Shown: positions 1-64,000 of the stretch, one piece after another
How the letters are laid out: every line of letters starts with the position of its first letter
Position numbering within the stretch: the stretch's first letter is position 1
Assembly: GCF_004363555.1 (NCBI RefSeq)
Contig: NZ_SNZJ01000006.1
Location: 62,001-126,000, forward strand
Origin: Halomonas ventosae
GTDB taxonomy: Bacteria > Pseudomonadota > Gammaproteobacteria > Pseudomonadales > Halomonadaceae
Direction: 5' to 3'
Length of the DNA: 64,000 bases
Translations under genes and position numbers: made by a program
Notes under the pieces: generated by a model
Told to the model about the DNA's origin: nothing
The model's input: only the letters and a program-made list of their open reading frames with translations
Databases searched by the model: none

Positions 1-875
1 CCCAGCACCACATGACCGCCCCACCAGCGTTCGAACTCCAGGTAGCGATCCGCCTCGGTATCGACCTTGGAGTAGAGCTGGTACTGCTTGCTCCACCAGG
101 TGTTGGCCGGATTCAGGCGCTCGAAGTTCTGGACCAGCCAGGCACCGTCGAAAAGCCCCGCCCCGAGGTCGCTGAACAGCGCCGTCATCCAGCTGCCGCC
201 GGTCAGCCCCCCGGTATAGCGCATCGGCGCCTTGCCACGCTCGCCGGCCCAGTAGGAGAGCGGCGCGCCGGCGATCAGGATCGGGCCGAAGAGCTGGGGC
301 TCGAGGGCCGCGGCCATCATGATCTGCCAGCCGGCCTGGCAGTTGCCGACCACCATGGGCTTCTCGGAGGTCTCGGGGTGGCGCTCGATGACGTGACGCA
401 GGAAGGCGACCTCGGCCTCCACCACGTCCTCGACGGTCTGCCCCTGGACCGGATAGGGCAGGAAGCCGATGAAGTAGCAGGGATGCCCCGCCCGCAGGGC
501 CACACCGATCTCGCTGTCGGGCTTGAAGCCGCCGATGCCCGGGCCATGGCCGGCACGCGGGTCCACCACCACGAAGGGGCGCATCTGCAGGTCGGTCTCC
601 ACGCCCTGGGGAGGCAGGATGCGCAGCAGCTCGTAGTTGACCGGGCGAGACAGCTGGCGCCCGTCCACCAGCACCTCGGCATCGAAGCCAAGCACGTTGG
701 GCTTGGTCTTCTCAATATGCTCGAGGTACTGGTTGCCGCGCTGGCGCATGACATCCATGAAGAGCACGCTGCGCTCCAGGGTATCGCGCCAGTAGTCGCA
801 GGCCGCGCGTCCGAAACCGAACGGATCCACGAAGGGCAGCACGCTGGCTGCGGGAGTCGGTATCAGGGAATTCAT
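1..875 (-). CDS. DUF3141 / PHA-synthase-like alpha/beta hydrolase (5' part, runs off the window)
   Basis: Reads leftward from an ATG at 875 with GGAG about 6 nt upstream, and stays open to base 1, so only the first ~291 residues are seen. The sequence has the DUF3141 look: RQRGNQYLEH near residue 44, VVVDPRAGHGPGIGG near 102, the nucleophile-elbow-like stretch GNCQAGW near 180 with Cys as candidate nucleophile, and WLVQNFERLNPANTWW. The family resembles PhaC-type polyhydroxyalkanoate synthases and is often annotated as poly(3-hydroxyalkanoate) synthetase, but its reaction is not established. The catalytic Asp and His would lie beyond the edge. Family call is firm, function is not. Confidence 0.85.
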   Translation of the reverse strand, partial: MNSLIPTPAASVLPFVDPFGFGRAACDYWRDTLERSVLFMDVMRQRGNQYLEHIEKTKPNVLGFDAEVLVDGRQLSRPVNYELLRILPPQGVETDLQMRPFVVVDPRAGHGPGIGGFKPDSEIGVALRAGHPCYFIGFLPYPVQGQTVEDVVEAEVAFLRHVIERHPETSEKPMVVGNCQAGWQIMMAAALEPQLFGPILIAGAPLSYWAGERGKAPMRYTGGLTGGSWMTALFSDLGAGLFDGAWLVQNFERLNPANTWWSKQYQLYSKVDTEADRYLEFERWWGGHVVL

Positions 876-939
876 CTTGAGCTCCAGGGTTGCTCGGTGC
901 CGGGACATCCCCGGCGCCGATGCATGAAATCGGGCTTTG

Positions 940-950
940 TTGCAGTGCAA
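940..950. promoter_or_regulatory. TTGCAGTGCAA palindrome upstream of the DUF3141 gene
   Basis: An 11-bp perfect palindrome (TTGCA-G-TGCAA) about 65 bp upstream of the DUF3141 start. Short TGC/GCA dyads of this type resemble operators of the PHA regulator PhaR (CTGC-N3-GCAG type). A GC-rich stem-loop (about 896-918) lies between it and the ribosome-binding site. Operator role is inferred. Confidence 0.35.
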
Positions 951-1006
951 TATAGCGCATGAGCGTTGCCGCTGCGAGCGCCGGATGCCGCAGTCCTAAG
1001 CAGCAT

Positions 1007-1912
1007 TCAGGGCATCCATGCCGCCGCCGCGGCCTCGCCCAGCAGCTCGACGAGGGCGCGGCGCCCCCGCCGCCAGGCCACCTCGGGACGCCGCCCCCAG
1101 GCCACCAGGCGGGCCACTCCTCCTACCGCGGGGCGGTCCAGCCGCAGGCCGGGGCCGCCACCGAAGTGCACCGCCGGGGCGAGGGGCAACTGCCACAGCA
1201 GGGCATGCCCTCTCGCCTCGAGCCTCGACTGGCGATGGCGCAGGGGCTCGCCCGCCGCGAGCCTCAGCTGCTCGACCACCGGATCGATGCCGATCAGCGC
1301 CTCGTCGAGGGCCTCGTCGCCGGAAAGCCCCGGCGACATGGCCTCGAAGCCGATGACGTTGCCGGCCACCCGGAAGGTGGCGACGACCAGCCCGACCGGC
1401 CCCAGGCTGGCCACCCCTTGCACCGCAAGCTGTCCCAGGTAGCTGCGCTGCTCCGGCGTCAGCCAGGGCACGGGCGCAAGCGCCGGCCCTGACCGGGGTG
1501 CATGGCGTACTGCCAGGTGCACCACCCGGCCCTGTCCGTCGGCCAGTACCGGCACCCTAACCTGCTGCCCCTCCCCGGCCGCGGGCGCCAGCGGCAAGCC
1601 GGCCTCGCGCATCAGCCGCCGCATGGCGGCACGGTCGGCCATGGCCTCGAGCATGGCCTCGCCCGGGGCGATCAGACGCAGGCCGTCACGCTGGCAGGCG
1701 CCGGCAAGGGCCAGCTGGTGTTCACTGCCCTCGCCAGGGTGCAGGGCATCGCAGCCGAGCGCGCGGGCCCTGAGCACCAGGGCCTCGGACTCCCCCTCGG
1801 CCAGGTGGGTGGCAAGGCCCAGCTCATCGCCGGCCTGCTGCACGCGCAGAGCCGCCAGCCCCTGGGCCGCGACCAGCAGGCGCAAGAAGGCGCGGTCAGT
1901 CCGCCAAGACAA
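1007..1912 (-). CDS. Reduced biotin-carboxylase-like protein, probable pseudoenzyme
   Basis: About 301 aa from a TTG start (ACGGAA 7 nt upstream). It follows biotin carboxylase in outline: an N-domain start (RLLVAAQGLAALRV), then LRLIAPGEAMLEAMADRAA matching the [14 protein letters not shown] region of the true AccC at 29634, then VPVLADGQGRVVHLAVR matching [17 protein letters not shown]. The roughly 100 residues between these blocks in AccC, with the GGGGRGM ATP-binding loop and lid, are absent, and the [12 protein letters not shown] active-site strand is not conserved. ATP-dependent biotin carboxylation therefore looks impossible. It is divergent from the LysR gene at 2020. A regulatory or binding role is one possibility; decay is another. 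Confidence 0.6.
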   Translation of the reverse strand: MSWRTDRAFLRLLVAAQGLAALRVQQAGDELGLATHLAEGESEALVLRARALGCDALHPGEGSEHQLALAGACQRDGLRLIAPGEAMLEAMADRAAMRRLMREAGLPLAPAAGEGQQVRVPVLADGQGRVVHLAVRHAPRSGPALAPVPWLTPEQRSYLGQLAVQGVASLGPVGLVVATFRVAGNVIGFEAMSPGLSGDEALDEALIGIDPVVEQLRLAAGEPLRHRQSRLEARGHALLWQLPLAPAVHFGGGPGLRLDRPAVGGVARLVAWGRRPEVAWRRGRRALVELLGEAAAAAWMP

Positions 1913-2019
1913 GCGGGCGTTCCGTGGGCCGGGTGGGCAATTTCGGGAAGCGCCTCGGCGGTGCTAGCATGCGTGTAAGTCCCTCAGGAGCCGGAAGGCG
2001 TGCCGCCGGCGAACGAACC

Positions 2020-3006
2020 ATGACCTCACCCCAGTTGCTCAACCGGCTGACCTTTCGCCAGCTGCAGGTGTTTCGTGCCGTCTATGACCAGCACTCCTAT
2101 TCGCGGGCGGCCGAGACCCTCGGACTGACCCAACCCGCGGTCAGTGCCCAGATCCGCCAGCTCGAGCAGGCCCTGGGACAGCCACTGTTCAAGTACGCCG
2201 GGCGCACCCTCCACCTGCTGCCCGCCGCCGATGCCCTGGCGGCCTCGACAAGGGCCATCTTCGGCCAGGTCTCGCGCCTGCAGATGACCCTCTCCGACAT
2301 GGCCGGGACCATCCGCGGCGAGCTCAACCTGGCGGCGGTCTCCACGGCCCAGTATGTGGTGCCCTACCTGCTGGCCCGCTTTCGCGCCCGTTATCCCAGC
2401 GTCCAGGTGCGCCTGCGCGTCTGCAACCGCAGCCAGGCACTGGAACGGCTGGCCAAGCGATGCGACGACCTGGTGATCATGGCGCGGGTACCCGAGGACG
2501 AGGCCCTGGCCTTCATGCCGATCCTCGACAACGAGATGATCCCCGTGGTGTGGCCGGGTCACCCGCTGCTCGAGGCCGAGGCCCCTACCCTGGAGGACTT
2601 CGCCCGCCACTATGTGCTGATGCGCGAGCCCGGCTCCGGCGTGCGCAGCGCCTTCGAGGAGCTCGCCGCCGACCAGGACGTGCGGCTGCCCCATGCCATC
2701 GAGCTGGGCAGCAACGAGGCCGTCAAGCAGGGCGTGATGGCACAGCTCGGGGTCTCGGTGCTGCCACGACTCGCCGTTCGCCTGGAGGTGGCGGCGGGCC
2801 TGCTGGCGCCGCTCGCCCTGCCCGGCTTTCCGCTGCGCCACTCCTGGTGCACCGTGCATCCCAGGGACCGCTTCCCGACGCCGGTCACCGAGCTGTTCCT
2901 GCGCTTCGTGCGCGAGCACCTGGCCGAGCTGCACACCCACTTCAGTGCCCCGCCGAGTCCGCTGCCGAGCCATGGCGTCGACTGCCTGCCGGTGACCGCC
3001 TACTGA
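2020..3006 (+). CDS. LysR-family transcriptional regulator (CbbR-like)
   Basis: 328 aa. The N-terminal winged helix spans residues ~6-66 (LTFRQLQVFRAVYDQHSYSR then TQPAVSAQIRQLEQALGQPLF), followed by a periplasmic-binding-protein-like effector domain from ~95, including STAQYVVPYLLARF as in the CbbR branch. The ATG at 2020 is chosen because it puts the HTH at the usual distance from the N terminus; CAGGAG and GGAAGG lie upstream. It is transcribed away from the carboxylase-like gene with 107 bp between them, the usual layout for a LysR regulator and its target. Effector unknown. Confidence 0.85.
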   Translation: MTSPQLLNRLTFRQLQVFRAVYDQHSYSRAAETLGLTQPAVSAQIRQLEQALGQPLFKYAGRTLHLLPAADALAASTRAIFGQVSRLQMTLSDMAGTIRGELNLAAVSTAQYVVPYLLARFRARYPSVQVRLRVCNRSQALERLAKRCDDLVIMARVPEDEALAFMPILDNEMIPVVWPGHPLLEAEAPTLEDFARHYVLMREPGSGVRSAFEELAADQDVRLPHAIELGSNEAVKQGVMAQLGVSVLPRLAVRLEVAAGLLAPLALPGFPLRHSWCTVHPRDRFPTPVTELFLRFVREHLAELHTHFSAPPSPLPSHGVDCLPVTAY

Positions 3007-3208
3007 CCGGCGATGCCACTGACCCAGGTCACGAGCGTCGCGGGCCCGGCTGTCCAGCACGGCGAATCCTGTGGTATTTTATCAGCTTGCGACCCACGTA
3101 TCATTCGACGTGCCAGGCTGCCTGGAACCGCCGATCGGCGCACTCCCGGAGACCCCGCGGCAGCGCCCTCATGGCGTCGACAGCCGGCGAGCAGAGAGGC
3201 TCACAGCT

Positions 3209-4261
3209 ATGAGCGACACCCCCTCCCCACGCGTTTCCAGCGGCGAGAAGTACCGCAACGACCATGGCACGGCCGCCATCAAGGATGGCATGAAGGCGCG
3301 TCGCCAGGTCGAGGACGGCGGTGCCGACGGACGCAAGCCGAAGTGGCTGCGTGCCCAGATTCCCGGCGGCGAGCGCTTCGAGGCGGTCAAGAAGAACGTG
3401 GCCACCCACCGCCTCAGCACCGTCTGTGCCGAGTCGCACTGTCCCAACCAGGGCGAGTGCTGGAGCAACGGCACCGCGACCATCATGCTGATGGGCTCGG
3501 TATGCACTCGGGCCTGCCGCTTCTGCGCGGTGGATACCGGCAATCCCCGGGGCTGGCTGGACCCGGAGGAGCCGGAGAACACCGCCCGCTCGGTCGAGCT
3601 GATGGGGCTGCGCTATATCGTGCTGACCTCCGTGGACCGTGACGACCTCCCCGATGGCGGCGCCACCCACTACGCCGACTGCATCCGTGCCATCAAGGCC
3701 CGCACGCCCGAGGTGGTGGTCGAGGCGCTCACGCCGGACTTCGACGCCGCGCCCGAGGCAATCGAGCGGGTGGTCGACTCGGGACTGGAGGTCTTCGCCC
3801 AGAACGTCGAGACGGTCGAGCGGCTCACCGGGCGGGTACGCGACCCGCGGGCCGGCTACCGCAAGACCCTGGACGTGCTGGCCCACGCCAAGCGTCACCG
3901 GCCGCAGGTGATCACCAAGACCAGCCTGATGCTCGGCCTCGGTGAGACCGAGGAGGAGATCCTGGCGACCTTCGACGACCTGCGGGCCATCGGCGTCGAC
4001 ATCGTGACCTTGGGCCAGTACCTGCGCCCCACCCGCAACCACCTGCCGGTGGAGCGCTGGGTCACCCCGGAGGAGTTCGAGCGCTATCGCGTGCTGGGCC
4101 TCGAGAAGGGCTTCATGGAGGTGCCGTCCGGCCCCCTGGTGCGCTCCAGTTACCGGGCCGACCGGGTGTTCGAGAAGAACAACCTGGGTCTGGCAGCCCC
4201 CGCCGAGGTGCCCGGCCAGCAAGCCGACCCCAACCGCATCGACGCGGTCAATGTGGGCTAA
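3209..4261 (+). CDS. lipA: Lipoyl synthase
   Basis: 350 aa radical-SAM enzyme that inserts two sulfurs into protein-bound octanoyl groups. The auxiliary-cluster motif [12 protein letters not shown] and the radical-SAM motif CTRACRFC are both present, as are [14 protein letters not shown] and the C-terminal RSSY that ligates the auxiliary cluster. The open frame extends upstream to 3071, but the ATG at 3209 gives the usual length and has an AGAGG upstream. The next enzyme of the pathway in order of use, lipB, is convergent across a terminator. Confidence 0.97.
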
Positions 4262-4271
4262 GCGGCAGGCT

Positions 4272-4303
4272 GCCAAGCCGCCAAGTCGCCAAGCCGCCAA
4301 GCT
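4272..4303. repeat. Tandem array, 4 copies of GCCAAGYC
   Basis: Four head-to-tail copies of an 8-bp unit directly after the lipA stop. CTTGGCGG/CTTGGCG words of opposite polarity lie on the far side of the terminator, inside the 3' end of lipB. Similar short-unit arrays are at 5463, 22546, 22689 and 35125. Confidence 0.8.
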
Positions 4304-4342
4304 TGCCAACATGATGTATCTGCCACCTCTGGCGCCAACGCA

Positions 4343-4380
4343 AAGTCCCACTGGAGCAAGCATCCAGTGGGACTTGTTCT
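4343..4380. terminator. Bidirectional terminator between lipA and lipB
   Basis: A 13-bp perfect stem (AAGTCCCACTGGA at 4343-4355 with its complement at 4363-4375) and a 7-nt loop, followed by GTTCT. It sits between two convergent genes. Confidence 0.85.
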
Positions 4381-4400
4381 ACCTCAGTACCTGGAGCATT

Positions 4401-5081
4401 TCACAGGTCAGCTTGGCGGCTCGGCGCATGGCTGCTTGGCGTTGTTAACTCACGCCCCAGCTCCCGCGCCAGGCACTCGGCCAGGCGCTCGCCCACCGCC
4501 TCGACACCTAGGCAGTCGTCGCTCAGGTCCGCCAGCCGCGTCATGGCCATGCCGGCATAGCCGCAGGGATTGATCCGCGAGAACGGCGAGAGGTCGCCGT
4601 TCACGTTGAGGGCGACCCCATGGAAGCTGGCGCCGCGACGGATCCTAAGCCCCAGCGAGGCGATCTTGGCCTCCCCCACATAGACGCCGGGCGCATCGGG
4701 ACGCGCGTGCGCCTCCACACCATGCTCGGCCAGCAAGGCAATCACCGCATTCTCCAGGGCGCTGACCAGGTCGCGCACCCCCAGCCGCGAGCGTCGGACG
4801 TCGAGCAGCGGGTAGAGCACGACCTGGCCGGGCCCGTGGTAGGTCACCTGCCCGCCGCGGTCGGTGGCCACCACCGGAATGTCGCCGGGCATGAGCAGGT
4901 GCTCGGGCTTGCCGGCCTGCCCCTGGGTGAACACCGGATCGTGCTCGACCAGCCAGAACTGATCGGGTGTCTGCGCATCGCGGCCGTCGGTGAGGCCACG
5001 CATGGCCTGCCAGACGGGCGTATAAGGCCGGCGACCGAGGCGATGCAAGAGGATCGGAGAAAGTTCGCTCTCGCCTGCCAT
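4401..5081 (-). CDS. lipB: Octanoyl-[acyl-carrier-protein]-protein N-octanoyltransferase
   Basis: 226 aa. It moves octanoate from ACP to lipoyl domains. [12 protein letters not shown], the catalytic Lys region AKIASLGLR and the catalytic Cys in RINPCGY are all present. Its start overlaps the ybeD stop by one base (TGATG), so it is the last gene of the long minus-strand operon. The C-terminal tail ([14 protein letters not shown]) is encoded by CTTGGC-repeat-like DNA and is probably a late extension. Confidence 0.97.
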
Positions 5082-5392
5082 CAGACGACCATGTGCACGC
5101 GGCCGGTGGCCTTGAGCTCATCGAAGAGCGCCTTGAGCTGCTCCTCGCCGGTGGCGCGGATCGTCAGGCGCACCGACTGGAAGCGACCGCGGCGGCTGGG
5201 CACCACCTGGATGGCACTCGCGTCGAAGCCCGGATCGTGCCGGATGACGATCTGGCAGACCGTGGCGGCGAAATCCTCGGCAGCATCGCCGACGACCTTG
5301 ATCGGGTAGTCGCAGGGAAAGGTGATCTTCGGCGGCTTGCCACCCGCCTGGCGACGGGGCTTGCGAAGGTCACGCAGGGAGTTGTCGTTCAT
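5081..5392 (-). CDS. ybeD: YbeD / DUF493 (UPF0250) family protein
   Basis: 103 aa, close to the usual family length (E. coli YbeD is 87 aa). It has a basic N-terminal tail and then the ACT-like ferredoxin fold signature [13 protein letters not shown] and [38 protein letters not shown]. Molecular function is not settled; the location between dacA and lipB is conserved in gammaproteobacteria. Confidence 0.93.
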
Positions 5393-5462
5393 GAAGCCTT
5401 CCGGCGGGTCGTGGATATCCGAGCATTTTACTCAACCTGGCGTGGGGAGACCAACGCCGAAG

Positions 5463-5543
5463 GGTCAAGGGGTCAAGGGGTCAAGGGGTCAAGAGAACAT
5501 GGGATCAAGAAGCAAGCCAAGGGGTTTGCTTGCTCCTTGATCC
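5463..5543. repeat. GGTCAAGG tandem array (4 copies) and adjoining 16-bp hairpin
   Basis: 5463-5493 holds four copies of GGTCAAGG. Next to it GGATCAAGAAGCAAGC (5502-5517) pairs with GCTTGCTCCTTGATCC (5528-5543) with one mismatch. CTTG words continue to ~5555. The array lies between dacA and ybeD, both on the minus strand, so the hairpin may attenuate or process the operon transcript. Confidence 0.7.
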
Positions 5544-5569
5544 TTGTGCCTTGCGGCTGGCCGAAGGCC

Positions 5570-6769
5570 CTAGTCGAACCAGCCACCGATCAGGTTGGTG
5601 AAGAAGCGCCGCACCTGGTCGAAGAGGCGCTTGAAGAGCCCCCCCTCCTCGACGCTCTCGAGGGCGACCAGGGGACGCTCGCCGACCACCTCATCGCCCT
5701 GGCGCACCTCCATGGTACCCACCCGGTCCCCGGCCGCGATGGGGGCGGTGAGGTCGGCCTGGATGTCGAGCTTGGCGGTGAGCTCCTCGCTGCGCGCGCG
5801 CGGTACGGTCATGACCACGTTACGATCGACGCCCACGCGCAGCTCGTTCTTGTCGCCGCCCCAGACACGAGGCGTGTTGAGCACGGCGCCGGCGTCATAG
5901 AGCTTGAGGGTCTCGTAGTAGCGGAAGCCGTAGCTGAGCAGCTTCTGGGTCTCCTGGGCGCGGGCCTCCTCGGACGCGGTGCCCATGACCACCGAGATCA
6001 GGCGCATGTCGTCGCGCTTGGCCGAGGCCACCAGGCAGTAGCCCGCGGCCTCGGTCCAGCCGGTCTTCAGGCCATCGACGCTGCTGTCGCGCCACAGCAG
6101 CCGGTTGCGGTTGGGCTGCTCGATGCCGCCATAGGTGAACTGCTTGCTGGCGTAGTTGGCGTAGTGTTCCGGGTAGTCGTTGATGATGTGCTGGGAGAGC
6201 AGCGCCAGATCGCGGGCCGAGGAGTAGTGGTTGTCGTCGGGCAGGCCGGTGGCATTGACGAAGTTGGTGTTGTTCATGCCCAGCCGGGTGGCGTGCTGGT
6301 TCATCAGGTCGGCAAAGGGACGCTCGCCACCGGCCAGGTGCTCGGCCATGGCCACGCTGGCATCGTTGCCCGAGACGATGATGATGCCCTTGAGCAGCTC
6401 GTCGATCGCCACCAGGGTGTCAACCTCGATGAACATCTTGGAGCCCCCGGTACGCCAGGCCTTCTCGCTGACGGGCACCAGGTCTTCCGGCGCGATGTTG
6501 CCCCGGTCGAGCTCGCGCTCCACGAGGTAGGCCGTCATCAGCTTGGTCAGGCTGGCCGGCGGCAGGCGCTCGTCGGCATTGTGCTCGACCAGCACACGCC
6601 CGCTGTCGGCATCCATCAGGATCCAGGAGCTGGCCGCCAGCTGCGGCGGCGAGGGGATCATGGTCTGCGGCGTCGGGATCACCTGAGCCGTGGCCTGTGA
6701 CACGACCAGCAGCAGGCTGATCAGCAGCGGCAACAGCCGGCAGCGGCGGAAGAAAGGCGTGAATCTCAT
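5570..6769 (-). CDS. dacA: D-alanyl-D-alanine carboxypeptidase (PBP5 family)
   Basis: 399 aa, like PBP5. It trims the terminal D-Ala from peptidoglycan pentapeptides. Signal peptide at ~1-29 (FRRCRLLPLLISLLLVVSQATA). Active-site motifs SxxK (PASLTKLM), SxN (SGND) and KTG (LKTGWTEAAGY) are present. A C-terminal domain of PBP5_C type follows, then an amphipathic anchor (LFKRLFDQVRRFFTNLIGGWFD). In-frame ATGs at 6784 and 6793 are alternatives; 6769 gives a normal signal peptide. Confidence 0.96.
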   Translation of the reverse strand: MRFTPFFRRCRLLPLLISLLLVVSQATAQVIPTPQTMIPSPPQLAASSWILMDADSGRVLVEHNADERLPPASLTKLMTAYLVERELDRGNIAPEDLVPVSEKAWRTGGSKMFIEVDTLVAIDELLKGIIIVSGNDASVAMAEHLAGGERPFADLMNQHATRLGMNNTNFVNATGLPDDNHYSSARDLALLSQHIINDYPEHYANYASKQFTYGGIEQPNRNRLLWRDSSVDGLKTGWTEAAGYCLVASAKRDDMRLISVVMGTASEEARAQETQKLLSYGFRYYETLKLYDAGAVLNTPRVWGGDKNELRVGVDRNVVMTVPRARSEELTAKLDIQADLTAPIAAGDRVGTMEVRQGDEVVGERPLVALESVEEGGLFKRLFDQVRRFFTNLIGGWFD

Positions 6770-6824
6770 GGCAGGGGTTCTCATCAAGGGCATCGCGGGG
6801 TGGTTCGAAAAAAGGGGCACCGAC

Positions 6825-7751
6825 TCAGTCGGCATCGTTGACGACAAAGGCCTGGGCAAAGCCCGCCCGACGCAGCTGCTCGCGGACAGGGTCCACCTGG
6901 CCGGCATCTTCCAGCGGACCGACCTGAACCCGATGGAGGCCGGTGGCACTGGCGACGCGCACGGGGCGGTCGATCTCGCCTTCCAGGCGCGACTTGAGCT
7001 GCCGGGCACTGTCGACGGAGCCCAGGGCCGCGACCTGCAGGAAGACGCCACTGCCGGCCATGGGCCTGTCGCGCGCGGCCGCTGGCGCGGCGGGGGCCGG
7101 TGATACGGCTTCGCTGCGGGGCGAGGGGGCCCCTGCCGCCCGGTACGCATCGCCGTTGTCGGCAATCCAGCGCTCCACGTCGATGGCCTCGACCTTCACC
7201 CGTCCGGTCCCCTGCTCGAGGATACCCAGGCGGGCCGCCGCCGCGTAGGAGAGGTCGATCTCGCGGTCGCTGTGGAAGGGGCCGCGGTCGTTGACCCGCA
7301 CGATCGCCGAGCGGCCGTTTTCCAGGCTGGTGACACGCACGAAGCTCGGCAGGGGCAGGGAGCGGTGGGCGGCGCTCATCTTGTACATGTCGTAGATCTC
7401 GCCATTGGAGGTCGCATAGCCATGGAACTTCTCGCCGTACCAGGAGGCCCTGCCCTGGCGGCTATAGCCACTGGCATCCGCCATCACCTCGTAGCGCTTG
7501 CCCCACACCTCGTAGGGCGACTTGTTGCCTCCCCTGGAGCGCGCCTCGCGACGCGGCACCGCGTCGGGCACCTCGGCGACATCGGGTGGATCCTCGGGAT
7601 AGGCGTCACCGGAGAGGGCATAGCGCTCGCCGCTTCCCGATGTGGCCGGCGCCTGACTGGACGCTTCACCGGGGGAAGGACGGGAGCCGCCGCCCCCGGC
7701 ACAGCCGGCCAGCAGCAGCAGCACGCTCAGGGCGGCACAGGTGCGTCTCAT
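6825..7751 (-). CDS. rlpA: Septal ring lytic transglycosylase RlpA (lipoprotein)
   Basis: 308 aa. Lipobox LLLLAGC at the N terminus and a Ser/Gly-rich linker. The double-psi beta-barrel runs from about 95 to 180 (GRASWYGEKFHGYATSNGE, then IVRVNDRGPF with the catalytic Asp), and a C-terminal SPOR domain (GVFLQVAALGSVDSARQLKSRL) covers about 235-306 and should target denuded glycan at the septum. Starts inside the mltB stop (ATGA). Confidence 0.94.
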   Translation of the reverse strand: MRRTCAALSVLLLLAGCAGGGGSRPSPGEASSQAPATSGSGERYALSGDAYPEDPPDVAEVPDAVPRREARSRGGNKSPYEVWGKRYEVMADASGYSRQGRASWYGEKFHGYATSNGEIYDMYKMSAAHRSLPLPSFVRVTSLENGRSAIVRVNDRGPFHSDREIDLSYAAAARLGILEQGTGRVKVEAIDVERWIADNGDAYRAAGAPSPRSEAVSPAPAAPAAARDRPMAGSGVFLQVAALGSVDSARQLKSRLEGEIDRPVRVASATGLHRVQVGPLEDAGQVDPVREQLRRAGFAQAFVVNDAD

Positions 7752-8815
7752 GAGGCCTCCTCCGGGGTGGTATCGGTGGCGTCGAGCCAGTGGGCCTCCA
7801 GGCCCCGCGCCTCGGCAATCGCCTCGGCCAGCTCGGTCACCGCCATGGCATAGAGATGACTGTGGTTATAGCGAGTGATCACGTAGAAATTGTGCTCGCC
7901 GAGCACGTAGCCCCAGTTCTCCTCGCCATCCTCCAGCGCCACCGGCAGCAGGCGATGATCGTCGGCCAGCGCGTCCGGGACCTCGAGGCCCACCGCAGCG
8001 AGCTCCGCTGCCGGCACTGCGGGCGGCCGCGCGGCGCGGTTGAAGTCGATGCCGTCGGGAGGCGAGGCGGGACCCTCGGCCTCGTGGTAGATCGGCTCAC
8101 CAGGGCGCCAGCCATGTTCGGCGAAGTAGTTGGCCACGCTGCCGATGGCGTCCACCGGGTTGGTCCAGAGGTCGCGCAGGCCATCGCCGTCGAAATCCAC
8201 GGCGTAGGCGCGGTAGCTGGTGGGAATGAACTGCGGATAGCCCATGGCCCCCGCGTAGGAGCCGGTCAGGCTGCCAGGCGTGCGCTCCTCCTCGAAGGCG
8301 ATCTCCAGGAAGGCGGCCAGTTCGCCGCGGAAGAAGCGGCCACGGCTGGGATGATGGAAGGCCAGGGTCGCCAGGGAGTCGAGGACGCGATGATTGCCGG
8401 TAACGCCGCCGTAGCGGGTCTCCACGCCGATGATGGCGGCAATCACCGCAGGTGGCACGCCGTACTCGGCCTCGGCCCTCGCGAAGGCCGCCGGATGGGC
8501 TTCGATGAAGGCGACCCCGTTGGCGATGCGCGGGGCATCCAGGAAGATGGCGCGATATTCGTCCCAGCGCAGGCGACGTTCGGCGGCGCCGGCCATGGCA
8601 TCCAGCACCGACTGGCGGAACTCGGCCTCCCTCAGGGCGGCCAGGAGCCAGTCGCGGTCGACCCCGTTCTCGGCCAGCTCCTCCACCAGCCGAGCCGCTT
8701 CGGCATGGCGCTGCGGGTCGAAATCCGCCGCCAGGCCGGTCGTCGCCCCCCATGCCAGCAGCCCTCCCGCCAGCCAGGCCAACCAGCGTTTTCTCCGTGG
8801 TGACGACACCGTCAT
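7748..8815 (-). CDS. mltB: Membrane-bound lytic murein transglycosylase B
   Basis: 355 aa. N-terminal signal (WLAWLAGGLLAWGATTGLAA). The SLT_2 fold shows FIEAHPAAFARAEAEYGVPPAVIAAIIGVETRYG with the catalytic Glu, and AGAMGYPQFIPTSYRAYAVDFDGDGLRDLW. No lipobox Cys is seen, unlike E. coli MltB, so it may be soluble periplasmic. Stop overlaps the rlpA start by 4 bp. Confidence 0.94.
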   Translation of the reverse strand: MTVSSPRRKRWLAWLAGGLLAWGATTGLAADFDPQRHAEAARLVEELAENGVDRDWLLAALREAEFRQSVLDAMAGAAERRLRWDEYRAIFLDAPRIANGVAFIEAHPAAFARAEAEYGVPPAVIAAIIGVETRYGGVTGNHRVLDSLATLAFHHPSRGRFFRGELAAFLEIAFEEERTPGSLTGSYAGAMGYPQFIPTSYRAYAVDFDGDGLRDLWTNPVDAIGSVANYFAEHGWRPGEPIYHEAEGPASPPDGIDFNRAARPPAVPAAELAAVGLEVPDALADDHRLLPVALEDGEENWGYVLGEHNFYVITRYNHSHLYAMAVTELAEAIAEARGLEAHWLDATDTTPEEAS

Positions 8816-8844
8816 CGTAGCTCTCCCTGAATCCTGACAGATGC

Positions 8845-10005
8845 CTAACGCGGCAGCAGGCGGCGGTGGGCATGAATGGCCATGAGAATACCGAAACCCG
8901 CCATCAAGGTCACGCTGGAGGTCCCCCCGTAGCTGACCAGCGGAAGCGGCACGCCGACCACCGGCAGGATGCCGCTGACCATGCCCACGTTGACGAAGAC
9001 ATAGATGAAGAAGGTCAGGATGATGCTGCCCGCCACCAGGCGCCCGAAGGTCTCCTGGGCGGCGCCGGCGAGCCAGAGTCCGCGCCCCACGATCAGCAGG
9101 TAGAGCAGCAGGAAGGCCAGCATCCCCACCAGCCCGAACTCCTCGCCGAGCACCGCGACGATGAAGTCGGTATGGCGCTCGGGCAGGAACTCCAGCTGCG
9201 ACTGGGTGCCCTGCAGCCAGCCCTTGCCCCAGAAGCCTCCACTGCCGATGGCGGTGGTCGACTGGATGATGTTCCAGCCCGCGCCCAGCGGATCGCTCTC
9301 GGGGTCGAGGAAGGTCAGGACCCGCTGGCGCTGGTAGTTGTGCATGTTCATCCACAGCAGCGGCAGCGCGGCCGCCGCCAGCGCGCCGAAGAACAGGATG
9401 AAGCGCCAGGAGAGGCCCGCCAGCAGGATCACGAAGACCCCGGCGATGGTGACCAGTAGCGAGGTGCCAAGGTCGGGCTGCTTGGCGATCAGCACCACCG
9501 GCAGGCCGATGATCGCCGCACAGACCAGCAGGTCGCGCCAGCGCGGTGGCAGCGGCTGGCGGCTCAGCCAGGCGGCGACCATCATCGGCATGGCCAGCTT
9601 CATCAGCTCCGAGGGCTGGAAGCGGATCACCCCGGGAATCACCAGCCAGCGCTGGGCGCCCATGCCCATGTCGCCGATCAGCTCCACGGCCACCAGCATC
9701 AGCACGCCGGCCACGTAGACCGGTGGCGTCCAGCGCAGCAGGGTCGTCGGCGAGAGCTGGGCGAGCCCGGCCATCACCACCAGGGCCACGCCGAAGCGGA
9801 TGGCCTGGGCGTTCACCACTGCCATGCGCTGGCCGCTGGCACTGTAGAGCACCACCAGCCCGGCCAGCATCAGCACCAGCAGCATGCCGAGCAGCCAGGG
9901 GTCCAGATGGATCCGCTCCCACAGGCTGCGCCGCCGGGCGATACCGCTCAGCGAGGGCTTCACGGGATGGGCCCGCAGGCCACGGGTCAGCTCGCTCCAG
10001 CTCAT
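8845..10005 (-). CDS. rodA: Peptidoglycan glycosyltransferase RodA (SEDS)
   Basis: 386 aa, about 10 membrane helices. It polymerises glycan strands of the elongasome with PBP2. The SEDS signature is present (FLPERHTDFIVAVLGEEFGLVG; SYGGTSSVTLMAGFGILMAIH near the C terminus). It starts 2 nt after the mrdA stop, so the two partners should be made together. Confidence 0.97.
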   Translation of the reverse strand: MSWSELTRGLRAHPVKPSLSGIARRRSLWERIHLDPWLLGMLLVLMLAGLVVLYSASGQRMAVVNAQAIRFGVALVVMAGLAQLSPTTLLRWTPPVYVAGVLMLVAVELIGDMGMGAQRWLVIPGVIRFQPSELMKLAMPMMVAAWLSRQPLPPRWRDLLVCAAIIGLPVVLIAKQPDLGTSLLVTIAGVFVILLAGLSWRFILFFGALAAAALPLLWMNMHNYQRQRVLTFLDPESDPLGAGWNIIQSTTAIGSGGFWGKGWLQGTQSQLEFLPERHTDFIVAVLGEEFGLVGMLAFLLLYLLIVGRGLWLAGAAQETFGRLVAGSIILTFFIYVFVNVGMVSGILPVVGVPLPLVSYGGTSSVTLMAGFGILMAIHAHRRLLPR

Positions 10006-10007
10006 CG

Positions 10008-11915
10008 TCAGTTCCCCGCCACCCGGTCGTCCTCGCGTTCGAGCACCTCGCGGACCTCCTCGGTATCCGGGGCCTCGTCCTCGAGCAGCCAGGCATCGGT
10101 CATCGCCTTGGCCAGGTGGGCGGCGTGGGTGCTGCCTCCGCCAGCATTCTCGACGATCACCGCCACGGCAATCTGGGGATCCTCCACCGGGGCGAAGGCC
10201 ATGAACAGCGCATGGTCGCGCAGCCGTTCCTTGAGCTCGTCGGCGTTGTACTTCTGGTCCTGGCCCAGGGAGAAGACCTGGGCGGTACCGGACTTGCCGG
10301 CCATGCGGTACTCCAGGTCCTTGCCGATGCGCCGCGCGGTCCCCTCATGGCCCGAGACCACCTTCTCCATGCCGGAGAAGACCCGGTCCCACCACCCCTC
10401 GTTGTCGAGCGTGATATCGGACGGAGTATCCGGCAGCTCGACGGGCACCGCCTCGTCACCGACCCGCTGGGCCAGGCGCGGCTTGACCCACTGGCCGCGG
10501 TTGGCCAGCACCGCCGTGGCGGTGGCCAGCTGCAGTGGGGTGAGCTGCCAGTAGCCCTGGCCGATGCCCACCGAGAGGGTCTCGCCGGGGTACCAGGGCT
10601 GGTTGAAGCGCCCGCGCTTCCAGTCCCGAGAGGGCATCAGCGCATCGCTCTCGCCCTGGACGTCATGGGCGACCCGCTGGCCGAAGCCGAAGGCCGACAT
10701 GTTCTCGTGGATGCGATCGATGCCCAGGTCATGGGCCAGGGAATAGAAATAGGTGTTATTGGAGACGGCGATGGCACGCTCCAGATCGACACGACCATGC
10801 CCCCAGCGCAGCCAGTTGCGGTAGCGCCGGGAGTCGTTGGGCAGCTGGTAGTAGCCGGGGTCGCGGATGGTGGTGTCGGGGGTGATCTTGCCCTCGGCCA
10901 GCCCCGCCAGGGCCAGGAAGGGCTTGATGGTAGAGCCCGGCGGATAGTGCCCGCGGATCGCCCGGTTGTAGAGCGGCAGGTCCAGGTCCTCCTGGAGGGC
11001 CCGGTAGGAGGCGACGTCAATGCCGGTGACGAACTGGTTGCTGTCGAAGCCCGGCACCGACGCCAGGGCGAGGATCTCGCCGCTCGGCGGGGCGATCGCC
11101 ACGATGGAGCCGCGACGGCCGTCGAGCAGCTCCACGGCGAGCTTCTGTAGCTCGCTGTCCAGCGTCAGGGTCAGGTCCTTGCCCGGGACCGGGTCGGTGT
11201 GACCGAGCTCGCGCAGCACTCGGCCGCGGGCATTGGTCTCCACCTTGCGCAGCCCCGCCTGGCCGTGCAGTTCGTCCTCGTAGAATCGCTCCACCCCTGT
11301 CTTGCCGATGAAGTGGGTGCCGGCATAGTTGCCCGAATCCAGGCCCGCGAGTTCCTCGGCGTTGATCCGCCCCACATAGCCCAGCGCGTGCACCATGGTC
11401 TCGGCATCGGGATAGTAGCGCAGCAGCTGGGCCTGGACCTCGACGCCGGGCAGGCGATGGCGATTGACCGCGAGCCGGGCGATCTGCTCCTCCTCGAGGT
11501 CGCTCATCAGCAATGCCGGCTGGAAGGGACGCTGGCGCTGGCGGGACCGCACCCGGAAGGCCTCGACTTCCTCCTCGGGAATCTCCAGCAGATCGACCAG
11601 CAGCGACAGGGTGGCATCGAGGTCCTCGACCCGCTCGCGGACCAGGGTGAGATTGTAGGTAGGACGGTTCTCGGCCAGCAGCACGCCGTTGCGATCGTAG
11701 ATCAGGCCGCGCGTGGGCGGCAGCGGCTCGACCCGCACCCGGTTCTTCTCGGAGCGGGTGCTGTAGACCTCGTGCTGCACCACCTGCAGGTAGAACAGCC
11801 GCCCGCCCAGGAGCCCGGTCAGGCACACCACCACCAGCACGGCCAGCAGCGAGCGCATGCGGAAGACACGCAGCTCCTGTTCCGGGTTCTTCAGGGTTTC
11901 GCGGCGCCGACGCAT
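10008..11915 (-). CDS. mrdA: Penicillin-binding protein 2 (elongasome transpeptidase)
   Basis: 635 aa class B PBP. One N-terminal membrane helix (~24-44), then a pedestal domain, then the transpeptidase domain with SxxK (YPPGSTIKPF), SxN (SNNTYF) and KSGT (GKSGTAQVFS). Partner of RodA immediately downstream. Confidence 0.97.
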   Translation of the reverse strand: MRRRRETLKNPEQELRVFRMRSLLAVLVVVCLTGLLGGRLFYLQVVQHEVYSTRSEKNRVRVEPLPPTRGLIYDRNGVLLAENRPTYNLTLVRERVEDLDATLSLLVDLLEIPEEEVEAFRVRSRQRQRPFQPALLMSDLEEEQIARLAVNRHRLPGVEVQAQLLRYYPDAETMVHALGYVGRINAEELAGLDSGNYAGTHFIGKTGVERFYEDELHGQAGLRKVETNARGRVLRELGHTDPVPGKDLTLTLDSELQKLAVELLDGRRGSIVAIAPPSGEILALASVPGFDSNQFVTGIDVASYRALQEDLDLPLYNRAIRGHYPPGSTIKPFLALAGLAEGKITPDTTIRDPGYYQLPNDSRRYRNWLRWGHGRVDLERAIAVSNNTYFYSLAHDLGIDRIHENMSAFGFGQRVAHDVQGESDALMPSRDWKRGRFNQPWYPGETLSVGIGQGYWQLTPLQLATATAVLANRGQWVKPRLAQRVGDEAVPVELPDTPSDITLDNEGWWDRVFSGMEKVVSGHEGTARRIGKDLEYRMAGKSGTAQVFSLGQDQKYNADELKERLRDHALFMAFAPVEDPQIAVAVIVENAGGGSTHAAHLAKAMTDAWLLEDEAPDTEEVREVLEREDDRVAGN

Positions 11916-11944
11916 GCTCGGTGATGACCTCGGTATGATGGAGC

Positions 11945-11991
11945 AGAAGAGCCTTCAGCGGCCCTGAAAAGAAGAGCCTTCAGCGGCCCTG
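11945..11991. repeat. Direct repeat of 22 bp, period 25
   Basis: Two identical 22-bp copies (11945-11966 and 11970-11991) separated by AAA, in the 118-bp gap between rlmH and mrdA. A weaker third match (AAGGGCCTTGAGCG) follows. No hairpin or known operator recognised. Confidence 0.8.
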
Positions 11992-12033
11992 CACGGAAAG
12001 GGCCTTGAGCGCTGCCAGAGCGGAAAACGAACT

Positions 12034-12501
12034 TCAGCGATGATAGGGATGGCCGACCAGCAGGGTCCAGGCGCGGTAGAGCTGCTCGGCCAGCAGGATG
12101 CGCACCAGCGGATGGGGCAGTGTCAGCGGCGACAGCGACCAGTGCTGGTCGGCACTCGCCGAGAGCGACGGCTCCAGCCCATCCGGCCCGCCTACCAGCA
12201 GCACCACGTCACGCCCCTCGAGGCGCCAGGCGTCGGCCTCCCGGGCCAGTTGCTCGGTGCTCCAGGCCTTGCCCCCGACCTCCAGGGCGACCAGGTGCTC
12301 CCCGCCCTTGAGGCGCCCCCGGATGCGCTCGGCCTCCAGGGCCATGGCCCGGGTCACATCGGCATTCTTGCCGCGCTGCCCCGGCACGATCTCCTCCACC
12401 TCCAGGGCGAAGTCCCTGGGCAGGCGCTTGCGATACTCCTCGACACCCCGCGACACCCAGTCGGGCATGCGCGTGCCCACCGCCAGCAGGCGGAGCCTCA
12501 T
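12034..12501 (-). CDS. rlmH: 23S rRNA (pseudouridine1915-N3)-methyltransferase
   Basis: 155 aa SPOUT methyltransferase. LLVGGPDGL and the C-terminal knot [20 protein letters not shown] followed by GHPYHR are diagnostic. Start overlaps the rsfS stop (ATGA), the usual pair. Confidence 0.98.
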
Positions 12502-12866
12502 GAACCCGGCACCCCTTCCTCGAGACGGGCTTCCGTATCGCTTGGCAGGTCGGCCCAGAGCCGCTCCAGGTCATAGAGCTGCCGGGTCTCGGGCAGCATC
12601 ACGTGCACCACCAGGTTACCCAGGTCGACCAGCACCCAGTCGGCGCCGTTCTCTCCCTCGATACCCAGCGGCGGAATGCCCTGCTCCTTGGCGGCCTGGA
12701 CCACATTGTCGGCGAGCGCCGCCACATGGCGACTGGAGGTACCACTGGCCACCACCATCAGGTCGGTCACGCTGGTCAGCCGTGAGACATCCAGGACCGC
12801 AATGTCCTGAGCCTTGAGGTCCTCCAGTGCGTCGATCACCAGAGTCTTGAGTGCGTCGATATGCAT
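12498..12866 (-). CDS. rsfS: Ribosomal silencing factor RsfS
   Basis: 122 aa. It binds uL14 and blocks subunit joining in starvation. Family features: [28 protein letters not shown] and [29 protein letters not shown]. Coupled to rlmH. Confidence 0.97.
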
Positions 12867-12867
12867 A

Positions 12868-12910
12868 GCCCTTCGTGTCAGCCCCTTCGTGTCAGCCCTT
12901 CGTCAGCGGG
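12868..12910. repeat. Short repeat CCCTTCGTGTCAGC (2 copies plus a partial)
   Basis: Two near-tandem copies of a ~14-bp unit and a shortened third copy (CCCTTCGTCAGC), immediately upstream of rsfS in the 91-bp gap to nadD. Function unknown. Confidence 0.6.
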
Positions 12911-12957
12911 AAATCCTCACACCCATTGTACCGGCTCGACGCCCTCGTGGGCAGCAT

Positions 12958-13646
12958 TCAGCCATGCCGATAGAGTCCCCGCGACAGCAGTTGCGCCTCC
13001 ACGGCCTCCGGCAGCAGGTAGCGTACGCTGCGGCCCGATGCCAGGCGCCGACGCACCTCGGTGGCGGAGATCGCCATGCGCGATGGCAGCCGAAGGCGCA
13101 GCAGCCGCCCGGCGGGACGGGCCATCAGCGCCTCGCTCTCCTCGACCTCGCGCCCCGCCAGCAGATCGACCAGCGCCTCGGGCAGCGCCGCCTGGTGGTC
13201 CGGTCGATCGATCACCACCACGTGGGCCAGCGTGAAGAGTCGCTCCGGCTCGTGCCAGTCGGCCAGCCGCAGGAAGGCATCGTGGCCCAGCGCCATCACC
13301 AGGCGTGCCTCATCGCCCAGTTCACGGCGCAACGAGGCCAGGGTGTCGGCACTGTACGAGGGACCCTCACGCTCGAGCTCGCGGGGATCGGCGACCAGGC
13401 CCGGCGTGTCGCCGATCCCCAGCCGCAGGAGGGCAAGGCGGTCGGCGGCCGAGATCCGGGGCTCGCCACGCAGCGGCGGCATGGCGGCGGGCACCATATG
13501 CACCCGGTCCAGGGCCAGCGCCTCGCGAAGCTCCACGGCACTGCGCAGGTGGCCCAGATGCACCGGATCGAAGGTACCGCCGAGCATGGCAACCCGGGGC
13601 GGTCTCGGCGGGTCGCGGTCGGCCCTGACGGGCAGGCCAGTCTGGC

Positions 13647-13650
<4 letters not shown>
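12958..13650 (-). CDS. nadD: Nicotinate-nucleotide adenylyltransferase
   Basis: 230 aa. Makes deamido-NAD from NaMN and ATP. The nucleotidyltransferase motif [13 protein letters not shown] and the [10 protein letters not shown] motif are present. Overlaps the proA stop by 4 bp. Confidence 0.97.
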
Positions 13651-14954
<1,304 letters not shown>

Positions 14955-15051
14955 GCCGTTGCGTGTCTCCTGGGGCCGGCGACGCCGCGACAAGGGCGCT
15001 GCCGGCGTTATACTGTGCCGTAAACCGGGAAGGGAATCATACTAAGCCACC

Positions 15052-15921
15052 ATGCAGACCAAGTACAAAGTCGGACTGCTGCGCGGCAACCTGCTGGTCG
15101 CGGCGCTGCTGCTGGCGCTGCTGGCCCTCGTCACGACGACCCTGACCGAGGCCCTGCTGCTGTGGCTGGCCGCGACCTGGCTGGCCGTCACGGCGCTGCT
15201 GCTCGCCTTCAACCATCGCCGTCCCGCCACGGTACCCTGGCAGCTGCTGCCCGGCCTGCTGCTCGCCGCCCTGCTGTGGGTGGATCCCGAGCGGCACGTC
15301 ACCTGGCTGTGGGCCTGGGCGGTGCTGCTGATGCTGCCCCAGCCCCGCTGGATCCTGCTGCTCGAGGCCCTGCTGGCCCTGGCCACCTGGTGGCCACTGC
15401 GCGAGCTGCTGGGTCTCGAGCAGTGGGCCCTGGCCGGCCTGCTGCTCGCCGCCCTGATGCTGCTGGGCCTCTCACGGGCCCTCGACCTACGCGCGCTGCG
15501 CCAGCGCACCCTGCGCCGGGCCCGGCTGGTGCCCGGCCTGCCGCTCTGGCCCGGCGCCAGGCTGGGCCAGGACCTCGCCCTCGAGCGGGGCCGCAGCCGT
15601 CGCGAGGGGGTGCATGCCGAACTGCTGCTGCTGCACGCCCCACGCCACCGCTGCTGGTCCCTGGCCCACCGGCTCTGCCGGCTGACCCACAGCTTCGAGC
15701 CCTGCTACCGCCTCGACCCGCGAACCCTGGCGGTGATCCTGACCAGCCGCAACCGCCGCGAGGCCGGGGAGCGCCGCGAGGCACTGTGGCGCCATCTCGA
15801 CACGCGGGGCCCGGCCCGGGTGATCCCCCTGCACGAGCTGGCATCCCTGGCAGATGAACAGCAGGCGCTGGCGCGACAGGTGGCAGGGCTTCAGGTCACC
15901 GGAGAAGCCACCGATGCCTGA
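15052..15921 (+). CDS. Membrane protein with an eroded GGDEF-like C-terminal domain
   Basis: 289 aa, about 4-5 membrane helices to ~residue 145, then a basic linker (ALRQRTLRRARL) and a soluble domain. LALERGRSRREGVHAELLLLHAP and YRLDPRTLAVILTSRN follow the alpha/beta pattern of diguanylate cyclase domains, but no GGDEF signature is present. A -10-like TATACT lies at 15009. Overlaps the next gene by 8 bp, which encodes a similar architecture. The domain assignment is by pattern only. Confidence 0.5.
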   Translation: MQTKYKVGLLRGNLLVAALLLALLALVTTTLTEALLLWLAATWLAVTALLLAFNHRRPATVPWQLLPGLLLAALLWVDPERHVTWLWAWAVLLMLPQPRWILLLEALLALATWWPLRELLGLEQWALAGLLLAALMLLGLSRALDLRALRQRTLRRARLVPGLPLWPGARLGQDLALERGRSRREGVHAELLLLHAPRHRCWSLAHRLCRLTHSFEPCYRLDPRTLAVILTSRNRREAGERREALWRHLDTRGPARVIPLHELASLADEQQALARQVAGLQVTGEATDA

Positions 15922-16849
15922 ACGCCGGTTCCGCTTCCTGCGGCTGTTCGCGGCCTGGTACGCCAGCGGCGCGCTGCTGCTGCTGGGCATGGCCCTGTGG
16001 CTCTACCTGATGGGCGAGTACGAGCGCCTTCCCCTCCCTGCCGCCCTCTCCCTGCTGATGCTGGTGGCCACCCTGCTGAGCGTGACGCGTGAGGATCACT
16101 CGCGGCTGGCCGCCTACCTGGTGCTGATCTGCGGTTACCTGCTGATTGCCGTGGAACTGCCCCGGCAGTCGGGGCTGCCGTCGCTCTGGGTGGGAGTGCC
16201 GCCGGTCCTCACCCTGCTGCTGCTGCCGCTGGGCCCGGCCATGCTGCTCAACGTGGCGCTGACGCCGGTCTGGCTGGCCCTGCTCGGCAATGGCGAGCTC
16301 GACCGGAACATGCTGCTGGGCTACCTGACGCTGGTGGTGGTGGCGGCCCTGGTCCCCTGGGAACAGGTCCGCCAGCATGCCCTGCTGCGGGCCACCGACC
16401 CTAGCGATCCCGATTGCCCGGCGGTGGGACGCGAGACCCTGCACGAGCGGCTGGCCAGCGAGGCCGAACGCGCCGCGCTGCTCGGCCAGCCGCTGGCCGT
16501 GCTGCTGGTCCACCTGCCCCAGCTGGAGATGGCGGAGGAGCAGTTCGGCCCGCGGGCGCGACAGGCCCTGCTGGACGGGCTCTGCCAGGCCGTCGCCAGC
16601 CGCTGCCGCGACCAGGATATCCTGGGCCGTGAGGGCCCGGCGGATTTCTGGCTGGTGTTGCCGGACACCACCGAGAGCGGCGCCCTGCTGGTGCAGCAGC
16701 GGCTCGGCCAGGCCCTCGAGCAGACCACCCTGATGGAGACCGGCCCGCTGGAGGCGCGGCTGCGCCTCTGCCGGCCGCGCCCGGGAGAGTCCCGGCAACG
16801 ATTCGAGCAACGCCTGCAGGCCGTCGGCCAGTCGCTGGCCGATGGCTGA
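15914..16849 (+). CDS. Membrane protein with a degenerate GGDEF domain
   Basis: 311 aa from the ATG at 15914. Five to six helices to ~residue 155, then VGRETLHERLASEAERAALLGQPLAVLLVHL and GREGPADFWLVLPDTTESGALLVQQRL. This matches the GGDEF fold, with GPADF at the signature position, so cyclase activity is unlikely. Neither this protein nor its upstream partner keeps the catalytic residues. A c-di-GMP-independent sensor or scaffold role is a guess. Confidence 0.55.
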   Translation: MPERRFRFLRLFAAWYASGALLLLGMALWLYLMGEYERLPLPAALSLLMLVATLLSVTREDHSRLAAYLVLICGYLLIAVELPRQSGLPSLWVGVPPVLTLLLLPLGPAMLLNVALTPVWLALLGNGELDRNMLLGYLTLVVVAALVPWEQVRQHALLRATDPSDPDCPAVGRETLHERLASEAERAALLGQPLAVLLVHLPQLEMAEEQFGPRARQALLDGLCQAVASRCRDQDILGREGPADFWLVLPDTTESGALLVQQRLGQALEQTTLMETGPLEARLRLCRPRPGESRQRFEQRLQAVGQSLADG

Positions 16850-16891
16850 GCCTCGGCACCACGAGCGCACGGCACGGCAACGGAGCCCCTC

Positions 16892-18295
16892 TTGAGCATC
16901 GCCGACACCCTCTTCCAGCTGGCGCCATCTCCGGGGCTGCTGCTGCTGATCATCGCCGTCATCGCCCTGGTGGAATCCCTGGCGCTGGTGGGACTACTGG
17001 TGCCGGGGGTGGTCCTGATGACCGCCGCGACCTCGCTGGCCGGCCACCAGGACCTGGCCGTGGGGCCGGTGCTCGGTGCCGCCTTCCTCGGCGCGGTGGC
17101 CGGCGACGGCCTCAGCTTCCTGCTCGGCTACACCCAGCGCGAGCGGGTGACCACCCTGTGGCCGCTGTCGCGACATCCCGAATGGCTCGCGCGGGGCGCC
17201 CGCTTCTTCCAGCGTCACGGCCCGCTGTCGGTCTTCCTGGGCCGCTTCGTGGGGCCGGTGAGACCCGTGGTGCCGCTGATCGCCGGCATGCTGAGGATGT
17301 CGCCCCGCACCTTCACCTGGGCCAACCTGGGCTCGGCACTGCTCTGGGCACCGGCCTACGTGCTGCCGGGCTTCCTGCTGGGGCGCACCTGGCAGCAGCT
17401 GCTGGACCTGCCGGAGGGCCTCAAGCCCTGGCTGGTCGCCCTGGGCGTGCTGGTCGTCATTCTCGCCGTGGCGTTCTCGTGGTGCCGCCACCTGGTGACC
17501 CGCGACGGGCTGGCCTACCGCGGCCTCGCCTGGCTGTCGCGGCGCACTCCCCTGGGACGGCGACTGTGGCGACTGCTCGCCCCGTCTCACGAGGAGGAGC
17601 CGCCCCTGGCCTCCTGGCTGCTGCTGATCCTCTCCCTGGCGGCCCTCTCGGCCTGGACCCTGGTTGTGATCCACCACCAGGGCCCGTTGGCCATGGACCT
17701 GCGTCTCGCGGGACCGCTGGAGCGCCTCGCGCTGCCTGGCCTGGACGCCTTCGGGGAGCTGATGGCCAGGGCCGGCGACCTGCTAGGCGTGCTCGCCCTG
17801 ACCTTGCCCTGGGCAGCCTGGCTGCTGTGGCGCCGCCACCGGGCGGCCTTCTGGCACATCGCTGGCGGGCTTGCCGGCATCGCGCTGCTCAACACCCTGC
17901 TCAAGGCGACCATCGGCCGGGCGCGGCCGGACACGCCCGCCTACCTGGCCGACTCGCTCTCCTACCCGAGCTCCCACACCTCCACCGCCGTGGTGCTGTT
18001 CGGCATGGCCGCGGCCTTTGCCAGCCGGGAGCTGCCCCACGGCAGGCGCTTCCTGGCCTACTGGGCCGCCATTGCCATGATCCTGCCGATGGCCCTGTCA
18101 CGCCTGCTGGTCGGGGTGCACTGGCTCAGCGACCTGATCGGCGGCGCCCTGCTCGGCCTGGTGGTCTGTGCCCTGGTGCAGTTGGCCTGGCAGCGACATC
18201 CGCGCCCGCGCCTCGGACCCTGTCCCTGGCACCTGCTGGGCGTGGCCTCGCTGGTGCTGGTCGCGGCCCGCATCGCCTGGCTGCCGCCGGTATAG
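16892..18295 (+). CDS. DedA-PAP2 fusion membrane protein
   Basis: 467 aa from a TTG start with GGAG 7 nt upstream; no nearby ATG. Residues ~1-190 are a DedA/SNARE-associated domain (FFQRHGPLSVFLGRFVGPVRP). Residues ~280-440 are a PAP2 phosphatase with all three motifs: KATIGRARPD, YPSSHTS and SRLLVGVHWLSDLIGG. Likely acts on lipid phosphates such as undecaprenyl-PP or phosphatidylglycerol-P together with lipid flipping. Its TAG stop coincides with the end of the element at 18293. Confidence 0.88.
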   Translation: MSIADTLFQLAPSPGLLLLIIAVIALVESLALVGLLVPGVVLMTAATSLAGHQDLAVGPVLGAAFLGAVAGDGLSFLLGYTQRERVTTLWPLSRHPEWLARGARFFQRHGPLSVFLGRFVGPVRPVVPLIAGMLRMSPRTFTWANLGSALLWAPAYVLPGFLLGRTWQQLLDLPEGLKPWLVALGVLVVILAVAFSWCRHLVTRDGLAYRGLAWLSRRTPLGRRLWRLLAPSHEEEPPLASWLLLILSLAALSAWTLVVIHHQGPLAMDLRLAGPLERLALPGLDAFGELMARAGDLLGVLALTLPWAAWLLWRRHRAAFWHIAGGLAGIALLNTLLKATIGRARPDTPAYLADSLSYPSSHTSTAVVLFGMAAAFASRELPHGRRFLAYWAAIAMILPMALSRLLVGVHWLSDLIGGALLGLVVCALVQLAWQRHPRPRLGPCPWHLLGVASLVLVAARIAWLPPV

Positions 18296-18458
18296 GAGCC
18301 TGTCGGACTTAACCCTAATCTACTGCGAAATCCGGTTTTTCGGCCAATTTCATTCGATCTGTTTCGTTAAAGAGCACGCTATTCGCCTCAACAGATCGAT
18401 AAACTTGTCTCGAAACCCGAATCTCTCGCTACGATTGGTCAAGCCCGACAGGCTCCTA
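18293..18458. mobile_element. 166-bp MITE-like element with 18-bp terminal inverted repeats
   Basis: TAGGAGCCTGTCGGACTT at 18293-18310 is matched by its inverse at 18441-18458 with one mismatch. The interior is AT-richer than the surroundings and has no open frame. If the element proper starts at GGAGCC it is flanked by TA on both sides, which could be a TA target duplication. The TGTCGGACTT terminus is of a kind seen in transposase-bearing IS elements, but the parent is not in this window. Both flanking convergent genes take their TAG stops at its ends. Confidence 0.65.
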
Positions 18459-19079
18459 GCCCAGGGCCAGCCAGAGCCCCACGCCGACCATCAGGCTCCC
18501 GGCGACGCGATTGAGCAGCCGCACATTGCCGCTCTCGCCGAGCAGCCGGCGCAGGGTGCGCCCGCCGGTGGCATAGAGCAGCAGGCAGAGGAACTCGATG
18601 GAGAGGATCACCGCGATCAGCGCCAGCAGCTGGCCGACCAGCGGGCGCGAGGCATCCAGGAAGGGCGGCAGCAGAGCCATGAAGAAGGCCCAGCCCTTGG
18701 GGTTGGCCACCGCGGTGACCAGCCCCTGCAGGGCCAGCTGGCCCCGGGCGGCGGGCGGGCCCGCCTCCAGGGTCTGGGGGATCGCCATGCGTCCCCGGGA
18801 ACGCCACATCATCACCCCCAGATAGCCGAGGTAGGCACCGCCCAGCCACTTGAACAGCGCGAAGAGCTCGGGCTGGCGAAGCATCAGGGCTGCCACCCCG
18901 GCACCGGCGGCGAAGGCCACCAGGCCCACGCCCACCAGCTCGCCGACCATCATCCACAGGGTGCGCCTCACGCCCTGGGTCATGCCCAGCACCATGGCCA
19001 GGGTCATGCACATGCCGGGGGTGAGCGAGACCAGCAGGAAGGTCGGCACGAAGACCGTCAGCACCGACAGCGGGATCAT
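18456..19079 (-). CDS. LysE/RhtB-family amino acid exporter
   Basis: 207 aa, 6 helices. Typical N-terminal [24 protein letters not shown] and the mid-protein [16 protein letters not shown]. Substrate not predictable. Overlaps the ubiX stop (ATGA). Its stop codon lies in the terminal repeat of the MITE-like element, so the original C terminus may have been slightly different. Confidence 0.9.
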
Positions 19080-19693
19080 GCCTCGCCCCAGCGGGGCATC
19101 AGGCGATGCGCGACCCCCAGCTGGTTGAGGATCCGCGCCACAATGAAGTCGACCAGGTCGTCCACCGACGTCGGCTGGTGGTAGAAGCCCGGCGCGGCGG
19201 GCAGGATCACCGCCCCCATGCGGGTCAGGGCGAGCATGTGCTCCAGGTGAATGGCCGAGAAAGGGGTCTCGCGAGGCACCAGGATCAGCTTGCGTCGCTC
19301 CTTGAGCGCCACGTCGGCGGCGCGCTCGATCAGGTTGTTGCTGGCCCCGGTGGCGACCGCCGAGAGGGTCCCGGTACTGCAGGGGCAGATCACCATGGCC
19401 GAGGGCGCCCCGGACCCCGAGGCGACCGGCGCCATCCAGTCCTCGCGGGCGAAGCAGCGGATCTGGCCGGGCGCCGCCCCGCTGCGCTCGGTGAGGACCT
19501 CGGCCAGCCGGGCCGGGCGCGCCGGCAGTTCGCGGTCGGTCTCGGTGGCGATCACCAGGTGGGCCGCCTTGGAGATCATCACCCAGACCTGATGGTCGGC
19601 CGCCACCAGCGCCTCGATCAGCCGCAGCCCGTACTGCGCCCCGGAGGCGCCGGTCAGGGCCACCGTGACGGGGTCACGCAGTTCAGTCGGCAT
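19076..19693 (-). CDS. ubiX: Flavin prenyltransferase UbiX
   Basis: 205 aa. Makes prenylated FMN for Ubi[51 protein letters not shown] and [12 protein letters not shown] are diagnostic. Its start lies 11 bp inside mpl. Confidence 0.96.
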
Positions 19694-21077
19694 GGGCCAC
19701 CTCCAGCGCCGCCAGCAGCTTCTCGTGGATGCCGCCGAAGCCGCCGTTGGACATCACCACGATGCGATCCAGCGGTCGTGCCTCGGCGACCAGGGCCGCC
19801 ACCAGGGCATCGAGGTCGTCGAGCAGCCGGGCCGGTACCGGGCTTGCCTCGAGCACCGGCGACAGCGACCAGTCGAGCCCCGGCGGCTGGAACCAGAAGG
19901 CGGCATCGGCGGCGGCGACGCTTGCCGCCAGCCTGTCGCGCAGGGTGCCCAGCCGCATGGTGTTGGAGCGCGGCTCGATCACCGCCAGCAGGCGCCCGCG
20001 CGGGGTCGCGGCCCGCAGCCCCTCCAGGGTGGCGGCGATCGCCGTGGGGTGGTGGGCGAAGTCGTCGATCACCTCGATGCCCGCCACCTCGCCGCGCAGC
20101 TCCTGGCGACGCCGCGGGGTCGCGAAGCGCGACAGCGCGGCAGCGGCGCGCGGCAGGTCGACCCCGCAGGCCCTGGCCGCCGCCAGGGCGGCCAGGGCAT
20201 TGCGTGCGTTGTGGGCCCCGGTCAGCGCCCAGTCGACCACCGCGTCCTCGTTCACCTCGGCACCCGCGTCATGGCACTCGTGGATGACCCGGAAGCGTGA
20301 GGCATCCTCGCGCTCGAGCTCCAGCCGCCAGGGACTTGTTGCCTGCGTGCCGAAGCGCTCCACCGGGGTCCAGGCCCCCATCTCGAGCACCCGGTCCAGG
20401 GCCGGCTCGCCATCGGCCACCAGCAGGCGGCCCCGCCCGGGGACGGTGCGCACCAGGTGGTGGAACTGCCGCTCGATGGCGCCCAGGTCGTCGAAGATAT
20501 CGGCGTGGTCGAACTCCAGGTTGCCGAGGATGGCGATCTCGGGGCGGTAGTGGACGAACTTGGAGCGCTTGTCGAAGAAGGCCGTATCGTACTCGTCGGC
20601 CTCCACCACGAAGGGGGCATCGTGGGCGCCGAGGCGCGCCGACAAGCCGAAGTTGCGCGGCACCCCGCCGATCAGGAAGCCCGGTGCCTGGCCGCCCGAC
20701 TCCAGCAGCCAGGCCAGCAGGCTCGCCGTGGTGGTCTTGCCGTGGGTACCGGCCACGGCGATCACCCGCCGCCCCGGCAGCACCTCCTCGGCCAGCCACT
20801 CGGGCCCCGAGACGTAGGGCAGCCCCAGGTCCAGGACCGCCTCGACCTCGGGGTTGCCCCGGGAGAGGGCATTGCCGATCACCACCCGGTCCGGCCGCGG
20901 CGAGAGGTTGTCCGCCGAGTACCCCTCGCACAGCGCGATGCCCGCTTCCTCGAGTTGGGTGCTCATGGGCGGGTAGACGTTGGCATCGGAGCCGCTGACG
21001 GTAAGGCCCAGCTCTCGGGCCAGCAGGGCCAGGCTGCCCATGAAGGTACCGCAGATACCGAGGATATGAAGGTGCAT
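19683..21077 (-). CDS. mpl: UDP-N-acetylmuramate:L-Ala-gamma-D-Glu-mDAP ligase (murein recycling)
   Basis: 464 aa Mur ligase that re-attaches recovered tripeptide to UDP-MurNAc. [24 protein letters not shown] is the Mpl form of the N terminus, with the ATP loop [17 protein letters not shown] and the [13 protein letters not shown] motif. First gene of mpl-ubiX-lysE. Confidence 0.97.
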
Positions 21078-21284
21078 GCGCTCTCCGGGAATCTTTTCGC
21101 CGCCAGCCGCGGCGCGACCTGCGCGAGACTAGCATGGCGCCCTCGGCGCGCTCCAGCCGCCAGCGTCGCCCGCCAGGCCCAAGGCGACTTGGGCCTGGCG
21201 GGCACGCGGGTGCAGCCAATGCCACTTTCGGCTAGACTCACGGGCTTTCGGAACCCTCGACGTGACCAGGAACAGGTAAGCCCC

Positions 21285-22544
21285 ATGGCCCAGCACAACG
21301 CCTTCTACGCCCAGTCCGGCGGCGTCACCGCCGTGATCAACGCCAGCGCCTGCGGCGTGATCGAAGCCTGCCGCCGCCATCCGGACCAGATCGGCAAGGT
21401 CTATGCCGGCCACAACGGCATCATCGGCGCCCTCACCGAGGACCTGATCGACGTCAGCCAGGAATCGGACGAGACCATCGCCGCCCTGCGCCACACGCCC
21501 GGCGGCGCCTTCGGCTCCTGCCGCTACAAGCTCAAGGACATCGAGTCCCACCGCGCCCAGTACGAGCGGCTGATCGAGGTCTTCAAGGCCCACGACATTC
21601 GCTACTTCTTCTACAATGGCGGCGGCGACAGCGCCGATACCTGCCTCAAGGTCTCGCAGCTCTCCGAGAAGCTCGGCTATCCGCTGACGGCCATCCACGT
21701 GCCCAAGACCGTGGACAACGACCTGCCGATCACCGACAACTCTCCGGGCTTCGGCAGCGTGGCCAAGTACATCGCCACCTCCACCCTGGAGGCCTCGCTG
21801 GACATCGCCTCGATGTGCGCCACCTCCACCAAGGTGTTCGTGCTCGAGGTGATGGGACGCCACGCCGGCTGGATCGCCGCCGCCGGCGCCCTGGCCGGCC
21901 AGGGCGAGGGCGAGCCGCCGCACCTGGTGATCTTCCCCGAGGTGCACTTCGACCGCGCCAGGGTGATGGCCCGGGTAGAGGAATCGGTCAAGAAGTACGG
22001 CTACTGCGTGATCGTGGTCTCCGAGGGGGCGCGCTACGAGGACGGCACCTTCCTCGCCGACTCCGGCAACACCGACGCCTTCGGCCACCGCCAGCTGGGC
22101 GGCGTGGCGCCGACCCTGGCCGGCATGGTCAAGCAGGACCTGGGCTACAAGTACCACTGGGCCGTGGCCGACTACCTGCAGCGGGCCGCCCGCCACCTGG
22201 CCTCGAGGACCGACGTCGAGCAGGCCTACGCGGTGGGCGAGAAGGCCGTGGAGCTGGCCATCGACGGCAAGAACTCCATGATGCCGGCGATCAAGCGCGT
22301 CAGCGAGGCTCCCTACGAGTGGCGCATCGAGGCCGCCCCGCTGGCCGAGGTCGCCAATCGCGAGAAGTTCATGCCGCGGGAGTTCATCCGCGAGGATGGC
22401 TTCGGCATCACCGAGGCCTGCCGCCGGTACCTCTCGCCGCTGATCCAGGGCGAGGATTTCCCGCCCTTCGAGAACGGCCTGCCAAAGGTGGCGCACCTCA
22501 AGCTGGCCCGAGTCGAGCGCAAGCTGCCCGAGTTCAAGATTTAA
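21285..22544 (+). CDS. pfp: Pyrophosphate-dependent 6-phosphofructokinase
   Basis: 419 aa. GGGDSADT places Asp115 where ATP enzymes have Gly in GGDGS, and PKTVDND has Lys141 where ATP enzymes have Gly in PGTIDND. Both residues are known markers for PPi as phosphoryl donor. MGRHAGWIAAAGALA is also present. The ATG at 21285 follows AACAGGTAAG. Upstream frame is open but non-homologous. Likely allows reversible glycolysis and gluconeogenesis; an inorganic pyrophosphatase gene lies 2 kb away. Confidence 0.9.
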   Translation: MAQHNAFYAQSGGVTAVINASACGVIEACRRHPDQIGKVYAGHNGIIGALTEDLIDVSQESDETIAALRHTPGGAFGSCRYKLKDIESHRAQYERLIEVFKAHDIRYFFYNGGGDSADTCLKVSQLSEKLGYPLTAIHVPKTVDNDLPITDNSPGFGSVAKYIATSTLEASLDIASMCATSTKVFVLEVMGRHAGWIAAAGALAGQGEGEPPHLVIFPEVHFDRARVMARVEESVKKYGYCVIVVSEGARYEDGTFLADSGNTDAFGHRQLGGVAPTLAGMVKQDLGYKYHWAVADYLQRAARHLASRTDVEQAYAVGEKAVELAIDGKNSMMPAIKRVSEAPYEWRIEAAPLAEVANREKFMPREFIREDGFGITEACRRYLSPLIQGEDFPPFENGLPKVAHLKLARVERKLPEFKI

Positions 22545-22545
22545 C

Positions 22546-22615
22546 AGCGCCGAGCGCCGAGCGCCGAGCGCCGAGCGCCGAGCGCCGAGCGCCGAGCGCC
22601 GAGCGCCGAGCGCCG
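22546..22615. repeat. Tandem array, 10 perfect copies of AGCGCCG
   Basis: Ten head-to-tail 7-bp units starting 2 bp after the pfp stop. A 7-bp unit that is a non-multiple of 3 would shift frame if it moved into coding sequence. Such homogeneous arrays are prone to slippage. Confidence 0.9.
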
Positions 22616-22653
22616 AGGAGGATGCTGCTCGCGCCCCACTATGGCAACACTGG

Positions 22654-22690
22654 AAAACCTCCAGCAGGTTACTCTGCTGGAGGTTTTTCT
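22654..22690. terminator. Bidirectional terminator after pfp
   Basis: 14-bp perfect stem (AAAACCTCCAGCAG at 22654-22667, complement at 22674-22687) with a 6-nt loop and T-runs on both strands. Lies between two tandem arrays and two convergent genes. Confidence 0.92.
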
Positions 22691-22750
22691 TGGCTGCTTG
22701 GCTGCTTGGCTGCTTGGCTGCTTGGCTGCTTGGCTGCTTGGCTGCTTGGC
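22689..22750. repeat. Tandem array, 7.75 copies of CTTGGCTG
   Basis: Eight-bp unit repeated almost eight times, perfectly, starting in the T-run of the terminator and ending 3 bp before the stop codon of the phosphatase-kinase gene. Confidence 0.9.
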
Positions 22751-22753
22751 GCT

Positions 22754-24484
22754 TTATCGCAACAACCAGGAGAGCACCAGCAGCAGCAGCAGGATGCCCG
22801 CCACCCCCTGCCAGAAACGGTTCGGCTCCCCCGGCCTGCGAGACCCGCCCTCTTCCGCGTCACGGGCCGGATCCCGCGGCGGACGCAGCGCGCGACGGAA
22901 CTCCGACATGCGCCGGAAGCGCAGTGCACGCTGAGGGTCCAGGGCCCGGCGCAGGGCATCATCCAGGGCCACGGCCACCTCGGGGTTGAGGGTGCGGGCA
23001 CTGCGATAGGCCAGCTGCTCCAGATCGGTGTGGCTGCGCAGCCGGTTCGGCGCCAGGGCATAGGGCAGCTCGCCGGTGAGCAGCCAGTAGATGGTCGAGG
23101 CCAGGGAGTACTGGTCGCTGCGACGGCCGACATCATCCTCCAGCGCATACTCCGGCGCACTGTGCTCGGTCAGCCCGAGCTGTCGAACCAGCTCCCGTGA
23201 GCGGCGGTGACCATCCACGTCACGCAGGTGGCAGGCGCTGAAATCGGCCAGCACCACCTGGCCATGCATATCGATCAGCACGTTGTCGGGGTGGATCCGC
23301 TGGTGCAGCAGATCGCGGTGGTGCAGTGCCTGCACCGCCTTGCCCAGCTGGTTGGCAATGTCGAGGCGCTGCTCGAGGCTCGCCTGGGGGTGACGCCTGG
23401 CCCATTCGGCCAGGGTCTCGCCCTTGACGTGGGCCATCAGGTAGTAGAGGAAGCGCCGCGGCCGCGAGGACTCCATGATGCGCACCACGAAGGGCGACTT
23501 GACGCGCTCCACCACCCACTGCTGCAGCAGGAAGTGCTCCAGATAGGCATTGCGGCTGGAGAGTTCGGGACTCGGCGCCTTCATCACCATCTCGCGCCCG
23601 CTGTGCAGGTCGCGCACGTGATAGACCCGCGACTGGGCGGTGCGCGAGAGCACCGACAGCACCTCGAGACCGTCGAGGCGATCACCGGGCGAGAGCTCCG
23701 GGGGGATCGGCAGGTCGCCGTAGACCCGGCCGGGCTTGTCCTCCGATGCCTCATCGGGCAGGGCGTCGATGCGTACCAGCTGGAAGCAGAACTGGTCGCC
23801 GCCATACCCCCGCTCCTGGGCCCGCTCGCGCGCCGCCACGCCCAGGCGCTCGCAGGCGGCATCCAGGTCACTGGCATCCTCGCGGATCAGCCGCACATAG
23901 TCCGAGGGCATCAGGGTGCCCTGTACCGCCTGGGTGGTGAACAGGAAGATATCCCCCTGCTTGAGCGGCATGCTGGCGTAATCGATCTCCAGGCCGCTGT
24001 CCATGCCCATGGCCCGGGAGGGGTAGCGGTAGCCGCCCAGATCGGTGACATGATCCCGGGAGAGCTGCTCGAACTCGGCACCGCGCAGGCGGAACACCAG
24101 GGTATCCCCCATATGGAAGAGGTGTGCCTCGCGTCCCCGGTAGACCATGGCGGAGAGCGAGGAGACATAGCTGCCGTCCGACATCTGGCGGTTCTGGCTG
24201 AAACACCAGGCGTTCAACGCCCGCAGCACGCGGGTCGCCGAGGTCTTGACGTCCCAGTGGTCGGGGGTGGAGAAATAGTCGGCTAGGAAGCCCTTGACGC
24301 TGAGATCCCCCGCCTGCTTGGCCAGGTTGTTGCGCAGGGTGGAGTCACTGATCAGGGCGCAGGCGCCCTTCGCCGCGAGCAGGGGAGGCTCGGGGAAGCG
24401 CACCGACATCGAGCTGCGATGCCGCCGCCGATCAGGCGCGACGAACGCCTGTCCGTAGCTCAGTGACAGTTGCACGGGTGTCAA
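22754..24484 (-). CDS. PP2C-like phosphatase / protein pseudokinase fusion, tail-anchored
   Basis: 576 aa from a TTG at 24484 with AGGAG 6 nt upstream; a GTG at 24475 and ATGs at 24538 and 24556 lack this. Residues ~1-255 resemble a PP2C phosphatase (SYVSSLSAMVYRGREAHLFHMGDTLVFRLR). Residues ~270-530 are a protein-kinase fold with a Lys in REMVMKAPSP. The catalytic loop reads HQRIHPDN where HRDLKPEN is expected (H394, R396), and DFG is DFS. The C terminus is a single membrane helix (GVAGILLLLLVLSWLLR). The family is annotated as bifunctional kinase/phosphatase; here kinase activity is doubtful. Confidence 0.8.
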   Translation of the reverse strand: MTPVQLSLSYGQAFVAPDRRRHRSSMSVRFPEPPLLAAKGACALISDSTLRNNLAKQAGDLSVKGFLADYFSTPDHWDVKTSATRVLRALNAWCFSQNRQMSDGSYVSSLSAMVYRGREAHLFHMGDTLVFRLRGAEFEQLSRDHVTDLGGYRYPSRAMGMDSGLEIDYASMPLKQGDIFLFTTQAVQGTLMPSDYVRLIREDASDLDAACERLGVAARERAQERGYGGDQFCFQLVRIDALPDEASEDKPGRVYGDLPIPPELSPGDRLDGLEVLSVLSRTAQSRVYHVRDLHSGREMVMKAPSPELSSRNAYLEHFLLQQWVVERVKSPFVVRIMESSRPRRFLYYLMAHVKGETLAEWARRHPQASLEQRLDIANQLGKAVQALHHRDLLHQRIHPDNVLIDMHGQVVLADFSACHLRDVDGHRRSRELVRQLGLTEHSAPEYALEDDVGRRSDQYSLASTIYWLLTGELPYALAPNRLRSHTDLEQLAYRSARTLNPEVAVALDDALRRALDPQRALRFRRMSEFRRALRPPRDPARDAEEGGSRRPGEPNRFWQGVAGILLLLLVLSWLLR

Positions 24485-24611
24485 GGCAGTCTCCTCGGAG
24501 TCGACGCGATGCACCGGCCGGTGGCCAGCGGCTTCCATCGGAGACCCATGATACACCCTGCCCCGCCGGCTCGCCCATCGACCAATGGCAAGGCCTCCAA
24601 CCTAAGGCCCA

Positions 24612-24641
24612 TTGGTAATCGCCGCCTCGGCTTCGTATAAT
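24612..24641 (+). promoter_or_regulatory. Sigma-70 promoter of ppa
   Basis: TTGGTA (24612-24617), 18-bp spacer, TATAAT (24636-24641), about 63 bp before the ppa start. Confidence 0.7.
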
Positions 24642-24704
24642 TCGGCGGATTTTGCGCCTGCCCGATTCGCCAAGCCTCATTATTGCCAACCCAAGGAAGC
24701 GACG

Positions 24705-25235
24705 ATGAACTTCGACAACATCCCCGCCGGCAAGGACCTCCCCAACGACGTCTACGTGGCGATCGAGATCCCGGCCAACCACGCGCCGATCAAGTACGAG
24801 ATCGACAAGGACATGGGGGCACTGCTGGTCGACCGTTTCATGGCCACCCCGATGTTCTACCCGGCCAACTACGGCTTCATCCCCCACACCCTGGCCGACG
24901 ATGGCGACGCCCTGGATGCGCTGGTGGTGACCCCCTATCCGGTCCAGCCCGGCGCCGTGATCCGCGCCCGCCCGGTGGGCATCCTCAACATGACCGACGA
25001 GGCCGGCGAGGACGCCAAGCTGGTGTGTGTCCCGCACCCCAAGCTCTCCAGCCTCTATGACGACGTCCATGAGGTCACCGACCTGCCCGAGCTGCTGCGC
25101 CAGCAGATCGCCCACTTCTTCGAGAACTACAAGGACCTCGAGAAGGGCAAGTGGGTCAAGGTGGAGTCCTGGGAAGGCTCCGAGGCGGCCTGCAAGGCCA
25201 TCGAGAAGGCCGTGGCCGCCCACGAGAAGGCCTGA
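24705..25235 (+). CDS. ppa: Inorganic pyrophosphatase (family I)
   Basis: 176 aa. [48 protein letters not shown] with the metal-binding Asp cluster, and VVTPYPV are diagnostic. ATG at 24705 with AAGGAAG upstream. It competes with the PPi-dependent phosphofructokinase for PPi. Confidence 0.98.
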
Positions 25236-25278
25236 GCCTCGAGGTCAGCTGCCCATGGCAGCACCGCCTGACATGATG

Positions 25279-25308
25279 ACGGGCCGCCCAAGGGGCGGCC
25301 CGTTATCG
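25279..25308. terminator. Terminator between ppa and the DUF2333 gene
   Basis: ACGGGCCGCCC (25279-25289) pairs with GGGCGGCCCGT (25293-25303), then TATCGTT. The genes are convergent. Confidence 0.8.
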
Positions 25309-25328
25309 TTACGCGACATCCTCGGTCC

Positions 25329-26816
25329 TCAGCTCGCTGGCTGATCACCTTCGGCGGTGGCACCGTCGTCGGCCGTGGCCTCATCGCCACCCTCTTCAGC
25401 GGTATCTGAGGGCACCTGCTCACCCTCGGCCGAGGCGGCATCGCCGGACGTGGCCTCGTCGCTGCCCTCCTCTCCCGCCTCGGCAGGCGTCGGCTCGCTG
25501 CCGGAGGAGGCCATTTCGCCCTCGCCAGTATCGGGGGCCTGCTGTTCGATGGCCGGCTCATCGGCGGCTTCCTCCCCGGTCGGCGCAGCCTGCGCCTCCT
25601 CGCCCTCATCGGTCGCAGCCCCTTCGGTGGGTGCCTCGCCCTGAGATGCCTCGGCATCGCCCGTGTCAGCGGCACCCTCGTCGGCGACACCCTCTCCGCT
25701 CGGGGCGGACATCTCGCCCTCGCCTTCGTCGGCAGGCGCTTCCTCGGCAGCATCCTCGCTGCGCTCCACTTCCACCACCGGCGGCTCGCTGGCCGTGGGG
25801 GCCGGGGCGGGCGTCACCTCGTCCAGCCCCTCGGTGACCTGTCTCGCCAGGTCCCGGGCACGCACCATGTGATTGGCCAGCACCAGCGAATGGTTGGCGA
25901 AGATGCCGAAGCCCGAGCCATTGAGGACCAGCGGGCTCCACAGCCGACGCTGGCTGCGCTGGAGCTCGGCCACCAGCTGTTCCCAGCGCTCGGTGACCCC
26001 GGCCGAGGCCAGCACGTCGGCCTGGTCCCGCTGTACCGCCTCGAGCAGGTGCATCAGGGCCCAGGCCTGGCCACGCGCCTCGAAGAAGACGTCATCCACC
26101 CGATACCAGGGCGTCCGGGTGGGCAGGGCCTCGGCATCGATATCCAGGTCGCGCAGTTCATCGCGACTGCCGATGCTCGCCGAGAGTCGCAGGCCCAGGT
26201 CGTCCAGCGACCCGGTAATGGCCTCGAGCCAGGCCGCCAGGCCCTGCTCCTGGTCACCGAAGCCGGCGTCACCTCCCTCCCCGAGCGCAGCAAGATAGCC
26301 GTCGAGCCCATCCAGGGCCTGCTCCAGGCGCTTCTCGGTGGAGGGGTAGAGCCAGTCGCGGCTATCCCCCATCAGTCGCTCCTGCACGCCCTCCAGCACC
26401 GGGGCCGACGACTGTTCCATCGCGGGCAGGGACCTTGCGAGGCGGCGGGCCTGGTCGAGCACGCCCAGCTCCCAGGCCGGCATGTTGTCGAGCCATAGCC
26501 CGGGCGGGGCAACATCGTTGCGCAGGTATCCGCCCGGCTTCTCGAGCAGGGTCTCGACCAGGGTCATCAGGCTGGCGGTGGTCACGGCACCGCGGGACGC
26601 CGGGCTGCCCGACGCCGGGCCGCGCTGCTCGGCGACGGCCTGCTCCACGTCGAAGCCTGCCGGTGTCCGGCTCCACCAGATCCCCAGCCCCAGGCACACC
26701 ACCAGGTAGATGACCAGCAGTACCAGCAACGGCTTCCAGATCCAGCCATACTCCGGACGCTCGAGTACCTCGGTCCGGCTGCGGCGCCTGGCGGCACCCT
26801 TATGCGACAACGCCAT
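25329..26816 (-). CDS. DUF2333 family membrane protein with long acidic tail
   Basis: 495 aa. Cytoplasmic basic N terminus, one helix at ~28-48 (WKPLLVLLVIYLVVCLGLGIWW), then the DUF2333 periplasmic domain to ~335 (GGYLRNDVAPPGLWLDNMPAWELGVLDQARR; TPWYRVDDVFFEARGQAWALMHLLEAV). The last ~155 residues are a low-complexity tail of Glu, Asp, Ala, Gly, Ser, Thr and Pro with almost no basic residues, fitting a disordered periplasmic tail in a halophile. RBS AGGGAA 8 nt upstream. Function of the family is unknown. Confidence 0.88.
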   Translation of the reverse strand: MALSHKGAARRRSRTEVLERPEYGWIWKPLLVLLVIYLVVCLGLGIWWSRTPAGFDVEQAVAEQRGPASGSPASRGAVTTASLMTLVETLLEKPGGYLRNDVAPPGLWLDNMPAWELGVLDQARRLARSLPAMEQSSAPVLEGVQERLMGDSRDWLYPSTEKRLEQALDGLDGYLAALGEGGDAGFGDQEQGLAAWLEAITGSLDDLGLRLSASIGSRDELRDLDIDAEALPTRTPWYRVDDVFFEARGQAWALMHLLEAVQRDQADVLASAGVTERWEQLVAELQRSQRRLWSPLVLNGSGFGIFANHSLVLANHMVRARDLARQVTEGLDEVTPAPAPTASEPPVVEVERSEDAAEEAPADEGEGEMSAPSGEGVADEGAADTGDAEASQGEAPTEGAATDEGEEAQAAPTGEEAADEPAIEQQAPDTGEGEMASSGSEPTPAEAGEEGSDEATSGDAASAEGEQVPSDTAEEGGDEATADDGATAEGDQPAS

Positions 26817-27022
26817 GGTCAGGTTCCCTGTGAAGATGAAAGCTTGCGGCGACGCGACAATACGGCGCAGCCTCTCAGGCGGGATGCCATCAACAGCCCC
26901 CTGCTACTGCGATATCCTAGCAGGACCTTGGCCTCGCCGCCGACGGGCAGGAACCCGGTCGCGAGCCAAGGGGTCAAACTCGCGCCATGACATCAACATG
27001 TCCACCGCAATAAGGAAGTGCC

Positions 27023-28930
27023 GTGCCGACCGCCCTGCGACTCGCCCTGCTGATCACGCTGCTGCTGCCGCTGGGAGCCCAGGCCCAGTGGTTCTCCCAG
27101 GATGACGACGAGACGTTCCTGCCGGTGCTGGAGGCCTTCCAGGCAAGCGCCTGGCACGATGGTGAGACCCTCCATGTGGGCTTCGAGAACGCCGAGGGCT
27201 ACTACCTCTATCGCCACCAGTTCGCCGTCGAGTCCGACGTGGAAGGCCTCTCGCTGGGCGAGCCCGAGCTTCCGCCGGGACTGGCCAAGAGCGACGAGTT
27301 CCTGGGCGACGTCAATGTCTTCTATGACAGCGTGGTCCTCGAGGTACCCCTCGAGCCAGGCCACCAGGGGCCGCTGGACATCACCCTGACCTTCCAGGGG
27401 TGTGCCGATGCCGGCCTCTGCTACCCGCCGGAACGCCTCGAGCTGACCGCCCCCGAGGGCGAGGCACCGGCCACCTTCGCCGGCTGGACACCGAACGACG
27501 AGACGGGCACCTCCGGCCGCGACACGTCGGCTGGCGATATGCCTTCCGCCGACCAGGCGGCCGGACGCGACCTCGCCGCGACCGGCGGTGATGCCCCGGG
27601 TGGCGCCCCCCGGAGCGAGGACGGCCGCTTCCGCACCCTGATGGCCGAGGCCAGCCTGCCGCTGGTGCTCGGGCTCTTCTTCCTCGCCGGCCTGGGACTG
27701 ACCTTCACGCCCTGCGTGCTGCCCATGGTGCCGATCCTCTCCTCGATCATCGTCGGCCAGCATCCGACCCGCTCCCGGGCCTTCGTCCTCTCGACCAGCT
27801 ACGTGGGGGGGATGGCGCTCACCTATGCCGCCGTGGGTGTGCTGATGGGCCTGTTCGGCGCGGGCCTCAACCTCCAGGCCCGCCTGCAGTCGGCCCCGGT
27901 ATTGATCACCTTCGCCGTTCTCTTCACCCTCTTCGCCCTGGCGATGTTCGGCGCCTTCGACCTGCGCCTCTCGCCGAGGCTTGCCGGCCGCATCGACGGC
28001 TGGCAGGCCCGCGCCCAGCGCAGCGGCCCCGCCGGCCTGGCCCTGGCGGGGGCGCTGTCGGTGCTGGTGGTCTCGCCCTGCGTCTCGGCGCCGCTGGCCG
28101 GCGCCCTGGTGTTCATCTCCACCACCGGCGATGCGCTGATGGGCGGGGCCGCGCTGTTCGCGCTGGCCCTGGGCATGGGCGTGCCTCTGCTGCTGGTGGG
28201 CACCTTCGGCACCACCCTGCTGCCCCGCTCCGGTGCCTGGATGAATGGCGTCAAGGCCGCCTTCGGCATCCTGCTGCTGGGGGTCGCGATCTGGCTGGTG
28301 GAACGCCTGCTGCCGGGCAGCATCGCCCTGCTGCTGTGGGCCGGGCTGGCCATCGGCAGCGCCCTGGCCCTGGGCGCCCTGAGCGTCAACCAGGCCCAGG
28401 GCTGGCCGCGGGTCAGGCAGGCGGCCGGGCTGATGCTGCTGGTCTGGGGCATCGCCCTGGTGATCGGCGCCTCCCGCGGCGGGGAGGACCCGCTGCGCCC
28501 CCTGGCACCCGCCAACCCGGTGGCCGGCACCGAAGCCGCGGAGGCGGCCGGCCTCGCCCGGGACGTCACCACCGTGGAGGACCTCGACGCCCTGCAGGCC
28601 TCGCTGGCCGAGAGCGAGGAGCCGGCCTTCGTCAACTTCACCGCCGACTGGTGCATCTCCTGCAAGGTGATGGAGCGCGACGTCTACCCGGCGCCCGAGG
28701 TGGCCGGACAGCTGGCCAACTTCCGTCGCATCAACGTCGACGTCACCGACAGCGGCGCCACCACCCGCGAGGTGCTGGACCACTTCCAGCTGTTCGGCCC
28801 GCCCAGCCTGCTGTTCTTCGACGGCGGCAATGAGCTGCGCGATGCCCGCGTTCAGGGCGAGGTGGATGCCCCCCAGCTGGCCAGCCACCTGGAGGGTGTG
28901 CTGGACTGGCTGGAGAGCCGGCAAGGCTGA
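27023..28930 (+). CDS. dsbD: Thiol:disulfide interchange protein DsbD
   Basis: 635 aa from a GTG start with AAGGA 6 nt upstream. Signal peptide 1-21. The periplasmic alpha domain has the Cys pair in FQGCADAGLCYPP. The eight-helix beta domain has TFTPCVLPMVP and VSPCVSAPLAG. The C-terminal thioredoxin-like gamma domain has WCISCK. It moves electrons from cytoplasmic thioredoxin to periplasmic isomerases. The alpha-beta linker (~155-200) is long and Asp/Gly-rich. Confidence 0.96.
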   Translation: MPTALRLALLITLLLPLGAQAQWFSQDDDETFLPVLEAFQASAWHDGETLHVGFENAEGYYLYRHQFAVESDVEGLSLGEPELPPGLAKSDEFLGDVNVFYDSVVLEVPLEPGHQGPLDITLTFQGCADAGLCYPPERLELTAPEGEAPATFAGWTPNDETGTSGRDTSAGDMPSADQAAGRDLAATGGDAPGGAPRSEDGRFRTLMAEASLPLVLGLFFLAGLGLTFTPCVLPMVPILSSIIVGQHPTRSRAFVLSTSYVGGMALTYAAVGVLMGLFGAGLNLQARLQSAPVLITFAVLFTLFALAMFGAFDLRLSPRLAGRIDGWQARAQRSGPAGLALAGALSVLVVSPCVSAPLAGALVFISTTGDALMGGAALFALALGMGVPLLLVGTFGTTLLPRSGAWMNGVKAAFGILLLGVAIWLVERLLPGSIALLLWAGLAIGSALALGALSVNQAQGWPRVRQAAGLMLLVWGIALVIGASRGGEDPLRPLAPANPVAGTEAAEAAGLARDVTTVEDLDALQASLAESEEPAFVNFTADWCISCKVMERDVYPAPEVAGQLANFRRINVDVTDSGATTREVLDHFQLFGPPSLLFFDGGNELRDARVQGEVDAPQLASHLEGVLDWLESRQG

Positions 28931-29135
28931 ACCCGCGACGCACCGCGAGCGCCGCTCGAACAGTGTTCCTGCACGGCTGGACATCCTTGCCGATTTTCGG
29001 CAGACTCCGGCCTCATTGCTCTTTCATGGTCAATAGATGCATCAAGACACGCTATCTTGCCGCGATCTATTGCAAGTTGGCCGGGGTTGACAGCACCCCG
29101 GATCACCCCCCAACCCCACCGGTCGAGACAACGTC

Positions 29136-29594
29136 ATGGATATCCGCAAGGTCAAGAAGCTGATCGAGCTGCTCGAAGAGTCCAACATCAGCGAGATCGA
29201 GATCCAGGAAGGGGAGGAATCGGTTCGCATCAGCCGCCACCCCAACGGCACGAACTGGCAGACGCCCATGCCTCAGCCCTATGAGGCACCGGCTGCAGCG
29301 GCCCCCCAGGCGCCGGCACCGGCTGCCGAGCCCGCCGCCGATGCCGCGCCGGCCTACCAGGGGCATACCGTCAACTCGCCGATGGTCGGCACCTTCTACC
29401 GTTCGCCGGCACCCGGCTCCAAGGCCTTCGTCGAGATCGGCTCGAGCGTCAAGAAGGGCGAGACCATCTGCATCGTCGAAGCGATGAAGATGATGAACCA
29501 GATCGAGGCCGACCGGGACGGCGTGATCGAAGCCTTCCTGGTCGAGGATGGCGAACCGGTCGAGTTCGACCAGCCGATGCTCGTCATCGCCTGA
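29136..29594 (+). CDS. accB: Biotin carboxyl carrier protein of acetyl-CoA carboxylase
   Basis: 152 aa. N-terminal helical region that binds AccC, an Ala/Pro-rich linker (~48-75), and the biotinyl domain with the target Lys in [13 protein letters not shown]. Followed by accC after 39 bp. No aroQ lies between dsbD and accB; the 205-bp gap (28931-29135) shows no coding remnant. Confidence 0.98.
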
Positions 29595-29633
29595 CGCTCC
29601 CGTCCTCATCATTCACCAACTGGCGGATTCCTC

Positions 29634-30974
29634 ATGCTGGACAAGGTCCTCATCGCCAATCGTGGCGAGATAGCCCTGCGCATCCTGCGCGCCTGCAAGG
29701 AACTGGGCATCAAGACGGTGGCGGTCCACTCGACGGCCGACCGCGAGCTCATGCACGTGCGCCTGGCGGACGAGGCCGTATGCATCGGGCCGGCTTCCTC
29801 GGCGAACTCCTACCTGAACATCCCGTCGCTGATCAGCGCCGCGGAAGTCACCGACTCCAGTGCCATCCACCCCGGCTACGGCTTCCTCTCCGAGAATGCC
29901 AACTTCGCCGAGCAGGTCGAACGCTCCGGTTTCACCTTCATCGGTCCCCGTGCCGAGACCATTCGCCTGATGGGCGACAAGGTCAGCGCCATCGAGTCGA
30001 TGAAGAAGGCCGGCGTGCCGACGGTGCCCGGCTCCGACGGTCCCCTGGGTGACGACGAGGGGGAGATCCTCGCCGTGGCCCGGCGCATCGGCTACCCGGT
30101 GATCATCAAGGCCGCCGCCGGGGGCGGCGGGCGCGGCATGCGCGTGGTACACACCGAGGCGCACCTGCTCTCGGCGGTCAACGTCACCCGCACCGAGGCC
30201 TACTCCTCCTTCGGCGACGGCACCGTCTACATGGAGAAGTTCCTCGAGAACCCGCGCCACGTGGAGGTGCAGGTGCTGGCCGATGGCCAGGGCAACGCCA
30301 TCCACCTCTATGATCGCGACTGCTCGCTGCAACGCCGTCACCAGAAGGTGATCGAGGAGGCCCCCGCCCCGGGAATCGACGAGACCGCCCGCGCCGAGGT
30401 CCTCGAGGCGTGCCGGGAGGCGTGCATCACCATCGGCTACCGGGGCGCCGGCACCTTCGAGTTCCTCTACGAGAACGGCCAGTTCTTCTTCATCGAGATG
30501 AACACCCGGGTCCAGGTGGAGCACCCCGTGACCGAGATGGTCACCGGCGTGGACATCGTCCGCGAGCAGCTGCGCATCGCCTCGGGCCTACCACTGTCGG
30601 TGCGCCAGGAGGACGTCAAGCTCGCCGGCCACGCCTTCGAGTGCCGCATCAACGCCGAGGATGCCAGGACCTTCATGCCCTCGCCGGGCAAGGTGACCCT
30701 CTACCACCCGCCCGGCGGTCTCGGCGTGCGCATGGACTCCCATGTCTACACGGGCTACACCGTGCCGCCCCACTACGACTCGCTGATCGGCAAGCTGATC
30801 ACCTGGGGCGTGGACCGGGAGACGGCGCTGATCCGCATGCGCAACGCCCTGGACGAGCTGCTGGTGGAAGGCATCAAGACCAACACCGACCTGCACAAGG
30901 ACCTGGTGCGCGACGGCTACTTCCAGCAGGGCGGCGTCAACATCCACTACCTGGAGAAGAAGCTGGGCCTCTGA
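29634..30974 (+). CDS. accC: Biotin carboxylase subunit of acetyl-CoA carboxylase
   Basis: 446 aa. [20 protein letters not shown], the ATP loop [13 protein letters not shown], and [18 protein letters not shown] are intact. Carboxylates AccB biotin in the first step of fatty-acid synthesis. Serves as the in-window reference for the reduced paralogue at 1007-1912. Confidence 0.98.
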
Positions 30975-30994
30975 GCCCGGCATCTTTCCTGCCT

Positions 30995-31020
30995 GCGGGG
31001 CGGCCACGGCCGCCCCGCTT
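30995..31020 (+). terminator. Hairpin after accC
   Basis: GCGGGGCGGCC (30995-31005) pairs with GGCCGCCCCGC (31008-31018), followed by only TTGCGTT. Likely a weak terminator before prmA. Confidence 0.6.
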
Positions 31021-31061
31021 GCGTTCCCCCTGCCGCTCCCAGCCCCGATCGGAGACCGCCC

Positions 31062-31970
31062 ATGCCCTGGATGCAACTCAAGGCCCGCATTGCCCCCGAG
31101 CACGCCGAACTCCTCGAGGAGCTGCTGCTCGCCGAGGGCGCGACCGCCATCACCCTGCAGGACGCCTTCGACGATCCGGTCTTCGAGCCGGAGCGGGGCA
31201 CCACCCCGCTGTGGGATGAGACGGTGCTCACCGGCCTCTACGACGACCTGGAGGGGATTGAGGCGATGCTCGACCGGGTGCGCCAGGCCTGGGCCGCCGA
31301 GTTTCCCGAGGAGCCCTGCCCCGAGGTCGAGGTCGAGCTGCTGGCCGACCGCGACTGGGAACGCGAGTGGATGGACGACTTCCATCCCCTGCGGATGGGC
31401 GAGAAGCTGTGGATCGTGCCGAGCTGGCACGCCCCGCCGGAGCCCGACGCCGTCAACCTCCACCTGGACCCGGGGCTAGCCTTCGGCACCGGCACCCACC
31501 CCACCACGGCGCTGTGCCTGGCCTGGCTCGACGGCCTGTCGGTGGCTGGCGAACTGCAGGCCCTTTCGGTCCTCGACGTGGGGTGCGGCTCGGGCATCCT
31601 CGCCATCGCCGCCCTCAAGCTCGGGGCACAACGGGCCACCGGCACCGATATCGACCCCCAGGCGCTGCAGGCCAGTCGCGACAATGCCGAGCGCAACGGC
31701 GTGGCTGAGGCCGACTTCCGGCTCTGCTATCCCGAGCAACTCGAGCCGGGCGACTTCCCGCTGGTGGTCGCCAACATCCTCGCCGGGCCCCTGGTGGAGC
31801 TGGCCGACGAGATCGCCGGGCGCGTGGCCCCGGGGGGCCGCCTGGCCCTCTCGGGCATCCTCGAGGGGCAGGCCGAGGCGGTGCTCGAGGCCTACCGCGA
31901 ACAGGGCCTGGTCATGGACGAGCCGGAGGTCCGCGAGGGCTGGGTGCGACTTTCCGGGCGCCGCCCCTGA
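31062..31970 (+). CDS. prmA: Ribosomal protein L11 methyltransferase
   Basis: 302 aa. N-terminal L11-binding domain, then a class I SAM methyltransferase with LDPGLAFGTGTHPTTALCLAWL, VLDVGCGSGILAIAALKLGA and the NILAGPL motif. Length and motifs are typical. Confidence 0.97.
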   Translation: MPWMQLKARIAPEHAELLEELLLAEGATAITLQDAFDDPVFEPERGTTPLWDETVLTGLYDDLEGIEAMLDRVRQAWAAEFPEEPCPEVEVELLADRDWEREWMDDFHPLRMGEKLWIVPSWHAPPEPDAVNLHLDPGLAFGTGTHPTTALCLAWLDGLSVAGELQALSVLDVGCGSGILAIAALKLGAQRATGTDIDPQALQASRDNAERNGVAEADFRLCYPEQLEPGDFPLVVANILAGPLVELADEIAGRVAPGGRLALSGILEGQAEAVLEAYREQGLVMDEPEVREGWVRLSGRRP

Positions 31971-31993
31971 CAGGCATTCGCCTTGAGTAGCGG

Positions 31994-32022
31994 TTCACCA
32001 ACGCCGACCGGGGGCGTATGAT
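31994..32022 (+). promoter_or_regulatory. Probable promoter of dusB-fis
   Basis: TTCACC (31994-31999), 17-bp spacer, TATGAT (32017-32022), about 30 bp before the dusB start. Confidence 0.5.
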
Positions 32023-32052
32023 ATGCAGCCCCTGACGCCAGCGACCCCGACC

Positions 32053-33111
32053 ATGTCCGACTCTCGCCCCCTGCCCCGCATCGGCCGCCACCAGCTCCCC
32101 AACCGGGTGGTCCTGGCGCCCATGGCCGGGGTCACCGACCGCCCCTTCCGGACGCTCTGCCGCCGTCTCGGGGCCGGCCTGGTGGTGGGCGAGATGGTCA
32201 CCTCGGACCCCAGCCTCTGGCATACCCGCAAGTCCCGGCTGCGCATGGACCACCGCGGCGAGCCGGGCCCGCGCAGCGTGCAGATCGCCGGTGGCGACGC
32301 ACAGATGCTCGCCGAGGCGGCGCGCCTCAATGCCAAGATGGGTGCCGAGATCATCGACATCAACATGGGCTGCCCGGCCAAGAAGGTCTGCAACAAGGCG
32401 GCCGGCTCCGCCCTGCTGCGCGACGAGGCCCTGGTGGCGGAGATCCTCACGGCGGTGGTCGACGCGGTGGACGTACCGGTGACGCTCAAGATCCGCACCG
32501 GCTGGTGCGCCGACAGCAACAACGGCGTGCGGGTCGCGCGCATCGCCGAGGACGCCGGCATCCAGGCCCTGGCCGTGCATGGCCGCCATCGCCAGCAGCG
32601 CTACGGCGGCGAGGCCGAGTACGACACCATCGCCGCCATCAAGGCCGACGTGGGCATCCCGGTGTTCGCCAACGGGGATATCGATTCTCCCGCCAAGGCC
32701 GCTCGCGTCCTCGACTATACTGGTGCGGATGCGGTGATGGTCGGCCGCGCCGCCCAGGGCAACCCCTGGATCTTCCGCGAGATCGACCACTACCTGCGCC
32801 ATGGCCAGCCATATGCCGCACCGGGAGATGAGGAGCGCGCCGAGGTCCTTCGCGACCACCTGGCGGCGCTGCATGGCTTCTATGGTGAGCACCTGGGTGT
32901 GCGCATCGCGCGCAAGCATCTCGGCTGGTACCTGGCCGGAGATGCACGTTTCGACGACGCCGGGCGGCGTGCCCTGCGGGCCACCTTCAATGGCCTGGAG
33001 AGTCGCCATGCCCAGCGCCGCTTCATCGATGAACTCTTTCGTCACGACCCCGCCGCGACCCCGGGTCGCATTGCCCGGGCCGTGGCACCGGATGGAATCT
33101 GTGCCGCATGA
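32053..33111 (+). CDS. dusB: tRNA-dihydrouridine synthase B
   Basis: 352 aa FMN enzyme. [22 protein letters not shown], the catalytic Cys in [19 protein letters not shown], and [14 protein letters not shown] are diagnostic. ATG at 32053 gives the normal N terminus ([19 protein letters not shown]); an in-frame ATG at 32023 is the alternative. Coupled to fis (ATGA), as in most gammaproteobacteria. Confidence 0.97.
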
Positions 33112-33446
33112 CCAGCAGCCAATCCTTTGACCAGAATGCCGCGCTGCCCGAGCTGGATGCCCGGGCCTCCCGTGATCTCGCCATGCTGAGCGAGGGCGTG
33201 CGACCGGGCCCGTCGGACGACCGGCCCCTGCGCGAGGCAGTGGAGGCCTCGCTGGCCCGCTACTTCGACCACCTCGACGGCAGCAGCGTCAGCGACCTCT
33301 ACGCCATGGTGATGGCCGAGGTCGAGGCCCCGCTGCTCTCCTCGGTCCTCGACCATACCCAGGGCAACCAGACCCGCGCCGCCGAGATGCTCGGCCTGAA
33401 CCGCGGCACCCTGCGCAAGAAGCTCAAGCACTATGGCCTGATCTGA
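33108..33446 (+). CDS. fis: DNA-binding protein Fis
   Basis: 112 aa nucleoid protein. The C-terminal HTH ([31 protein letters not shown]) is canonical. The N-terminal arm (~1-40) is longer than in E. coli (98 aa). Translationally coupled to dusB. Confidence 0.97.
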
Positions 33447-33454
33447 CCGCTCCC

Positions 33455-33482
33455 CCGAGGGAGTCCGTGGCACTCCCTTCGG
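33455..33482 (+). terminator. Hairpin after fis
   Basis: CCGAGGGAGT (33455-33464) pairs with ACTCCCTTCGG (33472-33482) with one bulge. No clear T-run. Confidence 0.5.
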
Positions 33483-33528
33483 CTTTCCCGCCGCCCCATT
33501 CACCCCCATCGACAGAAGAGTGACCCCC

Positions 33529-35109
33529 ATGGCCCAAGCCTCCTCCGCCGCGGTTCGCCGCGCCCTGATCAGCGTCTCCGACAAGACCGGCATCGTCGAC
33601 TTCGCCCGCGGCCTCGTCGAGCAGGGCGTCGCATTGCTCTCCACCGGCGGCACCTTCCGCCTGCTCCAGGAGAACGGCATCGACGTGACCGAGGTCTCCG
33701 AGCACACCGGTTTCCCGGAGATCATGGACGGCCGGGTCAAGACGCTGCATCCGAAGATCCACGGCGGCATCCTGGGGCGCCGCGGCCAGGACGATGCGGT
33801 GATGGCGGAACACGGCATCGACCCCATCGACATGGTGGTGGTCAACCTCTACCCCTTCTCGGCCACCGTGGCGCGGCCGGATTGCACCCTCACGGACGCC
33901 ATCGAGAATATCGACATCGGCGGCCCGACCATGGTGCGGGCCTGCGCCAAGAACCATGCCCACACCACCATCGTGGTGGATGCCGGCGACTACGCCCGGG
34001 TGCTGGGCGAGATCGCCGCCGGGGACGGCGCCGTGTCCGATGCCACCCGCTTCGACCTGGCGGTCAAGGCCTTCGAGCACACCGCCGGCTATGATGCCGC
34101 CATCGCCGACTACCTGGGCCAGCGAGTACCCGGTGGCGAGGACGGCTTCCCGCGCACCTACAACCTGCAGTTCGAGAAGAAGCAGGCCATGCGCTACGGC
34201 GAGAATCCTCACCAGAATGCCGCCTTCTACGTCGAGGCCGACGCCAGCGAGGCCAGCGTGGCCACCGCGACCCAGTTGCAGGGCAAGGCGCTCTCCTTCA
34301 ACAACGTCGCCGACACCGATGCCGCCTTCGAATGCGTCAAGGCCTTCACCGACACCGCCTGCGTGATCGTCAAGCACGCCAACCCCTGCGGCGTGGCCGT
34401 GGGCGCAAGCCCCCGGGAAGCCTACGAGAAGGCCTTCGCCACCGACCCGACCAGCGCCTTCGGCGGCATCATCGCCTTCAACGTGCCGCTGGACGAAGAG
34501 ACCGCCCGGGCCATCGTCGACCGCCAGTTCGTCGAGGTGATCATCGCCCCGGGGGTCGAGGAGGCGGCGCTCGCCATCGTCGCCGAGAAAAAGAACGTGC
34601 GCCTGCTCGATGTCGGTGCCAAGTGGCCCGGCGAGCGCGAGCACGCCCATGACTTCAAGCGCGTCACCGGTGGCCTGCTGGTGCAGGACCGCGACCTGGG
34701 CATGGTCGGCCGCGACGAGCTGACCGTGGTCACCGAGCGGGTGCCCAGCGAGCAGGAGATGCGCGACCTGGCCTTCGCCTGGAAGGTGGCCAAGTACGTC
34801 AAGTCCAACGCCATCGTCTACGCAAAGGACGGCCAGACCATCGGCGTGGGCGCCGGCCAGATGAGCCGGGTCTACTCGGCGAAGATCGCCGGCATCAAGG
34901 CTGCCGACGAGGGTCTCTCGGTGCCCGGCTCGGTGATGGCCAGCGACGCCTTCTTCCCCTTCCGCGACGGCATCGATGCCGCGGCCGCCGCCGGCATCGC
35001 CGCGGTGATCCAGCCCGGCGGATCGATGCGCGACCAGGAGGTGATCGACGCCGCCAACGAGGCGGGCATCGCCATGGTGTTCACCGGGATGCGCCACTTC
35101 CGGCACTGA
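33529..35109 (+). CDS. purH: Bifunctional AICAR formyltransferase / IMP cyclohydrolase
   Basis: 526 aa, last two steps of IMP synthesis. N-terminal MGS-like cyclohydrolase ([36 protein letters not shown]) and C-terminal transformylase ([13 protein letters not shown] [38 protein letters not shown]). ATG at 33529 with AGAAGAG upstream. purD, often next, is not present here. Confidence 0.98.
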
Positions 35110-35124
35110 CGCCTGCGGCGAGTG

Positions 35125-35172
35125 GCAAGGAGCAAGGAGCAAGGAGCAAGGAGCAAGGAGCAAGGAGCAAGG
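35125..35172. repeat. Tandem array, ~7 copies of GCAAGGA
   Basis: Six perfect 7-bp copies and a partial seventh, 15 bp after purH. Opposite-polarity CTTGTTCCTTGCCCCTTGAG lies across the terminator at ~35303-35330, next to the gabD 3' end. Confidence 0.88.
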
Positions 35173-35231
35173 CAGGATAGTGCCGAGGCTTCTTCCTTCC
35201 GTCCCCCGCCCCCTGACCGTCCTTGTCGATG

Positions 35232-35270
35232 AAAAAAACCCACTCAACCATCAGGTCGAGTGGGTTTTTT
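35232..35270. terminator. Bidirectional terminator between purH and gabD
   Basis: AAAAAACCCACTC (35233-35245) pairs perfectly with GAGTGGGTTTTTT (35258-35270), loop of 12 nt, T-runs on both strands. Confidence 0.93.
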
Positions 35271-35333
35271 CGTGGGAGAAACGGCGGCCCGTCTACGAGC
35301 CGCTTGTTCCTTGCCCCTTGAGCCTTGTCGCTC

Positions 35334-36791
35334 TTACCCCAGATCGATGCAGAGGTACTTGGTCTCCAGGAACTCCTCCAGCCCCTGGTGGCCACCCTCG
35401 CGACCCAGGCCCGAGGCCTTGACCCCGCCGAAGGGCGCGGCGGCATTGGAGATCAGCCCGGTGTTGATGCCTACCATGCCGTACTCCAGGGCATCGGCGA
35501 CGCGCCAGACGCGCCCCAGGTCCCGGGAGTAGAAGTAGGAGGCCAGGCCGTACTCGGTGTCGTTGGCCATGTTGACGGCGTCCTCCTCGTCATCGAAGGG
35601 GAAGACCGCCGCCAGCGGACCGAAGGTCTCCTCGTGAGCCACCTTCATGCTGGTGTTGGCGAAGCTGATCAGGGTCGGCGTGAAGAAGTTGCCGCCCAGC
35701 GGGTGCGGATGGCCACCCAGCAAGAGCTCGGCGCCCTGGTCCACGGCGTCATGGACATGCTCGCTGACCTTGGCCACCGCCTTGTCGTCGATCAGCGGGC
35801 CGATGTTGATCCCGTCCTGGGTGCCGTCACCGACCTTGAGCTCGCTGTTCATGGCGACCGCCAGCTTCTCGCAGAAGGCGTTGACCACGCTGGACTGGAC
35901 CAGGAAGCGATTGGTGCAGACGCAGGTCTGGCCGGCGTTACGGAACTTGGCGGCCATGGCCCCCTCCACCGCGGCGTCCAGGTCGGCATCCTCGAAGACG
36001 ATGAAGGGGGCGTTGCCGCCCAGTTCCAGGGAGATCTTCTGGATGTGCTGGGAGGCCTGGGCCATCAACTGGCGACCCACCTCGGTGGAGCCGGTGAAGG
36101 TGATCTTGCGCACCAGCGGCGACTCGGTCATCGCCGCGGCGATCTCGGAAGCGCGGCCCGGCACCACGTTGAACACCCCGCGCGGCACCCCCGCCCGCTC
36201 GGCCAGCTTGGCCAGTGCGGTGGCGGAGAACGGGGTCTGGCTGGCCGGCTTGACCACGATGGTGCAGCCGGCGGCCAGGGCCGCGCCCGCCTTGCGGGTG
36301 ATCATCGCCGCGGGGAAGTTCCAGGGAGTGATGGCCCCCACCACGCCGACGGGCTGCTTGGTGACCACGATGCGCTGGTTGGGCTTGGCAGCGGGCACCG
36401 TCTCGCCGTAGATGCGCCGCGCCTCCTCGGCGAACCAGCGCAGGAAGCTCGCCGCATAGGCGATCTCGCCGGCGGCCTCCTTGAGCGGCTTGCCCTGCTC
36501 GAAGGTCATGATCATGGCCAGGTCGTCCTGATGCTCGAGCATCAGGTCGTGCCACTTCATCAGGATGTCGGCGCGCTCCTGGGCGGTCATCGCACGCCAC
36601 GCCGGCAGGGCGGCATCGGCCGCGGCGATGGCCCGCTCGGTCTCGGCCCGCCCCAGGCGCGGCACATCCCCCATGGCCTCGCCGGTGGCCGGATTGAGGA
36701 CGTTGATCTGCTCGCCGCTGTCGGCGGCGACCCAGCTGCCGTCGATATAGGCGAAGGGACAGTAGAGCTGCGTTTCCTTGAGGGCTTGCAT
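35334..36791 (-). CDS. gabD: Succinate-semialdehyde dehydrogenase [NAD(P)+]
   Basis: 485 aa aldehyde dehydrogenase. FTGSTEVGRQL, the catalytic Glu in LELGGNAPF and Cys in FRNAGQTCVC are present, with TPWNFPAAMITRKAGAALAAGC as in GabD. ATG at 36791 with AGGAG 7 nt upstream. No gabT or transporter is adjacent, so the physiological source of the semialdehyde is open. Confidence 0.88.
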   Translation of the reverse strand: MQALKETQLYCPFAYIDGSWVAADSGEQINVLNPATGEAMGDVPRLGRAETERAIAAADAALPAWRAMTAQERADILMKWHDLMLEHQDDLAMIMTFEQGKPLKEAAGEIAYAASFLRWFAEEARRIYGETVPAAKPNQRIVVTKQPVGVVGAITPWNFPAAMITRKAGAALAAGCTIVVKPASQTPFSATALAKLAERAGVPRGVFNVVPGRASEIAAAMTESPLVRKITFTGSTEVGRQLMAQASQHIQKISLELGGNAPFIVFEDADLDAAVEGAMAAKFRNAGQTCVCTNRFLVQSSVVNAFCEKLAVAMNSELKVGDGTQDGINIGPLIDDKAVAKVSEHVHDAVDQGAELLLGGHPHPLGGNFFTPTLISFANTSMKVAHEETFGPLAAVFPFDDEEDAVNMANDTEYGLASYFYSRDLGRVWRVADALEYGMVGINTGLISNAAAPFGGVKASGLGREGGHQGLEEFLETKYLCIDLG

Positions 36792-36848
36792 GATCGTCTC
36801 CTGCCGCGAAGGCGGCCTCTTGTCGGTTTGCCCCCATGCTAAGCGAAA

Positions 36849-36880
36849 GACCCCGGTGCACCAAGCACCGGGGTCCTTTT
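36849..36880. terminator. Terminator downstream of folX
   Basis: GACCCCGGTGC (36849-36859) pairs with GCACCGGGGTC (36865-36875); CTTTT follows on the plus strand and TTTCGC on the minus strand. It closes the folE-folX transcript and insulates gabD. Confidence 0.8.
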
Positions 36881-36903
36881 CTATCGCCGAGTCAGGACAA
36901 GGC

Positions 36904-37314
36904 TCAGCGCGGCCGGCGCGGCTCCCGGGAGTCGGAGAGGGTGATGGAGACGGAGTCGGCGAAGCGCAGCGCATGGGGCTTGTCGATCTCCACCTGGGCG
37001 GTCAGCACCTGGTCGTGCCCCATGATCAGGTCCAGCACTTCGCGGGTCATGCGCTCGAGCAGCAGGAAGCGGTGGTCCTCCACCAGGGCGATCACCTGCT
37101 TGGTGATGGTGCGGTAGTTGAGCGCCTGCTCGATATGATTGAACTCGACAGCCTTGTCGGCGCGATAGCGGATCACGGCATTGATCACCACGTCCTGTCG
37201 GTTCTTGATCTCGTCATCCTTGATGCCGATATGGGTCCGCAGCCGCAGGTTCTTGATGCGGATCGTGGCGAGGTCATGGTCGAAATGCTGGTCGTCCAGG
37301 GCATGCATCGGCAT
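36904..37314 (-). CDS. folX: Dihydroneopterin triphosphate 2'-epimerase (FolX)
   Basis: 136 aa. Matches FolX rather than Fol[62 protein letters not shown] and [23 protein letters not shown] at 37314 with AAGGAG 7 nt upstream. 22 bp after folE. FolX makes dihydromonapterin triphosphate, the precursor of the tetrahydromonapterin cofactor. Confidence 0.93.
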
Positions 37315-37336
37315 GTCGGGGCTCCTTGCGGGGGAA

Positions 37337-37894
37337 TCAGCGGCCGCTGACCAGGGTGAGGAATTCCTGGCGCGTGCTCTGCTTCTCGCGGAAGGCACCG
37401 AGCATCACCGAGGAGGTCATGCTGGAGTTCTGCTTCTCCACCCCGCGCATCATCATGCACAGGTGGCGCGCCTCGATCACCACCGCCACCCCACGGGCCT
37501 CGGTGACCTGCAGCACTGCCTCGGCGATCTGACGGGTCAGGTTCTCCTGGATCTGCATGCGCCGGGCATACATGTCGACGATCCGTGCGAACTTGGAGAG
37601 CCCCAGCACCTTGCCGCTGGGCAGGTAGGCGATATGGCACTTGCCGATGAAGGGCAGCAGGTGGTGCTCGCACATGGAGTAGAGCTCGATGTCCTTGACC
37701 AGCACCATCTCGTCCGTCTCCGACTCGAACACCGCGCCGTTGACGATCTCTTCCAGCGACTGGGTATAGCCCCGATTGAGGAACTGCATCGCCTTGGCGG
37801 CCCGTTTCGGGGTGTCGCGCAGCCCCTCACGGTCGGGGTCCTCCCCCAGTTCGTGGATGATCCGGCGATAGTGGTTGGCGAGTTCTTCGGTCAT
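37337..37894 (-). CDS. folE: GTP cyclohydrolase I
   Basis: 185 aa. Zn-site Cys in [19 protein letters not shown] and the second Cys in [27 protein letters not shown] is also canonical. ATG at 37894 chosen over a TTG at 37912. First gene of folE-folX, behind an operator-covered promoter at 37967-37995. Confidence 0.97.
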
Positions 37895-37966
37895 GGTCAG
37901 GCCCCGTGGCAATGTCGGTGTCCGATGGGTCGTTGGTGGATGGCCTGGCCATCACAACATGTACAG

Positions 37967-37995
37967 AAGATATACAAGTTTTTAAACTTGTACAA
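37967..37995 (-). promoter_or_regulatory. folE promoter overlapped by a LitR/CarH-type operator
   Basis: On the minus strand TTGTAC (37995-37990), 17-bp spacer, TATCTT (37972-37967). Over it lies TATACA-N12-TGTACA (37971-37994), whose spacer is itself palindromic (AGTTT...AAACT). This fits the form T(G/A)TACA-N12-TGTA(C/T)A reported for LitR-type B12-dependent light regulators in Pseudomonas. An extra TGTACA half-site is at 37960-37965. A bound repressor would occlude -35 and -10. The regulator gene is not in the window. Confidence 0.65.
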
Positions 37996-38175
37996 TAAAA
38001 GAGTCTCGGGACTCGTTAGTCTAGCGCATGACGCCTGACAACGCAGCGGTGGTCATTGCCGGAGAGTGACATCGTGTCGCGTCTTCACCGCCACCGGCCG
38101 GCTGCCGGCCCGCCCGGCCTGTGATAAGGTAGCGACTGCTTCATGCTGTGCCCAAGTCACCCTCGAGAGCCCGAC

Positions 38176-38727
38176 ATGATCAAGACCCATGCCTCTCTGC
38201 TGATGGCCGCCATGCTGGCGATGCCGACCCTGGCCATGAGCGATACCCTCGAACTGCCGGCCGATGCGACCGTCGATGTCCAGGTCATCGACGTGATGAC
38301 GCTCTCCGCACAGGCGCCGGAACGCAACGACGTGGTGCTCCACCCGGTGGCCGATGGCGACGCCTCCCATGCCCTGCCGGAATACTGCGTGCTGATCGGC
38401 GACGCCCGCCTCGACGGCGAGCGCATCCGCCTGACCACCCAGTCGCTGACCTGCATCGAGACCGAGGGCAGCGAGAGCGAGATCTACAGCGGCGAGATCT
38501 CCGCTGCCGCCTACGATACGGACGGCAATTTCGGACTCGCCGCCTGTCAGGACGGCAACTGCCGCCTGCTCCCGGAGCAGACCTTCCAGTTGCGCCTGGC
38601 CAGCGACCTGGCCATCGAACAGCAGGACAACCCCGCCGCCAGGATCAACGAGCAGCGCCGCGAGGCCGAGGGAGCGGGAGTCGCCAACCCGATTCCCGCC
38701 GAGGCACCGGATCCCGACGACGACTGA
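38176..38727 (+). CDS. Secreted acidic protein, weakly VirB10/TraB-like
   Basis: 183 aa. Signal peptide ~1-21 (SLLMAAMLAMPTLAMS). The mature part is Asp/Glu-rich with four Cys (residues ~73, 96, 120 and 125). LELPADATVDVQVIDVMTLSAQ followed by YCVLIGDARLDGERIRLTTQSLTCI recalls the beta-barrel core of VirB10/TraB proteins, but no conjugation genes are near. Ends in an acidic tail (APDPDDD). No function can be named. Confidence 0.6.
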   Translation: MIKTHASLLMAAMLAMPTLAMSDTLELPADATVDVQVIDVMTLSAQAPERNDVVLHPVADGDASHALPEYCVLIGDARLDGERIRLTTQSLTCIETEGSESEIYSGEISAAAYDTDGNFGLAACQDGNCRLLPEQTFQLRLASDLAIEQQDNPAARINEQRREAEGAGVANPIPAEAPDPDDD

Positions 38728-38747
38728 ACGCCCCCCGTTGACGACGC

Positions 38748-38773
38748 GACGCACCCCACGGGGTGCGTCTTTC
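38748..38773. terminator. Terminator between the secreted acidic protein gene and srkA
   Basis: GACGCACCCC (38748-38757) pairs with GGGGTGCGTC (38760-38769), followed by TTTC. Genes are convergent. Confidence 0.8.
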
Positions 38774-38800
38774 ATGCTGTCGGACCAGCCCTCGGCCGCC

Positions 38801-39787
38801 TCAGGCCAGCCAGCGAGGCCGGGCCTCCAGTGCCTGGCGCTGCTGCTCCAGCATGCGCAGGTGCCCGTCCCAGTAGCCGGCATCGGCGAGCCACGGAAAC
38901 GCCGGCGGAAAGGCCGGATCCTCCCAGCGATCCACCAGCCAGGCGCTGTGGCGCAGCAGGCGCAGGGTGCGCAGCGGCTCCACCAGCGCAAGCTCCCGAC
39001 GGTCGAAGTCACGGTGCTGCTCGTAGCCCTCGGCTACCTCGGAGAGCTGCATCTGGCGCTCGCCCTCCTCCTGCGCGGTGAACAGCATCCACAGGTCCTG
39101 GATGGCCGGGGCCATCAGGCAGTCGTCGAAGTCGACCAGTGCGAAGTGCTCGTCGCGGCCGAGGATGTTGCCGATATGGCAGTCGCCCTGCACCCGGATC
39201 GCCTGATCCGCACTCCAGGCCTGGGGTGCCAGGCGGCGATGCAGGGTCGCGGTGATGCGCTCGTAGGCCTGTCGCTGGCGTCGATCCAGCCAGCGGCTGG
39301 CCAGCACCTTGTCACGGGCCTCGAGCACCATGCCATCCAGGTCCAGGGCACGACGATGAACGAAGCGTCCCCGCTCGCCCACCGCATGCACCGCGCCGAT
39401 CAGCTCGCCCAGGGCGAACAGGTGGGCCGGGTTCTCCAACTCGGGCGCCTGTCCCGGCAGGTGGGGAAAGAGGGTGAAGCGAAAGCCCTCGGCGCGATGC
39501 AGGCTCTCGCCCGCCGCGTTCCGCCAGGGGGCGGCCACGGCCACCTCGGCCGCGGCGAGCTCGGCCAGGAAGTCGTGCTCCTCGTGGATCTGAGCATCCG
39601 TCCAGCGCTCGGGGCGGTAGAACTTCACCACCCAGCGGCGGCGCTCCTCGTCATGCACCAGAAAGACCCGGTTCTCGTAGCTGTTGAGGGCAAAGGGCTC
39701 ACCGGGCAGCCAGAAGCCGAGCGACTCCACGGCCGCCACCACCCGGGCGGGCGAGAGCTGGGCGAAGGGATGAGGGGTGGTGTCCAT
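38801..39787 (-). CDS. srkA: Stress response kinase A (YihE/RdoA family)
   Basis: 328 aa, the same length as E. coli SrkA. APH-like kinase fold: NSYENRVFLVHDEERRRWVVKFYRPERW, the catalytic QGDCHIGNIL and metal site VDFDDCLMAPAIQDLW. ATG at 39787 with GGGAG upstream. The family limits stress-induced death by phosphorylating proteins on Ser/Thr. Confidence 0.95.
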   Translation of the reverse strand: MDTTPHPFAQLSPARVVAAVESLGFWLPGEPFALNSYENRVFLVHDEERRRWVVKFYRPERWTDAQIHEEHDFLAELAAAEVAVAAPWRNAAGESLHRAEGFRFTLFPHLPGQAPELENPAHLFALGELIGAVHAVGERGRFVHRRALDLDGMVLEARDKVLASRWLDRRQRQAYERITATLHRRLAPQAWSADQAIRVQGDCHIGNILGRDEHFALVDFDDCLMAPAIQDLWMLFTAQEEGERQMQLSEVAEGYEQHRDFDRRELALVEPLRTLRLLRHSAWLVDRWEDPAFPPAFPWLADAGYWDGHLRMLEQQRQALEARPRWLA

Positions 39788-39929
39788 GAGGGCTCCCGGG
39801 TCAACGAGGTCCACATGCTAACAGGGAAGCGTCCGCCTGTGTCGCAGCAAGCGTGCCTGGACCGGCTCTCGCTTCGGCCTGCTCCCGGCGCCACTCGCTG
39901 TGCTCGACGACAATCCTCCCGTCCGATCG

Positions 39930-40646
39930 TCAATGTCGCCCTGCCGGCGTCCGGGCCACCGCCCAGGCCTGCACCTCCTCGGCACCGGCTCGGCGACAGG
40001 CCACGGCCAGAGCGTCCAGCGTCGCCCCGGTGGTCATGACGTCATCCACCAGCGCCACCCGCCCTGGCAGGCCTGACGGGAGGCGAAAGGCCCCGCGCAG
40101 GTTGCGGCGCCGCTCGCCACGGTCCAGGCCGCGCTGGGTCCGAGTGTCGCGGGTACGCTGTGCCAGCACCAGCGGACAGCCCAGTTGTCGCCCGAGACGC
40201 GCGGCCAGCCAGCGCGCCTGGTCGAAGCCCCGCTCGCGGGCTCGCCGGGGATGCAGGGGAACCGGTACCAGCGCCTCGGGCCAGCCTCGCGCCTCCGCTG
40301 GCAGCCCGGCCGCCATCAGCTCCAGCAGCACCCGGCCGGCACGTGGCGAGGCATCGAACTTGAAGCGCTGTACCAGGCCGGCCACCTCGGCATCGTAGCG
40401 CAGCGGCACCCAGGCGCGGTCGAACCCTGGCGGGCGACGCAGGCAGTGACCGCAACGATGTCCCCGCGCGGCCACCGGCTGGGGCTCGGCGCAGCCGGGA
40501 CAGGCACTCAGGTTCCAGGGCAGCTCCGAGAAGCAGGCCTCGCACCAGGGGTGCTGCCCTGGCAGGGGGGTCAGGCAGAAGACGCAGCGTCCGGGCAGGG
40601 CCCGTCCCAGCCAGCAGTCAACCTTGATTTTCCAGAAGGTTGACAT
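39930..40646 (-). CDS. comF: ComF-family phosphoribosyltransferase-like protein
   Basis: 238 aa. Two N-terminal zinc knuckles (CVFC...CEAC and CPGC...CGHC), [20 protein letters not shown], then the PRPP loop [17 protein letters not shown]. Divergent from bioB, as in many gammaproteobacteria. Codons 1-10 of this frame form the BirA box at 40617-40644, so biotin status may also affect comF. Confidence 0.93.
40617..40644. promoter_or_regulatory. BirA operator 1
   Basis: Perfect palindrome GTCAACC-N14-GGTTGAC, the arm and spacing pattern of BirA sites. Its right arm provides the TTGACA -35 of the bioB promoter and its left part lies in the comF coding start. Confidence 0.8.
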
Positions 40647-40700
40647 GGCGGCCGCAGGCCTTAGGCTATCCGTCAACCTGGATATGACCGACAAGTTGAC
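40640..40700 (+). promoter_or_regulatory. bioB promoter and second BirA-like box
   Basis: TTGACA (40640-40645), 16-bp spacer, TAGGCT (40662-40667), giving a start near 40675. The second dyad GTCAACC-N15-AGTTGAC (40672-40700) covers this start. Two boxes therefore bracket the promoter, consistent with repression by biotinyl-AMP-bound BirA. Confidence 0.65.
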
Positions 40701-40716
40701 CATAAGCGAGCCCACC

Positions 40717-41850
40717 ATGCCCCCTGCGTCCCACGAATCACGCGCCGCTTCCCTGACCCTAGCCTCGCGGGGCGAGGTCCGCCACGACTGGACGGTCGAG
40801 GAGATCGAGGCGCTCTTCGCCCTGCCCTTCAACGACCTGCTGTTTCACGCCCAGCAGGTCCATCGTGCCCACTTCGATCCCAATGCCGTGCAGGTCTCCA
40901 CCCTGCTCTCCATCAAGACCGGCGCCTGCCCCGAGGACTGCAAGTACTGCCCGCAGTCGGGGCACTACAACACCGGCCTGGGCAAGGAGAAGCTGCTGGA
41001 GGTCGAGAAGGTGGTCGAGCAGGCCCGGGCCGCCCGCAAGGCCGGCGCCAGCCGCTTCTGCATGGGCGCGGCCTGGAAGAGCCCCCGCGAGAAGGACCTC
41101 GACGTGGTGCTGGAGATGGTCCGCCGGGTCAAGGCGCTGGGCCTGGAGACCTGCATGACCCTGGGGATGGTCGACACCGACCAGGCCGGCCGCCTGGCCG
41201 AGGCGGGGCTCGACTACTACAACCACAACCTCGACACCTCGCCCGAGTACTATGGCGAGATCATCACCACCCGCACCTATGCCGACCGGTTGGAGACCCT
41301 GGGTAACGTGCGCGAGGCCGGCATGAAGGTCTGCTCGGGGGGCATCCTCGGCATGGGTGAGGCGCCCCGCGACCGCGCCGCCCTGCTCCAGCAGCTGGCA
41401 CGCCTCGAGCCGCATCCGGAGTCGGTGCCGATCAACATGCTGGTGAAGGTCCCCGGCACGCCGCTCGAGGATGTGGAGGACCTCGACCCCATCGAGTTCA
41501 TCCGCGCCATCGCCGTGGCCCGCATCCTGATGCCGGCGAGCCACGTGCGCCTCTCCGCCGGTCGCGAGCAGATGAATGAATCCACCCAGGCACTGGCCTT
41601 CCTGGCCGGGGCCAACTCGATCTTCTACGGCGACCAGTTGCTGACCACGTCCAACCCCCAGGCGGAACAGGACCGCGCGCTGTTCGCCAAGCTGGGGCTG
41701 CATCCGGAAGTGGTAGAAAAGAGCGCACGAGAGACCTGCACCGACGATGCCCGTCAGCAGGCCGAACTGGAGGCCGCGCTGGTTCGCCGTTCGGCGGCGG
41801 CGCTCGATGCGAGGGCCACCGAACTCGCCTACGACGCCGCCCAGGCCTGA
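40717..41850 (+). CDS. bioB: Biotin synthase
   Basis: 377 aa radical-SAM enzyme that inserts sulfur into dethiobiotin. Radical-SAM motif [24 protein letters not shown], and the [2Fe-2S] region with RLSAGR. ATG at 40717 follows AGCGAG; an in-frame ATG at 40684 is possible but would sit in the second BirA box. Confidence 0.97.
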
Positions 41851-41856
41851 CCCGCC

Positions 41857-43029
41857 ATGCCGGATGCCTGGAGCACACATCTCGCCGAGCGGGCCGCAAC
41901 CCGTCGCCACGCCGGGCGCTGGCGACAGCGCCGCACTCGGCGCTGGAGCGACGGCTGCCGTGACTTCGCCGGCAACGACTACCTGGGACTGGCCCGCGAC
42001 CCGCGCCTTGCCGAGGCCCAGGCCGAGGGTGCCCGGCGCCTTGGCGCCGGCGCCCGGGCCTCGCACCTGGTCAGCGGCCACCTAGACGTACACGAGGCCC
42101 TGGAACAGCGCCTGGCCGCACTCACCGGCCGACCGGCGGCGCTGCTCTTCTCCACCGGTTACATGGCCAACCTCGGTACCCTGCAGGCGCTCTGTGACCC
42201 CGACACCCGGGTCTTCCAGGACCGTCTGAACCACGCCTCGCTGCTGGATGGCGCCAGCCTCGCCGGTGCCCGCTCGCGGCGCTTCCACCATAATGATCTC
42301 GGCGACCTCGAGCGGCTGCTCGCCCGCACCTCGAACGACGGGCGCCGGCTGGTGGTCAGCGACGGGGTATTCAGCATGGATGGCGACGTGGCCGATATCG
42401 CCGGACTCGCCGCGACCTGCTCTCGCCATGGGGCCTGGCTGATGGTCGACGACGCCCATGGCCTGGGCGTGCTGGGGGAGGCCGGCGATGGCTGCGTGGG
42501 CCGCGCCCATGGCGTCGACGAGGTTCCGGTGCTGGTCGGCACGCTCGGCAAGGCGCTGGGCTCCGCCGGCGCCTTCGTGGCCGGCAGCCAGGCGCTGGTC
42601 GAGCACCTGATCCAGTTCGCCCGCCCCTACGTCTATACCACCGCCCAGCCGCCCGGGGTGGCCGCCGCCACCCTCGAGGCGCTGGCACTGCTCGAGGCCG
42701 AGCCCGAACGGCGCACCCGCCTGGCGACCCTGATCAGGCGCTTCCGCCACGAGGCCACCCTGCTCGGACTGCCGCTGGCCACCTCCACCACGCCGATCCA
42801 GCCACTGGTGCTGGGGGACTGCCAGCGGGTCATGGAATGGGCGGCGCGGCTGGGCGAGCGCGGCATCCTGGTCGGCGCGATCCGCGAGCCCACGGTGCCC
42901 CGCGGCCAGGCACGGCTGCGCATCACCCTGAGCGCCGCCCATACCGATGCCGACCTGGAGGCCTTGCTCGAAGGACTGGCGGGTTGTCAGGCCCGAGACA
43001 CCGCCAGCCGACGGGAGCTCACCCCATGA
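41857..43029 (+). CDS. bioF: 8-amino-7-oxononanoate synthase
   Basis: 390 aa PLP enzyme, 6 bp after bioB. GNDYLGLARDPR, DDAHGLGVLG and the PLP-Lys motif GTLGKALGSAGAF. Overlaps bioH (ATGA). Confidence 0.97.
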   Translation: MPDAWSTHLAERAATRRHAGRWRQRRTRRWSDGCRDFAGNDYLGLARDPRLAEAQAEGARRLGAGARASHLVSGHLDVHEALEQRLAALTGRPAALLFSTGYMANLGTLQALCDPDTRVFQDRLNHASLLDGASLAGARSRRFHHNDLGDLERLLARTSNDGRRLVVSDGVFSMDGDVADIAGLAATCSRHGAWLMVDDAHGLGVLGEAGDGCVGRAHGVDEVPVLVGTLGKALGSAGAFVAGSQALVEHLIQFARPYVYTTAQPPGVAAATLEALALLEAEPERRTRLATLIRRFRHEATLLGLPLATSTTPIQPLVLGDCQRVMEWAARLGERGILVGAIREPTVPRGQARLRITLSAAHTDADLEALLEGLAGCQARDTASRRELTP

Positions 43030-43733
43030 CGACACTGGTGCTGCTCTCCGGCTGGGGCTGCGACGCGCGACTCTGGCAGCCGCTGGCCGAGCACTGGCCG
43101 AGTGGCATGACGGCCACCACCCCGGACTGGCCCGGCTACGGAGCCCGTCCCCCGCTCTCGGCCCCCGGCAGCCTGACCGAGCTGGCCGATGCCATGGGCG
43201 ACGACCTGTCGCCGGACGCCGTGTGGGTGGGCTGGTCGCTGGGCGGGCTGCTCGCCGCCGCCCTGCTCGACCAATTACCCGCGCCCCGGGCCCTGGTGCT
43301 GCTCGGCATGGGGGAGCGCTTCTGCCATGACGAGGGCATCCCCCCGACGGAGCTGGCCGCCTTCCGCCAGGCCTTCGCGCGTGCCCCTGAGGCGACCCAC
43401 CGCCACTTCCTGCGCTGGCAGCTTACCGGCGAGCCCGACCCACGCGCCGCCCACCGGCAATTGCGAGACTTGCTCGGCGATGACAGCGGTGCCGACCACA
43501 CCACCCTGGCCGCAGGGCTGGACCAGCTCGCCGGGCTCGATAACGCTGTCCGCCTGGCCAGCGCGCCCTGCCCGGTCTGGCACGTCGCAGGGGAGCGGGA
43601 CCCGCTGCTCGCCCCACGGCTTCGCGAGTGCGCCGATCATCGTCTGGCCGGTGCCGGCCACTGCCCAATGCTCAGCCAACCGACCTCGCTGGCCGCCTGC
43701 CTCGCCGGCATCGCCGGGAGGAGCACGCCATGA
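43026..43733 (+). CDS. bioH: Pimeloyl-ACP methyl ester carboxylesterase
   Basis: 235 aa alpha/beta hydrolase. LLSGWGCDARLWQPLAEHW, nucleophile elbow GWSLGG, Asp in VAGERDPLLAP and His in GAGHCPMLSQP. Coupled at both ends by ATGA overlaps. Confidence 0.95.
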   Translation: MTTLVLLSGWGCDARLWQPLAEHWPSGMTATTPDWPGYGARPPLSAPGSLTELADAMGDDLSPDAVWVGWSLGGLLAAALLDQLPAPRALVLLGMGERFCHDEGIPPTELAAFRQAFARAPEATHRHFLRWQLTGEPDPRAAHRQLRDLLGDDSGADHTTLAAGLDQLAGLDNAVRLASAPCPVWHVAGERDPLLAPRLRECADHRLAGAGHCPMLSQPTSLAACLAGIAGRSTP

Positions 43734-44542
43734 GCGCCCTGCCGCTCGCCACGCTGGCCCCTCGGAGCACGCCCCCGGGAGAAGACTGGCGGGCCCGTGT
43801 GTCCCGCGCCTTTTCCCGCGCGGCCCCGCGCTATGTCGAGCGCGCCGTCGCTCAGCGGGTCATGGCCGAGCCGCTGCTTTCCCGCCTGCCCCCGCGAGCC
43901 GAGAGGGTGCTCGACCTGGGCTGTGGACCGGGCGAGATGGCCGCGAGCCTGGCCAGGCACTTCGGTCGCGGCTGCACGGTCAGCGGCCTGGACCTTGCCC
44001 CAGGCATGCTCGAGGTGGCCCGCCGGACCCACGGGGACGCGGCCCGCTGGCTGTGCGGCGATGCCGCCGCCCTGCCGCTGGGGGATGCCAGCCAGGATCT
44101 GGTGGTCTCCAACCTGGCGATCCAGTGGTGCCCGGACCTCGACGCCGTGATGGCCGAGCTTCGCCGCGTCCTGCGCCCGGGGGGCCGGGCACTGGTCAAC
44201 ACCCTGGGCCCCGGCACCCTGGCCGAGGTGGGCCGTGCCTGGTCACGCCCCGACCAGCCCGCCGGCCTGCTGGCCTTCCGGGACGCCACCTGCCATCGGC
44301 AAGCGGCACGGGCGGCGGGCTTTGACCGCCTCGACTGCCGGACGCGGGCAATGCGCTTCCACTATCCCGACCTCGCCGCGGTGATGACCTCCATCAAGGG
44401 CATCGGTGCCCAGCCATCGCGACCCGAGGGCCGCCTCACCCGCGCCGACCTGGCACGGGCGGCGCGCCGCTACGAGACGCAGCGCGAGCCCGAGGGGCTG
44501 CCCGTCACCTATCGCCTGATGACCCTGGAGCTTTACGCCTGA
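43730..44542 (+). CDS. bioC: Malonyl-ACP O-methyltransferase
   Basis: 270 aa SAM methyltransferase. FSRAAPRYVERAVAQRVMAE, VLDLGCGPGEMAASLA, SNLAIQWCPDL and IKGIGAQ are typical of BioC. Starts the pimelate moiety that BioH releases. Confidence 0.95.
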   Translation: MSALPLATLAPRSTPPGEDWRARVSRAFSRAAPRYVERAVAQRVMAEPLLSRLPPRAERVLDLGCGPGEMAASLARHFGRGCTVSGLDLAPGMLEVARRTHGDAARWLCGDAAALPLGDASQDLVVSNLAIQWCPDLDAVMAELRRVLRPGGRALVNTLGPGTLAEVGRAWSRPDQPAGLLAFRDATCHRQAARAAGFDRLDCRTRAMRFHYPDLAAVMTSIKGIGAQPSRPEGRLTRADLARAARRYETQREPEGLPVTYRLMTLELYA

Positions 44543-44543
44543 G

Positions 44544-45416
44544 ATGAGCGCCTACTTCGTGACCGGCACCGACACCGACGCCGGCAAGACCTTGGTCACC
44601 AGCGGCCTGCTGGCCCTGGCCCGACGCCGCGGCCTCACCACCCTGGGCCTCAAGCCCGTGGCCTCGGGCTGCGAGGCCACGCCCCAGGGCCTGCGCAACG
44701 CCGATGCCCTGGCCCTGCAGGCCCAGTCCCGACCTCCCCTGCCCTACGCGACCCTCAACCCCTTCGCCTTTGCCCCGGCCATCGCCCCGCACCTGGCCGC
44801 CCGCCGGGCGGGCGTGACGCTGACTCTCGATGAACTGGTCGACCAGGCCCGCCCGATGCTTGCCGAGCAGCGCGACCTGACCCTGGTCGAGGGCGCCGGC
44901 GGCTGGCGGGTGCCCCTGAACGAGACCGACGACCTCTCGGCATTGGCCGTCCAGCTCGAACTGCCGGTACTGCTGGTAGTGGGCCTGCGCCTGGGCTGCA
45001 TAAGCCATGCACGGCTCACCTGTGACGCGATCCGGGCAGACGGCCTGCGCCTGGCGGGCTGGGTCGGCAACCTCGTGGACCCCGGGCTCTCCTTCGATGC
45101 GGCCGCGGACGACGCCCTCTACCGCGATAACCTGGCGACCCTCGCGCACCACCTGCCCGCCCCCTGCCTGGGCGTGGTGCCGCGGCTGGCGGCGGAGTCT
45201 CCCGCGGCCATGGCCACAGCCGCCGCCCATTACCTGATCCTGCCCAATGACGATCCCAAGCAAGGAGCGCCGGGTACAAGCCGAAGAGGAGGTCCTACGC
45301 CAGGGATGGCGTCGGTAGCGCCCAGGGAGGGGTTCACAGCGCCTCCTCGCAGGCTTGTGGACGGATCAGCTCCGAGCGATGGACACATGCTCAGTGAGCT
45401 GACCGATGGCGATTGA
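44544..45416 (+). CDS. bioD: Dethiobiotin synthetase with repeat-derived C-terminal extension
   Basis: 290 aa. The ordinary enzyme is residues ~1-240: GTDTDAGKTLVTSGLL (P-loop), GLKPVASGCE, VEGAGGWRVPLNETDDLSALA. E. coli BioD is about 225 aa. The remaining ~50 residues are encoded by the repeat at 45264-45373 and its flank, and are low-complexity and unrelated to BioD. The stop codon lies in the -35 box of the tRNA-Leu promoter. Confidence 0.95.
   Translation: MSAYFVTGTDTDAGKTLVTSGLLALARRRGLTTLGLKPVASGCEATPQGLRNADALALQAQSRPPLPYATLNPFAFAPAIAPHLAARRAGVTLTLDELVDQARPMLAEQRDLTLVEGAGGWRVPLNETDDLSALAVQLELPVLLVVGLRLGCISHARLTCDAIRADGLRLAGWVGNLVDPGLSFDAAADDALYRDNLATLAHHLPAPCLGVVPRLAAESPAAMATAAAHYLILPNDDPKQGAPGTSRRGGPTPGMASVAPREGFTAPPRRLVDGSAPSDGHMLSELTDGD
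45264..45373. repeat. 110-bp structured repeat inserted at the 3' end of bioD
   Basis: Bounded by GGAGC and GCTCC. An inner inverted pair (ACAAGCC...AGGAGG with CCTCCTC...GGCTTGT) encloses two short stem-loops (CTACGCCAGGGATGGCGTCGGTAG; CGCCCAGGGAGGGGTTCACAGCG region). It resembles dispersed extragenic repeats I associate with Halomonas-type genomes. Only one copy is in this window. Confidence 0.55.
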
Positions 45417-45440
45417 CTTGCGCGGGGGCGTCCGTAGAAT
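45413..45440 (+). promoter_or_regulatory. tRNA-Leu promoter
   Basis: TTGACT (45413-45418), 16-bp spacer, TAGAAT (45435-45440), followed by the tRNA at 45461. It overlaps the bioD stop. Confidence 0.75.
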
Positions 45441-45460
45441 GTGGTCGCCTGCCTGCCCGT

Positions 45461-45545
45461 GCGGATGTGGTGGAATTGGTAGACACGCCAGGTTTAGGTC
45501 CTGGTGCCTTCGGGCGTGGGAGTTCAAGTCTCCCCATCCGCACCA
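45461..45545 (+). tRNA. leuW: tRNA-Leu (anticodon UAG)
   Basis: 85 nt including encoded CCA. Acceptor GCGGATG/CATCCGC, anticodon stem CCAGG/CCTGG with loop TTTAGGT giving anticodon TAG (45495-45497), a long variable arm typical of Leu, and a GTTCAAGTC T-arm. It reads CUA/CUN codons. It lies between bioD and bioA, an unusual site. Confidence 0.97.
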
Positions 45546-45650
45546 TCTGTACTCCCCGTTCTTAACGCGATCCTCCCCGTCATCTCCCCGAGATGTGCGG
45601 CGCTTTCGCGTGCCCGTCATACCGCTTCACCGCTGCCACGGAGTCCCCTG

Positions 45651-46934
45651 ATGACCGCCCCCCTCTCCTCTCCCGTCTGGCACCCCTATGCCCATCTCAA
45701 GACCCAGCGCCCGGCGCCCAAGGTGGTCGGCGGCGAGGGACCCCGCTTCACCCTGGAAGGCGGCGAGACGCTGCTCGACGCCACCTGCTCCTGGTGGTGC
45801 ATGATCCACGGCTACGCCCATCCGCGGCTGGTGGCGGCGATCCGCGAGCAGGCCGGCGAGCTCTGCCACGTGATGCTCGGTGGACTGACCCACGAACCCG
45901 CCGACCGCCTGGCCCGGGAGCTGGTGCGCATCACTCCCGAAGGGCTGAACCACGTCTTCTACTCGGACAGCGGCTCGGTGGGCATGGAAGTCGCGATGAA
46001 GATGGCCGTGCAGTACCACCAACTGCGCGGCCGGCCGGGCAAGCACCGCCTGCTCTCGCTGATGAAGGCCTATCATGGCGATACCGCCGGCTGCATGGCG
46101 GTCTGCGACCCCGAAGAGGGCATGCACTCTCTGTTCGCCGGCTACCTGCCCCGCCATCCTTTCGCCCCGGCACCCACCGCCCCCTTCGATGCCGAGCCCG
46201 AGGCGGTGTCGGCGGACCTCGCCGCCCTGCGCGAGGTGCTCGAGCGCCACCACCACGAGATCGCGGCGATCCTGATGGAACCGCTGCTGCAGGCCGCCGG
46301 CGGCCTCAACATGACCTCGCCCCACTACCTGCGCGGCGCCCGTGCGCTGTGCGACGAGTTCGACGTGCTGCTGGTGTTCGACGAGGTCGCCACCGGCTTC
46401 GGCCGCACCGGACGGATGTTCGCCGCCGACCATGCCGACGTCACGCCCGATATCATGGTGCTCTCCAAGGGGCTCACCGGGGGATATCTCGGCCACGCGG
46501 CGACACTCGCCACCGACCGGGTGCATGAGGCTTTCATCGGCGACAGCGAGATGCACGCCTTCATGCACGGCCCCACCTTCATGGGCAACCCGCTGGCCTG
46601 CCGGGTGGCGCTGGAGAGCCTGGCGGTGTTCGAGGAGGAGGATTACCTCGGCAGGATCGCCGCGCTCAACCGTGTGCTGCGCGAGACGCTGCTGGATGAC
46701 GAGGTGCTGGCCGCGCACCCGGCGGTAGCGGACATTCGGGTGCTGGGGGCCACCGCGGTGATCGAGGCCCATGACACCTCTGACCTTGCCGGGGTGGCCG
46801 GCTGGGCCCGCGAGCAGGGCGTCTGGCTGCGCCCCATCGGCCGCTGGCTGTACACCATGCCGGCCTACATCACGACAGAGGCAGACCTGCGACGCATCAC
46901 CGACGTCATGAAGGGCTGGTTCCTGGCACGCTGA
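45651..46934 (+). CDS. bioA: Adenosylmethionine-8-amino-7-oxononanoate aminotransferase
   Basis: 427 aa PLP enzyme. HPYAHLKTQ, ATCSWWCMIHGYAHPRL, VFDEVATGFGRTGRMFA, and the PLP Lys in LSKGLTGGYL. ATG at 45651 with GGAG 7 nt upstream. No BirA box precedes it, so it may be read from the tRNA-Leu promoter or by read-through. Confidence 0.96.
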   Translation: MTAPLSSPVWHPYAHLKTQRPAPKVVGGEGPRFTLEGGETLLDATCSWWCMIHGYAHPRLVAAIREQAGELCHVMLGGLTHEPADRLARELVRITPEGLNHVFYSDSGSVGMEVAMKMAVQYHQLRGRPGKHRLLSLMKAYHGDTAGCMAVCDPEEGMHSLFAGYLPRHPFAPAPTAPFDAEPEAVSADLAALREVLERHHHEIAAILMEPLLQAAGGLNMTSPHYLRGARALCDEFDVLLVFDEVATGFGRTGRMFAADHADVTPDIMVLSKGLTGGYLGHAATLATDRVHEAFIGDSEMHAFMHGPTFMGNPLACRVALESLAVFEEEDYLGRIAALNRVLRETLLDDEVLAAHPAVADIRVLGATAVIEAHDTSDLAGVAGWAREQGVWLRPIGRWLYTMPAYITTEADLRRITDVMKGWFLAR

Positions 46935-47132
46935 TCACCCCACTGGCTACACCAGCCGGCGCGGGATGGCGAGATCCCATTGCGGCTGCAGACACACCGC
47001 TCGTCCTCGAAGTCCTCCAGGGTGGCAAGGGATGCACGCTCTCTGACTCTTCTCCGAACCGCGCGGGGACAAGACGATGGTGCCCAGGAGGGAGAAGCCG
47101 GTAGACTTCCCCGAAACAGGGCAAGGGACACG
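46935..47132. other. Region without a recognisable gene
   Basis: 198 bp after bioA. Open frames here on both strands look like compositional accidents, with no ribosome-binding site or family signature. No terminator seen. Confidence 0.5.
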
Positions 47133-47323
47133 ATGATGAAGGGTCTGTGCGCACTGGTGGCCATATGTCTGGCACCCTTGGCCCAGCTCTCGCACTGGGG
47201 GAGAGCACCTCACGCAGCATCGACGGCTTCTTCGGCACCACCGATGCGCTGACCATGAATACCGACTGCTACCTGCGCCTGGAGATTTACTTCCGCCGTC
47301 ATATCGACCGCGTCACCCTGTAG
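47133..47323 (+). pseudogene. Remnant of a secreted protein gene
   Basis: An ATG at 47133 or 47136 with AAGGGA upstream starts a signal peptide (MMKGLCALVAICLAPLAQLS). A one-base shift at ~47190 would continue as ALGESTSRSIDGFFGTTDAL then MNTDCYLRLEIYFRRHIDRV to the stop at 47321. Both parts read like the N terminus of one exported protein, now frameshifted and truncated. Parent family not identified with certainty. Confidence 0.45.
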
Positions 47324-47338
47324 CGCGAAGGAGCCCCG

Positions 47339-47641
47339 ATGACCCTGAGCAAGACCCGCACCAGCTTCTACCGCCGCCTCTACGTGGCCCACCTGGTGGA
47401 CACCGGCACCGCCAGCGTGCCTGCCATCACCGCCGCTACCGGGATGCCCCGGCGCACCGCCCAGGACACGCTAGGAGCGCTGGGCGAGTTGGACATCCTC
47501 TGCGAGTTCGAGCACCAGGCCGGCGAGCGCCACAACATCGGCGCCTACGTGATCCGCGACTGGGGCCCGATCGACCCGGCGTGGGTGGCGGCGAACGCCG
47601 AACGGCTTCGCCTCGCCCTGGGCTATCCGACTCGACCGTGA
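47339..47641 (+). CDS. Small winged-helix DNA-binding protein (HTH_43 type)
   Basis: 100 aa. KTRTSFYRRLYVAHLVDTG, then a helix-turn-helix (SVPAITAATGMPRRTAQDTLGAL), and a C-terminal YVIRDWGPIDPAWVAAN. AAGGAG 7 nt before the ATG. Overlapped at its stop by a possible GTG start of the next gene. Target unknown. Confidence 0.7.
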   Translation: MTLSKTRTSFYRRLYVAHLVDTGTASVPAITAATGMPRRTAQDTLGALGELDILCEFEHQAGERHNIGAYVIRDWGPIDPAWVAANAERLRLALGYPTRP

Positions 47642-47649
47642 GGGGAAGG

Positions 47650-48681
47650 GTGAAGGCCCGGGCTCGGTTGACGACCGGGATGGCCCTTCGGTTTGCGCCG
47701 CTGGTTCTCCTGCTTCTGCTGGCCGGCTGTGGCGAAGGGGCCGTGCGCCAGTCGCAGGGGCCGGGCAGCGACGAGGTCCGGCTGACAGCGGGCCAGGTGA
47801 TTGCCGAGGACGGCTACCGACTGCCGCTTCATCACTGGCCGGCCGAGGGCGAACCGCAGGCCATCGTGCTCGGCATCCACGGCTTCAACGAACATGGCGG
47901 CACCTTCCAGGTCCTCGCCGAGGCCCTGGCACCCCGCGGCATCACCCTCTATGCCCATGACCAGCGCGGCTTCGGCACCACCGCCCAGCGGCGCCTCTGG
48001 CCCGGCCACGAGCGGCTGGCCGACGACGTCACCCTGCTCGCCGCACTGCTGAACGAGCGCCATCCCGAGACTCCGCTCTATCTGGTCGGCCACAGCATGG
48101 GCGGTGCCGTGGCGATCCTCGCCCTGAGCGGCGACAACCCGCCGCCGGTGGCGGGCAGCGTGCTGATCGCGCCGGCGGTGTGGGGCTTCGAGGCCATGCC
48201 CTGGTACCAGCGCCTGGGCCTGTGGCTCGGCGTGCGCCTCTTCCCTGCGCTGAGCTTCACCTCGAGCACGGTCCAGCGCCTCGGCATCGAGCCCACCGAC
48301 GACCCCGAGATGAAGCGCCGGCTGGCCGAGGACCCGCTCATCCTGCGCCGCGCGCGGGTCGATACCCTGCACGGCGTGAGCCTGGCCATGGACGCGAGCC
48401 TGGAGGCCGCTCGATGGCTGCCTGCCCCGGCACTGATCCTCTATGGCACCGAGGACCACATCATTCCACCGGAGGCGATCTGCGCCCTGCTCGCACGACT
48501 GCCCGAGCAGGAGGGGATCCGTCTGGCGCTCTACCCGCAGGGCTACCATATGCTAACCCGCTACACCAAGCGCGAGCGGACCGAGGTGGACATCGCGGCC
48601 TGGCTCGCCGACCCCGCGGCTCCCCTGCCCTCCGGCCACGAGCGGAGCCGAGATCAGGTCCGCGACACCCTCTGCCACTGA
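47650..48681 (+). CDS. Lipoprotein alpha/beta hydrolase (monoglyceride-lipase-like)
   Basis: 343 aa if started at the GTG 47650; a GTG at 47638 (overlapping the previous stop) and an ATG at 47680 are alternatives. Lipobox LLLLAGC follows the hydrophobic stretch ALRFAPLVLLLLLAG. Hydrolase_4 domain: GIHGFNEHGG, nucleophile Ser in GHSMGGA, Asp in YGTEDHIIPPE and His in GYHMLTR. Probably an envelope-bound esterase or lysophospholipase; substrate not known. Confidence 0.8.
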   Translation: MKARARLTTGMALRFAPLVLLLLLAGCGEGAVRQSQGPGSDEVRLTAGQVIAEDGYRLPLHHWPAEGEPQAIVLGIHGFNEHGGTFQVLAEALAPRGITLYAHDQRGFGTTAQRRLWPGHERLADDVTLLAALLNERHPETPLYLVGHSMGGAVAILALSGDNPPPVAGSVLIAPAVWGFEAMPWYQRLGLWLGVRLFPALSFTSSTVQRLGIEPTDDPEMKRRLAEDPLILRRARVDTLHGVSLAMDASLEAARWLPAPALILYGTEDHIIPPEAICALLARLPEQEGIRLALYPQGYHMLTRYTKRERTEVDIAAWLADPAAPLPSGHERSRDQVRDTLCH

Positions 48682-48770
48682 GTCAGGCAACTGCTGCGCG
48701 GCGGGCTGTCGGGCGCATCGCCCGCCCGAATGTGATTGACATGTCTCGGGACAGGGCGGACCTTGGGTGG

Positions 48771-50771
48771 ATGAGCGAAGAGACTGGCGAATCCGCCCAC
48801 CACGACGACGAGGGGTCGAGCGAGCGGGTAAAGCAGCTTGACGCCGCCATCGAACGGCTTGCCGCCGCCAATGCCATTGCCGGAGTGTCTCCCGTCTTCG
48901 AGGTGCTCGAGGCGGCACGCCCCCTGATGGTCGACGACCGTGGGCTCGAGGTCCTCTATGCGCGTGTGCCGGCGATCGAGGCCGCCGGGTTCTTCCGAGG
49001 CAGCGACTGGGACTACCCCCAGACACTGGTGCCATCCCTCGCCGTGCGTACCGTGCGTCATGGCGACCCGGTCGCCACCCTGGTCGAGAGCTTGAGCCAG
49101 ATCCGCCTGCTGGCCGTCGCCCAGGGCGACTATTCCCACCCTTCCCTCTCGGCGGAGCATGCGCATCACTTTCTCGCCCAGGTGATGGCCATGAACCTCG
49201 ATCTCGTGGTCGGCGACCTGCACGAGGGCGACCGTCTACGGCCGGACCGGCTCGGTTACGCCGTCCAGGCCCTGTATCGCTACCTGCTGCATCACCTGGG
49301 GTACGAGAACCTCCTGGAGCACCTGGTGGCCGAAGTCTGGCGCATCCTGGCGCAACGCCCGGTCCAGGTGGAGGGCGTGAAACAGATGGTGACCCAGATC
49401 GCCTCCTGCCTGCCCAGACTGGAGGATCGGCCGAATGCCATGGCCGGCGAGGTCGGGGACGACGCCCGGCAGCTGATCAACGCCGTGTTCAGCCCCACCG
49501 AGGGCTGCCGCGAAGACCCCGGCTTCGAGACGTATGCCGAGCGGCTGGCGAGCATGGACGACGCGGCCCTGCTGCAGGAGGCCATTGCCTTTGCCCAGGC
49601 CATGCACAGCACCGGCCTGGTCTCGCCCTACATGCCGGGGTTCATCCGTTACCTGCGCGGGCGCTGGAATGCGCTGATCCCCACGGCACTGGGCCTGAGT
49701 CATACGGGAGCCGACGCCTTTCACTGCTACCCGGCGCTGATCCACACCCTGATCGATGAGGCCCTGTTTGCCGAGACCAGCCAGGCCGCCTACGGTCTTG
49801 CCATGATGCTCGAACGCGGCATCCTCTACTCGCCGCCGGTGGCCCCGTCGCTGTGGCGACAACTGAGAATGACGCTGTGCGATGCGGCGGCAGAGAAGGT
49901 CACTGCTGTCTTCGGGGATCGTCGCTCGCCGGAATGCTTTCTGCTCGCCGACGTTCTCAATGTGCTCGGCCGCCCGCTGGGCGTGGGTCAGGGGAACTAC
50001 CCCACCTGCCAGTCGACACGCGCCCTGTCCATGTGGGCCTTCAACACACCGGCCGACCTGCTCCGGGTCGTCGCCTGGGCGGCGCGAGATGACGAGATCG
50101 TGATGCGCTTCGAAGGTCACAGCATTTCCTCCCGCGACCTCGGCACGGGCCTGGCCGCCGAGCCTCCCGTGGATGTTGACGCTGTCTCCCTGCTCACCGT
50201 GCCGCACCTCGATCGCATCTACTTCGAGATGGGACGCCGCAGCGTCGGGCGCGGAGAGGATCCCCACAAGTGGGTCAACGCCGAGTTCCATGGCGATCAC
50301 GTGGGCCATGGCTTCCGCATCGCGGTCGATGTGTTTACCGGCGGGCTGAAGGACTTCGAGGGGTTTATGCGTGACTTCTATGCCGCGTACCACCCCTTCT
50401 ACAACGGCAACATTCCGGTGATCAATCCGCAGCCGGCAGGCATTGCCGTGACCGACAGCGCCACGCGGTTCCTCGGCTGGCACGCGATCACGATCCAGCG
50501 CCTGGCGCTCGATCCGAACCAGGTCATGCGGGTCTACTTCTTTAACCCCAACAACGACAGTGGGCAGGACTGGGGGCAGGGAATCGTCACCTCGACCCAG
50601 GGCCATGGCGAACTCTACGGTGAGGCCTCGCTGCCGGTGGCCCAGTTCGCCTCGCGACTCTACGTCTTTCACTACGACCCGCTCGAGAAGGGCGAGCCGG
50701 CCGATGTACCAGACGATGAAGTGTATCGGGCCATGGGTCTGGCCCGCGATAGCTGGGCGTCGGGGCGCTAG
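48771..50771 (+). CDS. Uncharacterised 666-aa protein with papain-like catalytic pattern
   Basis: No named family recognised. The N-terminal ~380 residues look helical (SAEHAHHFLAQVMAMNLDLVVGDLHEG; HHLGYENLLEHLVAEVWRILAQ). The C-terminal part has GQGNYPTCQSTRALSMWAF, in which Gln407 precedes Cys413 by six residues as Q19 precedes C25 in papain, then GWHAITIQRL (His571) and YFFNPNND (Asn592), the order and rough spacing of a Cys-His-Asn triad. No signal peptide or membrane segment. An in-frame ATG at 48741 is the alternative start. It is followed after 85 bp by an ATP-grasp ligase. Confidence 0.6.
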   Translation: MSEETGESAHHDDEGSSERVKQLDAAIERLAAANAIAGVSPVFEVLEAARPLMVDDRGLEVLYARVPAIEAAGFFRGSDWDYPQTLVPSLAVRTVRHGDPVATLVESLSQIRLLAVAQGDYSHPSLSAEHAHHFLAQVMAMNLDLVVGDLHEGDRLRPDRLGYAVQALYRYLLHHLGYENLLEHLVAEVWRILAQRPVQVEGVKQMVTQIASCLPRLEDRPNAMAGEVGDDARQLINAVFSPTEGCREDPGFETYAERLASMDDAALLQEAIAFAQAMHSTGLVSPYMPGFIRYLRGRWNALIPTALGLSHTGADAFHCYPALIHTLIDEALFAETSQAAYGLAMMLERGILYSPPVAPSLWRQLRMTLCDAAAEKVTAVFGDRRSPECFLLADVLNVLGRPLGVGQGNYPTCQSTRALSMWAFNTPADLLRVVAWAARDDEIVMRFEGHSISSRDLGTGLAAEPPVDVDAVSLLTVPHLDRIYFEMGRRSVGRGEDPHKWVNAEFHGDHVGHGFRIAVDVFTGGLKDFEGFMRDFYAAYHPFYNGNIPVINPQPAGIAVTDSATRFLGWHAITIQRLALDPNQVMRVYFFNPNNDSGQDWGQGIVTSTQGHGELYGEASLPVAQFASRLYVFHYDPLEKGEPADVPDDEVYRAMGLARDSWASGR

Positions 50772-50856
50772 CCCGACGATGCCTGGCACTCAAGCTCGAC
50801 AAGAACGCAATAAATCGAGCGTCAATACCCTGCCACAGGCAGAAGGAGAGCAGCAC

Positions 50857-52164
50857 ATGTCGACCGTATCGGAAACCCCGGCCGCCAAGGACGTCTCAAG
50901 CTGGACCGACCCGACACTGGATTCGGTAAAGGGAACGGAAACCCCCAAGGACCCCAACAAGGGCTACATCGCGCTGCTGGGCTGGAGCGTCAATGCCATC
51001 AAGGCCGCGCAGAAGTTTGACCGCCGCTATGTGGTGGTAGCGCCGGACTGGGCCGCTGACTTCTGCGAAGCCAACAAGATTCCGTACATTCAATGGGATT
51101 TCGTGCGCCTGAACGATCGCTCCATGGAGATCGCGGAGCGGCTCAAGGAAGAAGGCGTGGATGTGGCCATTCCGCTGTTCGAGGAAACCGTCGAATGGTC
51201 GGGTGCGATCAACTCGGTGCTCATGGACAGCCCCCGCATGTACGGGCAGTCCATCCTGTTTCGCGACAAGGCACTGATGAAGCGCCGCGCCCAGCTGGGC
51301 GGTATTCGCGTGGGGATCTTCGAGGAAGCCCACGAGAAGGATGACATCATCCGCTTCATGAAGCGCGTCAACCAGACGCTGCTCAAGCTCGACGGTGACC
51401 CCGATGACCCGATACACGTCAAGGCCTTCGACAAGGCCGGCTGTCTCGGGCACCGCATGATCCGCAAGATCGACGAGATCGACAGCATACCGGCCGAAGA
51501 GTATCCCTTGCTGATGGAAAGCCACCTCGACGGCTGGGAGTTTGCTGTCGAGGCCTGGATCCATGATGGCAAGATCAAGTTCCTCAACATCTCCGAGTAT
51601 GTGACTCTGGGCTACTCGGTATTCGTTCCCGCCACCCGCGAACTCGAGAGCTGGCGTGATGCCATCACCAAGCAGATCGAGAAGTTGATCAAGACGTTCG
51701 ACATCCAGTTCGGCCTGATCCATCCCGAGTACTTCGTGGCGGCGGACGGCGAGATGTACTTCGGCGAAGTCGCCTATCGCCCGCCCGGCTTCAAGGCCTT
51801 CGAGCTCATCGAGCGCGCCTACGGCTTCAGCCCCTATCAGGCATCGATGCTGGTCTTCGACCCCAAGAGCACCAAGGAGGAGGTCGAGGCCTTCTTCCCC
51901 CGCGAGGTGGTCGACGCCAAGGGCTATGCGGGCTGCTTCGGGGTGTACCCGCGGCGGCGTGTCGTCAGCAAGCTGGAGATGCCCAAGGAAACCATCGAGC
52001 ACCCCTACTTCGAGTCCCACGAGCTGGTGGCGCCCACCGAGGAGACGGTGCCGGACCGCTCGGCATTCGGCACGCACTGGGGCCTGGTGTTCTTCTTCGG
52101 TGACGACCCGATCAGGATGCGGGACCTGCTCAAGGCACAGGAGGAGCTGGACTTCTACGTCTGA
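50857..52164 (+). CDS. ATP-grasp carboxylate-amine ligase family protein
   Basis: 435 aa, AAGGAG 8 nt before the ATG. A pre-ATP-grasp Rossmann-like part (GYIALLGWSVNAIKAAQKFDRRYVVVAP), then RDKALMKRRAQLGGIRVG, HVKAFDKAGCLGHRMIRK, LLMESHLDGWEFAVEAWIHDGKI, and the metal/ATP strand GLIHPEYFVAADGEMYFGEVAYRPPGF. The catalytic pattern seems intact, so it should couple ATP cleavage to joining a carboxylate and an amine or similar nucleophile. Substrates unknown. Strong terminator follows. Probably co-transcribed with the papain-like gene. Confidence 0.75.
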   Translation: MSTVSETPAAKDVSSWTDPTLDSVKGTETPKDPNKGYIALLGWSVNAIKAAQKFDRRYVVVAPDWAADFCEANKIPYIQWDFVRLNDRSMEIAERLKEEGVDVAIPLFEETVEWSGAINSVLMDSPRMYGQSILFRDKALMKRRAQLGGIRVGIFEEAHEKDDIIRFMKRVNQTLLKLDGDPDDPIHVKAFDKAGCLGHRMIRKIDEIDSIPAEEYPLLMESHLDGWEFAVEAWIHDGKIKFLNISEYVTLGYSVFVPATRELESWRDAITKQIEKLIKTFDIQFGLIHPEYFVAADGEMYFGEVAYRPPGFKAFELIERAYGFSPYQASMLVFDPKSTKEEVEAFFPREVVDAKGYAGCFGVYPRRRVVSKLEMPKETIEHPYFESHELVAPTEETVPDRSAFGTHWGLVFFFGDDPIRMRDLLKAQEELDFYV

Positions 52165-52206
52165 TAGCCCCTTGAAGCCCGCCTCTTTTCGAGGCGGCAA
52201 ATGAAC

Positions 52207-52234
52207 AAGGGCAGGGCCTGCGCCCTGCCCTTTT
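52207..52234 (+). terminator. Terminator after the ATP-grasp gene
   Basis: AAGGGCAGGGC (52207-52217) pairs with GCCCTGCCCTT (52222-52232), ending in TTTT. Confidence 0.9.
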
Positions 52235-52266
52235 CATGCCTGTCGATCCACCATCCGATCGCCTGA

Positions 52267-53250
52267 CTAGCGTGCCATGTCGACCACCACGCGCCCACGC
52301 ACCCGGCCGGCGAGCAGCTCGCCCGCCGTGTCGATGGCCTCCTCCAGGCCGATCGTGCGGGTGATGGCGTCGAGCTGTTCGGGGGCAAGCAGCTCACCGA
52401 GCCGGCGCCAGGCCTCGACGCGATCCTCGTAGGAGCGCATCACGCTGTCGATCCCCACCAGGGTCACGCCTCTCAGGATGAAGGGGGCAACACTGCTCGG
52501 CAGGTCCATGCCCTGCGCCAGGCCGCAGGCCGCGACGGTGCCGCCATAGCGGGTCCCGGCAAGGACGTTGGCCAGGGTGTGGCTGCCCACCGAGTCGATG
52601 GCCGCCGCCCAGCGCTCCTTCGCCAGCGGGCGACCCGGTTCGGAGAGCTCTGCCCGGTCGATCACCTCCTGGGCCCCGAGCCCCTTGAGGTAGTCGGTTT
52701 CCTCCAGGCGCCCGGTGGAGGCCAGGACCCGATAGCCCAACCGCGCCAGGAGCGCGATAGCGTAGCTACCGACCCCGCCGTTGGCGCCGGTCACCAGCAC
52801 ATCGCCCTGATCCGGCGTGACGCCTTGTTTCTCGAGCGCCATCACAGAGAGCATGGCGGTATACCCGGCCGTGCCGATGGCCATGGATTGCCGGGCACTG
52901 AAGGCCGAGGGATGAGGGATCAGCCAGCGACTGTCCAGCCGGGCCTTCTCGGCCAGCCCTCCCCAGTGCTTCTCGCCGACGCCCCAGCCGTTGAGCAGCA
53001 CGGCGTCGCCGGGCCGGTAGGCGTCGGTCGACGAGCTCTCGACCGTGCCTGCCAGGTCGATCCCCGGCACCATGGGAAAGGCGCGCACCACCGGCCCCTT
53101 GCCGGTGATGGCCAGGGCGTCCTTGTAGTTGAGCGTGCTGCAGTCGACTCGCACCGTGACGTCACCCTCGGGGAGTCGCGACTCGTCGAGTTCCTCCAGC
53201 GACACGTGCTGGCCGTCGTCTTGCTTGTCGATCAGGATTGCCTTGAACAT
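52267..53250 (-). CDS. acuI: Acrylyl-CoA reductase (AcuI/YhdH-type MDR oxidoreductase)
   Basis: 327 aa. [49 protein letters not shown], and the NADPH loop [16 protein letters not shown] are the AcuI/YhdH pattern. Family members reduce acryloyl-CoA to propionyl-CoA and detoxify acrylate, for example from DMSP. It is preceded by a TetR operator and lies next to a tetR gene in the same direction. Confidence 0.9.
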
Positions 53251-53275
53251 CGTGCACCTCGTTGATGTGTCTATT

Positions 53276-53292
53276 TATAGACCGATCGTCTA
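53276..53292. promoter_or_regulatory. TetR operator upstream of acuI
   Basis: TATAGAC-CGATC-GTCTA, 26 bp before the acuI start. Shares arms and spacing with the site at 53965. Confidence 0.75.
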
Positions 53293-53317
53293 CTTGAAGA
53301 CATGAAAACACCCCGGC

Positions 53318-53956
53318 CTAGCGGGGCAGCCCTTCCATGTACGTCGTGATGAAGGTTTCCAGGGGATGGGCGCTCCCCTCCAGCCGGGCGCGCATTACCG
53401 CCCCTTCCCAGCCGATCCAGAAGGCCTCGGCGAGCCTGTCGCAATCCGCCTGGCCACCGAGCTCACCGGCCACCTGGGCCTCGCGCAGGCATCGCGCCAC
53501 CCGTTGCTGCCAGTCGGCGAGGGTCGCCCGCAGCCACTGCCGGTAGCCTTCCGGCAGCCGACCGGCCTCCTGGCCCAGGTTGCCCACCAGGCAACCCCGG
53601 CGAAAGTGGTGACGTTCCATGCCGGCCCTGGCATCGGCAACGAAGGCCGCGAGGCGCTCCAGGGGCCGGCGTGAGCCGTCCCGCAGATGCAGGTCGAGCT
53701 TGTTGGCGAAGTAGGCGCCATAATGCTCCATGACGGCGCGCCCGAAGGCCTCCTTGCTGTCGAAATAGTAGTAGAACGAGCCCTTGGGCACCCCGACGCG
53801 TCGCAGGATGCCGTCGATGCCGGATGCGGTGAAGCCCTGTTCGGTCAGCACCTCGAGCCCGCTGCGGATCAGGGCCGCGCGGGTATCCGGGTCATCGCGG
53901 GAGACCCTGGGGGGTCGCCCACGGCGTGGCTTGGGAGAAGCGGTCGTCTGCGTCAT
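53318..53956 (-). CDS. TetR-family regulator (AcuR-like)
   Basis: 212 aa. Basic AT-hook-like start (KPRRGRPPRVSRDD), then the TetR HTH (ALIRSGLEVLTEQGFTASGIDGILRRVGVPKGSFYYYFDSKEAFG). Likely represses itself and acuI through twin operators at 53276 and 53965. By analogy with AcuR the ligand would be acrylate. Confidence 0.85.
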   Translation of the reverse strand: MTQTTASPKPRRGRPPRVSRDDPDTRAALIRSGLEVLTEQGFTASGIDGILRRVGVPKGSFYYYFDSKEAFGRAVMEHYGAYFANKLDLHLRDGSRRPLERLAAFVADARAGMERHHFRRGCLVGNLGQEAGRLPEGYRQWLRATLADWQQRVARCLREAQVAGELGGQADCDRLAEAFWIGWEGAVMRARLEGSAHPLETFITTYMEGLPR

Positions 53957-53964
53957 GTCTTTAA

Positions 53965-53983
53965 TATAGACCGCTCGTCTATA
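53965..53983. promoter_or_regulatory. TetR operator upstream of the regulator gene
   Basis: Perfect dyad TATAGAC-CGCTC-GTCTATA, 9 bp before the tetR start, implying autoregulation. Confidence 0.8.
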
Positions 53984-54080
53984 AATTCAAGTCACTCAAG
54001 GATCAGCCCCTTGCGTGACGCACATCCGACCGTTAGCGCCCGAACCCCAGCGTCCAGCATGCCTCATCCGTTGCGCCACA

Positions 54081-54128
54081 TTGACAGACGCCGCTGGCCA
54101 CGCCTACTATCGATAATTATTCTCATCA
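54081..54128 (+). promoter_or_regulatory. Iron-regulated promoter with Fur box
   Basis: TTGACA (54081-54086), 18-bp spacer, TACTAT (54105-54110), then GATAATTATTCTCATC (54112-54127), whose complement GATGAGAATAATTATC is a classic Fur-box form. The box covers the expected transcription start. Confidence 0.7.
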
Positions 54129-54153
54129 ACAGACTGTTGCCGGGTTGGCCGAC

Positions 54154-54561
54154 ATGAATCCCGAACGTCCCAGGATCACCACCACCGTCGTCTTCCTGCA
54201 GGTCTCCTTCCAGGCCATCAAGCACTCCATGGCCGGCAAGGCGAGCGACGGCCTGCCCTGCTGGCTCGACGGCAGGATGCTGCGGATGCTGTGTCGCGAT
54301 CTCAGAGCCTGTCGCGACGAGGCCATGGCCCATGAGGAGGCCCATCGGGCCCTGGAGGCCGCCTGTTCCCAGTGCGAGGAGCTGCTCGGCCACTGCCCGG
54401 GCGGGCTGGACAGCACCCTCTGCCACCGTCACCTGGATGCCATCCTCGTCGGGTTGCAGCACGCCCTCGTCGCGCTCTCTCCCCCGCCGGCCCCCGCCCC
54501 GACCGGCCTTTGGCACAGCGCCACCCGCCACCTCCGCGAGGGCTGGCGCCGCCTCTCCTGA
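54154..54561 (+). CDS. Small Cys-containing protein, predicted Fur-controlled
   Basis: 135 aa, no family recognised. FLQVSFQAIKHSMAGKASDGLPCWLDGRML at the start, then a helical segment with regularly placed His, Glu and Cys (ACRDEAMAHEEAHRALEAACSQCEELLGHC). Six Cys in total. No signal peptide. Its promoter carries a Fur box, so a role in iron or heme handling is inferred. A TTG at 54145 is an alternative start. Confidence 0.6.
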   Translation: MNPERPRITTTVVFLQVSFQAIKHSMAGKASDGLPCWLDGRMLRMLCRDLRACRDEAMAHEEAHRALEAACSQCEELLGHCPGGLDSTLCHRHLDAILVGLQHALVALSPPPAPAPTGLWHSATRHLREGWRRLS

Positions 54562-54753
54562 TTCCGGCGAGAAGCGTTTCTCGCTGTCCTCGTTCCGCTC
54601 CCGGCTGCTTAATTCGGCTCGTGCCCTCGGCGCATGCCTCCTGTTACCTCCGTATCACGGCAAAATCAGCCGGTCGCGGCTCGCCTCGACGCTATAGTTT
54701 GGGGGATGGTCCAACCCGATTCGCGCCCCTGCGGCAAGCATTGGGGCGCATTT

Positions 54754-54783
54754 CGTGTCATGCGCCTGCAGGCGCATGACACG
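54754..54783. promoter_or_regulatory. 30-bp perfect palindrome in the leader of the 54806 gene
   Basis: CGTGTCATGCGCCTG (54754-54768) is followed directly by its complement (54769-54783), ending 11 bp before the GGAGG ribosome-binding site. Could be an operator, a cruciform or an RNA hairpin controlling translation. A TATAGT -10-like box lies upstream at 54693. Confidence 0.7.
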
Positions 54784-54805
54784 ACCTTTCCTGGAGGAAC
54801 AACCC

Positions 54806-55408
54806 ATGCACGGCGTCCTGTGGGGAAGCATCATTGCCGCGGGGCTGGCCTCGGCCGGCCTGCCTGCCGGCAGTGCCCAGGCCGATGACGTCGAGGCGCT
54901 GGTCGCGTCGATCAAGGCGGCCACGGTACGCTTCGAGGATGTGAACGCAGCACTCGCGGAAGGCTACGTGCCGGACCCTTCCGGCGAGTGCGTGAGTGCC
55001 GCGGCCCATGGCCTGCCTGCCGAGCTCGGCGGCATGGGCATCCACTACCTGCGCCCGGACCTGCTCGGCCTCACGGTCACCGCTCCCCGGGTCGACGGCA
55101 CCGGGACCCACACCGACTTCATGAACCCCGCCATCCTGCTCTACGAGCCCCAGGCGGATGGCTCCCTGGTGCTGGTCGGGGTCGAGAACCTGGTGTTCCG
55201 CAAGGCCTGGGAGGCCGCGGGCCATGGCGCACCACCGACCCTCGCGGGTCGCCGCTGGGACTACATGGTCGACGACCCGGATACCCCTGCCGAGGAAGCC
55301 CACCACTTCGAGCCGCACTACGACCAGCACGTCTGGTTCCGCGACAACCCCAACGGCAACCTCGAGCCCTTCAACCCGGCGGTGACCTGCAACTCCTGGA
55401 ACGCTTGA
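54806..55408 (+). CDS. Secreted protein of unknown function
   Basis: 200 aa, GGAGG 8 nt before the ATG. Signal peptide ~1-27 ending AGSAQA. The mature protein has ECVSAAAHGLPAELGGMGIHYLRPDLL, a type I recall from unnamed periplasmic proteins, then NPAILLYEPQADGSLVLVGVENLV and a His-rich end (EEAHHFEPHYDQHVWFR). Two Cys could form a disulfide. The His cluster suggests metal binding, without proof. Confidence 0.75.
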   Translation: MHGVLWGSIIAAGLASAGLPAGSAQADDVEALVASIKAATVRFEDVNAALAEGYVPDPSGECVSAAAHGLPAELGGMGIHYLRPDLLGLTVTAPRVDGTGTHTDFMNPAILLYEPQADGSLVLVGVENLVFRKAWEAAGHGAPPTLAGRRWDYMVDDPDTPAEEAHHFEPHYDQHVWFRDNPNGNLEPFNPAVTCNSWNA

Positions 55409-55455
55409 GACTGCGAAGGCGCCCCAGGGAGGAACGCCCCTTTCCCTGGCTACAG

Positions 55456-55487
55456 CGGACTCGGCGCGCCACCCGCGCCGAGCCCGC
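55456..55487. terminator. Terminator between convergent genes
   Basis: GCGGACTCGGCGCG region pairs with CGCGCCGAGCCCGC (one mismatch), followed by TTGCC. Lies between the secreted-protein gene and the GFA-like gene. Confidence 0.65.
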
Positions 55488-55518
55488 TTGCCAGACCCGA
55501 TGCCCATGGGGTTAACCG

Positions 55519-55878
55519 CTACTCTCCGGGCACGACCCGATAACCCAGTGCCTCGAGGCAGCGTCGCTGCGATAACGACGGCACCATCGACAGGTCACCA
55601 ATATCCTCCAGGTCACCGGCAAGCGCTGCCACGCCTGCCTCGTCATGGGCATGCAGCAGACGCTCGTCGCATCGCCGGCAGCTCCAGGCATCACCGCCCC
55701 GGCCATCCCGCACGATGGCGAGTTCATCGGCTCCCCCGCCGACCTGGATGCCCTCCAGCGGCCAGAAGATGACGGGCTCGTCTCCGGCCCCTTGCCCGCG
55801 GCCAAGGGGTGAGCCACACACCAGCAGCGTCACGACGCCACAGCGACACGCGATCTGCCCGTAGGGTCCGTTGCTCAT
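55519..55878 (-). CDS. Small GFA-like zinc protein
   Basis: 119 aa, GGGAG 8 nt before the ATG. IACRCGVVTLLVCGSP at the N terminus and WSCRRCDERLLHAH in the middle supply two CxC/CxxC pairs, as in glutathione-dependent formaldehyde-activating (GFA) proteins, though the protein is shorter and diverged. Function uncertain. Confidence 0.55.
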   Translation of the reverse strand: MSNGPYGQIACRCGVVTLLVCGSPLGRGQGAGDEPVIFWPLEGIQVGGGADELAIVRDGRGGDAWSCRRCDERLLHAHDEAGVAALAGDLEDIGDLSMVPSLSQRRCLEALGYRVVPGE

Positions 55879-55959
55879 GGCCTGCTCCCTATTGATAGAG
55901 GGTGAGGGTGAGTGAGGCATCCACACTAACGGTCCACGCCGACCACGCCTATGGCGAGG

Positions 55960-56060
55960 GGAGGCCTCCGACGCTACATTTCCTTTGACCAGCCCGATCA
56001 GCGTCGGGGTGCCTCCGGCAACCTCGAGCCCTTCAGCCTCGATGACCTGCCGGTATCAAA
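55960..56060 (+). pseudogene. Decayed C-terminal copy of the 54806 gene
   Basis: A 20-bp block (56016-56035) is identical to 55354-55373 in the secreted-protein gene, and the same frame gives SFDQPDQRRGASGNLEPFS against HYDQHVWFRDNPNGNLEPFN. It has no start or signal peptide. Best read as a remnant of a duplication. Confidence 0.4.
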
Positions 56061-56113
56061 GGGGCGCGAGGTGAGGCGGCTCCGGCCGGCCGCTCGCCTT
56101 GCAGCATTTGCCT

Positions 56114-56171
56114 GCATCCGAGAACGTTCCGGCGGCATGCCGGCATCCGAGAACGTTCCGGCGGCATGCCG
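56114..56171. repeat. Two tandem 29-bp repeats with internal palindromes
   Basis: Copies at 56114-56142 and 56143-56171 are identical. Each contains the dyad GAACGTTC and ends in CGGCATGCCG. They lie 23 bp before the start of the membrane protein gene, so they could be paired operator sites. Confidence 0.75.
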
Positions 56172-56194
56172 GTCGAGCCTTGGGAGTTGCTGCG

Positions 56195-57829
56195 ATGACG
56201 AGCCCCTACTGGCTGCTGCCGGCCTTCCTGCTGCTCTCGTACCAGGTGCAACTGACCGACACCCTGGGCTTCCATGCCGCCCTCGCCTGCGTGCCCTTGG
56301 CGGTATTCGCCGGTGACCGCCATGGCTGGCGGGGTGTCGGCATGGTGGTGGTTGGCGGCCTGCTGCTCCCCTTTGGCCTCTTCACGCCCGTCGGCGGCTT
56401 TCCCGCCCGGCTGGACATCTACCTGGTCTCGATTTCCACGGCCGCGCTGCTGGCAGCGCGATGGCCGATGGCGCCGCTCGCTCGCCGCTTTCGTTCGAGT
56501 TTCGGCTTCCTCGCTGCTCTCGCCCTGCTGCCGGTTCACGTGCTGGTCGCCCGGGAAGGGCTCGACAGCGGGTTCGATGTCGTGGTCATCGTCAGCCTGC
56601 TCCCGCTTCTCCACTTCCTGTTATTCCTGCTGGGGTGGGCACAGGCCCCGGCCCTCCTGGTGCTCGGTCCCCTGGCCCTGGCCACCGCCGCCGGGATCGG
56701 CCTGGCGATGCTCGGGAGTCCTTGGCGGCTCCATTATGCGCTCGATACGCCCGCGGACTTCCTGACCGGCCTGGCCATCTTCCATGCTGGGCGATACGCG
56801 CACGACCTCGTCATCGAACGGGCTTCCGATAACCTCGGCCCACGCTGGCCGATGACAACCATCGCGCTCCTGCTGCTGCTTTGGGGCGGGTATCCGCTCT
56901 GGCAGACCCTCGTCATGTTTACAGGAGAGCACGCTGCCCTGGTCGAGCAGTTCGCTCCCCTGGGCAGCGCCCTGGCCCTGCCCCTGGCGGCCCTGCTGGC
57001 AGGATGGCGCTACCGGTGGCGCGGGGTGGTTGGCATCGTGGCCATCGCCGCCGTTGTGGAAGCCTCAGGCGTGATCCTTCACTGGGGTGGTGCCAACCTC
57101 GGCATCCTGGTGGTGGCCACCGCCTTCGGCACGCTGGGCAACGCGCTACGCGACCGCCGGGATGGCACACGCACCCCATGGCCTTCCGCAAGCGGGCTGG
57201 GGCTTGCCCTGGTCGGTGCGGTGAGCCTGCCGCTGATCCTGGGGCTGCAGTTCGACAAGGGGCGTGACCTGCTGGTCCTGGCCCTGGGCGTGGTGGCCCT
57301 CCTCGTCCTCCCTGCCTTCCTCGGGTTGGCCTTGCGCCGTGCCGGCCTGTGGCTCGGTGAAGAGGCCAGGCGCGGGTGGCGGGCCATGGCGGGGCTCTTC
57401 CTGCTGCTGCTCGGGCTGCTCTCCCACCTCCAGGAGGCCCTGGTGACCATCAGCGCCCTCATTGCGGCCGTCTGGATCGGCGTGCTGGGTCTTGGGGAGG
57501 GAGCATCGAGCTGGCGGTCGGGCGACACCCTCATGATGGGCATCGGCTTCCTGTTCTATTTCGCTATGCTGCTGACTGCCGTGGCCGGCATGCTGAACCA
57601 CCTGCCCGCGGTGATCGCAAGCACCAGAGAGCTCATTCGCTGGCTGAGGGCCTGGCAGCAACCGGAGCACCCGATGACGACGGAAGGGCCGGGGGAAACG
57701 ATCGAGACCAAATCCGGCGCCGCGGTATGGCTTACGCGCCTGGCCAGGGGTGTCGGCTGGGTACGCAATGCCCTGATGCTGATGGCCGTGGTGATCACCC
57801 TGCTTCTGCTGATGGAAGAATTCTGGTAA
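56195..57829 (+). CDS. Polytopic membrane protein of unknown function
   Basis: 544 aa, GGGAG before the ATG. About 14 hydrophobic segments, no recognisable catalytic domain. The early part (GVGMVVVGGLLLPFGLFTPVGGFPARLDIYLVSISTAALLAARWP) looks like MASE1-type membrane sensor regions, but no signalling output domain follows. The final helix ends MEEFW. Confidence 0.65.
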   Translation: MTSPYWLLPAFLLLSYQVQLTDTLGFHAALACVPLAVFAGDRHGWRGVGMVVVGGLLLPFGLFTPVGGFPARLDIYLVSISTAALLAARWPMAPLARRFRSSFGFLAALALLPVHVLVAREGLDSGFDVVVIVSLLPLLHFLLFLLGWAQAPALLVLGPLALATAAGIGLAMLGSPWRLHYALDTPADFLTGLAIFHAGRYAHDLVIERASDNLGPRWPMTTIALLLLLWGGYPLWQTLVMFTGEHAALVEQFAPLGSALALPLAALLAGWRYRWRGVVGIVAIAAVVEASGVILHWGGANLGILVVATAFGTLGNALRDRRDGTRTPWPSASGLGLALVGAVSLPLILGLQFDKGRDLLVLALGVVALLVLPAFLGLALRRAGLWLGEEARRGWRAMAGLFLLLLGLLSHLQEALVTISALIAAVWIGVLGLGEGASSWRSGDTLMMGIGFLFYFAMLLTAVAGMLNHLPAVIASTRELIRWLRAWQQPEHPMTTEGPGETIETKSGAAVWLTRLARGVGWVRNALMLMAVVITLLLLMEEFW

Positions 57830-58281
57830 CCGACGACACCGTGACCGCCGGATTCGGCCAGAAGCGGTCTTTCAAAGCAACCTAATATAATAGCCGGAAA
57901 CGAAAAGCATTTTATTGGCCACATGGATGGCGGAGCCACCCCACTAAAAACTTTCTAAATTAATAATATTTACAAGGTCGCGATCGTTTCTGGCAGCCCA
58001 ATATCCGTCTTGAAATGCCGATGAAAGCTCACCTCTCCCGGGAGAGTCATCATATGCCGATGGTATCTACTCTTTTCCTTACCTTACCTGCTACATTCAT
58101 CTGAAAGCCCAATGCTATATCCCACTTGATAAGCTTCATCTGCAGTCGGTCCGAAATCCCCACAGCTAGGGAATTTCTGAACAATTCGCCACTGACCAGT
58201 TGCTTCGCTGAGTGCCAAAGGCGCTCAGTATCGAATTGATCAGCGGTTCCCTAGAGACTACCTTAGCACTAGAAAAGATCT
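57830..58281. other. AT-rich intergenic region with a MITE
   Basis: 452 bp with clearly lower GC than the rest of the window and no plausible gene. A weak GACCGC/GCGGTC hairpin with TTTC (57853-57874) may terminate the upstream gene. The interval 58166-58254 is an IS5-type MITE. Start of an AT-rich islet reaching ~59460. Confidence 0.7.
58166..58254. mobile_element. IS5-type MITE, 81 bp plus CTAG duplications
   Basis: CTAG flanks both sides (58166-58169 and 58251-58254), matching the YTAR target of IS5-group elements. Terminal repeats GGAATTTCTGAACAATTCG and, inverted at the other end, GGAACCGCTGATCAATTCG agree at 15 of 19 positions. The core has no reading frame, so it would need a transposase in trans. 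Confidence 0.7.
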
Positions 58282-58671
58282 CTATTTTTTATTTTTCTTT
58301 GCTGATCCGCGCCCTTTATGATCCGATAGCGGCTCATCAACATCACGAATCACTTCGCCACTCCTTGAGTCGACAACTCTCTTAAAGTATCGATTTTGCT
58401 CGTGATCAACGATCTGGGTTAACTTCACAAAGCGGTTACGATCTACACTGAAAGAATCGCCATCCTTAGTCTCGAAGCGAATTCCTTTTCGCTTGGAAAG
58501 CCCTCCTTTATAGCCCTTTGCCGCCACTAAACCACCTGCCGACACACTTTCTGAAATAAATTCAGTATAATGTCGTTTCAGGGATCCACAGTTTCGACAA
58601 GCTTGCCTTCCTTCTTGAGCCTCCACATTCTCACTGATAGAAACCTTACAGTCTTGGCAAAATATTGTCAT
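58282..58671 (-). CDS. Zinc-ribbon protein of unknown function
   Basis: 129 aa. N-terminal ribbon CQDC...CRNC, then a KGGLSKRKGIRFETKDGDSFSVDRNRF stretch and a very basic C terminus (RGSAKKNKK). GC content well below the neighbours, suggesting transfer. GGGGG 6 nt before the ATG. Confidence 0.65.
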   Translation of the reverse strand: MTIFCQDCKVSISENVEAQEGRQACRNCGSLKRHYTEFISESVSAGGLVAAKGYKGGLSKRKGIRFETKDGDSFSVDRNRFVKLTQIVDHEQNRYFKRVVDSRSGEVIRDVDEPLSDHKGRGSAKKNKK

Positions 58672-58741
58672 AGCAACCCCCAAATATCAGACAACTTTTC
58701 CGGCTGGGTCCCTTGCGCTTTTACTTAGCTTGAAAGTCAAC

Positions 58742-59125
58742 CTAGCAAACCATGTTATAAACCAACTCAGGTGCAGTCCCAGGGGCTATCCTGTGAAAAT
58801 CACGCTGAACTGGACCAGACCAAATAGTTCTCCCTCCCCCCATATGACCAGAAAATATCACATGAAACACTTGTCTTTGTGCCTTTTCCTGACACACGAA
58901 CTCCCATTCGCCCATAGAGGATAGATAATGATCGCCGGCTTCTACCTGAACCTCCTGATGATCAATCAGTACCCAAGCCTTCGCCACACCATTTGTTTTA
59001 TTCGAGTCGGATGTGTTTACATAGACATCTACTTTGGACGATGAAGCTATCTGTTTCCAACCAGCAAGTGCAAAATTCGTACAAAGGATCATAAAAACAA
59101 AGCAGATTGATAACAAGATTTTCAT
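58742..59125 (-). CDS. Secreted protein resembling surface-adhesin E
   Basis: 127 aa, AAGGAG 8 nt before the ATG at 59125. Signal peptide ~1-20 (ILLSICFVFMILCTNFALA). The mature part, WKQIASSSKVDVYVNTSDSNKTNGVAKAWVLIDHQEVQ to LVYNMVC, fits the Adhesin_E pattern (a small beta-rich fold with a C-terminal Cys). AT-rich like the upstream zinc-ribbon gene. Confidence 0.65.
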   Translation of the reverse strand: MKILLSICFVFMILCTNFALAGWKQIASSSKVDVYVNTSDSNKTNGVAKAWVLIDHQEVQVEAGDHYLSSMGEWEFVCQEKAQRQVFHVIFSGHMGGGRTIWSGPVQRDFHRIAPGTAPELVYNMVC

Positions 59126-59220
59126 GCACAGCTCCTTTTTTATTTTCTGACTTAACACGTGAATGCGCCTGTTGCCTTTTCCGGCATGTCCGCTTTGGGC
59201 CGAAAACCACCATAGAAAAA

Positions 59221-59271
59221 CCGGCATTCCTTCGGACAATGGGGTTCAGCCATTTTCCGAAGGAATGCCGG
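59221..59271. repeat. 51-bp inverted repeat with 16-bp perfect arms
   Basis: CCGGCATTCCTTCGGA (59221-59236) pairs perfectly with 59256-59271, and AATGG/CCATT in the loop extends the fold. No T-run, no gene within 95 bp on either side. May be a MITE-like hairpin, a REP-type element or a recombination site. Confidence 0.75.
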
Positions 59272-59480
59272 CCAGCCGGAGGAACTTCCGTGAGTCGCGC
59301 TGCCATGTCGCTTCTCCGCTCCCTGGAGCAGCCCTGTTACCGAGCTGTTTCCGTTTGTAATGGCCCCAGCCTAGCTCAGTCGGCTTCGGGTGCCAACGGC
59401 AGGCGCCCTGTGCCTGCCCGATGAAATCTTCGTGCCTCGCCCCTATGCTGGAAGGCAACCCAACCCAGGGAGACCGAACG

Positions 59481-59957
59481 ATGATCACCGAGACAGACCG
59501 ACAACACCTTGAGCGCTGCGTGGAACTGGCGGAGGAGGCCCTGGAGGCCGGTGACGAGCCGTTCGGCTCGGTGCTGGTGAGTGGCGATGGCGCGGTGCTG
59601 GTGGAGGACCACAACCATGTGGCCGGCGGGGATGCCACCCAGCATCCCGAATTCTTCCTGGCCCGCTGGGCCGCGGAGAATCTGACGCCCGAGGAGCGCG
59701 GGCGGGCCACCGTCTACACCTCCGGCGAACACTGCCCCATGTGTGCGGCAGCCCACGGCTGGGTGGGTCTGGGGCGGATCGTCTTTGCCAGCTCGTCCGA
59801 GCAGCTGGTGGACTGGCTGCAGGAGCTGGGCGTGGCCCCGCCCCGGGTTCGCCCGCTGCCGATTCAGGAGGTGGTGCCAGACGCGGTGGTCGAGGGCCCG
59901 GTGTCGGAATTCGCCGAGCGCATCCGCGACCTACATCGCCGGCTGCACAGTGCCTGA
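59481..59957 (+). CDS. CMP/dCMP deaminase-family nucleoside deaminase
   Basis: 158 aa, GGGAG 8 nt before the ATG. Zn motif HPE (in TQHPEFFLARW) and PMCAAAH-type HCPMCAAAHGW. The usual HAE is HPE here, keeping His and the catalytic Glu. Substrate (guanine, cytosine or other) not predictable. Confidence 0.85.
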   Translation: MITETDRQHLERCVELAEEALEAGDEPFGSVLVSGDGAVLVEDHNHVAGGDATQHPEFFLARWAAENLTPEERGRATVYTSGEHCPMCAAAHGWVGLGRIVFASSSEQLVDWLQELGVAPPRVRPLPIQEVVPDAVVEGPVSEFAERIRDLHRRLHSA

Positions 59958-59962
59958 CGCCA

Positions 59963-61114
59963 CTATTCGCCGCGGCGGCCGAGGATCCGGTAGGCGTGGG
60001 GCATCCCTTCATCGTCCTCGGCCCGGGTCGCCTGAGCCTCGACCTGTCCGGTCAGGGTAGCGGCGCCGGCGGAGGCCGAGGCTTCGAGGGAAGCCCGCAA
60101 GGCCCTTCTGGTCTCGCCAATGGCCTCAATCAGCTGGGTCTGCTTCGCCGGCCGATGGAGCGCTTCCTGCACCTTGAGCATCGCGTATTCGCTTCCCGCG
60201 ATGCCGGCCAGGCTCACGGCAGTGGCCACCGTGCCCACCACCAGTGCGCCCGGGCCGGCGGGGGCAGCTACCGCCGAGGCGGCGCCACCGGCGGCCAGTG
60301 AGCGCATGCCTCCCGCCCCCAGGCGTGACACCAGGCTGCGCAGGGCCAGGCGGCTGCCCTGTGCGGCAGCGGAGGCGCCGAAACGCCGGGCCAGGGCTCG
60401 CCCCGCTAGCAGGCTGGCACCGCTGCCCCCCACCGCGGCGGTGCTCCAGCGTGCTGTATCCAGGCCATCCCGAAGGGCCTCCTGTAATACACCGTCCAGG
60501 TCGAGTTCATGGACGCGGCGCTCCCCCTCGCGTTCCGGCGCCACCTGTTGCGGGGCGTAGCGCGCCTGGAGTGTGGCCACCATCTCGTCGGCCAGGGCCT
60601 GCTGTTCGCTGACCAGGCGACGGGGGTAGTCCGCCTGGAGGTCCGCCAGGGCGGACTCGAGCCCGGTCCCCTCGACCAGCCGCCTGTGGAGCTGCTCGTC
60701 CAGCCAATCATCGAGGTCACCCATGAGCGCCACGCCGAGTCGCGTGTAGCTGCCAACGGGAGAGTAGTACCAGTCCAGATAGTCCGGCACCGCCGACTCG
60801 AGGGGGGCAAAGGCGCTATCCAGCCGCTCGTCCAGCCAGGGGCGCATGCGTGCCTGGAGCCGCTCTTCCGTCTCCATGGCGAGGGCCGTGAGATCCCGAG
60901 AGAATTCGGCGTGGGTCTCGGCATCCAGGGTCAGCGGCTCGCCGGCCACGATCACCCGGAACAGCGGCGCCTGGCTGCGCGAGGCCAGCCAGCCCTGGCC
61001 GAGCTCGAACAGCAGCAGCAGGGCCATGACCACCAGCAGCGACGCCCCCCAGCTGCGCCAGGCGCGCAGCCCGAAGGCCAGTCGATCGCTCGACGAGCGG
61101 ATGACACGCGTCAT
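59963..61114 (-). CDS. Membrane-anchored protein of unknown function, glycine/alanine-rich C-terminal half
   Basis: 383 aa. N-terminal helix (~25-42, GASLLVVMALLLLFELGQGWL), a long alpha-helical periplasmic region with YYSPVGSYTRLGVALMGDLDDWLDEQL, then a Gly/Ala-rich hydrophobic stretch (~280-320) like a glycine-zipper membrane hairpin. Overlaps the next upstream gene by 4 bp. Confidence 0.6.
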   Translation of the reverse strand: MTRVIRSSSDRLAFGLRAWRSWGASLLVVMALLLLFELGQGWLASRSQAPLFRVIVAGEPLTLDAETHAEFSRDLTALAMETEERLQARMRPWLDERLDSAFAPLESAVPDYLDWYYSPVGSYTRLGVALMGDLDDWLDEQLHRRLVEGTGLESALADLQADYPRRLVSEQQALADEMVATLQARYAPQQVAPEREGERRVHELDLDGVLQEALRDGLDTARWSTAAVGGSGASLLAGRALARRFGASAAAQGSRLALRSLVSRLGAGGMRSLAAGGAASAVAAPAGPGALVVGTVATAVSLAGIAGSEYAMLKVQEALHRPAKQTQLIEAIGETRRALRASLEASASAGAATLTGQVEAQATRAEDDEGMPHAYRILGRRGE

Positions 61115-61947
61115 GACGGATCTTCCTCTCGCCCGGTGCAGGAAGCCTCGCGGTGCGGCCGATGCCTTCCCCTGCGCAGCGCCTCGGCGCCGACCAGCAG
61201 GCGCACATAGGCCCAGGCGAAGGTGCTCTGGATGAGGAGCAACAGCAGCCAGCCCAGCATCGCCACGGGCGTGGCGAGCCGGAACCGCTCCACGGCATTC
61301 TGCATGCTCCAGTGCTGGGTGATCTCGGCCACGGTGGCCAGTCGCTCGAAGAATCCCAGCACGGCGCCCCCCGAGGAATCCGGGAAATGACGCGCGATGG
61401 CCTCCTCCCAGCCGAGCCCGACCAGCCACGGCTGGGGCAGCCAGAGGGCGGCCACCACCAGCAGCAGGGTCAGCAGGGCGGCGGCCGGCACGACCACCAG
61501 GCGGCGGGTCACCGCCGCCAGGTGGTCGGCGATGACATGACGGGCCAGGCGTCGACGCAGCAGGTGCTGCGCCACCACCAGCCCCGGCACCCCGGCCAGC
61601 AGCAGGGGCCAGAGGACGGGCGCCAGCAGCCGCAGCTTGACCAGCAGCACCAGCGCCAGCAGCGCACCCATGAGCTGGTGGCGCGCCACCATCATCGCCC
61701 CGCCGCGCAGCCAGCCGTGCCAGGGCGAGTCATCACGCAGGTACTGCTCCAGCCAGGCACGACGCCGCAGCCGGGCAGCCTCCAGGCTGCCGGCCACGAT
61801 CAGCTGGGTGGCCAGCACCCAGACCGGCAGGAACAGCACGCCGGCAAGCGACCCGCCCGCCAGCGACCAGACCAGCAGTACCAGCACCGTCAGGATCAGG
61901 TGGGCGTGGCGCCAGAGCGGCGCGGCTCGCTGCCAGCGCCCGGCCAT
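61111..61947 (-). CDS. Polytopic membrane protein of unknown function
   Basis: 278 aa, about 5-6 helices (HLILTVLVLLVWSLAGGSLAGVLFLP; LMGALLALVLLVKLRLLAPVLWPLLLAGVPGLVVA). The C terminus is basic then acidic. Overlaps neighbours on both sides (TGATG with the HTH-GST gene, ATGA with the 59963 gene), so the three are probably one transcription unit. Confidence 0.6.
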   Translation of the reverse strand: MAGRWQRAAPLWRHAHLILTVLVLLVWSLAGGSLAGVLFLPVWVLATQLIVAGSLEAARLRRRAWLEQYLRDDSPWHGWLRGGAMMVARHQLMGALLALVLLVKLRLLAPVLWPLLLAGVPGLVVAQHLLRRRLARHVIADHLAAVTRRLVVVPAAALLTLLLVVAALWLPQPWLVGLGWEEAIARHFPDSSGGAVLGFFERLATVAEITQHWSMQNAVERFRLATPVAMLGWLLLLLIQSTFAWAYVRLLVGAEALRRGRHRPHREASCTGREEDPS

Positions 61948-62801
61948 CAGGCGAGCGGCGAGAGGGCCTGTTCGACGAATGCCTGGCAGCGCAGCCTCGC
62001 CGGCCGCTCCTGCAGCCCTTCCCAGTAGGCCTCGAACTCGGGCCGGCGGGGAATGGTGCCGAAGTGCATGCCCCAGCCGAGGTGCGAACCGACATAGACA
62101 TCGGCCGCGCTGAAGGCCGTGCCGGCGATATGACGCCTTCCCTCGAGGGCGGCCGCCAGGGTCTCGATGACCGTCCAGTAGTCGCCGCAGCCGAGCTGCT
62201 TCTGCTGCTCCGCCGTGGGCTGCACGCCGAGGGTGTTGAGCGAGAGGGCGGATTCCAGGGGCCCGGCCGCGAAGAACAGCCAGCGGTAGTAGTCGCCCCG
62301 GGCGGCGGGCGGCGGCGCCAGGCCGGCCTCCGGGAAGGCATCGGCGAGGTAGGCGCAAATGGCAGCGGCCTCGGTGACCACCACGTCCCCGTGGCGGATC
62401 GCCGGCACCTTGCCCATGGGATTGAGGGCCAGGTAGTCCGGCGACTTCATGGCGGCACCGTACTCGAGGGTCACCGTGCGATAGGGCACGCCAAGCTCCT
62501 CGAGCATCCAGTGGACGATCCCGCCCCGGGAGAGCGGGTTGGTGTAGAAGGTGAGCTCAGCCGGCTCCCGTGGGGCGGGTTCGGCCAGTGCCGCGGGTGG
62601 CAGCACGACCTCCGGCGGAAGCACATAGCCCTGGCCAGGCGCGTTGACCACCTCGATACCCACCGCCCGCAATGCGGCAACGTCCTGGTAGAGGGTACGC
62701 AGCGTGATCCCCAGCCGCTCGGCAAGCTCGGGCCCGCCGAGCGGGCCGGTGTGGTGGCGCAGTTCCCGGATCAGGTCTTGCAGGCGCGTCGTTCGTGACA
62801 T
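61947..62801 (-). CDS. HTH-glutathione S-transferase fusion
   Basis: 284 aa, GAGGAA 7 nt before the ATG. Residues 1-65 are a YafY/DeoR-type HTH (LQDLIRELRHHTGPLGGPELAERLGITLRTLYQDVAALRAVGIEV). Residues ~84-284 are a full GST (LTFYTNPLSRGGIVHWMLEELGVPYRTVTLEYG; NPMGKVPAIRHGDVVVTEAAAICAYLADAF). The frame is continuous through a Pro/Ala linker. A redox- or ligand-sensing regulator is plausible. Confidence 0.85.
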   Translation of the reverse strand: MSRTTRLQDLIRELRHHTGPLGGPELAERLGITLRTLYQDVAALRAVGIEVVNAPGQGYVLPPEVVLPPAALAEPAPREPAELTFYTNPLSRGGIVHWMLEELGVPYRTVTLEYGAAMKSPDYLALNPMGKVPAIRHGDVVVTEAAAICAYLADAFPEAGLAPPPAARGDYYRWLFFAAGPLESALSLNTLGVQPTAEQQKQLGCGDYWTVIETLAAALEGRRHIAGTAFSAADVYVGSHLGWGMHFGTIPRRPEFEAYWEGLQERPARLRCQAFVEQALSPLA

Positions 62802-62928
62802 GGACGATTCCTCGTGCGCGTGGCAGTGACTCGCCGCCTCGGGGCGTCGAGGCGATCATCATGCCTCCGACACGGCAACGGTACCAGTCACGCGACCAGG
62901 GATCGGCTGCCGCCGAACCGGGGCCGGC

Positions 62929-63894
62929 TCACAGCCCCTGGGCACCCCGGCGCAACCAGTCATGCACGAAGGCAAGCTTCTGGCGGGCGGCATCCGAGAG
63001 CACAAAGGGGTAGAGATCGGAGAGCCCCATGGAGCGATTGACGTGGTTAACCCCCGCCACCAGGCTGGCCGCGACATGGATCAGTCGGTCGGCGTCGGGT
63101 TCCATGTAGGGGTCCCAGTTGGGACTCGGCAGCTCCGGGGAAGAGAGCCCCGCCGCCACGAAGCTGTCGGTGATATCGGTCAGGTGCAGCAGGTGGGCGG
63201 CGGTCTCGGCCCAGTCCTCGTGGGGATGCGCGGAGGCGTAGGTGGTCAAGAAGCGTAGCCGCCAGTCCGGCGGTGGGCCGTCATGGAAGTACCGCTGGAG
63301 CGCAGCGGGATAGTCCTCTCGTTCATCGCCGAACATGGCCCGGAAGGCCTCGAGGAAATCCTCCCGCAGGCTGAGGCGCCACCAGAGCATGTGCGAGATC
63401 TCGTGGCGCATATGGCCGATCATGGTGCGATAGGGTTCCTCCAGGGCCTCCCTGCGCGTGGTGCGCAGGACCGCATCCGCCTCCGCCACGCTGATCGTCA
63501 CCACGCCCCCGGCATGGCCCATGGGCACCGGCGTATGTCCTTCCGCCAGCATGTGAAACACCGGACGAGCGCCGGGGTCCTCAGGGCGGAACCAGTGCCA
63601 ACGGCCCAGGTTATCGAGCACCCAGCGCTTGGCGGCCTCGGTCTGCGCCCAGTTGGGCATGGCATCGGGAATGGAAGGATCCGGCGCCAGCGCGGTCATG
63701 GCGCAGGAGCGGCAGAAGGCGCCCTGCTCGGGGGCGATCCAGTTGCAGCCGATGACCTCGCGGTTCACGCAGAACGGCGGCATGGGCAGGAAGGCCCTGG
63801 CCTGGGGGTCATAGGCGACGGGCGTTCCCTCGGCGGTGGCGAGGTTGTCGAACCAGAGGGACCCGGCACCGACCGGGTTGGCAAAGACACGCAT
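62929..63894 (-). CDS. Putative zinc-binding metallopeptidase (Peptidase_Mx) lacking its first zinc knuckle
   Basis: 321 aa. HMRHEISHMLWW supplies HExxH and HPHEDWAETAAH the third ligand region. CVNREVIGCNW and FCRSC preserve the second Cys group of the family ribbon, but the first (usually CPHCG and CERCG) reads NPVGA and LATAEG without Cys. Cytoplasmic; role unknown. Confidence 0.82.
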   Translation of the reverse strand: MRVFANPVGAGSLWFDNLATAEGTPVAYDPQARAFLPMPPFCVNREVIGCNWIAPEQGAFCRSCAMTALAPDPSIPDAMPNWAQTEAAKRWVLDNLGRWHWFRPEDPGARPVFHMLAEGHTPVPMGHAGGVVTISVAEADAVLRTTRREALEEPYRTMIGHMRHEISHMLWWRLSLREDFLEAFRAMFGDEREDYPAALQRYFHDGPPPDWRLRFLTTYASAHPHEDWAETAAHLLHLTDITDSFVAAGLSSPELPSPNWDPYMEPDADRLIHVAASLVAGVNHVNRSMGLSDLYPFVLSDAARQKLAFVHDWLRRGAQGL

Positions 63895-64000
63895 GAGGCA
63901 GTCACTCCGCAGTTACCGCAAGGCAGATGGCCCGACGCTCTAGGCTGCATCCTGCTCTTTCCGGTTCCACCAATCAAACTGCCATCGGTGCAAGGCCAGG

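Follow-up and report, generated by a model that had tools for sequence, protein, structure and literature searches.

Among the systems closest to the locus described here, glutathionylspermidine synthetase/amidase (GspSA) is a single fused protein with a CHAP amidase, L-amino acid ligases join free amino acids, and HDAC-fold enzymes cleave N-acyl amines. The Anbu operon encodes an ATP-grasp protein, said to resemble glutathione synthetase, together with alpha-E, a transglutaminase-like protein and Anbu, and its role is described as unproven (PMC6376114, in the parts covered).

Here we describe a cassette from Halomonas ventosae that encodes a predicted papain-like enzyme (PAP) and a predicted ATP-grasp ligase, lying within a 64,000-nucleotide stretch of DNA that was analysed as a whole (the window). 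Like GspSA, it pairs an ATP-grasp ligase with a predicted papain-like cysteine enzyme, and the two would act on one amide. In contrast to GspSA, PAP and ligase are separate genes in the window and in the loci read, rather than one fused chain; the papain-like part of PAP is most similar to calpains and staphopains and follows a helical part of 370 residues, and the ligase is likely of the L-amino-acid-ligase type and is accompanied by an HDAC-fold enzyme. The Anbu operon, in the parts of PMC6376114 covered, shares the combination of an ATP-grasp ligase, a cysteine-enzyme-type protein and a predicted amide-cleaving partner, but the partner hydrolase here has a zinc-deacylase fold, and no alpha-E or Anbu genes were recognised on reading the neighbourhoods near the cassettes. 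A word search of a survey of graspetides (PMC8939145) gave no match.

Organisation of the cassette

The PAP1 gene occupies positions 48771–50771 of the plus strand (ATG start at 48771, stop codon ending at 50771) and encodes a 666-residue protein with a predicted papain fold. An 85-bp gap (50772–50856) separates it from ATP1 (50857–52164, plus strand), which encodes a 435-residue protein; both reading frames and their spacing agree with an earlier note on this DNA. That note also placed a strong terminator after the ligase gene. An 11-bp hairpin is indeed present at 52207–52232, between ATP1 and a convergent gene of the zinc-dependent-dehydrogenase type (52267–53250, minus strand), but ‘strong’ overstates it: no more than four T come after it on the plus strand, and the scan scored it on the minus strand alone.

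The same genome carries a second, paralogous cassette, ATP2-PAP2, with a gene order opposite to that of PAP1-ATP1. Between the paralogues, identity is 79% for the ligases and 55% for the PAPs. The earlier two-gene view held neither this second cassette nor the HDAC-fold partner and the link to osmoadaptation genes described below.

PAP, a predicted papain-like enzyme

PAP1 comprises a large helical N-terminal part (residues ~12–372) and a C-terminal catalytic part (~374–637). The protein has no significant match in Pfam, NCBIfam, PADLOC or PDB sequences, and 40 members of its family returned only unrelated Pfam families, at a best E of 0.029. A role of the cassette in defence was discarded for want of a PADLOC match. 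The family is large, with 2369 of 7998 scored candidates above threshold, and is not named in the parts covered of a survey of papain-like proteins (PMC10318531).

A papain-type active site had been proposed from four residues, and their positions are confirmed: Gln407 (codon 49989–49991), six residues before Cys413 (50007–50009), His571 in GWHAI (50481–50483) and Asn592 in FFNPNND (50544–50546), all on the plus strand. The four are invariant in 40 of 40 aligned PAPs, which share 41–94% identity with the PAP of the window, and in 99 of 99 sequences taken from loci, a set that includes the window's PAP and some closely related members; poor conservation of Cys413 and His571, named beforehand as a point against the proposal, was not seen among these homologues. 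Because the pattern is invariant even at 41% identity, we ruled out a chance origin. All 99 sequences also show the order characteristic of clan CA, with Gln, Cys, His and Asn following one another and Gln six residues before Cys.

In this arrangement Gln407 would take the oxyanion-hole position and Cys413, the predicted nucleophile, opens a helix (413–425), while His571, the predicted base, lies near the start of a strand (567–580) and Asn592, the predicted third member, immediately past another (586–591). The secondary structure gives His571 and Asn592 a placement like that in papains. The predicted model superposes on papain folds with a middling Z of 8.4 and an r.m.s.d. of 4.6 Å over 205 residues, calpains and staphopains being the best matches of its catalytic part; going by where the alignments start, Cys413 would fall on the catalytic Cys of the papain-fold matches if no gaps intervene. 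Foldseek alone returned nothing at E ≤ 0.001 for the model, and its matches to the helical part include HEAT/ARM-type scaffolds, none of them significant. Sequence and model together lead us to predict that PAP is a papain-like cysteine enzyme whose family has neither a name nor a domain model.

The ligase and its co-occurrence with PAP

ATP1 as a single sequence matches PF13535 with an E of 2e-5 and 24.6 bits, below the cut-off of 27, and the same family is precomputed for 76 of 120 listed relatives. Fold comparison of a low-confidence model (pLDDT 63) with the PDB gave 178 matches at E ≤ 0.001, and the 50 listed among them are, judging by their names, ATP-grasp enzymes or complexes containing one. 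His289, Glu291, Glu304 and Arg308 are invariant in 22 of 22 ligases. The ATP-grasp signature reported earlier is supported by PF13535, by the annotation of relatives and by these fold matches, and the modelled fold and the acidic and Arg residues place ATP1 among the predicted ATP-grasp carboxylate-amine ligases. Its best fold matches are L-amino acid ligases (RizA, BL00235 and YwfE/BacD), with RizA and BL00235 nearest by fold and also close by profile. The H-x-E, G-E and R positions align, but with an E of about 1e-3 the profile match is a weak one, and where these enzymes have an R-x-G-G-G stretch ATP1 has R-P-P-G-F-K. By similarity, ATP1 is likely of the L-amino-acid-ligase type; unlike the cassette, L-amino acid ligases have no papain-like or deacylase partner in the parts of their descriptions covered.

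In a class sample of 369 genomes, PAP occurs in 13 and the ligase, at 73–100% identity, in exactly those 13. A fourteenth PAP match (G263) was rejected as a false partial match, to an ORF that we read as ResB-like. A second sample gave the ligase in 9 of 9 PAP-positive genomes and in none of the 18 PAP-negative relatives tested. Eighty named loci were kept, and in 56 of these the two genes lie within 1 kb of each other, in either order. Twenty-two of the 24 named loci without an adjacent ligase were checked (L033 and L037 were left out), and a ligase match was found elsewhere in all 20 genomes concerned, with fragments only in G387. The genome-wide comparison proposed in the earlier note thus gave no exception in the class sample, and its worry that PAP homologues might never stand beside an ATP-grasp gene was not borne out. 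Three PAPs accompany two ligases in two of the three f183 genomes.

No conserved small ORF or precursor peptide was present in the neighbour clusters (ORFs of at least 90 aa), and all-against-all BLAST of the neighbours returned lineage-bound genes only as candidates for a third partner in immediate synteny. Among these neighbours are genes that, by reading, we named TlyA-like, KefA-like and YqjD-like.

An HDAC-fold deacylase as third partner

The search for a third conserved partner, also proposed earlier, succeeded when divergent lineages were read, and the partner found is an HDAC-fold deacylase. Its orthologue is present in 12 of 13 PAP carriers and 0 of 356 non-carriers in the class sample, by a cut that was chosen after viewing the match list and with G181 as the query's own genome. 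The second sample gave 7 of 9 PAP-positive and 0 of 18 PAP-negative genomes, and in all the partner is missing from 3 of 22 carriers (G160, G764 and G400). At an identity of at least 63%, it is found in 8 of 13 carriers and 0 of 356 others. Four of the 12 (G260, G158, G269 and G363) share 46–50% identity with the query and are no closer to it than the best non-carrier match (G214, 51% over residues 47–347); they are therefore separated from the latter only by bit score, N-terminal coverage and a loop. In every one of 14 partners this gatekeeper loop falls two residues short of its length in 8 control HDACs, all of which have it complete; the controls include the next-best class match and other HDACs from the same genomes. 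Because all eight controls have the full-length loop, the cut stands. HDACs of L085 and L074 (33–42% identity) were excluded from the partner count.

The partner belongs to PF00850, and all 14 sequences conserve its metal and tyrosine residues, with PPGHH, DWDxHHG, the third metal Asp and EGGY, sharing the PF00850 motifs with classical zinc deacylases and acetylpolyamine amidohydrolases (PMC11532494, in the parts covered). Bacterial zinc deacylases are described there with a gatekeeper motif of PEG, PKG or PIS; in contrast, the partners have no gatekeeper motif, and neither the PEG nor the PIS by which a polyamine deacetylase would be recognised is found in any of the 14. A D-(M/L)-A-(M/L)-N motif occupies the loop in 7 of 14, and a reading of D-x-A-x-N in all partners proved wrong. 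PDB matches of the partner include protein lysine deacetylases. A special kinship with HDAC6 (E of 1.9e-106) was dropped because this value sums two HDAC6 domains of ~180 bits each, below HDAC15 and bacterial HDAH (~213 bits).

The HDAC-fold gene is mostly unlinked to the PAP/ligase pair, and lies on another contig in the genome of the window. Five lineages have it as a neighbour of PAP or ATP, and in three lineages all three genes form one gene run. In G181 it follows PAP by 6 nt, and in G260 it overlaps PAP (ATGA).

Association with osmoadaptation genes

Ectoine synthase was found in 13 of 13 PAP carriers and 40 of 356 other genomes of the class sample. The named PAP-carrier genera are halophilic, soda-lake or marine, and the co-occurrence may reflect saline habitat. 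The 40 genomes with ectoine synthase, however, lack PAP and the ligase and deacylase orthologues altogether, and habitat alone therefore does not bring the trio. In G260, on a single 5.6-kb contig of one draft genome, ectC lies directly 3' of a PAP-HDAC-ATP run. Mechanosensitive-channel genes adjoin the PAP/ligase pair in G160, L081 and L041 (raw placements), and in Halomonadaceae such a gene lies two genes on from the pair. Solitary ectC genes and mechanosensitive channels are both treated in a review of ectoine (PMC5924519), which makes no mention of ATP-grasp; word searches of the main texts of PMC9006882, PMC6104435 and PMC10960403 turned up neither ATP-grasp nor an amine ligase.

Proposed function

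Our preferred reading, which we hold tentatively and rate a little short of probable, is that ligase, PAP and deacylase make and break a small amide-bonded molecule in a cycle that serves salt adaptation. The ligase would activate a carboxylate as an acyl phosphate and couple it to an amine, for which a compound resembling a diamine or an amino acid is the likeliest candidate; PAP would hydrolyse the resulting amide, or transfer its acyl group, through Cys413, and the HDAC-fold deacylase would release an N-acylated amine and so feed or drain the cycle, with salt or osmotic change setting the direction.

A protein tag seems to us a rather doubtful alternative. Here the ligase would attach an amino acid or another acid to the amines (or carboxylates) of proteins, the PAPs (one to three paralogues) and the deacylase would be erasers, and the helical part of PAP would pick targets. 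The HEAT/ARM-type matches of that part, none significant, point this way, as do the protein lysine deacetylases among the deacylase matches and the several PAP subfamilies set against fewer ligases (three PAPs with two ligases are possible). The stronger conservation between ligase paralogues than between PAPs suits macromolecular partners too, and the Anbu operon offers a precedent for the idea (PMC6376114, in the parts covered). Several neighbour genes are, however, osmolyte and channel genes, and no dedicated target protein is apparent in the neighbourhoods (proteins <60–90 aa left out). The nearest solved ligase relatives join free amino acids. If true, this reading would add to the reversible protein modifications of bacteria one whose writer and erasers are already identified.

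Amidotransferases generally combine a cysteine nucleophile with an ATP-dependent partner, a layout that PAP and ligase would match as a two-subunit enzyme, PAP serving as a glutaminase-like ammonia feeder with an acyl-enzyme at Cys413 and the ligase amidating a carboxylate. That the two genes pair without exception in the class sample, and form two paralogous pairs, would suit this, but the unequal copy numbers in f183 and the PAP and ligase genes that are sometimes non-adjacent would not, and we know of no glutaminase subunit with a 370-residue helical part like that of PAP; we consider it improbable. We think just as little of a shared regulon in which three salt-stress enzymes, without a common reaction, are joined by habitat and co-regulation. 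The mostly unlinked deacylase and an ectoine synthase association that could be habitat agree with it, whereas the 40 ectoine synthase genomes without any of the trio, the exact PAP/ligase match (13 of 13) and gene junctions that overlap or lie 6 nt apart speak against it.

Within the preferred make-and-break cycle, a more specific version, which we regard as unlikely and slightly more so than the protein tag, has the ligase make an ectoine-linked osmolyte that is dismantled by a new family of papain-fold amidases, bearing helical domains for recognition, and by the gatekeeper-less deacylase, the whole acting as a switch when salt rises or falls abruptly; halophilic Gammaproteobacteria would then have an amide metabolism not described before. 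Should the osmotic reading hold, salt adaptation in ectoine makers such as Halomonas would include an amide branch that has gone unrecognised. Across saline genera, the inheritance of this nameless family of 666-residue enzymes, with its thousands of database relatives, is in lock-step with that of a ligase and almost so with that of a deacylase. In G171/G279 the adjoining next gene encodes a GNAT protein that in the PDB is best matched by spermine/spermidine acetyltransferases, and from the deacylase and this neighbour a polyamine-like amine is one of the compounds we suspect.

The predicted papain-fold enzyme and the ATP-grasp ligase are inherited together

The cassette comprises two same-strand ORFs set 85 bp apart in the window, encoding the predicted papain-fold enzyme PAP (PAP1, 48771–50771) and the ATP-grasp ligase (ATP1, 50857–52164), within a host genome of 4.0 Mb. 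Searches of Pfam, NCBIfam and PADLOC assigned PAP to no family model at significance, and a sequence search of the PDB found no match. A protein search yielded 2369 relatives with E ≤ 0.001 among 7998 candidates scored, the closest among the matches listed being from Halomonas ventosae (96% identity); the 120 relatives listed all lack a Pfam domain. The ligase profile (22 orthologues) matches 4dim as well as two L-amino acid ligases, 4wd3 and 3vot (E 4e-4 to 1.5e-3). Although the ligase model is of poor quality (pLDDT 63), RizA and BL00235, both L-amino acid ligases, account for its top three Foldseek matches (E 2.5e-14 to 8.4e-12). Residues H289, E291, E304 and R308 are invariant in all 22 orthologues, and some relatives are named ‘carboxylate--amine ligase’ in databases.

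In the class sample, PAP was found in 13 of 369 genomes (14 matches, of which that in G263 was false and discarded), and the ligase was present at 73–100% identity in exactly these 13; 18 further genomes had only weak ATP-grasp matches (23–37% identity) over part of the protein length. PAP occurred in 11 of the 398 genomes of the phylum sample, two of them already in the class-sample count, and the other nine all carried the ligase, including one of another class (G400), in which the two genes are adjacent. The 18 PAP-negative relatives compared, from the 387 negatives of this sample, had no ligase match.

We analysed 80 named loci, the best of 376 found. The ligase lay within 1 kb of PAP in 56 (same strand: 25 following PAP, 29 preceding it; opposite strand: 2), with a median gap of 90.5 bp between match ends, and was not found within the retrieved stretch around PAP in 24. 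Follow-up of 22 of these 24, from 20 genomes, revealed a ligase match elsewhere in every genome: 14 have at least two full-length copies, 5 have a single one, and G387 has fragments only. A second cassette, in the order ATP2 then PAP2, is present in the window's genome; its proteins are 79% (ATP) and 55% (PAP) identical to those of the first. The PAP family tree contains at least four groups, and members of different subfamilies sit side by side in tandem at L049:7986–12026 and L054:5873–9968 and as a divergent pair at L062:5520–9956; because two PAP genes adjoin there, PAP has been duplicated more often than the ligase at these loci.

An HDAC-fold deacylase is a third partner

When divergent loci were read, a PF00850 (HDAC-fold) gene was found beside PAP or the ligase. 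The order is ATP-PAP-HDAC on one strand in G181, with 6 nt from PAP stop to HDAC start, PAP-ATP-HDAC in G347, and PAP-HDAC-ATP in G260, where the PAP stop and HDAC start overlap as ATGA. The HDAC gene faces PAP in G564 and ATP1 in Marinobacter confluentis, where PAP is located elsewhere; in the window's genome it lies on contig 10, outside the window.

Full-length HDAC orthologues, defined by a cut (E ≤ 8.5e-100) chosen after the list was seen, are present in 12 of 13 PAP-positive genomes (carriers) of the class sample, the query's own among them, versus 0 of 356 others, whose best match (G214, 3e-81) is partial. In the second set, from the phylum sample, the counts were 7/9 carriers versus 0/18 non-carriers. 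Four of the 12 (G260, G158, G269 and G363) are only 46–50% identical, no closer than G214, and at ≥63% identity the count becomes 8/13 versus 0/356. The gatekeeper loop is two residues shorter in 14/14 partner HDACs, these four included, than in 8/8 controls; among the latter are the G214 match, the best HDAC from G160 and two further HDACs encoded in the window's genome. This loop is an independent mark bearing out the orthologue cut. Carriers G160, G764 and G400 lack the partner.

All 14 partners retain PPGHH, DWDxHHG, the third metal Asp and EGGY. The gatekeeper motifs described in PMC11532494 (PEG in HDAC10, PKG in HDAC6, PIS in bacterial polyamine deacetylases) were not found in these 14 sequences. 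A GNAT gene, with spermine/spermidine acetyltransferases as best PDB matches, follows HDAC in G171 and G279, and in the window's genome a related GNAT is found 5.7 kb further along from HDAC.

Osmotic context

Matches to the ectoine-synthase family PF06339 above the cut-off were detected in 13/13 class-sample carriers versus 40/356 others (Fisher p 2.8e-12, kinship ignored). In G260, ectC directly follows PAP-HDAC-ATP on the same strand and is 90% identical to a G171 ectC behind genes that read as ectA- and ectB-like. Mechanosensitive-channel genes adjoin the PAP-ligase pair in G160 and one Ectothiorhodospiraceae locus, adjoin PAP1 in Marinobacter salarius, and lie two genes on from the pair in Halomonadaceae.

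At L199:6053–7807 (minus strand) of the carrier G279, a single ORF of 584 aa encodes an ectoine-synthase domain (PF06339, E 1e-38) together with an ATP-grasp domain (PF13535, E 8e-11). This natural fusion suggests that an ectoine-like compound is converted to an amide. The window's genome also holds a second, divergent ectoine-synthase-like gene directly adjoining a gene that reads as amidase-like (L194:7491–9425, contig 5).

Any one of the synthase, ectC, fusion and channel observations could by itself be due to chance or habitat; taken as a set, they point towards salt. A pure habitat explanation is counted against by the 40 class-sample genomes, which have ectoine synthase and lack PAP and the ligase and deacylase orthologues.

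Proposed mechanism and alternatives

Papain-fold enzymes hold an acyl-thioester that is then hydrolysed or transferred, and HDAC-fold enzymes hydrolyse N-acyl amines. ATP-grasp ligases, according to PMC6376114, convert a carboxylate to an acyl phosphate that is handed to an amine. We tentatively prefer a cycle in which the ligase would form an amide on a small amine, and that amide, or an acylated precursor, would be taken apart by PAP and the deacylase. A small-molecule substrate is favoured by the ligase kinship and the GNAT, ectC and channel context. It is not certain, since the helical part of PAP, the several PAPs per ligase and the conservation of the ligase also suit a protein target; we consider protein tagging the less likely of these two readings. 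We consider it improbable that PAP and the ligase form an ammonia-feeding pair, and just as improbable that the genes are merely a regulon. The stricter HDAC count leaves our confidence in all four readings unchanged, since the short loop bears out the looser matches.

Glutathionylspermidine synthetase/amidase is among the nearest known layouts. The other is the Anbu operon, with ATP-grasp and transglutaminase-like genes (PMC6376114). Neither matches: here the genes are separate, the papain-fold family and ATP-grasp type are different, and an HDAC-fold partner sets the trio apart. The accessible literature searched, mostly outside subscription journals, yielded no description of a PAP-ligase-deacylase system.

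Other neighbouring genes

A DUF6639 gene (PF20344; L144:12262–13197) adjoins ATP1 in a genome with three PAPs. At L145:9347–10828 (G545), PAP1 is flanked by a Memo gene and one of GCS2 type (glutamate-cysteine ligase family); the GCS2 gene is again found no more than 5 kb from PAP at three Marinobacter loci (L045, L050 and L053). In the window, a 217-aa ORF (54755–55405) matches no family at a meaningful E-value, and its start reads as signal-peptide-like.
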